Below, in pieces: positions 1 through 36,997 of a DNA stretch of 36,997 bases (position 1 is the first letter of the stretch; each line of letters begins with the position of its first letter). Source of the DNA: Propionivibrio sp. (GTDB lineage: Bacteria; Pseudomonadota; Gammaproteobacteria; Burkholderiales; Rhodocyclaceae); contig NZ_JAGOIT010000028.1 in NCBI RefSeq assembly GCF_017995515.1, forward strand, positions 1-36,997, given 5' to 3'. Both the position numbers and the translations under genes were made by a program. The notes under the pieces were generated by a model. The model saw nothing but the letters and a program-made list of their open reading frames with translations. It ran no database searches and was not told the DNA's origin.

Positions 1-8
1 GGAGTACC

Positions 9-123
9 GGTGCAATGCCCTTCGGTTATTGCACCCTACAGACTGCATTCCCTTCGGTCACATTGCACCAATCCACCTCGCGCCGTAGCGTCGTAGGGTG
101 CAATAAGCGAAGCGCATTGCACC
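9..123. repeat. Cluster of REP-like palindromes (two good copies, one decayed)
   Basis: Three imperfect palindromes share the arms GGTGCAAT and ATTGCACC. Copy A has arms at 9-16 and 28-35. Copy B has arms at 97-104 and 116-123 and lies in the opposite orientation; both are extended by the same flank (CCTAC after A, GTAGG before B). A decayed copy at 42-69 keeps only the right arm (62-69). Copy B folds as 8 bp, an AA bulge, 3 bp (GCG/CGC) and an AAG loop. The cluster sits just downstream of the LOG-family gene, where REP-type elements usually lie, and may also stabilise or end its transcript. No transposase is present in the window. Confidence 0.75.
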
Positions 124-140
124 AACCCACCACCGTCCCC

Positions 141-731
141 TCAAGTCTCGCCGCGCTTCATCCACTTCGGCAATTCGGGCGCCGAGTAGGCGGCAAAGCG
201 ATCAAGTAGAACTGCCGGATCGGATTCGACGACGAGCATGTCGCGCTGCTCCTGGCGCACAAAACGCTCGTGCGCCGAGTGGTCGAGGAATGCGGTCAGG
301 CCGTCGTAGTAGCCGGCGACGTTGAGCAGGCCGCAGGGCTTCTTGTGAAAGCCGAGCTGCGCCCAGGTCCACACCTCGAATATCTCCTCGAAGGTGCCGA
401 TGCCGCCGGGCAGGGCGACGAAGCCGTCGGCGAGTTCGGCCATCAGCGTCTTGCGCGCGTGCATCGACGGCGTGACGTGCAGTTCGGTGAGCCCTTGATG
501 CGCGAGTTCCTTCTTCATCAGCGACTCGGGGATGACGCCGATCGCCTCGCCGCCCAGACGCAGCACTTCGTCGGCGACCGTGCCCATGATGCCGACGTGC
601 GCGCCGCCATAGACCAGACGGATGCCGCGCGGCGCCATTGCCTGCGCCAGCGCGCGTGCGGCGTCGGCGTAATCGTCGATCCGTCCGCTGCTCGAACCGC
701 AGTAGACGCAGAGGCTTTTCAGTTTCTTCAT
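141..731 (-). CDS. LOG family protein (TIGR00730-type nucleotide 5'-monophosphate phosphoribohydrolase)
   Basis: Product of 196 aa with a Rossmann-type fold. The family hallmark PGGIGTFEE is at residues 108-116, and the MHARK segment (90-94) supplies the conserved Met, Arg and Lys of the nucleotide pocket. YGGAHVGIMG (41-50) is the glycine-rich loop. Members split N-glycosidic bonds of nucleoside 5'-monophosphates such as AMP or cytokinin ribotides; the bacterial role is mostly nucleotide salvage or housekeeping. The ATG at 731 is preferred over an in-frame TTG at 755 because MKKLKSLCVYCGSSSG is the normal N-terminus of the family. No strong Shine-Dalgarno is visible. The gene is last in a run of minus-strand genes and is followed by the REP-like cluster. 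The family is certain; the substrate is not. Confidence 0.9.
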   Translation of the reverse strand: MKKLKSLCVYCGSSSGRIDDYADAARALAQAMAPRGIRLVYGGAHVGIMGTVADEVLRLGGEAIGVIPESLMKKELAHQGLTELHVTPSMHARKTLMAELADGFVALPGGIGTFEEIFEVWTWAQLGFHKKPCGLLNVAGYYDGLTAFLDHSAHERFVRQEQRDMLVVESDPAVLLDRFAAYSAPELPKWMKRGET

Positions 732-812
732 CGGGTATTCATCACAAAAGAGCAAATCGGAGGCGCGTCACTTTAGCGCATCCGGTGCGCCGACGATGTC
801 GACGCGGACGGA

Positions 813-1193
813 TCAGAAGTCCTTGGCCGCCTCCCAGAGGATGAAGCCGCCTTCCTTGTGCGTCCATTCCATCAGGTTGATCAGCGGTTGCGCGCGCTGG
901 CCAAGATGCACGCCGATGCGGCCGGCCATGTATTCCTCCTCGCGCGCGGCCTTTTCCTCGGGATCCTCGTCCTCGTCGTCGTGGTTCGCGCGCGCCCGAC
1001 GCTCGGCTTCCAGCAGGGCATGTTTTTCGTCATTGACCGCCCGGTGCAACTTCTCGATCGCTTCGGGCAACTGCTCGGCGATGAACACGCCGCGCGCCGT
1101 GCACTCCTTGCCGATGATGTGAAACAGGCGGTGAGCGTGCTCGGCCAGCATGATCATTTCCCCGGAGGTGTTCGATGTCAGCTTGATCAGCAT
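813..1193 (-). CDS. DUF1840 domain-containing protein
   Basis: Product of 126 aa beginning MLIKLTSNTSGEMIML, which I recognise as the start of the DUF1840 family, a small cytoplasmic family of unknown function common in Betaproteobacteria. The N-terminal half is compact (AEHAHRLFHIIGKE, then an amphipathic helix). The middle is a strongly acidic stretch (DDEDEDPEEKAAREEE, about residues 72-87) that is probably a flexible linker or helix, followed by a conserved tail ending GGFILWEAAKDF. The start is fixed by GGAAGGAG on the coding strand with 5 nt between it and the ATG at 1193; the in-frame codons upstream lie before this site. No signal peptide or membrane segment is seen. No function is proposed. 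Confidence 0.85.
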   Translation of the reverse strand: MLIKLTSNTSGEMIMLAEHAHRLFHIIGKECTARGVFIAEQLPEAIEKLHRAVNDEKHALLEAERRARANHDDEDEDPEEKAAREEEYMAGRIGVHLGQRAQPLINLMEWTHKEGGFILWEAAKDF

Positions 1194-1393
1194 GGTGGCT
1201 CCTTCCTGCACGAGTGCGGCGGCGAAAATGGGGAGAAGGGCTTGCGCGGTGCGCGCGCAAAGTTGTTCCGGCTGATTTCATTCTATACCGCGCGTCCGAT
1301 TCTGCTGGCGGGCAGCATTTTTCTACCAATTTCACGCGGGTTTAGTCGAGCGACTCAAGCTGCTCCGTTCCCGAATGCCGGTGCTTGCCGGCT

Positions 1394-1903
1394 TCAGGCT
1401 GCGCTGCCGGAACCCTCCGATGCGGAACCGGGCTGGGCGGTGAGCGCTTCGAGCAAGGCGACCAGCGCTGCCGTGTCGCACGCGTCGCCGGCGTGCTGCA
1501 TCTGCCGGGCAAGCGCCCGTGCCAGCGCGCGCAGTCGTTCGCCCACTTCGTCGAGTACGCGGCAGACGGCGTCCATCCTCGTGGCGTCGCTTTCAAGCGC
1601 GGCGAGTTCGGAGAGATCGTAGACGCCGATCCTGCGCACCGTCGCATCGATTGACAGGATCGATTCCAGGGCGAAGCGGCCGATTCCGGTCGGCTCAGGC
1701 AGGGCTGGTTCGCCAACCAGCGTCTCGGCCAGCCGGCGTGCCAGGCGCAACTGCTTGAGGGTCGGCAGCACGCGTTCCGCGAAATGATTGAACTCGGTAT
1801 TTGCGCCGTCGCCCCCGGGGACGCACACCGGGGTGGCCGGCACCACGCCGACGTGGTCACGCTGCGCTGCCACCGTCCTGTTCCGTTCCGCCAAATCTGA
1901 CAT
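1394..1903 (-). CDS. Hypothetical helical protein
   Basis: Product of 169 aa that I do not recognise. The frame is chosen over the overlapping minus-strand frame 1342-1917 because its amino acid use is ordinary (balanced acidic, basic and aliphatic residues, predicted helices), whereas the other frame is rich in Arg, Ser, Pro and Cys. A GGAGGG Shine-Dalgarno sits 4 nt before the ATG at 1903. The N-terminal 35 residues look extended. From about residue 40 to 155 there are helical segments with heptad-like Leu/Ala spacing (RLARRLAETL, RLRALARALARQM), suggesting a helical bundle. There is no signal peptide, no Cys motif and no membrane segment. It lies alone between the EF-hand gene terminator and DUF1840, on the same strand. 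Confidence 0.6.
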   Translation of the reverse strand: MSDLAERNRTVAAQRDHVGVVPATPVCVPGGDGANTEFNHFAERVLPTLKQLRLARRLAETLVGEPALPEPTGIGRFALESILSIDATVRRIGVYDLSELAALESDATRMDAVCRVLDEVGERLRALARALARQMQHAGDACDTAALVALLEALTAQPGSASEGSGSAA

Positions 1904-1978
1904 GAATCCCTCCGCACACCCGACCCCGCTCCGGCGGAATCACGATGAGATGCTCGCAGATTCGTTCGAAGCTGAAAA

Positions 1979-2014
1979 TCCGTAGTTTGCGCAACGTTTT
2001 GCGGAAACTACGGA
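1979..2014 (-). terminator. Intrinsic terminator after the EF-hand gene
   Basis: Perfect 10-bp inverted repeat, TCCGTAGTTT at 1979-1988 and its complement at 2005-2014. The stem continues after one G-G mismatch with C-G and GCAA/TTGC to a 4-nt CGTT loop. Read on the minus strand, the hairpin is followed directly by ATTTTC, a short U-tract. It starts 15 nt past the stop codon at 2029, as expected for the terminator of that gene. Confidence 0.7.
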
Positions 2015-2028
2015 TGCGGGATGCGCCG

Positions 2029-3000
2029 CTATACCGCCAGATCGACCTGCTGCAGCGTTCCGACGCCGCCGTCCTCGCGCAGATAGACACCGCTGGCGCG
2101 GATCTGCGCGAGCAGGCGGTTCTCCGAATCGGTCAGCGAGAAGGGCGTGTCGACCGAATCGAGGTAGAGCGCGCCGACGCCGCGCTGCGCCAGGGTGCTC
2201 AAACCATCCCGCCCGTCGCCGTCCGGCGCCCAGATGCACAGGCGTGCAAACACGTCGTCGTTCTCGTCGATCCAGCGGTTGCCGTCGAGGTCAAAACGCG
2301 CGAGGTCGGCAAAGCCGTTGCCCGACTTCGTGCCGAACAGCTCGCTGCCGTCGTTGATCCGGCCGTCGTCGTTGGCGTCGAAGGCGAGGTAGGCGCTGCC
2401 GCTGGCGAGCGCGGCGATCGACTCGTTCGTGCCGTCGCAATCGAGATCGAAGGAGAAACACTTGCCCGAGAGTTCGGCCGCCTTGCCGTCGAAGTTGATC
2501 ACCAGCGGGTCGCGCAGGACGGCTTTCTCGACCGTCACCGTCTTGCGCTCGCAGAAATAGTCGCGGCACATGCCGAGTTCGAGCGTGAAGTCGATCGTCC
2601 GCCCGTCCGCCGTCTGCACCTTGCCGGTCGAGGCGAAGTCGGTGCGCTCGTGCTCGCGGATTGATTCGGTCGTCGCGGTCGTCGCGGTCGTCCACTCCAT
2701 CTCCGTCCGCCGCGCGCGCGTCGGTTGAGGCGAATCTTTGGTCGGGACGGTTTCGCGCAGATCGCTGATTTTCGCCGTCCGGTTGCCGGTGATGAATTCC
2801 AGCATGCGCGCGATCAGCGATTCGAGCGTCAGCAGCAGCTGCCGCTGCCGGTCTTCCTCGCTCACCGCCGACAGTTCCGACGCCTGCGCGGCGCCGTCGA
2901 TCAGGGTGCGGAAGTGACCGGTCGATTCGACCCTGATTTCGCATTCGCTGGAAAAACTGTGGCAGGCATTCATCGCCACGGCGGATTGCTCGATTTTCAT
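2029..3000 (-). CDS. Putative multi-EF-hand calcium-binding protein
   Basis: Product of 323 aa of unknown family. The C-terminal half carries a string of Asp-rich loops with EF-hand-like spacing: residues 185-192 (DLDCDGTN), 208-220 (DANDDGRINDGSE), 237-248 (DLDGNRWIDEND) and 260-266 (DGDGRDG). Such loops bind Ca2+ in secreted or surface proteins, yet no signal peptide, lipobox or membrane segment is visible. The N-terminal third is helical (QRQLLLTLESLIARMLEFI, about 53-70), followed by a Thr-rich linker (EWTTATTATTES, 102-113) and a beta-like segment with a C..YFC pair (145, 150). The start at 3000 is supported by GAGGAGG, 5 nt upstream. It could be an RTX/haemolysin-type accessory protein exported without a signal peptide, but no secretion genes are nearby. 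Confidence 0.7.
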   Translation of the reverse strand: MKIEQSAVAMNACHSFSSECEIRVESTGHFRTLIDGAAQASELSAVSEEDRQRQLLLTLESLIARMLEFITGNRTAKISDLRETVPTKDSPQPTRARRTEMEWTTATTATTESIREHERTDFASTGKVQTADGRTIDFTLELGMCRDYFCERKTVTVEKAVLRDPLVINFDGKAAELSGKCFSFDLDCDGTNESIAALASGSAYLAFDANDDGRINDGSELFGTKSGNGFADLARFDLDGNRWIDENDDVFARLCIWAPDGDGRDGLSTLAQRGVGALYLDSVDTPFSLTDSENRLLAQIRASGVYLREDGGVGTLQQVDLAV

Positions 3001-3157
3001 GGGCGCCTCCTCGTGCTGTCGGGAGGCGGGGAGATGCAAGGCACGTGCCAAGACTGCACGGACGGCAACAAACCGCGGCACTGCGCCGTTCGCCGGCAAT
3101 GCGCAGCGGCAAACCGGCAAGCGGCGGCCGGCACGGCGGCAAAACGCGCCGTGGGCG

Positions 3158-3949
3158 TTATTCCCCCAGGGTCTCGCGCACGATGCGCTTGAACGACCCG
3201 TCGCGCTTCATCTCGAGCAGCGCCTTGTTGAAGCAGCCGAGCAGCTCCGTTTTCGCCGCCGTCTTGTTGAAGGCCAGATACGCGGGCGAACTGGCGAGCA
3301 AGACACCGGCCGGCTCGATCCCGAGCATGCCCGCCGCTGCGAGATTCGCGCGACCGGACTCTTCCACCGCCAGGATGGCATCGACACGCCCGTCCTTCAG
3401 TTTCAGGAAATTCGAACGATCACTCGACACTTCCTCCGTCGCAATCGAACCGTCCCGGCTCGCGCGATCGAAGTCATCGCCATACGACCAGCCGCGCAGG
3501 ACGCCGACCTTCCTGCCGTACAGATCGGCCACCGAGCGGAATTCGAACGGCTGCGCACGCCGGTAGTAAACGACGACGTTTTCAACGTGGATCGGGTCGC
3601 TGAAATCGTACCTGGCCAGCCGTTCGCTGTTCTTGTAGAGGCCGCCGATGCCGGCGTGCGCCTTGTCGATCTCGACGAATGCGCGCTTCCAGGGCTTGGC
3701 CTCGATGCGCACATTGTCGTGGCAACGGCTGAGCGCGACCCGCAGAATGGCCGGGTAGAGACCGAACGGATAGCCGGCGCGGCTCGACATGAAAGGTGCG
3801 TTGTCGGCATCGACGTTGACGATGAGCGGCGGCGGTACTGCCCCGCCATCCTGCGCGGCGTGCGCCTGCCCGGCGTGCGCGACGACACCGGCGACCGGAC
3901 CGGCAATCGCTGCGAAGAGGAATGGCAGCAGCCGGAGCATCATTGTCAT
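3158..3949 (-). CDS. Transporter substrate-binding domain protein (SBP_bac_3-like), periplasmic
   Basis: Product of 263 aa. An N-terminal signal peptide (MMLRLLPFLFAAIAGPVAG, cleavage probably after AQAHA near residue 31) precedes a type-3 solute-binding fold resembling amino-acid-binding proteins: NVDADNAPFMS, YPFGLYPAILRVAL, WKRAFVEIDKAHAGIGGLYKN, FSDPIHVENVVVYYRR, LYGRKVGVLRGWSYG, GRVDAILAVEESG. No permease or ATPase gene is adjacent, so it may be a stand-alone binding or sensory protein; similar orphan proteins are common in Proteobacteria. The start is taken at the ATG at 3949, directly before the signal peptide; an ATG at 3982 and upstream codons would add an Arg-rich stretch unlike a signal sequence. 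No clear ribosome binding site. The ligand is unknown. Confidence 0.75.
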   Translation of the reverse strand: MTMMLRLLPFLFAAIAGPVAGVVAHAGQAHAAQDGGAVPPPLIVNVDADNAPFMSSRAGYPFGLYPAILRVALSRCHDNVRIEAKPWKRAFVEIDKAHAGIGGLYKNSERLARYDFSDPIHVENVVVYYRRAQPFEFRSVADLYGRKVGVLRGWSYGDDFDRASRDGSIATEEVSSDRSNFLKLKDGRVDAILAVEESGRANLAAAGMLGIEPAGVLLASSPAYLAFNKTAAKTELLGCFNKALLEMKRDGSFKRIVRETLGE

Positions 3950-4025
3950 TGGCGGTACGGACGGACTGGGGACGAGTTCCATTCTACGCGCGCCGCGCCG
4001 GCAGCGGTCGCGCCATCCCGCCGTC

Positions 4026-6044
4026 TCAGAATTCCAGCGGGTCCACTTCGAGATGCCAGCGCAGTCGCGACGGGGCCTTGATCGCTGCCAGAAGTTCTCC
4101 CCACTGGCCAAGGAAAGTCTGCAAGGCGCGGCGCGAGGACGATTCGACGAGCAGCTGCGCGCGTTCGAAATTGGCCCGCCGCGCCATGCGCATCGGCACC
4201 GGGTCGTAGAGCATCACGTCGGCGTGCGCGGCGGCGTCCGGCCAGGCACGCGCCGTCGTCAGGAAGGCGAGCGAGTCGGCGAGCTGCGGCGCTTCGGCGC
4301 GCAGCATGGCCTGGTAGGCGTAGGGCGGAAAGCCGGCCTGCTCGCGCTCCTTCAACTGCGCGTCGGCGAAGGCTGGGTAGTCGTGGCGGACGAGCGCCGC
4401 GTAGAGCGGGTGTTCGGGGAATTGCGTCTGGATCAGCACTTCGCCGGGCAGCTCGGCGCGCCCGGCGCGTCCGGCGACCTGCATCAGCTGCGCGAACAAC
4501 CGTTCGGGCGCGCGCCAGTCGGAGGCGAACAGCGCGGCGTCGGCGCCGAGCGCGCCAACCAGCGTCAGCCTGGGGAAGTCATGCCCCTTGGCCAGCATCT
4601 GCGTGCCGACGAGGATGTCGGCGGCGCCGTCGTGGATCTGCTCGACGAGCGCCTCCCACTGCTTGCGGCTCTTCGCCGAGTCGCGGTCGACGCGCAGGAT
4701 GCGCGCCTGCGGGAAGCGTTCGGCGAGCACCGCCTCGATGCGCTGCGTGCCGCGCCCGAAGGGCTGGATGTCCTGGTTGCCGCAGGTCGGGCAGGCGCGC
4801 GGCACGCGGCACTCGAAGCCGCAGTGATGGCAGCGCAGGCGGCCGTCGGCGAGGTGCAGCACGAGGTTGGCGGCGCAGCGCTGGCAGCGCGAGATCCAGC
4901 CGCAGGCGGTGCAGGTGAGCACCGGGGCATAGCCGCGCCGGTTGAGGAAGACGAGGCTCTGTTCGCCACGTTCGAGCCGCTGGCCGAGGGCGCGCAGAAG
5001 GACGCCGGAGAGGCCGTCCTGCAGTTTTTCGAGCCGCGTGTCGATGCGCTGGACGGCGGGCAGGCGGGCGTTGGTCACGGCGCGCTCGCGCAAGGTGAGC
5101 AGCGTGTAGCGCGCCGGCGTGCGCGTGTCGGTCGCGTTCGCCCAGCTCTCCAGCGACGGCGTCGCCGAACCGAGCACGATCGGGATGCCGCGTTCGCGCG
5201 CACGGAAGACGGCGACGTCGCGCGCGGAGTAGCGCATGCCGTCCTGCTGCTTGAACGAGGCGTCGTGCTCCTCGTCGACGACGATCAGCCCGAGGTCGGG
5301 CAGCGGGGTGAAAATCGCGAGGCGTGTGCCGAGCACGATGCGCGCCGAGCCGTCGAGCGCCGCGCGCCAGTTGCGCGTGCGCGCCGCCTCGGTGAGTTCA
5401 CTGTGCAGGCTGGTCAGACCGGCGTCGGGAAAGCGCGCCGCGACGCGCGCTTCGAGCTGCGGCGTCAGGTTGATTTCCGGCACCAGCAGCAGAACCTGGC
5501 GGCCGGCGGCGAGCGCGCGCTCGACGAGGCGCAGGTAGACCTCGGTCTTGCCGCTGCCGGTGACGCCGTGCAGGAGGTAGGCGCGAAAACCGCCGCCTGT
5601 TTCGCCATCGCCGGCGATCCGTTCCAGCGCCGCCTGTTGCTCGTGCGTGAGTTCGGGCGGCGTTTGCGTCGCCGTGCTCTTTGCCGCACGCCGCGCGCCG
5701 CGCGCCTTCGGCGGATCGACCCGGCGCAGGCCGGCCGGTAGCGTCGAGATCATCACCTCGCCGAGCGGCGCCTGGTAATAGCCGGCGCAGAACTCGCACA
5801 GGCGGAACCAGTCGGCGGGCAGCGCCGGCAGGTCACGCAGGACGGCTTCGACCGACTTCAGCTGTTCGGGCGCGAAGTCGCTGCTTTCGGGCAGTTCGAC
5901 GACGACGCCGATCTTCGCCTGCCGGCCGAAGGGCACGCGCACGCGCACGCCGATGTCGGCCACCGTCAGCACTTCACCGGCGGGGGCGAGGTAGTCGAAA
6001 AAGCGGTGCAGCGGCACGTCGAGCGCCACGCGAACTATCTGCAT
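4026..6044 (-). CDS. priA: Primosomal protein N' (PriA), replication-restart helicase
   Basis: Product of 672 aa, a superfamily-2 3'-5' helicase that recognises stalled forks and reloads the replisome through PriB/DnaT/DnaC. An N-terminal 3'-DNA-binding domain begins MQIVRVALDVPLHRFFDY. Walker A (GVTGSGKT) lies near residues 160-167 and DEEH (motif II) near 256. The zinc-binding region (CTACGWISRCQRC, CHHCGFEC, CPTCGN) is complete with eight Cys, and helicase motifs V and VI (VGTQMLAKGHDFPRL, QVAGRAGR) follow. The length is slightly below the E. coli enzyme. The start at 6044 is chosen because family members begin at this MQIVRVAL segment; an in-frame codon at 6083 is less likely. It lies downstream of an AT-rich gap and the hemE gene. 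Confidence 0.97.
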   Translation of the reverse strand: MQIVRVALDVPLHRFFDYLAPAGEVLTVADIGVRVRVPFGRQAKIGVVVELPESSDFAPEQLKSVEAVLRDLPALPADWFRLCEFCAGYYQAPLGEVMISTLPAGLRRVDPPKARGARRAAKSTATQTPPELTHEQQAALERIAGDGETGGGFRAYLLHGVTGSGKTEVYLRLVERALAAGRQVLLLVPEINLTPQLEARVAARFPDAGLTSLHSELTEAARTRNWRAALDGSARIVLGTRLAIFTPLPDLGLIVVDEEHDASFKQQDGMRYSARDVAVFRARERGIPIVLGSATPSLESWANATDTRTPARYTLLTLRERAVTNARLPAVQRIDTRLEKLQDGLSGVLLRALGQRLERGEQSLVFLNRRGYAPVLTCTACGWISRCQRCAANLVLHLADGRLRCHHCGFECRVPRACPTCGNQDIQPFGRGTQRIEAVLAERFPQARILRVDRDSAKSRKQWEALVEQIHDGAADILVGTQMLAKGHDFPRLTLVGALGADAALFASDWRAPERLFAQLMQVAGRAGRAELPGEVLIQTQFPEHPLYAALVRHDYPAFADAQLKEREQAGFPPYAYQAMLRAEAPQLADSLAFLTTARAWPDAAAHADVMLYDPVPMRMARRANFERAQLLVESSSRRALQTFLGQWGELLAAIKAPSRLRWHLEVDPLEF

Positions 6045-6412
6045 GCGCGGTCCCGCGTCGTATCCGGCTGCCGGATATGACAAAGGCCATAGTCGCCGAA
6101 CGCTGACTTAGCGATAGAAGTTCGCGCAAGTTCGTGAATATTGGCGTAACTCATTAACTTCTTGAAGAATTCGCGGTTGTTCACAATTTCTGTGGATAAC
6201 TCTGTGGGTTAAAGCGGAACAGATGATCCAGAACCGCGTCCTGACTGGGTTTTTCTTACTCTGCCGAAAAATGTGGCAAATATTTTTCTTATAAAAATCA
6301 ATAGCTTGAACATAAGCAACTGATTTTCTTGAGACTTGTCAAGAAACTGTTACCGATTCGAATTTCTGTGCATAAGTCAACTGCGAAATTTGCCTTTGTT
6401 ACATACGTAAAT
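6045..6412. other. AT-rich intergenic region with DnaA-box-like sites (possible origin or hemE-priA regulatory region)
   Basis: This 368-bp gap is the longest in the window and clearly richer in A+T than its surroundings from about 6105 on. It holds a perfect DnaA box on the minus strand, TGTGGATAA at 6191-6199. A second site, TGTGCATAA at 6367-6375, fits TTWTNCACA read on the other strand. One-mismatch sites are TTGTTCACA at 6177-6185 and TGTGGCAAA at 6272-6280. A two-mismatch site, TGTGGGTTA, is at 6203-6211. Between the boxes, 6281-6298 is an almost pure A/T tract (TATTTTT...AAAAAT) that could unwind. An 8-bp palindrome (TTTCTTGA/TCAAGAAA) lies at 6325-6346. No reading frame is supported. 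Origin function is an inference; promoter and leader sequence for priA must also lie here. Confidence 0.45.
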
Positions 6413-7468
6413 TCACCGCCGGTAGCCATGCACGGCCTCGACCAGCGCGCTGACGTGCTCGGGCGGCGTGTATTGCGAGATGCCGTGGCCGAGGTTGAAG
6501 ACGTGCCCGGTCTCGCCGGGTCCGTAGGCGTCGAGCACCTTCTTGGCCTCGGCGGCGATGCGCTCGGGCGAGGCGAACAACACGTTCGGGTCGAGGTTGC
6601 CCTGCAGGGCGACGCGGTCACCGACGCGGCGGCGCGCTTCGCCGATGTCGATCGTCCAGTCGAGGCCGATCGCGTCGCAGCCGATGCCGGCGATCGACTC
6701 GAGCCACAACCCGCCACCCTTGGTGAAGACGATGGACGGGATGCGTTCGCCGTCCTTCTCCTTGATCAGGCCGGCGACGATGCGTTGCATGTAGGCCAGC
6801 GAGAACTCCTGGTAGGCCGCCGCCGAGAGCGCGCCGCCCCAGGAGTCGAAGATCATCACGGCCTGCGCGCCCGACTCGATCTGGGCGTTCAGGTAGGCGA
6901 TCACGGCGTCGGTGGTCACCGTCAGGATGCGGTGCAGGAGGTCCGGCCGGTCGTAGAGCATCGTCTTGATGCGCCGGTAGTCGCTGCTCGATCCGCCCTC
7001 GACCATGTAGCAGGCGAGCGTGTACGGGCTGCCGGAGAAGCCGATCAGCGGCACCGAGTTGTCGAGCGCGCGGCGGATCTCGGCGACGCCGTCCATCACG
7101 TAGCGCAAGTGGTCGTAGGGATCGGGCACGCTGAGGTCGCGGATCGCCCACTCCTCGCACAGCGGCCGTTCGAACTTCGGCCCTTCGCCTTCGGTGAAGT
7201 AGAGGCCGAGGCCCATCGCGTCGGGCACGGTGAGGATGTCGGAGAAGAGGATCGCCGCGTCGAGGTCGAAGCGCGACAAGGGCTGCAACGTCACCTCGCA
7301 AGCCAGCGCCGGCGATTTGCACAGCTGCAGGAAGCTGCCGGCGCGTTTGCGTGTCTCGCCATATTCCGGCAGGTAACGCCCGGCCTGACGCATCAGCCAG
7401 AGCGGCGTATGGTCGGTCGGCTCCTTGAACAGGGCGCGCAGGAAGTTGTCGTTGCGGGGTCGGGTCAC
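6413..7468 (-). CDS. hemE: Uroporphyrinogen decarboxylase
   Basis: Product of 351 aa. It removes four acetate carboxyls from uroporphyrinogen III to give coproporphyrinogen III in haem synthesis; cytosolic, without cofactor. The first family signature ([14 protein letters not shown], residues 23-36) includes the substrate-binding Arg residues, FSDIL holds the essential Asp (Asp77), and [17 protein letters not shown] is the second signature with the active-site Tyr. The start is set at GTG 7468, which gives [17 protein letters not shown] and lines up with the E. coli N-terminus; GGAG lies 6 nt upstream. An in-frame TTG at 7483 lacks a ribosome binding site. It follows trkH by 46 bp on the same strand and may be co-transcribed with it. 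Confidence 0.97.
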
Positions 7469-7514
7469 GTCGGGCTCCGCCAAAAAGCAAACGCCGATTA
7501 TCCGCCGGAAACGC

Positions 7515-8969
7515 CTACTTGCGCCAGAAAGCCGGCGTCAGCACGACAAGCAGGGTGAAGATCTCGAGGCGACCGAGCAGCATGGCGAAGGTGCATACCC
7601 AGGTCTGGAAGTCGTTGAGCACCGCAAACGTCGTCGAGGGTCCGACCTGGCCGAGGCCCGGGCCGGTGTTGTTGATGCTGGCGACCACGGCCGAGAAGGC
7701 GGTGACGATGTCGAGACCCGACAGCGAGAGGAGCAGGGTCATCGAGACGATGCAGGCGACGTAGACGAAGCCGAAGGCGAGCACGGCGAACAGGATATTG
7801 ACCGGCACCACCTCGGAGCCGATCCTGACCTGATAGACGGCGTTCGGATGGATGGCGCGCACGAGTTCGCGATTGACCTGCTTGTAGAGCAAGAGCGCGC
7901 GGATCATCTTGATGCCGCCACCCGTGGACCCGGCGCTGGTCGCGAAGCTGCACAGGAAGAGCATCCACAATGGCGCAAACATCGGCCACAGGGCGAAATC
8001 CACAGAGGCGAACCCGGTCGTCGTGGCAATTGATATGACGTTGAACGCCGAACGACGCAAGGCCTCAAGGGCGTCCGGATAAATCTGGTAGTAAATCAGG
8101 AACGCTGCAATTCCGATCACGCTGCCCAGCGTCACGACCAGATACCAGCCGGCCTCCGGATCGACGCGGTACGGGCGCAGACTGCGCCCTCTGATAGCCA
8201 GGAAATGCGTTGCGAAGTTCATGCCGGCGAGCAGCATGAAGACGATGGCGACGCACTCGATGGCGACCGAGTTGAAATAGCCGAAACTCGCGTCGTGGCT
8301 CGAGAAGCCGCCCAGACCCATTGTCGAAAAGGTGTGCATGATCGCGTCGAGCCAGCTCATGCCCGCCCAGCGGTAAGCGGCAAAGCAACACAATGAGATG
8401 CCGGTGTAGACGCCCCACAACCCCTTGGCCGTTTCGGCGATGCGCGGCGTCATCTTCGAGTCCTTCATCGGCCCCGGCGTTTCGGCCTTGAACATCTGCC
8501 GGCCGCCGATGCCGAGCAGCGGCAGCACGGCAACGGCGAGAACGATCAGCCCCATGCCGCCCAGCCAGACGAGCTGCGTGCGCCAGAAGTTGATCGACGC
8601 CGGCAGATCGTCTAGCCCGGTCAGGATCGTCGCGCCGGTCGTCGTCAACCCGGAGACGGCCTCGAAGTAGGCGTCGGTGAACCCGATGCGCAGCCCGATC
8701 ATCAGCGGCAGCGCGGCAAACACGGGCAGCACGGTCCACACCAGCGCCACCATCAGGAAGCCGTCGCGAATGCGCAGGTCGCGCTTGCTCTTGCGCGTGA
8801 CGTACGCCAGCAGAGCGCCGGTCGCCAAGGTCAAGGCAATCGCCTCGTCGAACGTGCTTTCGGCGCCGTCGTGCAGCAGCCACGATACCGCCACCGGCAA
8901 GAGCATCGTCAGCCCGAACATCAGGATGACGAGCGACAGAACGTGGAGGACCGGCATCAGGCTGCGCAT
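7515..8969 (-). CDS. trkH: Trk potassium uptake system, membrane subunit TrkH
   Basis: Product of 484 aa, the K+-translocating inner-membrane subunit that pairs with the TrkA NAD-binding ring. About ten hydrophobic segments are visible, starting with [28 protein letters not shown]. Selectivity-loop-like segments recur four times, as in the family: [31 protein letters not shown] and NNTGPGLG. The Gly in each is the K+-filter position. The intracellular gate segment [13 protein letters not shown] follows the third. The length matches E. coli TrkH (483 aa). The gene starts 9 bp after the trkA stop, so the two are in one operon in the order trkA-trkH. The ATG at 8969 has no strong ribosome binding site; a second ATG at 8957 is possible. 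Confidence 0.96.
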
Positions 8970-8978
8970 GGCAATGGC

Positions 8979-10415
8979 TCAGAAGAAGTGGAACCCGACT
9001 TCGAACAGCTTCTCGACCTTCTTCACGACCTTCTTGCTCATGCAGAAGACGATGACGTGGTCACCGCTCTCGATCATCACCTCCTTGTGTGCGATCAGCA
9101 CCTGGCCGCGTTCGGCCTTGGCGCTCACCTCGTAGCCGGAGGGATTGTCCGGTGCGTCCATCCCGCTGCCGCGCACGATCGCCGCGACGATGGCGCCCTC
9201 GATCGGCGGCAGCTCGCCGACCCGGCGCCCGACGACGCGCGAGCTCTTGGGATCGCCGTGCACGACGAGTTCGATCGCCTCGGCCGCGCCGCGCCGGAGG
9301 CTGTGCACCTTGACGACGAAGCCGCGCCGCACGCGCGTCAGCAAGTCGCCGATCGAGACCAGTGCCGGCGAGATGGCGATGTCGATCGGCCCGCCCTGCA
9401 CCAGCTCGGCGTACACGCGCCGGTTGATCAGCGCCAGCACGCGCTTGCAGCCCAGGTTCTTGGCCAGCGACGCCGACATGATGTTGTCCTCGTCGTCGTT
9501 GGTCAGCGCCATGAACAGATCGGATTCATCGATCGCTTCCTGCTGCAACAGCTCCTCGTCGGTCGCGTCGCCGAGCAGCACGAGGCCGTTGCCGAGCTGG
9601 TTGGCAATGAACTGCGACCGGCCGCTGTTGTGGTCGATCAGCTTGACCATGCAGCGCCCTTCCAGGCGTTTGGCGACGCGCAGCCCGATGTTGCCGCCGC
9701 CGGCGATGATGACGCGCCTGACCGGCTTGGTCATCCGCCGCAGCTCGACGAGGACGCGCCGGATGTGCGCCTCGGCGGCGAGCACGAAGACCTCGTCGCC
9801 TTCCTCGAGGACCGTGTCGCCGGTCGGTGTGATCGGATGGTCGCGGCGGTAGACGGCGGCGATGCGCGCCTCGATGCCGTCACCCAGGTGTTCACTCATT
9901 TCCTTGAGTGGACGACCGACCATCAGGCCGTCGGCATACACGCGCAGGCCGACGAGCGCAACGAGACCGCCGGCGAACGAGAGCACCTGCAAGGCTTCGG
10001 GGAAATCGACGAGCTTGATCAGGTAGTCGGTAATCACCTGCTCGGGGCAGAGTGCGTAGCTGACGGCGAAGTTGTCTTCGTTGAGCAGTTCAGGGCGGTC
10101 GAAATACTCGCGCGAGCGCAGGCGGGCGATACGCGTCGGTACATGGAAGAGGCTGTGCGCGAGTTTGCAGGCGACGAGGTTGGTCTGGTCGCTCTTGGTC
10201 AGCGCGATCAGCATGTCGGCGTCCTCGATGCCGGCATCGCGCAGGGTCGAGGGCAGGACCGCGTTGCCGACGACCGTGCGCAGGTCGTAGCGGATCTGCA
10301 GGTTTTCCAGGCAGGTGCGATCGGTGTCGACGACCGTGATGTCGTTCTTTTCCGAGACGAGACTCTGCGCGACGCTGGAGCCGACCTGGCCGGCCCCGAG
10401 AATGACGATTCTCAT
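8979..10415 (-). CDS. trkA: Trk potassium uptake protein TrkA (NAD-binding gating subunit)
   Basis: Product of 478 aa with the duplicated RCK layout. The first Rossmann domain opens MRIVILGAGQVGSSVAQSL (GxGxxG, acidic residue in VVDTD near 34-36) and is followed by a TrkA_C domain. A second Rossmann domain (RRVIIAGGGNIGLRVAKRL, from about residue 233) and a second TrkA_C domain follow, the latter ending with VLIAHKEVMIESGDHVIVF. It is a peripheral cytoplasmic protein that binds NAD(H)/ATP and gates TrkH. A purine-rich AGGGGGG motif lies 4 nt before the ATG at 10415. It sits between ntrX and trkH on the same strand; E. coli has rsmB-trkA, so the ntrYX block here lies inside that linkage. Confidence 0.96.
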   Translation of the reverse strand: MRIVILGAGQVGSSVAQSLVSEKNDITVVDTDRTCLENLQIRYDLRTVVGNAVLPSTLRDAGIEDADMLIALTKSDQTNLVACKLAHSLFHVPTRIARLRSREYFDRPELLNEDNFAVSYALCPEQVITDYLIKLVDFPEALQVLSFAGGLVALVGLRVYADGLMVGRPLKEMSEHLGDGIEARIAAVYRRDHPITPTGDTVLEEGDEVFVLAAEAHIRRVLVELRRMTKPVRRVIIAGGGNIGLRVAKRLEGRCMVKLIDHNSGRSQFIANQLGNGLVLLGDATDEELLQQEAIDESDLFMALTNDDEDNIMSASLAKNLGCKRVLALINRRVYAELVQGGPIDIAISPALVSIGDLLTRVRRGFVVKVHSLRRGAAEAIELVVHGDPKSSRVVGRRVGELPPIEGAIVAAIVRGSGMDAPDNPSGYEVSAKAERGQVLIAHKEVMIESGDHVIVFCMSKKVVKKVEKLFEVGFHFF

Positions 10416-10452
10416 TTTTCCCCCCTGCCGCGTGGTTTCCCGTCAGAGTCTG

Positions 10453-10494
10453 TAAAAAAACTCAAAATCCACCACGGAGGACTCTGTGGTGGAT
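10453..10494 (-). terminator. Intrinsic terminator between ntrX and trkA
   Basis: Perfect 9-bp inverted repeat (ATCCACCAC at 10467-10475, complement at 10486-10494). A smaller GAG/CTC pairing lies inside the loop. Read on the minus strand, the hairpin is followed by TTTTGAGTTTTTTT (complement of 10453-10466), a long U-rich tail. It begins 24 nt past the ntrX stop codon and so ends the rsmB-ntrYX transcript before trkA. trkA therefore probably has its own promoter in the remaining 40 bp or relies on read-through. Confidence 0.85.
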
Positions 10495-10518
10495 GTTTCG
10501 GCATTTACTCACAACCTC

Positions 10519-11781
10519 TCAGGCTTCCTGTTCTTCGCTGCGCCGACCGGTGCTCAACCCCAATTGCTTCAACTTGCGGTACAGGTGCGTGCGTTCCAGC
10601 CCGGTCCTGTCGGCAATCCGCGTCATGTTGCCGTTTTCGCCCTTCAGGTGATGCTCGAAGTATAGACGCTCGAACGCCTCGCGCGCCTCGCGCAGCGGCT
10701 GGTTGAAGAGCGGCAGCGCGGGCGGCGCCTTCGGCGTCGGCGTGACGTCGCGCTCGAGCACGCTGTTGACGTCATCCACTGTGATTTCATCTTCAAGCGC
10801 CGCGAGCGCGAGGTTGCGCACCGCCGCCAGCAGCTCGGCCCACTCGCCCTGCCAGTGATGCAGGCGCAAGGCGTTGAGCGCCGCGCTCGAGAAGCGCCGC
10901 GCAGGAACTTCGTTGCGCTCGACCAGGTGCGAAAGGAGAATGCCGGCGATTTCCGGCACGTCGTCGGGGTGGCTGGAGAGCTGCGGCAAGGCCACCCAGA
11001 CTTCGCCTAGGCGCGCCAGCAGCGCCGGTTCCCAGCCGGCTTCGCCGAGCGTCGAGATCGAATGCGTAGACGCGGCAACCAGCTGCAGGTTGTGCTTTTC
11101 CAGGCGTTCGAGCGCGTAGACGAGGTTCTTCTGCTGCAGCTTGCCGAGCAGCATCAGATCGGAGACAAAGAGGATGCCGCCGGCGGCGTTGGCGAGCATC
11201 TCGTGCGTCAGCGGCGCGCTCGATGCCGACAGGTCGAGCCAGGCCATCTTCGGTGCCTGCAAGGTACGCGCGCAGATTTCGGCGATGCTGCCGGTGGCGC
11301 TCTTGAGCAGGAGCACCGAAGTCTTGGCCGCGGCCTGTTCGAGCCGCTTCCTGAGATCCTTGAGCAGCGGCGAACGCGAGAAGGCATCAAGCGTGAGCGG
11401 CGGCTTCTGCGGCGCGACTTCGTGCTTCAAGGCCTTCTTCACCGTCGCCAGCAGCTTTTGCAGGGCGATCGGCTTCTCCAGGAAATCGACCGCGCCGACG
11501 CGCGTCGCTTCGACCGCCGAGTCGATTGTGCCGTGCCCGGACATCATCACCACCGGCATCGTCAGCAGACCGCCGGCCGACCATTCCTTGAGCAGCGAGA
11601 TGCCGTCGGTATCGGGCATCCAGATGTCGAGGAGGACGAGGTCGGGGCGCATTTCGCCGCGCACCCGCCGCGCCTCGGCCGCGTTCTCGGCCAACGAGAC
11701 GCTGTGCCCCTCGTCGGACAGGATCTCCGAGAGCAGCTCGCGGATGCCCATTTCGTCGTCGACCACCAGAATTTTCGCCAT
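10519..11781 (-). CDS. ntrX: NtrX-family response regulator with a degenerate AAA+ domain
   Basis: Product of 420 aa: receiver domain (1-125, phosphoacceptor Asp52 in LVLLDIWMP, Lys in DFLEKPI), a central region (about 135-325) in the sigma-54 activator position, and a Fis-type helix-turn-helix (about 375-412, NMTRIADRTGLERTHLYRKLKQLGL in pieces). The partner kinase gene ntrY ends 12 bp upstream. The central domain lacks the usual GxxGxGKE Walker A (LLLKSATGSIAEICA stands there) and the Walker B LLDE (GGILFVSDL instead), and has no GAFTGA loop at all. It therefore should neither hydrolyse ATP nor remodel sigma-54 polymerase, and may act as an ordinary DNA-binding repressor or activator. The reading frame is intact over its whole length and the ends are well conserved, so this is not simple decay. 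Confidence 0.88.
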   Translation of the reverse strand: MAKILVVDDEMGIRELLSEILSDEGHSVSLAENAAEARRVRGEMRPDLVLLDIWMPDTDGISLLKEWSAGGLLTMPVVMMSGHGTIDSAVEATRVGAVDFLEKPIALQKLLATVKKALKHEVAPQKPPLTLDAFSRSPLLKDLRKRLEQAAAKTSVLLLKSATGSIAEICARTLQAPKMAWLDLSASSAPLTHEMLANAAGGILFVSDLMLLGKLQQKNLVYALERLEKHNLQLVAASTHSISTLGEAGWEPALLARLGEVWVALPQLSSHPDDVPEIAGILLSHLVERNEVPARRFSSAALNALRLHHWQGEWAELLAAVRNLALAALEDEITVDDVNSVLERDVTPTPKAPPALPLFNQPLREAREAFERLYFEHHLKGENGNMTRIADRTGLERTHLYRKLKQLGLSTGRRSEEQEA

Positions 11782-11793
11782 CTTCCGTTCTCT

Positions 11794-13932
11794 CTACTGT
11801 TCTCTTTTTTGTCTGTGTTCGTGGCCCGACGCCAGCGGCAAGCGAATGCACACTTCGGCGCCCGTCGGCTGCAGGTTGTTGATGCGGATCCTGCCCTGGT
11901 GCTCGTCGACGATCTTCTTGACGATCGCCAGGCCAAGGCCGGTACCGCGCGTCTTGGTCGTTACGTAGGGTTCGAAGACACGCGCGATGATCTCGGGCGG
12001 GAAACCCGGCCCGTGATCGGCGACGACCATCTCCACCGTTTCGTCGACCTGGCGCGTCGCAATCTCGATGCGCGCGTGCGCCAGGTCTTCCTGCGCGTCT
12101 TCGGCGTTGCGCAGGAGATTATGGATGATCTGCCGCCACTGGCTGGCGTCGCCCCAGACGGCCGGCAAGTCGGCGGCCAGATCGGCGGCGATCGTCGCGT
12201 TCGAGGTCTCGTACAGGCCGAGCACCTCGCGGATCAGCGCGTTCAGGTCGAGGCGCGCCAGCTCGGGTGCCGGCATGCGCGCGTAATCGGAGAATTCATT
12301 GACCATGCGCTTCATCGCCTGCACCTGGTTGATGATCGTCTGCGTCGAGCGGTCGAGCATTTCGGCGTCGGCGCCGGCGAGCTTGTCGGCGAACTTCATC
12401 TGCATGCGCTCGGCCGAGAGCTGGATCGGCGTCAGCGGGTTCTTGATCTCGTGCGCCAGGCGGCGCGCGACTTCGCCCCAGGCGGCGCTGCGCTGCGCGG
12501 CGACGAGGCTGGTGACGTCGTCGAAGACGACGACGTAGCCGCCGTGCGCCCCTTCCGGCAACTGCGTGCCGCGCAGGAGCAGCATCTTCGGCGCCCCGCC
12601 CGGCTCGTCGAGCTGGATCTGCGTCTGCCACTCCTTGCCGCCGTGCTCGGCGAAGGCGTTGCGGATCGCCTGTCCGAACACCTGCTCGCGCGGCCAGGCG
12701 TCGACCGTCTCGCTGACGAGGCCGGTGAAGTCGTCCTCGAGAATCGCCTGCGCGCCGGCATTCACCGTGCGCAGCATGAAGCGGCGATCGAAGACGAGGA
12801 CGCCGGCCGAGAGGCTGGCGAGGATCGATTCGAGGTAGGCGCGCGCCGATTCGACCTCGGCGCGGTGGCGCTCGGTGTCGCGCCGCGCGTCGTCGAGCTG
12901 GCGCGTCATGCGGTTGAACGACTGCGTCAGCACGCCGAGTTCGTCGCGGCTGTAGATCGCCTGGCGCGGCGTGAAGTCGCCGGCGGCGACGGCCTGCGTG
13001 CCCTCGGCGAGGATCGAGAGCGGCGCCGACAGCCGGCGGGCCAGCACGTAGGCCGTGGCGATCGCCGTGAACAGCGCGAGCAGTACGGTCAGCGTCAGCG
13101 TCATCGCGTAGATGCGCGTCAGGCCCTGGCGCCCGAGCGACAGCTCCTGGTAGTCGCGATAGACCTGCTGCACGCGCTCGGCGTTGAGCGCCAGTCCCTC
13201 GGGCACTTCCTGCGTCAGCTGCAGGACGCGCGTCTCCTTGCCGAGACCGGCCGGCGCCACCGTGACGAGGACACGCAACAGCAGATGGTTGTCACCGGCA
13301 CTTTCTATCCCGCGATAACCGCGCCCGACGCGCGCCTGGCGCAGCTGGTCGCTGGTCGGCTGCTCCGGCATGAAGGCGGCGAGTTCGCTCGTCGCCGTCG
13401 CCAGCAACTGGCCACTGGTGCTGAACAGGGCGACGTACTGCACGCCGGTCTGGTCGCGCAGATTGCTCAGCGCCGTACGCCGCTTGCCGTCACTCAGATC
13501 GCTCAGTTCGAGGGCGATGGTCTGGCCCTTGTCGGCGAGGTCGTCGAGCAGCGAATCGAGCGCGCTGCGGCCGAGGTTGAGTCCCGATTCGAGCGCCTTC
13601 TCGACGCGCACATCGAACCAGGTCTCGATGCTCTTGGTGACGAACTGGACCGACACCGCATAGACGAGGACGCCGGGCAGCACGGCCATCAGGCCGAACA
13701 TCAGCATCAGGCGCAGCTTCAGGCGCGAACCGAAGACCTTGGCCCGGTGCTCCAGCCAGAGCGCGCGCACCTGCCAGCCGATGAGCGTGAACAGCGACAG
13801 CGCAACGACGGCGTTCAGCCCGAGCAGCCACGGATAGTGGCGGGCGAAGAGCGCCGTGTTGGCCGTCGCCGAGGCGAGGAGAAAGAGGAGGATGCCGCCG
13901 AACGAGGCCGCAACGATGATCAGGCGCTTCAT
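11794..13932 (-). CDS. ntrY: NtrY-family sensor histidine kinase
   Basis: Product of 712 aa in the inner membrane. Two hydrophobic segments near the N-terminus (about 5-24 and 31-54) and a third (75-97) precede a periplasmic sensor region (98-278). A fourth segment (about 280-303, TLTLTVLLALFTAIATAYVL) leads into HAMP (304-358), PAS (about 370-480), HisKA with phosphoacceptor His494 (RRLAHEIKNPLTPIQLSAERM in parts), and HATPase_c with the N-box HNLLRNAEDA and G-boxes DHGPGFP and GTGLGLAIVKKI. NtrY kinases phosphorylate NtrX and are linked to nitrogen, redox or envelope control depending on the species. The ATG at 13932 overlaps the DUF4390 stop by 4 bp, so translation is coupled. Confidence 0.93.
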   Translation of the reverse strand: MKRLIIVAASFGGILLFLLASATANTALFARHYPWLLGLNAVVALSLFTLIGWQVRALWLEHRAKVFGSRLKLRLMLMFGLMAVLPGVLVYAVSVQFVTKSIETWFDVRVEKALESGLNLGRSALDSLLDDLADKGQTIALELSDLSDGKRRTALSNLRDQTGVQYVALFSTSGQLLATATSELAAFMPEQPTSDQLRQARVGRGYRGIESAGDNHLLLRVLVTVAPAGLGKETRVLQLTQEVPEGLALNAERVQQVYRDYQELSLGRQGLTRIYAMTLTLTVLLALFTAIATAYVLARRLSAPLSILAEGTQAVAAGDFTPRQAIYSRDELGVLTQSFNRMTRQLDDARRDTERHRAEVESARAYLESILASLSAGVLVFDRRFMLRTVNAGAQAILEDDFTGLVSETVDAWPREQVFGQAIRNAFAEHGGKEWQTQIQLDEPGGAPKMLLLRGTQLPEGAHGGYVVVFDDVTSLVAAQRSAAWGEVARRLAHEIKNPLTPIQLSAERMQMKFADKLAGADAEMLDRSTQTIINQVQAMKRMVNEFSDYARMPAPELARLDLNALIREVLGLYETSNATIAADLAADLPAVWGDASQWRQIIHNLLRNAEDAQEDLAHARIEIATRQVDETVEMVVADHGPGFPPEIIARVFEPYVTTKTRGTGLGLAIVKKIVDEHQGRIRINNLQPTGAEVCIRLPLASGHEHRQKREQ

Positions 13933-14558
13933 CGACTGCCTTCCTCTTCGCTGACCGGCTCGTCTTCGGGCGAACTGACCGGCGCCGCCTCGGCGTTGAC
14001 GAAGGGCCAGCGCGCCCACTCCGACTCGAGGTTCCAGTCCTTGTTCGACAGGGCGCTCACCTGGAAGGTCTTGGGCATCTGCGTGAGATCGAGGCGCAGG
14101 CGCAGCTTCGCCGTACCCGTCTGGCCGACGCCGACTTCGCCCTTGTCGATGACGACCCAGTTGCGCAGGCGCGACATCACGCGCAACGCTTCTTCCAGCG
14201 ACGGAAAGCTCTGATGCAGACCGCCGGTGGACACGCGGTACTGGCGTGTCAGGGCGTGGTAGTAGAGCTGGAAGGTCTTGTTGCGCCGCAGCACCTGCTC
14301 GTCGAACCAGTACCAGCGCGACTTGCTCAGCTCGAACTCGGCCGCGAAGTAGAGGACCACGCCCTTGTTCACCGCTTCTTCGAGACGGTGGTTGAAGTTG
14401 ATGTTGAAGTCGGCGGAAGCGACGTACTCGCCGTCGTCGAGCACCAGCTGCGGATTGCGCACGCTGATGCCGGTTCCCGCCGCCAGGGCTACCTGCGCAC
14501 AAAGCCACAGGAAGAGTGCGGCGAGGAAGAACCTAGTCCGGCTTGCGCAGCAAGGCAT
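13929..14558 (-). CDS. DUF4390 domain-containing secreted protein
   Basis: Product of 209 aa. The N-terminal signal peptide (TRFFLAALFLWLCAQVALAAG, cleavage after ALA near residue 26) is followed by a beta-rich domain. It has the family segments LDDGEYVASADFNINFNHRLEEAVNKG, YFAAEFELSKSRWYWFDE and LYYHALTRQYRVSTGG here given in pieces, typical of DUF4390. The C-terminus is an acidic tail (SSPEDEPVSEEEGSR). The function is unknown. The family is consistently found just before ntrY in Betaproteobacteria, so a role in NtrY signal input in the periplasm is a reasonable guess but not shown. The start at 14558 overlaps the rsmB end by 26 bp, and its stop overlaps the ntrY start (ATGA). Confidence 0.88.
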   Translation of the reverse strand: MPCCASRTRFFLAALFLWLCAQVALAAGTGISVRNPQLVLDDGEYVASADFNINFNHRLEEAVNKGVVLYFAAEFELSKSRWYWFDEQVLRRNKTFQLYYHALTRQYRVSTGGLHQSFPSLEEALRVMSRLRNWVVIDKGEVGVGQTGTAKLRLRLDLTQMPKTFQVSALSNKDWNLESEWARWPFVNAEAAPVSSPEDEPVSEEEGSR

Positions 14559-15948
14559 AATAGAACCCGTCGCGGTCGTCCTGCGGCAACAGCCGCTCCT
14601 CGCTCACCCGCTGTGCGCCGGGCTGGCGCACGAGGAAGGCGTCGATCTGCGCACCGTTCTCTTCCGGGAAAACGGAGCACGTCGCGTAGAGCAAGCGGCC
14701 GCCCGGCTTGAGCACCGCCCAGAGGTCGTCGAGGATCTGCGCCTGCGCATGCACCAGGCGCCGGATGTCGCTCTCGCGGCGCAACCGCTTGATGTCCGGA
14801 TGACGGCGGACGACGCCGGAGGCCGAACAGGGTACGTCGGCCAGAATCGCGTCGAACGGACGGCCGTCCCACCAGTGCTTTATATCGCTGCAATCGGCGG
14901 CCTTGACCTCGGCGCGCAGTCCGAGGCGCTGCAGGTTCTCCTCGATGCGCCGCGTGCGGCCGGCGTCGATGTCGAGCGCCACGAGGTCGAGGTCGGCCGA
15001 TTCCAGCAGGTGCGCCGTCTTGCCGCCGGGCGCCGCGCAGGCGTCGAGCACACGTGCGCCGGCGGCCGGCGCCAGCAGTTCGGCCGCGCGTTGCGCGCCG
15101 GCGTCCTGCACCGAGACGAGTCCGTCGAAAAAGCCGGGCAGGGCATCGACCGGCACCGCCCTCTCCAGCACCAGTCCGGCGTGACCCACCGGGCGCGCCG
15201 GGAGTCCGGCGGCCGCGAGCCGGCCGAGATAGTCGGCGACCGTGCCTCGGCGCAGATTGACGCGCAGCGTCATCGGCGGCGGCTCGTTGCCGGCGGCGAC
15301 GATCGCCTGCCAGTCGTCGCGATACGCCCGGCGCAGGCGCGCCAGCCACCAGCGCGGATGCTGGAAAACGGCCTCTTCATCCTGAGCCATCGCCGCCAGC
15401 AGCTCGGTACGCTGGCGCAGGAAGTTCCTGAGCACGCCGTTGACCAGCCCCTTGAAGACGCCGCCCGCCAGTTCGCCGGCGGCGATGACCGCCTGATCGA
15501 CGACCGTGTGCGGCGCATCGGGACGCGTGTCGAGGCGATACAGCGCGGCCAGCAGCAAGGCTTGCGTCTCGCCGTGCGTCAGCGGTTTGGTCATCAGCCG
15601 GCCGAGGATGAACTCACCCCAGCCGTAACGGCGCAGCACGCCGTAGGCAACATCCTGCGCCGCCGCGCGCGCCGAAGGCGGCTCCGACGCGAGGACGCCG
15701 AGCGCCTCGCTCAGGCTCTTGCCGGCATGGACGGCCGCCAGCACACGCGCCGCCAGCAACAGGCTCCAGCCGAGGGAGTCTGCGGCCAGCGCCGAGATCG
15801 ACGGCGACGTGGCAGCGGCCACCGGCCGATCCTTTTTGACGACGCGCACACGCCGCGACGCGGAGGGTGATGACGAAGGCGGAGAAGCAGGAGTGGATGT
15901 AGCCAAGGCGATGATTCGCAATGTGTTGAGGTTGATCGAGTTTAGCAT
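14533..15948 (-). CDS. rsmB: 16S rRNA (cytosine(967)-C(5))-methyltransferase RsmB
   Basis: Product of 471 aa. It methylates C967 of 16S rRNA with SAM. An N-terminal NusB-like RNA-binding domain (about 65-190, containing VAYGVLRRYGWGEFIL and LRNFLRQRTELL) precedes the Rossmann methyltransferase domain. Motif I is VLDACAAPGGKTAHLLE. Motif IV is ILADVPCSASGVVRRHPDIK with its Pro-Cys, and motif VI is LLYATCS with catalytic Cys424. The N-terminal about 45 residues before the NusB part are Ser/Pro-rich and unlike the family, so the true start may be further in. The ATG at 15948 is the first reasonable one but has no clear ribosome binding site. It heads the rsmB-DUF4390-ntrY-ntrX run and is divergent from the signalling islet. 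Confidence 0.95.
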   Translation of the reverse strand: MLNSINLNTLRIIALATSTPASPPSSSPSASRRVRVVKKDRPVAAATSPSISALAADSLGWSLLLAARVLAAVHAGKSLSEALGVLASEPPSARAAAQDVAYGVLRRYGWGEFILGRLMTKPLTHGETQALLLAALYRLDTRPDAPHTVVDQAVIAAGELAGGVFKGLVNGVLRNFLRQRTELLAAMAQDEEAVFQHPRWWLARLRRAYRDDWQAIVAAGNEPPPMTLRVNLRRGTVADYLGRLAAAGLPARPVGHAGLVLERAVPVDALPGFFDGLVSVQDAGAQRAAELLAPAAGARVLDACAAPGGKTAHLLESADLDLVALDIDAGRTRRIEENLQRLGLRAEVKAADCSDIKHWWDGRPFDAILADVPCSASGVVRRHPDIKRLRRESDIRRLVHAQAQILDDLWAVLKPGGRLLYATCSVFPEENGAQIDAFLVRQPGAQRVSEERLLPQDDRDGFYYALLRKPD

Positions 15949-16068
15949 GATGACGGCTGGCTCATCGCGCGCGCAGCGCCGTCGCAACGCCCGCTCCAGC
16001 ATCGGTGAAGTCTCGTCTCGCCGGGTGGTTTTTTTGCCGCCCTTTCCTTACTATCTCGCAACAGGGAA

Positions 16069-18336
16069 ATGATCCTGGGGAAAGGGAAGTCATTGAGTTC
16101 CGATAACGACGACATCGTTTTCATCGCCGAGGACGCCAAAGGTGGCGCGACCTGGCCATCGACGCAACGCGATCCGTGGCGCATCCTGATCGTCGACGAC
16201 GACCCGGACGTCCACGAAGCGACGCGCTTCACGCTCGCCGATACCCTGATCCTGAGTCGGCCGCTGCGGCTCCTGCACGCCTACTCGGGTGCCGAGGCCC
16301 TGACCCTCCTGCGCGAGCAAAAGGACATCGCCGTGATCCTGCTCGACGTGGTGATGGAGAGCGACGACGCCGGCCTGCGCACCGTCGGCACGATCCGCAA
16401 CGATCTCAAGCTGCACAACACGCGCATCGTCCTGCGTACCGGCCAGCCCGGCCAGGCGCCGGAACTGGAAACGATCACGCGTTACGACATCAACGACTAC
16501 AAGAGCAAGAGCGAACTCACCCGGATCAAGCTGTTCACCACGCTGACCGGAGCGATCCGTTCCTTCGACCAGCTGCAGCGCCTCGACGCCAACCGCAAGG
16601 GGCTGGAGAAGATCGTCGCCGCAAGCAATCACCTGATCGCCGAACAGGGGCTACGCGCCTTCGCCGAAGGCGTCATCACGCAGATCGCCAGCCTGATCGG
16701 CACCGAGCCGGAGGGCGTCGTCTGTGCGGCGACGGATGAACCGGAGCAAGGCGTCAATACGCAACAATTCCGCATCATCGCCGCGGCCGGCAACTTTCGT
16801 CACCTCATCCAGCGCCGCCTGAGCGACATCGACGACGCGCGCATCGTCCAGCAGCTTTCGCTGGCGCTGGAGAAGAAGCAGAACATCATCCAGCCGCACT
16901 GCATCACGCTTTACTTCCAGAAGACGCCGGAGCGCGGTTTCGCCGCCTTCATCGACTCGGCGCTGCCGATCCGGGAAGTCGATCAGGAGCTGCTGCGCGT
17001 GTTCTGCACGAACATCGCGCTTTGCGCGAAGAACGTCGACCTCGTCGAGGAGCTGCGCCAGGACGCTTTCCTCGACCGGCAGCTGCGCCTGCCCAACCGC
17101 ACCGCGCTCGTCTGCGAGCTGAGCGACCGGCTGGCCCTCGAACGCAGCCAGGGCCAGACGCTGGCCGTGGTCGACATCGACCAGTTTTCAACCACGCACG
17201 ACATCCTCGGCAACGATTACGTCGAGTCGCTGCTGCGGCTCACCGCCCGGCGGCTGCGCGATGCCTTTCCGCCGGCCGTCTTCATCGCGCGGCTCGCCGG
17301 TGACGCCTTCGCCGTGCTCGGGGCGCACGACCTCGTTACCGCCGAAGCCGTCCAGCAGTGTTTCATCGCGCCGTTTTCCATCGAGAAGATCGACCACGTC
17401 GTTTCCGTTTGTACCGGCCTCGTGCATCTCGACGGCACGCCGCGATCGGCCATCGAATACGTGAAGGACGGCTTTCTCGCGCTGAAGAAGGCGAAGTCGC
17501 GCGGGATCGGGCAGTCGGTGATCTATTCCGAGGAGATGGGACGCAAGGCGCGCGAGCGCTCGCATCTCCTGCGCGACCTGCGCCTCGCCTTCGGCCACGA
17601 GCAACTTTTCCTCACCTACCAGCCGCAGATCGATCTCGCCAGCGGCCGCATCGTCGGTGTCGAAGCGCTGCTGCGCTGGCGGCGCAAGGACGGCGAACTG
17701 ATCCCGCCCGATCGTTTCATCCCGGTCGCCGAACAGTCGGGGCTGATCGTCGGCCTCGGGGGGTGGATCGTGCAGACCGCGCTGATCGCCCTGCAGCGTT
17801 TTCAGGCGCCCGGCCTGCCGACGCTGCGCATGGCCGTGAACGTATCGCCAGTGCAGCTGCGCCAGCCGAATTTCCTCGGCCTCATCGACGAGGCGATCCG
17901 GCAGACCGGAACCGATCCGGCACAGCTCGAGATTGAAATCACCGAGTCGGTCGCCGTCGGCGGCCTCGATCCGATCGTCGAGTTGCTCGAAAAGATCCGC
18001 GCACTCGGCGTCTCGGTCGCGCTCGACGACTTCGGCACCGGCTACTCGTCGCTCTCCTACCTGCAAAAACTCCCGGCCGATCGGCTGAAAATCGACCGCA
18101 GCTTCGTCGCAGCGCTGGAGAACGACGACCAGGGGACGCGCATCGCACGCACGATCATTCTCCTCGGGCGCGAACTCAAGCTCGAAGTCATCGCCGAAGG
18201 CGTCGAGTCGCAAACCGTCGCCGACGCGCTCGTCGCGCTCGGCTGCGAAACCGCACAGGGTTACCACTACGCCCGGCCGATGCCGGAAGACGAATTCGTC
18301 GAATGGCTGGCCCGCCGCAACTGGCAGGAGGGTTGA
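16069..18336 (+). CDS. Response regulator REC-DUF3369-GGDEF(degenerate)-EAL, likely c-di-GMP phosphodiesterase
   Basis: Product of 755 aa. The receiver domain (38-165) has the acidic pocket Asp43-45, phosphoacceptor Asp93 (LLDVVM) and the Lys of INDYKSKSEL. A DUF3369 sensor-like domain spans about 180-340. The GGDEF-type domain (345-495) has AGDAF at 410-414 in place of GGDEF, so cyclase activity is not expected. The EAL domain (500-750) has E532-A533-L534 followed by LRWR, NVSPVQL, EITES, LDDFGTGYSSLSYL (653-658 core), KIDRSFV, AEGVES and AQGYHY. All metal- and substrate-binding motifs look intact. The predicted activity is c-di-GMP to pGpG, switched by phosphorylation. The ATG at 16069 is preceded by AGGGAA; a TTG at 16093 with AAGGGAAG is an alternative. 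It is the first gene of the islet. Confidence 0.92.
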   Translation: MILGKGKSLSSDNDDIVFIAEDAKGGATWPSTQRDPWRILIVDDDPDVHEATRFTLADTLILSRPLRLLHAYSGAEALTLLREQKDIAVILLDVVMESDDAGLRTVGTIRNDLKLHNTRIVLRTGQPGQAPELETITRYDINDYKSKSELTRIKLFTTLTGAIRSFDQLQRLDANRKGLEKIVAASNHLIAEQGLRAFAEGVITQIASLIGTEPEGVVCAATDEPEQGVNTQQFRIIAAAGNFRHLIQRRLSDIDDARIVQQLSLALEKKQNIIQPHCITLYFQKTPERGFAAFIDSALPIREVDQELLRVFCTNIALCAKNVDLVEELRQDAFLDRQLRLPNRTALVCELSDRLALERSQGQTLAVVDIDQFSTTHDILGNDYVESLLRLTARRLRDAFPPAVFIARLAGDAFAVLGAHDLVTAEAVQQCFIAPFSIEKIDHVVSVCTGLVHLDGTPRSAIEYVKDGFLALKKAKSRGIGQSVIYSEEMGRKARERSHLLRDLRLAFGHEQLFLTYQPQIDLASGRIVGVEALLRWRRKDGELIPPDRFIPVAEQSGLIVGLGGWIVQTALIALQRFQAPGLPTLRMAVNVSPVQLRQPNFLGLIDEAIRQTGTDPAQLEIEITESVAVGGLDPIVELLEKIRALGVSVALDDFGTGYSSLSYLQKLPADRLKIDRSFVAALENDDQGTRIARTIILLGRELKLEVIAEGVESQTVADALVALGCETAQGYHYARPMPEDEFVEWLARRNWQEG

Positions 18337-18340
18337 GGAC

Positions 18341-19450
18341 ATGCGCTTTCCACGTTTGTGCGACGGGCTATTCCCCGGCGTCGTCGCGCTGCTGCTCGCC
18401 GGCTGTGCCGAACCGCCGCCGCTGCGCATCGGCTTCCTCGCCGAACTGAGCGGGCGCAGCGCCGACCTCGGCGAGGCGGCGCGCAACGGCGTCATCCTCG
18501 CCGCCGACCAGTACCGCGAAGGCCGGCGCGAAGACAAGCGCACGCTCGAAATCATCGTCCGCGACACCGGCCAGACGCCGGAAAGCGCGGCGAGCGCGGC
18601 GCAGGAGCTGGTTGCCGCGGGCGCCGACCTCATCATCGGTCCGACCAACAGCGCGATGGTGGACAACATCCTGCCGACCGTCGAGAAGGCCGGCGTCGTG
18701 CTGCTCACGCCGACGGCGTCGGCGGTCAAGTTTCACGGCAAGGACGACATGTTGTTCCGCATCAACCTGACGACGCGCGACAACGGGCGCCTCTACGCAG
18801 AACACTACTTCGCCAAGGGCTTCAAGCGCATCAGCGCCGCCGCCAACGAGAACAACCGCAGCTTCGCGGAAAGCTGGCTCAGCGAATTCAGAACGGCCTT
18901 CGAGGCGCTGGGCGGCGAAATCGTCAGCGCGCCGTTCTTCGACTCCGGCGCAGCCAGCCACGCGCCGATCATCGACGCGATGCTCGCCCCCAGGCCGGAC
19001 GCGCTGCTCTTCATCGCCAACGCGGTCGACGCCGCCCGCCTGGCGCAGCAGGCACGCAAGGCGGCGCCAGACACGCCGCTGATCGCCGCTGAATGGGCCG
19101 GCACCGCACAGTTGATCGAGCTCGGCGGGCGTGCGGTCGAGGGACTGATGATCGTGCAGAACTACAACCAGGACGACACTTCGCCGCGCTTTCAGTCATT
19201 CCGCTCGGCCTACGCCGAGCGCTTCGGCAAGGAACCGGTGTTCGGCAGCGTGCTCGCACACGACGCGGCGACCGTCGTGCTCGACGCACTGTCGCGCCGG
19301 CCGGCCGGGATGAGCGCCAAGGAAGCGCTGATCAAGCTCGGACCCTACACCGCGTTGCAGCAGCAGATCGAGTTCGACGCCAACGGCGACACGACGCGCG
19401 TGGCCTACTTCATGGCGATCCGCGATGGCCGCTTCGTACGCGCGCAATGA
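18341..19450 (+). CDS. Leu/Ile/Val-binding-type periplasmic lipoprotein (Peripla_BP_6)
   Basis: Product of 369 aa. A short signal peptide ends in the lipobox LLAGC with Cys22, so it should be lipid-anchored in the periplasm. The mature part starts LRIGFLAELSGRSADLGEAARNG, the typical opening of branched-chain amino acid, amide or urea binding proteins. It continues with the hinge segments IIGPTNSAMVDNILPTVE, LLTPTASAVKFHGKDD, FFDSGAASHAPIIDAM and VLAHDAATVVLDAL. GGAGGGTTGAGG precedes the ATG by a short gap, only 4 bp after the previous stop. No ABC permease or ATPase gene is present, and the next gene, a histidine kinase, overlaps its stop by 4 bp. The arrangement implies that it presents a ligand to that kinase, as TorT does for TorS or LuxP for LuxQ. 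The ligand is unknown. Confidence 0.9.
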   Translation: MRFPRLCDGLFPGVVALLLAGCAEPPPLRIGFLAELSGRSADLGEAARNGVILAADQYREGRREDKRTLEIIVRDTGQTPESAASAAQELVAAGADLIIGPTNSAMVDNILPTVEKAGVVLLTPTASAVKFHGKDDMLFRINLTTRDNGRLYAEHYFAKGFKRISAAANENNRSFAESWLSEFRTAFEALGGEIVSAPFFDSGAASHAPIIDAMLAPRPDALLFIANAVDAARLAQQARKAAPDTPLIAAEWAGTAQLIELGGRAVEGLMIVQNYNQDDTSPRFQSFRSAYAERFGKEPVFGSVLAHDAATVVLDALSRRPAGMSAKEALIKLGPYTALQQQIEFDANGDTTRVAYFMAIRDGRFVRAQ

Positions 19451-21744
19451 ACTACCGTCGCTGGCGCCTGCGCACCGGGCTGATCGGGTTGCTCTCACTG
19501 ATTTCGCTGATCAGCTTTCTGCTCGCCGGCGCCACGCTCTTCCTCATCCGTCTGCCGCAGATCAGCCGTGAGAGCCAGGAGGATCTGCGCGTCGAAGTCT
19601 CCGATCTGTCGCTGCGCAGCGAAGCCATACTCGGAGCGATCCAGACGCAGCTCGAACTGATCGCCACCGCCTTGCGCAATCCGGGGACGACGCCGGAGAA
19701 GACCCTGGAGCGCGCACTCGGCCGGAGCAGCGCGTTCACCGCCATCTACCAGGTCGACCGCGACGGCAGGGTGATCAACGCCAGCCTGAAGTCCTGGCTC
19801 GGTCATACGCGGCGGCGCGAACTCATCGGCAACGACCTGTCGCGCGACCCGATCTTCCAGCGCACGCTCAAGGATGCGCGAACCGTCTGGAGCGACAAGT
19901 ACCTCTCGCCGGTGTCGAGCGAGATCGCCGTCAGTATCGGCACCCCGGCCGGGGACACCGTGATCATCGGCGAGATATCGCTCGCCCACATCATGGATAC
20001 CCTGCGCGTCGCCTCGGGACGCAGGGATCTGATGGTGTGGATCATCGACCGCAACGGCGAGATCCTCGCCGACAGCGAGGACGCCGCGCGTGTCGGCGTC
20101 GTTAACTTGCGCCATCTGCCGCTGCTCGGGGAAGCGCATCATTCCGGCTCGCTCGCCAACACGCTGTCGTTCGAGGGCAAGACCTTCGACGCGGCACTGG
20201 CGCATTCGCACCTGCTCGACTGGTACTTTGTCATCCGCGCACCGGCCGGCCTCGCCAATCCGCGCATTGCGTCGACGCTCGACCTGTGGATCGCCGTGCT
20301 CGGCGTAACCCTGCTGCTCGGCATCGTACTGACGCCGCTGTGGGCGACGCGCATGGCGCGGCCGATCGCCGCGCTCGCCCAGCGCGCGCGCAGCATCGCC
20401 GACGGCGAAACGCCCGGGCCGTGGCCGCGCGGCCGCATCGTCGAATTCGACGGCCTGTCGCGCGATCTTGAACGCATGGCGACTTCGCTGCGCGAACAGC
20501 AGCAGGAGCTGGAAACCGTGTTCAACGCGTCGCCGGTCGGCATGGTCGTGCTCGATCCGCAACGCGATTACGTCTTTATCCGCGTCAACGCCGGCTGCTC
20601 CGAACTCCTCGCTGCGACACCCGAACAACTCATCGGCAAGACCGGGAAAACGCTCGACCTGTGGTGTAACGCCGGCGAACGCGACCGCTTCTACCAAGCA
20701 CTGCAGGACAAGCACTTCGTCGAATTTGAAACGCGCTTCCGCCGGCTGGACGGACGCGAATTCGTCGCCGCGCTGTCAGTCAGCTACTTCGATAGCGGCG
20801 GACAACGGCGCGCGGTCATGGTCGCGCGCGATGTCACCGAACTGCGCAGCATCGAAGGCGAGATCCGCGCGCTCAACAGCGAGCTCGAACAACGCGTCGA
20901 ACGGCGCACGGCGGAACTGTTCGAGGCGAACGCGCGGCTATCGACGACGATCGAACACCTCAAGCTGACGCAGGCCGAGCTGGTCCGGAGCGAGAAACTC
21001 GCCTCGCTCGGTGCGCTCGTCGCCGGCATCGCACACGAGCTGAACACACCGCTCGGCAACGGCGTCATGGCGCTGTCGACGCTCATCGCGTCGCTGCGTA
21101 CCTTCAGGAAGGAGATGGAGAGTGGAATCAAGCGCTCCAGCCTCGACAAGCTGCTCGAAGCGATGGATGCCGGCACCGACATCGCCTTCCGCAACCTGTC
21201 GCGCGCCGCCGAGCTGGTGGCGAGCTTCAAGCAGGTGGCGGCCGACCAGAGTTCGTCGCAGCGCCGTTCTTTCATGCTCGGCGAGGTCATCGAGGAAATC
21301 ATCCTGACGCTTCGCCCCTTGCTCAAGCGCAGCGACGTCGCTGTCCGCGTCGACATTGCCGAAGGATTATTGATGGACAGCTACCCCGGACCGCTCGGCC
21401 AGGTCATTACCAATCTGATCAGCAACGCCGTCACGCACGCCTTCGAGGACCGTGACGATCGCCGGGTGACGATTACCGCGACGCCGGACGGCAACGAGGC
21501 AGTGCGCATCACGCTCGCCGACAACGGCAACGGCGTCCCCGACACGCTACTGCCGCGCATCTTCGACCCCTTCGTCACCACGCGCATGGGGCGCGGCGGC
21601 GTCGGGCTCGGCCTGCACATCTGCCACAACCTCGTCATCCAGACGCTCGGCGGTCGCATCGCGGTCGCTTCGACCGCTGCCGGCACGACCTTCACCCTGA
21701 CGCTCCCGCTTTGCGCACCGGGCGAGCAATCCGCACACGGATGA
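19447..21744 (+). CDS. Membrane sensor histidine kinase (dCache-HAMP-PAS-HisKA-HATPase)
   Basis: Product of 765 aa. Transmembrane segment 1 (about 10-32) and segment 2 (about 278-300) enclose a periplasmic double-Cache-like domain. HAMP (300-352) and a PAS domain (about 355-470, VFNASPVGMVVLD) follow, then a coiled coil (SELEQRVERRTAELFEANARL in part). The HisKA box has His530 (GIAHELNTPLGN), and HATPase_c has NLISNAVTHAF, DNGNGVPD and GVGLGLHICHNLV. There is no receiver domain, so the likely target is the REC-EAL protein encoded two genes upstream. The start at 19447 is the ATGA overlap with the lipoprotein gene; upstream codons in this frame run inside that gene and are excluded. Confidence 0.93.
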   Translation: MNYRRWRLRTGLIGLLSLISLISFLLAGATLFLIRLPQISRESQEDLRVEVSDLSLRSEAILGAIQTQLELIATALRNPGTTPEKTLERALGRSSAFTAIYQVDRDGRVINASLKSWLGHTRRRELIGNDLSRDPIFQRTLKDARTVWSDKYLSPVSSEIAVSIGTPAGDTVIIGEISLAHIMDTLRVASGRRDLMVWIIDRNGEILADSEDAARVGVVNLRHLPLLGEAHHSGSLANTLSFEGKTFDAALAHSHLLDWYFVIRAPAGLANPRIASTLDLWIAVLGVTLLLGIVLTPLWATRMARPIAALAQRARSIADGETPGPWPRGRIVEFDGLSRDLERMATSLREQQQELETVFNASPVGMVVLDPQRDYVFIRVNAGCSELLAATPEQLIGKTGKTLDLWCNAGERDRFYQALQDKHFVEFETRFRRLDGREFVAALSVSYFDSGGQRRAVMVARDVTELRSIEGEIRALNSELEQRVERRTAELFEANARLSTTIEHLKLTQAELVRSEKLASLGALVAGIAHELNTPLGNGVMALSTLIASLRTFRKEMESGIKRSSLDKLLEAMDAGTDIAFRNLSRAAELVASFKQVAADQSSSQRRSFMLGEVIEEIILTLRPLLKRSDVAVRVDIAEGLLMDSYPGPLGQVITNLISNAVTHAFEDRDDRRVTITATPDGNEAVRITLADNGNGVPDTLLPRIFDPFVTTRMGRGGVGLGLHICHNLVIQTLGGRIAVASTAAGTTFTLTLPLCAPGEQSAHG

Positions 21745-22676
21745 CCAGAGGCTGCAACAATCAGCCAACGCGCCGCTTTCGGCTGCTCGCAGCCATGCTC
21801 GCCGGCTTTCTGCCGCTATCGGCTTCGGCCTGGAACTTCACCGGGCACCGCCTTTCGGCGTGCATCGCGTGGGAGCAGTTGCCGCCGGCGAGCCGCGAGA
21901 AAGTCGGCATGCTCTTGCGCGCGCATCCGGACTACGCGCACTGGACACGCAAGGCCAAGGGCGATGCAATTGACCGCACGGCGTTCATCGAAGCCTCGAC
22001 CTGGGCCGACCGCATCCGCCATGACCCGCGCTTCCATGCCGCCGACGAGCCGGCCACACGATTGCTGCCGGGATTCCCGGACATGGAGAGCCACGGCGAC
22101 TGGCATTACGTGAATCGTCCGCTCCCCGATCAGGTGAGAGCAACAGATGACGACGAGGCGCGCGGACAACTCGCCCGGCGACTTGTGACTCTGACGCGCA
22201 CACTCACCGCTCACGGTGCCTCGGCGACCGCGTTCAACGCGAAGGTCTACGCCTTGCCCTGGCTCATCCATCTCGTCGCCGACGCGCATCAGCCGCTGCA
22301 CGTGGTCAACGCGGAGGCCGCCTGGCTGGCGCCGCTCGACGATCCCAAGCGACTGAATCCGTCGGCGCCGCGTCGGCGGATCGTCAGCCTGCACGCCCTG
22401 TGGGACGATCTTCCCGGTGCGTCGAACCTGTCCGGAAACAAGCTCGACTCGGCGTGCCGGGCGCTCGCTGCAAGGTACCCGAAGCCGGCGCCGTCGAGCC
22501 CGGCACAGTGGATAGAAGAAAGCTGGCAGATCGCCGGGCAAGACGGCTTTCCCGCCGATTACGCCCGCCAGCAGCGGGTCGGCAAGCCGTTCTACGAGCG
22601 CGCCCACGAACTCGCCAACCAGCGCATCGTCAGCGCCGGCCACCGTCTGGCCGGTGTGCTGCGCAGGCTGCCGTAA
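21741..22676 (+). CDS. S1/P1-type nuclease, periplasmic, zinc-dependent
   Basis: Product of 311 aa. The signal peptide (FRLLAAMLAGFLPLSASA) should be cut after Ala30, leaving Trp31 as the new N-terminus. In S1/P1 nucleases this residue binds zinc through its amino group and carbonyl. Other expected zinc ligands are present in order: His36 (NFTGHR), Asp90 (TWADRIR), His122 (DWHYVN), His177 and Asp181 (LIHLVADAHQ), His187 (QPLH), His218 and Asp222 (LHALWDD). Members cut single-stranded DNA and RNA and release 3'-nucleotides. The ATG at 21741 overlaps the kinase stop (ATGA), so it is translationally coupled to the signalling genes. It ends 10 bp from the convergent htpX gene. Confidence 0.9.
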   Translation: MTRGCNNQPTRRFRLLAAMLAGFLPLSASAWNFTGHRLSACIAWEQLPPASREKVGMLLRAHPDYAHWTRKAKGDAIDRTAFIEASTWADRIRHDPRFHAADEPATRLLPGFPDMESHGDWHYVNRPLPDQVRATDDDEARGQLARRLVTLTRTLTAHGASATAFNAKVYALPWLIHLVADAHQPLHVVNAEAAWLAPLDDPKRLNPSAPRRRIVSLHALWDDLPGASNLSGNKLDSACRALAARYPKPAPSSPAQWIEESWQIAGQDGFPADYARQQRVGKPFYERAHELANQRIVSAGHRLAGVLRRLP

Positions 22677-22686
22677 ATCGTTTCGG

Positions 22687-23535
22687 TCAGGCGCGTGCCA
22701 GTTCGCGCAGGCGCGCGACGCGCTCCTCGGTCGCCGGGTGCGTGCTGAACAGGCTGGCGATGCCGCCGCCCGAGAGCGGGTTCATGATCATCATCTGCGC
22801 CGTCGCCGGATGTGCCTCGGCCGTCGGCATCGGGATGCCGCGCGCATAGGAATCGATCTTGATCAGCGCATCGGCCAGTGCATCCGGATCGCCGCAGATC
22901 TCGGCGCCACCCCGGTCGGCCTCGAACTCACGCGAGCGCGAGATGGCCATCTGGATCAGGGATGCCGCGAGCGGTGCCAAGAGGGCGACCGCCAGACCGG
23001 CGATCGGATTGGCCGGACGGCCTTCCTCGTCGCGTCCGCCGAAGAACATGGCGAAGTTGGCGAGCGCCGAGATCGCCCCGGCCATGGTCGCCGAAATCGT
23101 GGAGATCAGGATGTCGCGATGCCGCACGTGCGCCAGCTCATGCGCCATCACGCCGCGAATCTCGCGCGCCGAGAGCATGCGCAGGATGCCCGTCGTCGCG
23201 GCGACGGCGGCGTGCTCGGGATTGCGCCCGGTGGCGAAGGCGTTGGGCTGCGCCTCGTCGATCAAATAGACGCGCGGCATCGGCAGTCCGGCGCGTTGCG
23301 CGAGTTCGCGCACCATGGCGTAGAACTGCGGCGCCGAGGTCTCGTCGACCTCCTGCGCGTTGTACATCTTGAGCACCATCGAATCGGAGAACCAGTAAGC
23401 AAAGAGGTTCATCGCGCCGCCGAAGAGCAGCGCCATGACCATGCCCGAGGCGCCGCCGATGTACGTCCCGATCACGCCGAAAAGCGCCATGATCGCCGCC
23501 ATCAGCAGCGATGTCTTCAACCAGTTGCCGAACAT
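22687..23535 (-). CDS. htpX: Protease HtpX homologue (membrane zinc metalloprotease)
   Basis: Product of 282 aa of the M48 family, taking part in quality control of inner-membrane proteins. Two N-terminal membrane segments (about 7-28 and 32-52) and two more in the middle (about 148-165 and 180-198) are visible. HELAH (about 132-136) provides two zinc ligands and the catalytic Glu, and [15 protein letters not shown] provides the third ligand Glu. [17 protein letters not shown] is the usual edge strand. The start at ATG 23535 is fixed by AAGGAGG 7 nt upstream; a GTG two codons earlier overlaps the end of that site and is unlikely. In this region it lies between fmt and the convergent nuclease gene. 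Confidence 0.95.
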
Positions 23536-23583
23536 TTCCACACCTCCTTGTAGCCCGCGCTTGCGCGCGGCCGTGTCGATTCA

Positions 23584-23600
23584 CGGCAGATCGTCTGCCG
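23584..23600. other. Short perfect hairpin between htpX and fmt
   Basis: CGGCAGA (23584-23590), loop TCG, TCTGCCG (23594-23600): a 7-bp perfect stem. A GC-rich palindrome, CGCGCTTGCGCGCG, lies about 30 bp upstream. The hairpin sits 35 bp past the fmt stop and 49 bp upstream of the htpX start. Neither strand shows a U-tract after the stem, so it may be a weak or Rho-assisted terminator for def-fmt or an operator for htpX. Confidence 0.35.
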
Positions 23601-23634
23601 AACTAACGCGAAGATTGGGCGCAGGCGTTGAAAA

Positions 23635-24558
23635 TCAAGCAGGAAGGTCGAAAACCGCGCCCGCTGCCAGCGGCATTCCGGCCAGGAACTGGGCGGCCGG
23701 CAGACGTTTGCCGCCTGCCTTTTGCAGTTCGAGCAGACAGAGCGCGCCTTCGCCGCAAGCGACGACGATGCCGTTCTTGTCGGCCGCCAGGATCGTTCCC
23801 GGCGCTCCGCTCGCGTCGCTCAAGCGCGTCCCCCATACCTTGATCGCGTTGCCCTGAAAGCTCGCCAAGGCGCCGGGAAACGGATTGAAGGCGCGTACCT
23901 GGCGCGCCAGTTGAATCGCCGGAAGGCGCCAGTCGAGCGGTGCTTCGCCCTTCTCGATCTTGGCCGCGTAGGTGATGCCGGCATCGGGTTGCGGGCAGGG
24001 CGCGAGCGGCAGCCTGGCCAGCACGTCGACGACCAGCTCGGCACCGAGCGCGGCCAGCTTGTCGTGCAAGGTCGCCGCCGTATCGTCGTAGGTAATCGGC
24101 AATTTTCCGGAAATCAACACCGGTCCGGTGTCCAGCCCGGCCTCCATCTGCATGATGCAGACGCCGGTCTCGGCGTCACCGGCGAGGATCGCCCGCTGGA
24201 TCGGCGCCGCACCACGCCAGCGCGGCAAGAGCGAAGCGTGGATATTGATGCAGCCGAAGCGCGGCAGGTCGAGGACAGCCTGCGGCAGAATCAGGCCATA
24301 GGCGGCAACGACCATCGCGTCCGCACCGACGGCACGAACTCGATCCTGCGCGGCTGCGTCACGCAAGGTCGGTGGCTGGAAGACGTCGATTCCGGCAATC
24401 AGCGCGCGCTCCTTGACCGGTGAAGCACGCAGCGCCATGCCGCGCCCGGACGGGCGATCCGGCTGCGTGAGCACCAGCGCCACCTCGTGCCCGGCGGCGA
24501 TGATGGCGTCGAGCGCCTGCGCGGCGAATTCCGGCGTACCGGCGAAGATCAACCTCAT
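23635..24558 (-). CDS. fmt: Methionyl-tRNA formyltransferase
   Basis: Product of 307 aa. It formylates Met-tRNAfMet with 10-formyltetrahydrofolate to make the initiator. The N-terminal catalytic Rossmann domain starts [19 protein letters not shown]. The family signature [16 protein letters not shown] (109-124) follows Asn105 and His107 (INIHASLL), and Asp143 (GLDTGPVL) completes the catalytic triad. The C-terminal OB-like tRNA-binding domain runs from about 205 ([13 protein letters not shown]). The ATG at 24558 overlaps the def stop by 4 bp (ATGA), so fmt is translated in tandem with def, as in most bacteria, though in the order def-fmt. An upstream extension of the frame runs through def and is not used. 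Confidence 0.97.
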
Positions 24559-25058
24559 GCCGTGATCCGCGACTGCTTGGCCAGCTTGGCCTTGATGCGC
24601 GATTGCTTGAGCTGCGAGAGGTGCTCGACGAAAACGCGGCCGTCGAGGTGATCCATCTCGTGTTGCAGGCAAACGGCCAGCAGGCCATCGGCCTCGATGC
24701 TTTGCTCCTGCCCTTCCGCGTCGAAGTAGCGGACGGTCACGTACTCGGCGCGCTCGACCTTGTCATAAATGCCCGGCACCGAGAGGCAGCCTTCTTCGCA
24801 CACCTGCAGCCCGTCGCTTTCGACCAGTTCCGGATTGACCAGAACCAGCAGCTGATCGCGTGTCTCCGAAACGTCGATGACGATGACGCGCAGATGCACA
24901 TCGACTTGCGTCGCCGCCAGCCCGATGCCCGGTGCCTCGTACATCGTCTCGGCCATGTCGGCCGCCAGCCGGCGAATGCTGTCGTCAAATTTCTCGACGC
25001 GTTTTGCGACTTTTTTAAGGCGCGGATCGGGATAGCGGAGGATGGGCAATAGAGGCAT
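24555..25058 (-). CDS. def: Peptide deformylase
   Basis: Product of 167 aa. It removes the formyl group from nascent N-termini with a metal ion (Fe2+ in vivo). All three motifs are present: GIGLAATQ (44-51), EGCLSVPG (89-96, metal ligand Cys91) and QHEMDHLDG (132-140, ligands His133 and His137, catalytic Glu134). The start at ATG 25058 gives [14 protein letters not shown], which matches the family N-terminus; the 22 codons upstream in frame are rejected as non-homologous. The ribosome binding site is weak. It is first in def-fmt and divergent from the LysM gene across a 222-bp region. Confidence 0.97.
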
Positions 25059-25280
25059 AAAAAGCTTGATCGAATAAGTAATTACGTGCAGAATCCAACG
25101 CAACGTCTTGAAAATAACGCGCATTATTTGCGCATAGTACGCGATGTCGGCAACGGCTAGTACGACGCAGGGAACGGTCGAAAAGTCAGACTCGGAAGTT
25201 CGGAAGTTTCCACGGTCCGGATCACTGGCTTCCTGCAGGCACTCACCGACGTTGCCGACCGCTCGTATGAGGATAACACG
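25059..25280. promoter_or_regulatory. Divergent regulatory region between def and the LysM gene
   Basis: Promoters for def-fmt (minus) and for LysM-dprA-smg (plus) must lie in these 222 bp, which are AT-rich on the def side (25059-25140). An inverted repeat, GCGCA at 25119-25123 and TGCGC at 25129-25133, is a possible hairpin or operator. An 8-bp tandem repeat (CGGAAGTT twice, 25193-25208) lies on the LysM side. I cannot assign -35/-10 boxes with confidence and see no RNA gene. Confidence 0.4.
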
Positions 25281-26315
25281 ATGATCCGCACTTTATCCGC
25301 GCTTGTCCTGGCCTTGGCTGCTACGCTTTGCGGCGCTTCCGGACACCCCATCCAGCTGGCCGATAAAGCACCGGTTGAGCATGTTGTCGTCCCCGGCGAC
25401 ACGCTCTGGGGAATTTCCGCGCAGTTTCTCAAGGAACCCTGGCGCTGGCCGGAAATCTGGCGCATGAACCGCGATCAGATCAAGAACCCGCATCGCATCT
25501 ACCCGGGAGACGTCATCGCCCTGGAGCGCGACGAAAACGGCAACCCGGTGCTCCGCGTAAGGAAAGGAATGAGTGGCGACGGCAAGCTGCGTCCGCAGAT
25601 CTATTCCGAGAAGAATGAAACGGCGATCCCACCGATCCCGCCCAACGTCATCGAACCTTTCATTTCGCAGCCGCTCGTCATCGAGGCCAACGAGCTCGAC
25701 AAGGCAGCGCGGATCGTCGCCACGCAGCAGGACCGCGTGTTCCTCGGCGAGGGCAGCGTCGCCTACGTCGACGACGCCGACCCGAAACAGGAGCACTGGC
25801 AGGTCTACCGCAACGGCAAGCCCCTGCGCGACCCGTCCGACGAAACCCGCATCCTCGGCTACGAGGCGTTTTATCTCGGAGCAGCGACACAGACCCGGCC
25901 GGGCCAACCCGCCACGTTCGAAATCACCTCGGCAACGCAGGAAATCGGTCGCGGAGACCGTCTGGTTCCGGCCGCCAAACCGGCGATGGTCCATTACGTC
26001 CCGCACAAACCCGACACGCCGGTCGACGGCCGTGTCGTATCGATCTACGGCGGCGTCGGTTCAGCCGGACGCGGCTCGATCATCTCGCTGAATCTGGGTA
26101 ACCAGGACGGCCTGGAGATTGGTCATGTGCTCGCCCTGGAGAGAAATCGTACCGTGACCCAGCGTGACGAAAACGACCAGAAGATCAACGTCAAGGTCCC
26201 GGCGGAACGCACCGGCCTCGTTTTCGTCTTCCGCACGTTCGACCGCATCTCGTATGCGCTGGTGGTGCAGTCGGAGGGGACCGTCGAAGTCAATGACTTC
26301 GTGCGCACGCCCTGA
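25281..26315 (+). CDS. LysM peptidoglycan-binding domain protein
   Basis: Product of 344 aa. A signal peptide ([21 protein letters not shown]) is followed by one LysM domain at about 33-85 ([19 protein letters not shown] through [13 protein letters not shown], in pieces), which binds peptidoglycan glycans. The rest (90-344) is a beta-rich region without a motif I can name. GAGG lies about 9 nt before the ATG. The gene is separated from dprA by only 3 bp. This LysM gene sits between def and dprA in many Beta- and Gammaproteobacteria, divergent from def as here. A cell-wall-associated or division-related role is assumed from the domain only. Confidence 0.9.
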
Positions 26316-26318
26316 GCG

Positions 26319-27416
26319 ATGGCCTCGACCGAGTCGCTGGGCGACTGGCTGAGATTAACGCTCACGCCCGGAATTGGCGGCGAAACGCAACGCAAGCTGC
26401 TCCGGGCGTTCGGACTGCCCGAGGCAATCTTCTCGGCCGCGCATGGCGACTTGCGCGAAATCATCGGCGACCGCCTCGCCACAACTTTGCTGGGGACGGA
26501 TAACGCCGCGATCGTACAGACCGCATGCGACTGGGCAACGGGCGACAACCAGCACATCGTCACCATTGCCGACCCTGAGTATCCACAGGCACTGCTCGAG
26601 ATTGCCGACCCGCCGACACTGATCTACGTCCGCGGCCGCCTCGACCTGCTCAACCGACCGGCGCTGGCCATGGTCGGCAGCCGCAACCCGACGCCGCAGG
26701 GCGTACAGAATGCGGAACGTTTCGCTGCCGCATTTGCCGACGCCGGCCTCGTCGTCGCCAGCGGACTCGCGCTCGGCATCGACGCCGCAGCGCATCGCGG
26801 CGCACTGGCAGCCGGCGGCGACACGATCGCTTTCATCGGTACCGGGATCGATCGTATTTACCCCGCGCGCAACAAGGACCTGGCGCTGGAGATTGGCGCC
26901 AAGGGAACGATCGTCTCGGAATTTCCGCTCGGCACGACGGTCACGGCGTTCAACTTTCCCAAGCGCAATCGCCTGATCTCGGGATTGTCGCAAGGGGTTC
27001 TGGTCGTCGAAGCGGCGATCGAAAGCGGCTCACTGATTACGGCGCGTCTCGCCGGCGAACAGGGACGCGAGGTTTTCGCCATCCCGGGCTCGATTCACTC
27101 GCCGCAGTCACGCGGCTGTCACAAGCTGATCAAGCAGGGCGCCAAGCTCGTCGAGACCGCGCAGGACGTGCTTGAAGAGTTGAGCTGGGGTCGCCTCGCC
27201 GAACCCGCTGTGCCGCGTGCGGAGCAAGCGGTGGGCGCGGCCGGGCACAACGATCTGCTCGCGCACATGGGTTTCGATCCGTGCGGACTCGACGATCTCG
27301 CCGGACGGAGCGGCTTGACGGCCGATACGCTTTCCGTGATGCTGCTGCACTTGGAGCTCGATGGACATGTCGCCAGCCTGCCTGGCGGCCGCTACCAAAG
27401 GCTCGCGCACACGTAA
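26319..27416 (+). CDS. dprA: DNA-processing protein DprA
   Basis: Product of 365 aa. It loads RecA on incoming single-stranded DNA during natural transformation. A helical N-terminal SAM-like domain (about 1-75, TLTPGIGGETQRKLLRAFG) precedes the extended Rossmann fold (about 80-300) with IYVRGRLDLL, MVGSRNPTPQG, SGLALGIDAAAHRGAL, IGTGIDRIYPARN, FPKRNRLISGLS and AIPGSIHSPQSRGCHKLI. A C-terminal winged-helix-like domain (about 310-362) is present, as in the long Proteobacterial form. No ribosome binding site is seen before the ATG at 26319, which is 3 bp after the LysM stop and probably coupled to it. Other competence genes are not in the window. Confidence 0.96.
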   Translation: MASTESLGDWLRLTLTPGIGGETQRKLLRAFGLPEAIFSAAHGDLREIIGDRLATTLLGTDNAAIVQTACDWATGDNQHIVTIADPEYPQALLEIADPPTLIYVRGRLDLLNRPALAMVGSRNPTPQGVQNAERFAAAFADAGLVVASGLALGIDAAAHRGALAAGGDTIAFIGTGIDRIYPARNKDLALEIGAKGTIVSEFPLGTTVTAFNFPKRNRLISGLSQGVLVVEAAIESGSLITARLAGEQGREVFAIPGSIHSPQSRGCHKLIKQGAKLVETAQDVLEELSWGRLAEPAVPRAEQAVGAAGHNDLLAHMGFDPCGLDDLAGRSGLTADTLSVMLLHLELDGHVASLPGGRYQRLAHT

Positions 27417-27432
27417 AGACTCCCCGCTTCAC

Positions 27433-27882
27433 ATGATTGATATCCTCGTTTACCTCTTCGAAAACTATCAGGATTTGTCGGCTCACCCCAAACCGGACGC
27501 CTTGGCCCGCAAGCTCAGCGACATCGGATTTGAAGATGAAGACATCTCGCTCGCGCTGGTCTGGCTGAACGGCCTCAAGAACACCCAACGCGCTGAATGG
27601 ACATGCAGTCCGCTTGCACAGCGCATATACACTGCAGAGGAACAGTATCGGCTCGGCGCCGAATGCTTGAGTTTCATCATGTTCCTCGAGACCACGGGTG
27701 TCATTTCACCGCATCTCCGCGAATTGGTGATCGAGTACGCGATGATGCTCGACGACGATTCCATCCCTCTGGACAAGTTCAAGGTCATTGTGCTGATGGT
27801 GCTCTGGAGCAGGGAGGAGGATCTCGAACCGTTGATCGTCGAGGAATTGCTCTACGACGCCGACGCTGAATTGATGCACTGA
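27433..27882 (+). CDS. smg: Smg family protein (DUF494)
   Basis: Product of 149 aa beginning MIDILVYLFENYQDL, the standard start of the Smg/DUF494 family. It is an all-helical acidic cytoplasmic protein with ALVWLNGLKNTQ in the middle and LREVVIEYAMML-like helices after residue 95. The function is unknown; the gene nearly always follows dprA. It begins 16 bp after the dprA stop. The upstream in-frame ATG at 27361 lies inside dprA and is not needed for the conserved N-terminus. No ribosome binding site is obvious. Confidence 0.93.
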   Translation: MIDILVYLFENYQDLSAHPKPDALARKLSDIGFEDEDISLALVWLNGLKNTQRAEWTCSPLAQRIYTAEEQYRLGAECLSFIMFLETTGVISPHLRELVIEYAMMLDDDSIPLDKFKVIVLMVLWSREEDLEPLIVEELLYDADAELMH

Positions 27883-28040
27883 TTCGCAACTCGTACCTGC
27901 CTTACTTCCCGCCCTGTCGCTACTACCCATCCTGCTTGCCAAGCGCTGACCAGTGCTCTTATCATGGTTTGCAGCATGGTGCGATTCGAGCATCCTGAAG
28001 TCATATACTTTCGCCATTTTTCCCGGGCACATAACACGCC

Positions 28041-30584
28041 ATGAGCAAGAAGCTGATCATTGCAGAGAAACCTTCGGTTGCCGCCGACATCGCGCGCGCC
28101 CTTGGCGGGTTTACAAAACATGACGACTACTTCGAGAGCGACGACTTCGTCCTCTCCTCGGCGGTTGGTCACCTGCTCGAACTCGCCTGCCCCGAAGAGT
28201 ACGAGGTCAAACGCGGGAAATGGTCGTTCGCCCACTTGCCGGTGATTCCGCCGCACTTCGCGCTCAAGCCGATCGAGAAGTCGGAATCGCGGCTCAAGCT
28301 GCTGACCAAGCTGATCAAGCGCAAGGACGTGACGACGCTGGTCAATGCCTGCGACGCGGGCCGCGAAGGTGAGCTGATCTTCAACTACATCGCGCAGCAC
28401 GCAAAGAGCGGCAAGGGTGTGCAGCGCCTGTGGCTGCAGTCGATGACGCAACAGGCGATCCGGGACGGCTTCGCCGGACTGCGCGACGGCTCGGAAATGA
28501 AAGGCCTCGCCGACGCGGCGGTCTGCCGTTCCGAATCGGACTGGCTGGTCGGCATCAACGGTACGCGCGCGATGACCGCGTTCAACTCGAAGACTGGCGG
28601 TTTCCACCTGACGACGGTCGGCCGCGTGCAGACGCCGACGCTGGCGCTGCTCGTCGAGCGCGAGGACAAGATTCGCCGCTTCAAGCCGCGCCCCTACTGG
28701 GAGCTGGAAGGCGTCTTCTCCTGTGCCGCCGGAGAGTATCGCGGCAAGTGGTTCGACGAGGACTTCACCAAGGGCAAGGGCGAGGAAGACGAACACCTGC
28801 GCGCCGACCGTCTGTGGGACGAAGCCCGCGCCAAGGCGCTGCAAGGCAAATGCACGAACAAGCCGGGCGTGGTCACTGAAGAAGCCAAGCCTTCTTCGCA
28901 GCTGTCGCCCCTGCTTTACGACCTCACCAGCCTGCAGCGCGAAGCGAACAGCCGCTTCGGCTTTTCGGCAAAAGCCACCTTGGGGCTGGCACAGGCGCTG
29001 TACGAAAAACACAAGGTGCTGACCTATCCGCGGACCGACGCGCGCGCGCTGCCCGAGGACTATCTCGGTACGGTGAAGGACACGCTCAGGATGCTGACCG
29101 GCGAGGGTGTCGGCAAAGGCCACGACGAATCGCTGCTCTCCCGGTTCTCGCCGTTCGCGCACCAGATTCTGGCGCGCAACTGGGTCATCCCGAACAAGCG
29201 CATCTTCAACAACGCCAAGATTTCCGACCACTTCGCCATCATCCCGACGCTGCAGGCGCCCAAGCACCTGTCCGAGCCCGAGCAGAAGCTCTACGACATG
29301 GTCGTCAAGCGCTTCCTCGCTGTCTTCTATCCTGCGGCCGAATACATGGTCACGACACGCATCACGCGCGTCGAAGACGAACCGTTCAAAACGGAAGGCA
29401 AGGTGCTGGTCAATCCCGGCTGGCTGGCCGTCTATGGGCGCGAGGGACAGGCCGGCGACGAAGGCAATCTGGTCGCGGTTGGCGCGAAGGAGACCGTGCA
29501 TACGGATGAGGTCGTCCTCAACGCCACCGAAACGCGACCGCCGGCGCGCTATTCCGAAGCGACGCTGCTGTCGGCCATGGAAGGCGCAGGCAAGATGGTC
29601 GATGACGAGGAACTGAAGGCGGCGATGGCCGGACGCGGCCTCGGCACGCCGGCGACGCGCGCGCAGATCATCGAGAACCTGATCGGCGAACAGTATCTGC
29701 ACCGCGAGGGGCGCGAATTGCAGCCGACCGCGAAGGCGTTTTCGCTGATGACCCTGCTCAACGGCCTGGGCATTCGCGAGCTGACCGCGCCCGAACTGAC
29801 GGGCGAGTGGGAATGGAAGCTGGCGCGCATGGAACGTGGCGAGATGTCGCGCGAGGCGTTCATGCAGGAAATCGCGGCGATGACGCAGCACATCGTCGAC
29901 CGTGCCAAGAGCTACGACAGCGACACCATTCCCGGTGATTTTGGCGAACTCGAAACCCCTTGCCCGAAGTGCGGCGGCAAGATCAAGGAAACCTACAAGA
30001 AGTTCCAGTGCCAGGCGTGCGACTTTGCGCTTTGGAAGATCGTCGCCGGACGTCAGTACGAAGCGTCGGAGATCGAGATCCTGCTGACCGAACGCAAGAT
30101 CGGACCGCTGACCGGCTTCCGCAACAAGATGGGGCGGCCGTTCAACGCGATCATCAAGCTGAACGCGGACAACCAGCCCGAGTTCGATTTCGGTCAGGGA
30201 GCGGGCGGCGAAGAGGGCAGCGCGGAAGCCGTCGACTTCTCCGGGCAGCAATCCCTGGGGGCCTGTCCAAAATGTGCGGGGCAGGTGTTCGAGCACGGCA
30301 TGGCCTACGTCTGCGAGAAGTCGGTCGGACCGGAAAAGACCTGCGACTTCCGCTCGGGCAAGGTCATCCTGCAGCAGGCAGTCGAACCCGAGCAGATGCA
30401 GAAGCTGCTGGCGACGGGGCGCACCGATCTGCTCAAGGACTTCGTTTCGTCGCGCACGCGCCGCAAGTTCTCGGCGTTCCTCGTTCGCGGCACCGACGGC
30501 AAGGTCGGCTTCGAGTTCGAGAAGCGCGAGCCCAAGGCGAAAGCTCCGGCCAAGACCGCGAGCAAGAAAAGCAGCGCGCAATAG
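28041..30584 (+). CDS. topB: DNA topoisomerase III (TopB)
   Basis: Product of 847 aa, a type IA topoisomerase that decatenates single-strand-linked DNA. The TOPRIM domain has Glu8 (IIAEKPSVA) and DAGREGE (about 105-111). The active-site tyrosine is Tyr329 in LTYPRTD, and FHLTTVGRVQTPTLALL and ARYSEATLL are typical of the TopB subfamily. The C-terminal extension has Cys clusters at about 641-664 (CPKCGGKIKE...CQACDFALWK) and 742-770 (CPKCAGQ...CDFRSGK), followed by a Lys/Ala tail. It is about 200 residues longer than the E. coli enzyme, as usual for Beta-type TopB. It follows smg in the place where topA sits in other genomes. A TATACT at 28004-28009 may be its -10 box, although no matching -35 is clear. 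Confidence 0.95.
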   Translation: MSKKLIIAEKPSVAADIARALGGFTKHDDYFESDDFVLSSAVGHLLELACPEEYEVKRGKWSFAHLPVIPPHFALKPIEKSESRLKLLTKLIKRKDVTTLVNACDAGREGELIFNYIAQHAKSGKGVQRLWLQSMTQQAIRDGFAGLRDGSEMKGLADAAVCRSESDWLVGINGTRAMTAFNSKTGGFHLTTVGRVQTPTLALLVEREDKIRRFKPRPYWELEGVFSCAAGEYRGKWFDEDFTKGKGEEDEHLRADRLWDEARAKALQGKCTNKPGVVTEEAKPSSQLSPLLYDLTSLQREANSRFGFSAKATLGLAQALYEKHKVLTYPRTDARALPEDYLGTVKDTLRMLTGEGVGKGHDESLLSRFSPFAHQILARNWVIPNKRIFNNAKISDHFAIIPTLQAPKHLSEPEQKLYDMVVKRFLAVFYPAAEYMVTTRITRVEDEPFKTEGKVLVNPGWLAVYGREGQAGDEGNLVAVGAKETVHTDEVVLNATETRPPARYSEATLLSAMEGAGKMVDDEELKAAMAGRGLGTPATRAQIIENLIGEQYLHREGRELQPTAKAFSLMTLLNGLGIRELTAPELTGEWEWKLARMERGEMSREAFMQEIAAMTQHIVDRAKSYDSDTIPGDFGELETPCPKCGGKIKETYKKFQCQACDFALWKIVAGRQYEASEIEILLTERKIGPLTGFRNKMGRPFNAIIKLNADNQPEFDFGQGAGGEEGSAEAVDFSGQQSLGACPKCAGQVFEHGMAYVCEKSVGPEKTCDFRSGKVILQQAVEPEQMQKLLATGRTDLLKDFVSSRTRRKFSAFLVRGTDGKVGFEFEKREPKAKAPAKTASKKSSAQ

Positions 30585-30605
30585 GCGTCGAGGTGACGTC
30601 GCCCC

Positions 30606-30629
30606 CGCCTGACGCGCAACGCTCAGGCG
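30606..30629. terminator. Possible hairpin between convergent topB and oxyR
   Basis: CGCCTGA (30606-30612) pairs with TCAGGCG (30623-30629); inside, GCG/CGC pairs around a CAA loop with one bulged C. The hairpin begins 21 nt after the topB stop and overlaps the oxyR stop codon (30623-30625). No U-tract follows on either strand, so it is at best a weak bidirectional end signal. Confidence 0.35.
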
Positions 30630-31537
30630 ATGGCGCTGACGCCCGGTGGCGGCGCATCGAGGATCGCCGCGCGCAAAACGTCGATCGCCTGCGGACGCGG
30701 GAAGGAAGCCCGCCACGCGATTCCGACGCGCCTGAAGGGAGCCGGCTGGGTGAAGTCGCGATATTGCAATAGCGAGCCATTCTGCGGCCACGATTTTGCC
30801 GCGGAAATCGGCACGACCGAGATGCCGACGCCGCTCGCGACCATGTGGCGAACCGTTTCGAGCGAGCTGCCTTCGAGCGCACCGTTAGCGCCACCCGGTT
30901 CCGACAGGTGCGGGCAGGCCTGCACGACCTGATCGCGGAAGCAGTTGCCCTGACCGAGGAGGAGCAGATTCTCGCCAGCGATCTGGTCGGGCGGAATTGC
31001 CGCCTGCTTCGCCATTGGATGATGCATCGGCATGACGACGCAGAACGGTTCGTCGTAGACCGGCCGCGAGACGATGCCCGGCTCGGAAAAGGGCAGGGCG
31101 ACGATGATCGCGTCGAGATCACCGCGGCGCAATTGTTCGCCCAGGTTGACCGTAAAGTTCTCCTGCAGATACATCGGCATGTGCGGTGCGCGCGCGTGCA
31201 GCGCCGGCACCAGGCGCGGCAACAGATACGGTGCGATGGTGTAGATGACGCCGAGGCGCAGCGCACCGATCAGCGGATCCTTGCCCTGCTGCGCGATTTC
31301 CTTCAGGCGTCCGGCTTCCTCGAGCACGCGCTCGGCCTGCCTGGCGATCTGTTCGCCGGTTGGCGTCAGGCGTACCTCGCTCGGCGTGCGTTCAAAGAGG
31401 ATCACGCCGTACTTGTGTTCGACCTTTTTCAGCGCGACCGACAGCGTCGGCTGACTGACGTGGCACTTTTCCGCCGCGCGGCCGAAGTGCCGCTCGCGCG
31501 CCAGCATGACGATGTAGCGAAGCTCGGTGAGTGTCAT
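30623..31537 (-). CDS. oxyR: LysR-family peroxide sensor OxyR
   Basis: Product of 304 aa. The N-terminal winged helix-turn-helix (1-62) has FGRAAEKCHVSQPTLSVALKKVE. The effector domain carries Cys199 (GQGNCFRDQ) and Cys208 (VVQACP), identical in position to the E. coli redox pair that forms a disulphide on H2O2. LGVIYTIAPYLLPRL and GISVVPISAAKS are the usual OxyR segments. It activates peroxide-defence genes and commonly represses itself, although no katG, ahpC or dps is nearby. The ATG at 31537 gives MTLTELRYIV as in E. coli; the 16 upstream codons are dropped. It starts 4 bp after the DsrE-family gene stop, so the two are probably co-transcribed. Confidence 0.94.
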   Translation of the reverse strand: MTLTELRYIVMLARERHFGRAAEKCHVSQPTLSVALKKVEHKYGVILFERTPSEVRLTPTGEQIARQAERVLEEAGRLKEIAQQGKDPLIGALRLGVIYTIAPYLLPRLVPALHARAPHMPMYLQENFTVNLGEQLRRGDLDAIIVALPFSEPGIVSRPVYDEPFCVVMPMHHPMAKQAAIPPDQIAGENLLLLGQGNCFRDQVVQACPHLSEPGGANGALEGSSLETVRHMVASGVGISVVPISAAKSWPQNGSLLQYRDFTQPAPFRRVGIAWRASFPRPQAIDVLRAAILDAPPPGVSAIA

Positions 31538-31541
31538 CTTC

Positions 31542-31901
31542 TCAGAAGGTGATGACCTTGTCGGCCGCCAGCGTCCATTCGCCAAGCTCTGGCAGCGTTC
31601 CGATGGCGACGCCGGGAATCAGTTCCAGATCGACGATACCGCGCGCCTGGGCGCAGGTCCGGCAGAGCTTGATCTGCGCGCCGTGCTCGACCAATTCGAT
31701 AAGCATCTGTTGCAAGCCACCGCCCGCGCTGGCAGCGGGTTGGTTGGGCAGGCCGACGGTCACCGCGTCGGACATCATGAACAGGCGCAGATCGACGGTC
31801 TCGATTTCCTGCGCTGCGATCGCCGTCGCCAGACGCAGCGCGCTCAACATGCGTTCGCTGCCGTAGGCCGGCGCGTGGATGATGAATAGAACGGTCTGCA
31901 C
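31542..31901 (-). CDS. DsrE/DsrF-like family protein
   Basis: Product of 119 aa with the DsrE-like fold: TVLFIIHAPAYGSERMLSALRLATAI at the N-terminus (given here in pieces), a flexible glycine-rich segment (AASAGGGLQQM), and VEHGAQIKLCRTCAQARGI with a Cys-x-x-Cys-like pair in the place of the sulphur-carrying cysteine of DsrE and TusD. Members handle persulphide sulphur or bind nucleotides. The GTG at 31901 is chosen because GGAGG lies 8 nt before it and the downstream sequence is the family N-terminus; the longer in-frame part upstream overlaps rsuA. It precedes oxyR by 4 bp, suggesting a link to redox stress. The function in this organism is not known. Confidence 0.85.
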   Translation of the reverse strand: MQTVLFIIHAPAYGSERMLSALRLATAIAAQEIETVDLRLFMMSDAVTVGLPNQPAASAGGGLQQMLIELVEHGAQIKLCRTCAQARGIVDLELIPGVAIGTLPELGEWTLAADKVITF

Positions 31902-31927
31902 GATAGTCGCCTCCTCGTCTTCGTTCG

Positions 31928-32644
31928 TCAGGCGGCAGATGAACTCACCTGCGCCAAAGCAAGATCTTCCTCGGTCAGCCACGTCCATTCGCCCGGCTTG
32001 AGCGTCGCGGGCAGAACGTAGGCGCCGATCGAAACGCGATGCAGCGCTTCGACACGATTACTCGCCGCCGCCACCATGCGTTTGACCTGATGATACTTCC
32101 CCTCGGTCACCGTCAGGCGTAACAGCCGATCCGAAATGCGTTCGCAAGCGGCGGCCGCGATCGCCGACGGTTCATCGTTCAGGACGACGCCGTCGAGCAG
32201 CGCAGCGATCTGCGCGTCGTCGATGTCGTGCTTCGTCGTCGCCTCATAGACCTTCGCGACGATCTTCTTCGGCGACGTGCATTTATGAATGAATTGCCCG
32301 TCGTCCGACATCAGCAACAGGCCCGTCGTATCCTCGTCAAGGCGCCCCACCGCCTGCACGCCGCGCGTCACCAGCGGGCGCGGAAGCAGGGCATAGACGC
32401 TCGGGTGGAAGCGCGGCTTGTGCGAACACTCGTAGTTGGCCGGCTTGTTCAAGGCGATGTAGGCGTTCTTCCGGAACGTCCAGGGGACGCCGTCGACCGC
32501 GAACGAGAAGCCTTCCGGATCGAAGTCGGCAAGAGGATCGTCGCAGTCTTCACCGGCGACACGCACGCGGCCGGAATGGACCAGGGCGCGGCACTCGGAA
32601 CGACTGCCAAAACCCTGCGTCCTGAGCAATCGTTCAAGTTCCAT
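31928..32644 (-). CDS. rsuA: 16S rRNA pseudouridine(516) synthase RsuA
   Basis: Product of 238 aa. An S4 RNA-binding domain (1-45, LERLLRTQGFGSRSECRALVHSGRV in part) is followed by the catalytic domain with GRLDEDTTGLLL, where Asp103 is the nucleophile (Asp102 in E. coli). NKPANYECSHKP (66-77) and GKYHQVKRMVAAA (near 185) are further RsuA/RluE-family motifs. The family includes RsuA, RluB, RluE and RluF; the ALNKPANYECS segment and the small size favour RsuA. No ribosome binding site precedes the ATG at 32644. It is divergent from siaA across 134 bp. Confidence 0.9.
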   Translation of the reverse strand: MELERLLRTQGFGSRSECRALVHSGRVRVAGEDCDDPLADFDPEGFSFAVDGVPWTFRKNAYIALNKPANYECSHKPRFHPSVYALLPRPLVTRGVQAVGRLDEDTTGLLLMSDDGQFIHKCTSPKKIVAKVYEATTKHDIDDAQIAALLDGVVLNDEPSAIAAAACERISDRLLRLTVTEGKYHQVKRMVAAASNRVEALHRVSIGAYVLPATLKPGEWTWLTEEDLALAQVSSSAA

Positions 32645-32717
32645 CAGTCATTCCGGGAGGTCGTTGGGGTCGGGCGAAACTGCATATCGTCGGCAATTGT
32701 ACTGCGGCGGTCGACGC

Positions 32718-32749
32718 TTGACGCGCACGCTACAAAAACGACGTAGAAT
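32718..32749 (+). promoter_or_regulatory. siaA: Possible sigma-70-type promoter for the sia operon
   Basis: TTGACG (32718-32723) and TAGAAT (32744-32749) are close to the -35 and -10 consensus but are spaced 20 bp apart, longer than the usual 16-18. They lie 30-60 bp upstream of siaA in the 134-bp region that is divergent from rsuA. No other good pair is seen there. Confidence 0.35.
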
Positions 32750-32778
32750 CACAAGGCTCAAAAATAACGAAACCAACG

Positions 32779-34773
32779 ATGGCAACCTTGGGATTCGGCC
32801 TTCGCGCCAAGTCGATACTCGCGCTCGTCCTCGCCTGTTTGTTCGCCGTTACCACTGCCGGCTTGATCGGCTGGCGCATTCTCGAAGGGGTACGCAATCA
32901 CTTCGGCGAGGCGTATGCGCGCAATCTCACGCAGCTGAAGCGCGAACGCATCCTGGCGCCGATCTCGCGCGACCTTGCGCTGGCAAAGCGACTGGCGAAC
33001 TCGGAAATCACCCGGCAATGGCTGGCCAGCGAGAACGACGCCGCGCTGCGGGCGCTCTTTTTCAAGGAAGCCGAAGCCTATCGCCACGACCTGAGCAGCC
33101 GCTCGTACTTCCTCTGCAGCAATCGCAGCAGGGGCTTCTATTTCAACGACGACAACAAGGTGTCCAGCGACCAGCCGCGCTACATGCTGGACCCGGAAAA
33201 ATCGAGCGACCAGTGGTTTTTCAATACGCTGCGCCAGCCGGAAATCTTCAACATCAACGTCAATTACGACGCGCACCTGGACATCACGCAGGTCTGGCTG
33301 AACATCCAGATCCGCGCGCGTGATCGCGTGCTCGGCATCGCCGGTACCGGTATCGACCTGAGCACGTTTCTCAAGGAATTCATCGACACCGACGAGCCGG
33401 GCATCACGCCGATGATCGTCGCGCAGTCGGGCGCCATCCAGGCGCATCGCAACAAGGCGCTGATCGCGATCAACCAGGCAGCGAGCGCCGCCGCGACCGA
33501 TCAGACGCTGCCCGGCCTCTTGCGCGACGGGCCGGAACGCGTCGAGTTGGGTAACGCGATGATCCGGGCGATCAACAACCCCGACGAGGTCGTGACGCTG
33601 CACGTCCGGCTGGACGGCCGCGAGCAACTGCTGGCCCTGGCTTACGTCCCCGAACTCAAGTGGTACGTGGTCTCCGCGGTCGACCTGACGGCAGTCAATG
33701 TGCTCGATGACCGCTGGATCAACACGGCGATCCTCGCGGTGGTGCTGCTCGTCGGCGTGCTGCTCGCCGGATTTGGCTACGCCGTCGAGCGACTGGTCCT
33801 GCGTCCGCTGAAAAAGCTGCAACAGTCCGCCTCGCAAATGGCGCACGGCAATTTCGACGTCTCGCTGCCGCCCGTTACGCGCGATGAGCTCGGGGATCTC
33901 AGCGAAGCGTTCGGCCTCATGGCGCGGCAGGTCCGCGCGCATACCGAACAGCTCGAAACGCTGGTCAAGGCGCGAACCCAGGCACTTGAACAAGCCAATC
34001 TCGACATGCGCCACGCGCACAAGCAGATCAACGATTCGATCGACTACGCGAGCCTGATCCAGCGCGCCATCCTGCCCAACCAGCAGCTCGCCGAGCAGCT
34101 CGGTCCGCGTCACTTTGCCCTGTGGCGGCCGCGCGACGTCGTGGGCGGTGATTTCTACATTTTCCGCAGCGAGGGCGAGCGGCACGTGCTCGGCGTGATC
34201 GACTGCGCCGGGCATGGCGTCCCCGGCGCCTTGATGACCATGCTGGCGCGCGCCGCGCTCGATCAGGCGATCGTCCGGATGGGAATCGACGCGCCGGCCG
34301 GCATCCTGACGCAGACCGACCGTTTGATGCGCGACATGCTGAGCAGCTGCAATCTGCCGCGTGGCATCGCGACCAACATGGACGCCGGCCTCGCCTTCGT
34401 CGATCAGCGCGAACGGAAACTTCGCTACGCCGGCGCCAAGATCAGCCTGTACTGGAGCGACGGCGAGCAGGTCGGCGAGATCAAGGGCGTCCGGCGCGCC
34501 ATCGGCGACCGCCGCGTCGGCCAGTACGTCGATACGGAAATCGACATGCTGTCCGGCGTGACGTATTACCTGGCGACCGATGGTTTCCTCGATCAGGCTG
34601 GCGGCGAGCTGGGCTACGGCTTTGGCAACAGCCGCTTCGCCCGGCTCCTGCGCGCACACGCACGCCTGCCGATGGCCGAACAGGCGAGGGCGCTCGACGA
34701 GGAACTCGAGCGTTATCGCGGTTCACTGCCGCAACGCGACGACATCACAGTGTTATCTTTCCGTTTCGACTAA
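32779..34773 (+). CDS. siaA: SiaA-like membrane PP2C (SpoIIE-type) phosphatase with dCache and HAMP
   Basis: Product of 664 aa. Transmembrane segment 1 (about 12-33) and segment 2 (about 314-337) enclose a periplasmic double-Cache-like sensor (35-310). HAMP (338-395) and a short coiled coil (to about 430) link to a PPM/SpoIIE phosphatase domain. Its motifs are RDVVGGDFYIF (Asp near 458), DCAGHGVPGALMTML (Asp475), ATDGFLDQAGG and a terminal RDDITVLSF. These supply the Asp residues that hold the Mn/Mg ions. In Pseudomonas aeruginosa SiaA dephosphorylates SiaC and thereby turns on the diguanylate cyclase SiaD. Here siaB follows at 24 bp, siaC and siaD next, in the same order. No clear ribosome binding site before the ATG. 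Confidence 0.92.
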   Translation: MATLGFGLRAKSILALVLACLFAVTTAGLIGWRILEGVRNHFGEAYARNLTQLKRERILAPISRDLALAKRLANSEITRQWLASENDAALRALFFKEAEAYRHDLSSRSYFLCSNRSRGFYFNDDNKVSSDQPRYMLDPEKSSDQWFFNTLRQPEIFNINVNYDAHLDITQVWLNIQIRARDRVLGIAGTGIDLSTFLKEFIDTDEPGITPMIVAQSGAIQAHRNKALIAINQAASAAATDQTLPGLLRDGPERVELGNAMIRAINNPDEVVTLHVRLDGREQLLALAYVPELKWYVVSAVDLTAVNVLDDRWINTAILAVVLLVGVLLAGFGYAVERLVLRPLKKLQQSASQMAHGNFDVSLPPVTRDELGDLSEAFGLMARQVRAHTEQLETLVKARTQALEQANLDMRHAHKQINDSIDYASLIQRAILPNQQLAEQLGPRHFALWRPRDVVGGDFYIFRSEGERHVLGVIDCAGHGVPGALMTMLARAALDQAIVRMGIDAPAGILTQTDRLMRDMLSSCNLPRGIATNMDAGLAFVDQRERKLRYAGAKISLYWSDGEQVGEIKGVRRAIGDRRVGQYVDTEIDMLSGVTYYLATDGFLDQAGGELGYGFGNSRFARLLRAHARLPMAEQARALDEELERYRGSLPQRDDITVLSFRFD

Positions 34774-34797
34774 TCGAAGCCTAACCCTCTTCCCGCC

Positions 34798-35340
34798 ATG
34801 GAAACCATCGACCTCTTCAGCCTTCGGACGCACTTCAACCGCAACCGCATCCTGCTCTGCTTCAACGGGCCGATTTCGCGCAGCCTGATCGAGGAGATCG
34901 GCAACGCGCTGAAGAACTACCTGCAGGCCGAAAATGCCCAGCCGACGGCGGCGATGGACGTCTTCAGCATCTATATCGAGATGACGCAGAACATCCGCCA
35001 TTACGCGCAAAGCCGGGGTTACGGCGATCTCGAAAGCGCGGCGACGGTGATCGTGGCGCGCGATGCCGAGGAGCGTTATCTCGTGCAAGCGGGCAATATC
35101 GTCGAAGCGGCCGATGGCGAGGCCTTGCTCGCGCGCGTCGATGCGCTGGCGTCGATGGACAAGGCGCAATTGAAAGCCACCTACAAGACGCAGCTGCGCC
35201 AGCCGCGCGACGCCGCAGCGACCACCGGCGCCGGCCTCGGACTGATCGACGTCGCCCGAAAATCCAGCCTGCCGCTCAAGGGCAACCTCTCCCCGATCGA
35301 CGAGGAGCGCGCATTCTTCAGCCTGTGCGCCTTTATTTGA
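34798..35340 (+). CDS. siaB: SiaB family protein kinase
   Basis: Product of 180 aa with a small GHKL-type kinase fold. The N-box-like helix is YIEMTQNIRHYAQ (about 59-71, Glu61 and Asn65), and the glycine-rich ATP lid is TGAGLGLIDVARKS (143-156). In P. aeruginosa SiaB phosphorylates SiaC on a threonine, blocking its partnership with SiaD; this activity is assumed here from synteny and motifs. No signal peptide or membrane segment. It lies between siaA and siaC, with 22 bp to siaC, in one operon. Confidence 0.9.
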   Translation: METIDLFSLRTHFNRNRILLCFNGPISRSLIEEIGNALKNYLQAENAQPTAAMDVFSIYIEMTQNIRHYAQSRGYGDLESAATVIVARDAEERYLVQAGNIVEAADGEALLARVDALASMDKAQLKATYKTQLRQPRDAAATTGAGLGLIDVARKSSLPLKGNLSPIDEERAFFSLCAFI

Positions 35341-35362
35341 GACACGACTTACCTCCGCCAAC

Positions 35363-35743
35363 ATGAACGACCTGAACATCGCATCATCCCAATCCACGCC
35401 GGGCATCGAATCCGATACGAATGCCGGCATCCTCCGCATGCACGGCGACTCCTACCCGGAGAACTCCTTCGAGTTCTTCGACCCGATCATCCAGTGGATC
35501 GAAGACTATCTGCGCCTGCGCAGCGAAGCGCTGCATCTCGAGCTTCGCCTCGTCTATATGAACACCAGTTCGGTCAAGGCGATGATGGACATCTTCGACA
35601 TGCTCGAAGACGCGCACGGCAGGGGGCGCGCGGTCAGCGTCGCCTGGTACTACGACCCGCGCAACGAGCGCGTGCTCGATCTGGCCGACGAATTTCGCGA
35701 GGACTGCTCGTTCCCGTTCGATATCGCCGCGGCGCCGCAATGA
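35363..35743 (+). CDS. siaC: SiaC family regulatory phosphoprotein (DUF1987)
   Basis: Product of 126 aa with a STAS-like fold. FEFFDPIIQWIEDYL (about 36-50) is the family signature, and VYMNTSSVKAMMDIFDML (64-81) contains Thr68, the position that SiaB phosphorylates in P. aeruginosa. Unphosphorylated SiaC binds and activates SiaD. The C-terminus VAWYYDPRNERVLDLADEF (about 93-112) is also typical. The N-terminal 20 residues are variable. The stop overlaps the siaD start (ATGA), so SiaC and SiaD should be made in fixed proportion, as fits partners in one complex. Confidence 0.93.
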   Translation: MNDLNIASSQSTPGIESDTNAGILRMHGDSYPENSFEFFDPIIQWIEDYLRLRSEALHLELRLVYMNTSSVKAMMDIFDMLEDAHGRGRAVSVAWYYDPRNERVLDLADEFREDCSFPFDIAAAPQ

Positions 35744-36549
35744 CTGGCGGCCCCAGGCATTACATCGACGAAGCCGGGTTGCACGCCCTGATCGGGCACC
35801 TGCTCGCCGATCCGGCGCATCAGGACAACCCGTTGCGTACGCCGCTGAACGACCTCTTCAAGCACAGCGAAAGCCAGCGCGAGCGGCTCGAACGGCTCGT
35901 CCGCATCTCGGACGGCTACCACTCGATCAGCCACCGACAGACGCTGAGCCTTACGGAACAGTACGACAAGCAGCTCCGCCGCCTCGAGAAACTGGCCCGC
36001 ATTTCGGACCGCTACCAGAACAGCCTGCGCGAACTCAGCGAAGCGCTCCGGGACAGCGCGCTGCACGATTCGCTCACCGGCCTCGACAACCGGCGTTCGC
36101 TGATGGAGCGCCTGCGCGAAGAGACCGAACGGGCGATCCGGAAAGGCACGCCGTACGGCCTCGCCATCCTCGACGTGGACCGCTTCAAGTCGATCAACGA
36201 CCAATTCGGGCACGAAGCTGGCGACAAGGCGCTGTGCGCGATCAGCGAGGCGATTCAGCGCTCGCTGCGCGAATACGACGTATGCGGGCGTTGGGGCGGC
36301 GAGGAATTTCTCGTCCTGCTGCCGGAAACGTCGATCGAATCGGCCATGCAAGTCGTCGAACGCATCCGCACCGGCATGGAGCAGGTGCAACTCCGGTTTT
36401 CGGAAGACGACACGGCAAGAGTCACGGCCAGTTTCGGCCTGACCCGGTATCGTCTCGGCGAGAGTTTCTCCGACACCATCAACCGCGCCGACGCCGGCCT
36501 GCTCAAGGCCAAGATGGAGGGCCGGAACCGGGTCGTCGTCGCCGGATAG
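35740..36549 (+). CDS. siaD: SiaD-like diguanylate cyclase (GGEEF)
   Basis: Product of 269 aa. An N-terminal helical stalk (about 35-105) includes two copies of a heptad-like motif, LERLVRISDGY (50-60) and LEKLARISDRY (82-92), which is the part expected to bind SiaC. The GGDEF domain (108-269) has GGEEF at 186-190, preceded by the allosteric I-site RxxD (Arg177 to Asp180), and the LTGLDNRRSL and DVDRFKSINDQFGH segments. It converts two GTP to c-di-GMP; the I-site should allow product inhibition. The start at 35740 is the ATGA overlap with siaC. The same frame runs upstream as far as 35494 inside siaC and is not used. It is the last gene of the sia operon and meets the convergent cupin gene with no gap. 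Confidence 0.94.
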   Translation: MTGGPRHYIDEAGLHALIGHLLADPAHQDNPLRTPLNDLFKHSESQRERLERLVRISDGYHSISHRQTLSLTEQYDKQLRRLEKLARISDRYQNSLRELSEALRDSALHDSLTGLDNRRSLMERLREETERAIRKGTPYGLAILDVDRFKSINDQFGHEAGDKALCAISEAIQRSLREYDVCGRWGGEEFLVLLPETSIESAMQVVERIRTGMEQVQLRFSEDDTARVTASFGLTRYRLGESFSDTINRADAGLLKAKMEGRNRVVVAG

Positions 36550-36870
36550 TCACGCCGTGCCTGGGCCGAAGATCGCCAATAGCGTCAGATCGTCGGTAAC
36601 GTCAAAGAACGAATGCTCGGTCGTCGCCCTGACGAAGAGGACTGCGCCCGGTCCGACCTCGCGTTCGTGATCGCCCACCTGGACGCGAGCCTTTCCTTCA
36701 ATGACCACGTTCAGCTCGTCTTCGAGGCGTGGCGCCAGCATGTCTCTGGAGCCGGCGGGGTTTCGATACACGGCACACGACATTTGCGCGCTGCGCAGGA
36801 ACTCGAGGAATTGCGGTTCCGGGCCGGAGACTCCGGCTTTCAGATCATCGATATTGAAGGCTTTCCACAT
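36550..36870 (-). CDS. Small cupin-fold protein
   Basis: Product of 106 aa starting MWKAFNIDDLKAG. A single cupin barrel is visible: motif 1-like LEDELNVVIEGKARVQVGDHEREVGPG (in pieces) and motif 2-like ATTEHSFFDVTDDLTLLAIFG. The metal-binding His of motif 1 is partly replaced (DELNVV), with Glu and a later His84-like residue remaining. Such small cupins bind a metal or small ligand; a specific enzyme activity cannot be named. The gene directly abuts siaD on the opposite strand. Its 5' end overlaps a truncated EAL-domain frame by 26 bp, so its own promoter must lie within or beyond that remnant. Confidence 0.85.
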   Translation of the reverse strand: MWKAFNIDDLKAGVSGPEPQFLEFLRSAQMSCAVYRNPAGSRDMLAPRLEDELNVVIEGKARVQVGDHEREVGPGAVLFVRATTEHSFFDVTDDLTLLAIFGPGTA

Positions 36871-36997
36871 TGACGGCAGGTTCGACGCGCATGTAGAGGC
36901 TCTCGGTGACTTCGAGGACGAGGGCGGCGGGGGCCAGCCCGCTCTCGGCGAGGGCGCGGTCGACCTGAGCGGCGAAATCGCCATCGACGATCTGGCG
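36845..36997 (-). pseudogene. Truncated EAL-domain (c-di-GMP phosphodiesterase) fragment
   Basis: The minus-strand frame entering from the window edge reads 50 codons before a TGA at 36845-36847. Its sequence contains FAAQVDRALAESGLAPAAL and VLEVTESLYMRVEPAV, the stretch of EAL domains that carries the metal-binding E of the EVTES motif (usually EITES). It should be followed by the DDFGTG motif, yet the frame leaves homology at about the cupin start codon and ends after NVESLQYR. Thus the C-terminal half of the EAL domain is missing. The 5' part lies outside the window, so whether it is a pseudogene or an alternative fusion cannot be decided. The call rests on motif reading over about 42 residues. 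Confidence 0.6.

Follow-up and report, generated by a model that had tools for sequence, protein, structure and literature searches.

Do four closely spaced genes of Propionivibrio sp. form one signalling operon, or has one of them merely ended up beside the others? The window (the whole 36,997-nucleotide stretch of DNA that was analysed) carries four plus-strand genes in tight succession. They encode a REC-DUF3369-GGDEF-EAL response regulator (16069-18336, 755 amino acids; Pfam Response_reg, DUF3369, GGDEF and EAL), a LIV-type binding lipoprotein (18341-19450, 369 amino acids; Peripla_BP_6, E 1.5e-44), a sensor histidine kinase (19447-21744, 765 amino acids; dCache_1, PAS and HATPase_c, plus HAMP and HisKA matches that fall short of the curated thresholds) and a secreted S1/P1-type nuclease (21741-22676, 311 amino acids; S1-P1_nuclease, E 8.9e-29). 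The reading frames, the joints (a 4-nucleotide gap, then ATGA overlaps at 19447 and 21741), the domain make-up of the four products and the absence of a receiver domain from the Pfam profile of the kinase are all as the first-pass annotation described them. Tight spacing is widespread among bacterial genes and is thus weak evidence of functional linkage. The four genes are framed by two minus-strand landmarks of what synteny suggests is an ancestral site: on the left an rsmB-type 16S rRNA methyltransferase gene (14533-16002; Methyltr_RsmB-F, E 4.5e-53) and on the right an M48 peptidase gene (22687-23541; Peptidase_M48, E 4.2e-36), which we take to be htpX, followed by fmt and def (Formyl_trans_N, Pep_deformylase).

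The first three genes recur together. The same-strand order REC-DUF3369-GGDEF-EAL, lipoprotein, dCache kinase is found at 20 loci, 18 of them in 17 of the 249 family genomes and two on named contigs; one locus with two lipoprotein genes (L064) counts once, and its rows were reassigned to the trio class for the tree described below. The 4-nucleotide overlap of lipoprotein and kinase genes is present in 16 of 19 trio-class rows, with starts chosen by script. One locus (L069) has the EAL and kinase genes without the lipoprotein. A contig scan with a single protein query returned 3 loci, and a literature search by family or taxon name found nothing. Recurrence at 20 loci takes the linkage of the trio beyond chance, a demonstration that the nuclease lacks. 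The comparison of gene neighbourhoods thus supports the view that the binding lipoprotein, the dCache kinase and the REC-EAL protein make up one recurring sensing unit.

Conserved residues indicate what the ends of this unit may do. The window regulator has all of the receiver residues D43/D44, D93 and T124 and all of the EAL residues E532, N591, D653/D654, K674, E710 and Q730. Across the 20 trios E532, N591, D653 and K674 are invariant, D654 and E710 are kept in 19, and Q730 in 19 with one gap; D43, D44, D93 and T124 are kept in 18, the other two being gaps. An intact receiver combined with EAL catalytic residues is what characterizes REC-EAL phosphodiesterases of the RocR/VieA/PvrR type, and the 16069-18336 product is a predicted c-di-GMP phosphodiesterase. 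An active diguanylate cyclase was rejected: the GG(D/E)EF signature is degenerate (RLAGDAF in the window, the canonical form in none of the 20 trios), from which we infer that the GGDEF domain lacks cyclase activity. Among the best 25 of 27 NCBIfam families, the equivalogs DibA (321.6 bits against a cut-off of 980) and PvrR (142.7 against 580) were rejected as well. Of the 20 trio EAL genes, one contains a stop (L062), one is split over two frames (L173), one is cut by the contig start (L138) and one is without at least two catalytic residues (L077). In the kinase, H530, N656/N660, D692, G694, G696, G718, G720 and G722 are identical in all 20 trios. Its periplasmic sensor domain (residues 52-263, encoded by 19600-20235 on the plus strand) is identified as dCache_1 by a Pfam match (63.2 bits against a cut-off of 45) and by a fold match; the same family matches 46 of 52 receptors at E 0.01.

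The lipoprotein has a lipobox, LLAGC, whose Cys22 is invariant in the 11 rows of the lipoprotein alignment. Asp at position +2 occurs in none of 61 lipoboxes. Lipoproteins without this residue go to the outer membrane under the E. coli sorting rule, which would make contact with an inner-membrane kinase awkward. The subfamily was found in 55 of 249 family genomes versus 2 in an even draw of 369 class genomes (three genomes of the same order are among the rows listed), the window's own being included in both counts; these numbers are lower bounds, owing to the E 1e-70 threshold and to the limit of 5 to 8 candidates scored in each genome. The only class genomes to reach that threshold are the window's own and G469, whose lipoprotein forms the longest branch of the tree, and a class-wide system was rejected on this count. 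An ordinary ABC importer was judged unlikely too, as no LIV permease was recognised beside the window's binding protein or elsewhere among the listed open reading frames, 14 of whose products were run through Pfam.

What usually accompanies the lipoprotein is a receptor. A dCache receptor gene follows on the same strand, at most 280 nucleotides away, in 51 of 72 lipoprotein rows (of 73; L145, with no downstream start found, was omitted), a conserved pair of binding-protein gene and transmembrane receptor gene of the kind seen in binding-protein-assisted two-component systems. The output of these receptors, classified by our own script from phmmer hits rather than from curated annotation, may be a kinase, a hybrid kinase or GGDEF-EAL, the last at 11 loci. 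In the lipoprotein tree, built by a quick method and showing long branches, 18 class changes are needed against a mean of 44.8 after shuffling (0 of 200 shuffles were as low), and the window lipoprotein falls in a seven-row set consisting of trios throughout (SH-aLRT 99). Lipoprotein and dCache distances are correlated (Spearman 0.55, permuted maximum 0.23) and the nearest neighbour is the same for both in 36 of 51 cases; relatedness accounts for part of this correlation and of the class clustering. Judged by these comparisons, the lipoprotein family tracks the downstream dCache receptor while receptor output varies. More tentatively, and with our confidence just short of evenly balanced, this lipoprotein family, which hardly occurs outside one bacterial family, may be a plug-in ligand reader whose dCache partner was kept as the output was exchanged several times. 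Of the loci tallied, 31 have a c-di-GMP enzyme as output, 20 of them as trios and 11 with GGDEF-EAL attached directly; on this view c-di-GMP control would draw repeatedly on one and the same sensing pair as its front end.

There is also a natural protein in which the two parts are fused. The window sensor region alone gave no match to the PDB with phmmer; the sensor-domain alignment (A4) gave 17 matches at E 0.1 or below, including 5ERE (E 0.0018), a solved protein with SBP-like and dCache parts in one chain. Its dCache is listed with cytosine in an excerpt of PMC8694187, and an excerpt of PMC6234866 calls it a cytosolic receptor.

Taken together, we consider it probable that three of the genes make up a sensing cassette beside a resident nuclease, in which the signal would pass from lipoprotein to dCache kinase to REC-EAL phosphodiesterase. 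The lipid-anchored LIV-type protein would bind a small ligand outside the inner membrane, probably an amino acid or a compound like it, and in its loaded or empty form would act on the kinase's dCache domain, a step supported by the consistent pairing, the correlated divergence and the natural one-chain protein. The kinase would then hand phosphate to the receiver of the 16069-18336 protein, and the EAL domain of that protein would hydrolyse c-di-GMP with a presumably inactive cyclase domain beside it; for these steps the intact residues and the recurring gene order are the grounds. The cassette would have settled between rsmB and the resident nuclease gene, most likely displacing a cation-efflux gene. 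The nuclease, translationally abutted and perhaps incidentally co-transcribed, would have kept its ancestral place outside the circuit.

Is the nuclease, then, no part of the response? The first-pass annotation saw it as the purposeful last product of the signal, which would lower c-di-GMP and make the enzyme in a single dispersal or scavenging response. Once processed, S1/P1 nucleases begin with Trp, and they bind metal through His and Asp. The window protein agrees: its Pfam score is 101.5 bits against a cut-off of 29.5, and inspection by eye shows Trp31 after what looks like a signal peptide, as well as His/Asp motifs. The ATGA overlap of kinase and nuclease is repeated in the sister contig L078 (lipoprotein-kinase-nuclease), as expected if the coupling were useful. 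Against this stands the position of the nuclease in relatives, compared within the family and with 1.5-kb flanks at loci from 29 of 36 non-self nuclease genomes. It lies beside rsmB and/or htpX/fmt at 26 of the 29, and at none, the same-genus G105 and G141 included, is there a trio gene in the flanks. The window and L078 are the only places where a nuclease follows the kinase; at the remaining 19 trio loci no nuclease match occurs in the sequence retrieved, which at L062, L077 and L151 extends less than 1.1 kb past the kinase. A four-gene circuit is therefore highly improbable, and membership of the nuclease in the signalling operon was rejected on synteny. A literature search on bacterial S1/P1 nucleases found nothing. 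Since the nuclease resides at the rsmB-htpX site in relatives without trio genes, it is most likely a resident that adjoins the trio by chance of location. Similarly, gene order makes it most likely that the trio took the place of the cation-efflux gene found directly upstream of the nuclease at 16 of the 29 loci (the joint was read in L070, L071 and L072), but rsmB adjoins the nuclease without an efflux gene at 10, so that replacement is less sure than residence. The proposed four-gene grouping, and the co-occurrence expected of it in relatives, thus holds for lipoprotein, kinase and REC-EAL protein, which recur, cluster in the tree and diverge together, and fails for the nuclease, which is seldom found with them.

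Within the trio, each of the two signalling steps has a competing account. The dCache domain might sense directly, the lipoprotein only concentrating or delivering the ligand, serving an uptake system elsewhere or being functionally unlinked. dCache domains can bind ligands themselves, and amino-acid chemoreceptor dCache structures are among the best fold matches of the kinase sensor domain (the 50 matches listed contain no LuxQ or TorS domain, which excludes nothing). Yet the window has D134 and I136 at the positions aligned with R126 and W128 of PctA, two residues of the five-residue ligand motif of amino-acid-binding dCache domains. As for uptake, BPD_transp_2 is matched 39 times in the window's genome, but among the matches listed for 20 genomes the only permeases near a subfamily binding protein lie 5-7 kb away (G057 and G143). 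The sister genome of L078, whose assembly may be incomplete, has no BPD_transp_2 match at all, so a role in LIV import is not required of the lipoprotein there. For two Pseudomonas aeruginosa kinases with nearby sbp genes, AgtS and AruS, no binding to the sensor domain was found, according to an excerpt of PMC11113362 in which the authors caution that an sbp gene next to a kinase gene does not always share its function. The regular association of this subfamily with receptor genes speaks against such independence, and we regard this whole alternative as rather unlikely. Alternatively, the kinase might act on another regulator, the EAL gene being a mere neighbour; indeed, most non-trio classes have the lipoprotein-receptor pair without an EAL gene. 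The same-strand trios argue otherwise, as do 24 kinase-core loci (L008-L031, including a few trio or lipoprotein loci), 14 of which match some part of the REC-DUF3369-GGDEF-EAL protein within their 1.5-kb flanks, 10 in the REC/DUF3369 part. We find this possibility distinctly improbable and retain the lipoprotein-kinase-phosphodiesterase pathway.

How does this arrangement relate to known systems? TorT-TorS is a binding-protein-activated sensor kinase system, and in Vibrio the periplasmic binding protein LuxP acts on the cache-type domain of LuxQ, a hybrid kinase feeding a phosphorelay. The likeness to LuxP-LuxQ is this action on a cache-type domain, here suggested by the genes; the window differs in its LIV-type lipoprotein, its kinase without a receiver and its REC-EAL neighbour. 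MbaA is itself a GGDEF-EAL protein, and the lipoprotein > dCache-GGDEF-EAL loci are closer in layout to NspS-MbaA than is the window, with its kinase, separate phosphodiesterase and different binding-protein family. NspS-MbaA is described in an excerpt of PMC9993111 as a case where a binding protein for an extracellular signal controls c-di-GMP turnover, and an excerpt of PMC8694187 lists the LuxQ cache without a ligand of its own. In the Roc system, an excerpt of PMC12051241 places kinases with periplasmic SBP-type domains (RocS1/RocS2) in one network with a REC-EAL phosphodiesterase (RocR); the SBP_bac_3 domains are within the Roc kinases, whereas the window has a separate LIV-type lipoprotein and a dCache sensor. 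An sbp gene beside a kinase gene is a known pattern (PMC11113362, excerpt) and about 10 binding-protein-activated sensor kinases, such as BctC-BctE, have been characterised (PMC9602780, excerpt); none of those described in these two excerpts has a REC-DUF3369-GGDEF-EAL partner.

The trio thus adds a variant to known binding-protein-assisted signalling, and the link to the nuclease is not supported: their adjacency is better read as a cassette beside a resident gene. At the rsmB-htpX site, the likelier functional partnership would be that of the cation-efflux and zinc-nuclease genes. If our reading is true, a LIV-type binding lipoprotein signals by way of a dCache kinase to a REC-EAL phosphodiesterase that is a separate protein. 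The relatives would then offer a natural comparative series, with one binding-protein family on several output formats, in which to study the communication between binding proteins and cache domains and to tell true partners from mere gene neighbours.

The four genes proposed as one operon by the first-pass annotation lie where it placed them, joined by one 4-nt gap and two ATGA overlaps. According to Pfam, the first product carries Response_reg, DUF3369, GGDEF and EAL domains, the lipoprotein matches Peripla_BP_6, the kinase presents dCache_1, PAS and HATPase_c (HAMP and HisKA score below their cut-offs), and the fourth gene (21741..22676, plus strand) encodes an S1-P1_nuclease. The window is one complete contig of a 3.56 Mb genome in 194 contigs, estimated to be 96.8% complete. 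It also holds a second kind of binding protein, SBP_bac_3 (3158-4111, minus strand), with no transporter recognised beside it.

The first three of these genes, hereafter the trio, are a real unit. Each of seven full-length relatives of the kinase (33-56% identity) has the lipoprotein gene upstream, and the EAL gene is also present at five of these loci (L062-L066; absent at L067 and L068); an eighth locus, L069, has the EAL and kinase genes without the lipoprotein. A profile built from 11 aligned lipoproteins (A1) found members in 55 of the 249 family genomes, spread over 18 of 68 genera, but in just 2 of the 369 from the class; both counts include the genome of the window. We tabulated the neighbourhoods as 73 lipoprotein rows, 72 with a readable downstream gene. 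The order REC-DUF3369-EAL, lipoprotein, dCache kinase accounts for 21 of these 72 rows (20 loci), followed by lipoprotein and dCache kinase without an upstream EAL gene (12), lipoprotein and dCache-GGDEF-EAL (11), lipoprotein and another kinase or REC gene (7), and lipoprotein and dCache hybrid kinase (6); 13 rows show other arrangements, 8 of these with a divergent kinase gene, and 2 are truncated at a contig end. Eighteen of the 20 trio loci come from the set of 249 family genomes, where they fall in 17 genomes (G143 has two) and 10 of the 68 genera; the remaining two are on named contigs, L076 and L077. One of the 20 sits in a record named Candidatus Accumulibacter contiguus. The lipoprotein and kinase genes overlap by 4 nt in 16 of 19 rows of the trio class as tallied.

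Several trios have peculiarities of their own. The EAL gene contains a stop at L062 (4380-6629, minus strand), is split over two frames at L173 (7744-9958, minus strand) and has lost at least two catalytic residues at L077 (1454-3712), so these three phosphodiesterase genes look damaged or inactive; at L138 it is cut by the contig start. L077 (JAKLEJ010000153.1) is titled as a Verrucomicrobia MAG, its trio being 58-66% identical to that of the window: a binning error or a transfer is possible. At L064 (10530-12777, minus strand) the lipoprotein is tandemly duplicated within one trio, possibly providing two ligands for one kinase. The genes 3' of the trio kinase differ among loci (for example, EamA-type at L062 and L077). 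Small lipoprotein-like genes, alike by eye, follow the kinase at L065 (10341-10871) and L069 (8246-8728); the former has no Pfam match.

Does the nuclease belong to this unit? Recurrence as a unit holds for the trio, at 20 loci, but not for the nuclease: trio genes matched in none of the 1.5-kb flanks of 29 relatives' nuclease loci. Conversely, among the stretches of the 20 trio loci, the window alone had a nuclease match, L062, L077 and L151 offering less than 1.1 kb of sequence 3' of the kinase. The nuclease is instead a resident of the rsmB/htpX/fmt site. Present in 37 of 150 family genomes, the window's genome counted, it adjoins these landmarks (Pfam domains Methyltr_RsmB-F, Peptidase_M48 and Formyl_trans) in 26 of the 29 loci fetched from the 36 other genomes; relatives of the window's RsmB occur at 24, and at the other two RsmB is outside the flank, with HtpX and Fmt relatives beside the nuclease. 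Part of the window's combination is found again in a sister contig, L078, with the order lipoprotein-kinase-nuclease-htpX-fmt, the same ATGA joint between kinase and nuclease, and identities to the window of 83% (nuclease), 88% (kinase) and 98% (HtpX). The EAL gene is out of view there because the contig starts within the lipoprotein gene.

In 16 of the 29 relatives' loci, a cation-efflux gene lies immediately 5' of the nuclease on the same strand (L033-L061 set; for example, L070:10365-11549 and L071:10802-11746); at 10 of the 29, RsmB lies within the flank and this gene is missing. Both efflux genes tested in full matched Cation_efflux and ZT_dimer in Pfam, and the gene overlaps or abuts the nuclease start in all three joints read. 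Within the window's genus, the efflux-nuclease pair is seen in the genomes G105 and G141; in a third genome, G052, the nuclease gave no match. The efflux gene is absent from the window's site, and its relatives in the window's genome are a C-terminal piece at a contig edge (61% identical) and a distant one (28%). On the simplest view, the trio would occupy the former position of the efflux gene. S1/P1 enzymes require zinc; given this adjacency, it is therefore a testable idea that the exporter might help load a periplasmic zinc enzyme.

The lipoprotein family is also associated with other outputs. In 11 loci (L127, L139, L140, L142, L147, L157, L159, L163, L164, L166 and L171) it precedes a dCache-GGDEF-EAL gene, a layout that resembles NspS-MbaA and may represent a one-protein version of the proposed circuit. 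The window's genome encodes another member of this lipoprotein subfamily (G000:C56:16390-17475, L113), and behind it lies a hybrid-type kinase gene in which no dCache match was recognised.

Published work gives precedents for binding proteins acting on kinases, cyclases or phosphodiesterases (PMC9602780, PMC9993111, PMC8846402) and for REC-EAL phosphodiesterases that share a network with SBP-domain kinases, in the Roc system (PMC12051241); in one paper DUF3369 accompanies HD-GYP proteins (PMC9756655). In searches of open-licence PubMed Central, largely of listings, we came across no description of this trio, which may be a new combination of such known elements.

The window has the REC residues D43, D44, D93 and T124, the kinase H530 and ATP-binding motifs, and the EAL residues; across the 20 trios these hardly vary where they can be read, and none of the trios shows a GGDEF motif of canonical form. 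Of 72 lipoproteins, 61 fit a strict lipobox pattern, and 8 of the 11 others have a cysteine in a similar place. Lipoprotein E251 aligns with an acidic residue of 3td9 and 4gnr; an amino-acid-like ligand is therefore a guess with some support. From gene order, recurrence, domain content and residues, we infer that the output of the trio would be c-di-GMP hydrolysis under phosphorylation control.
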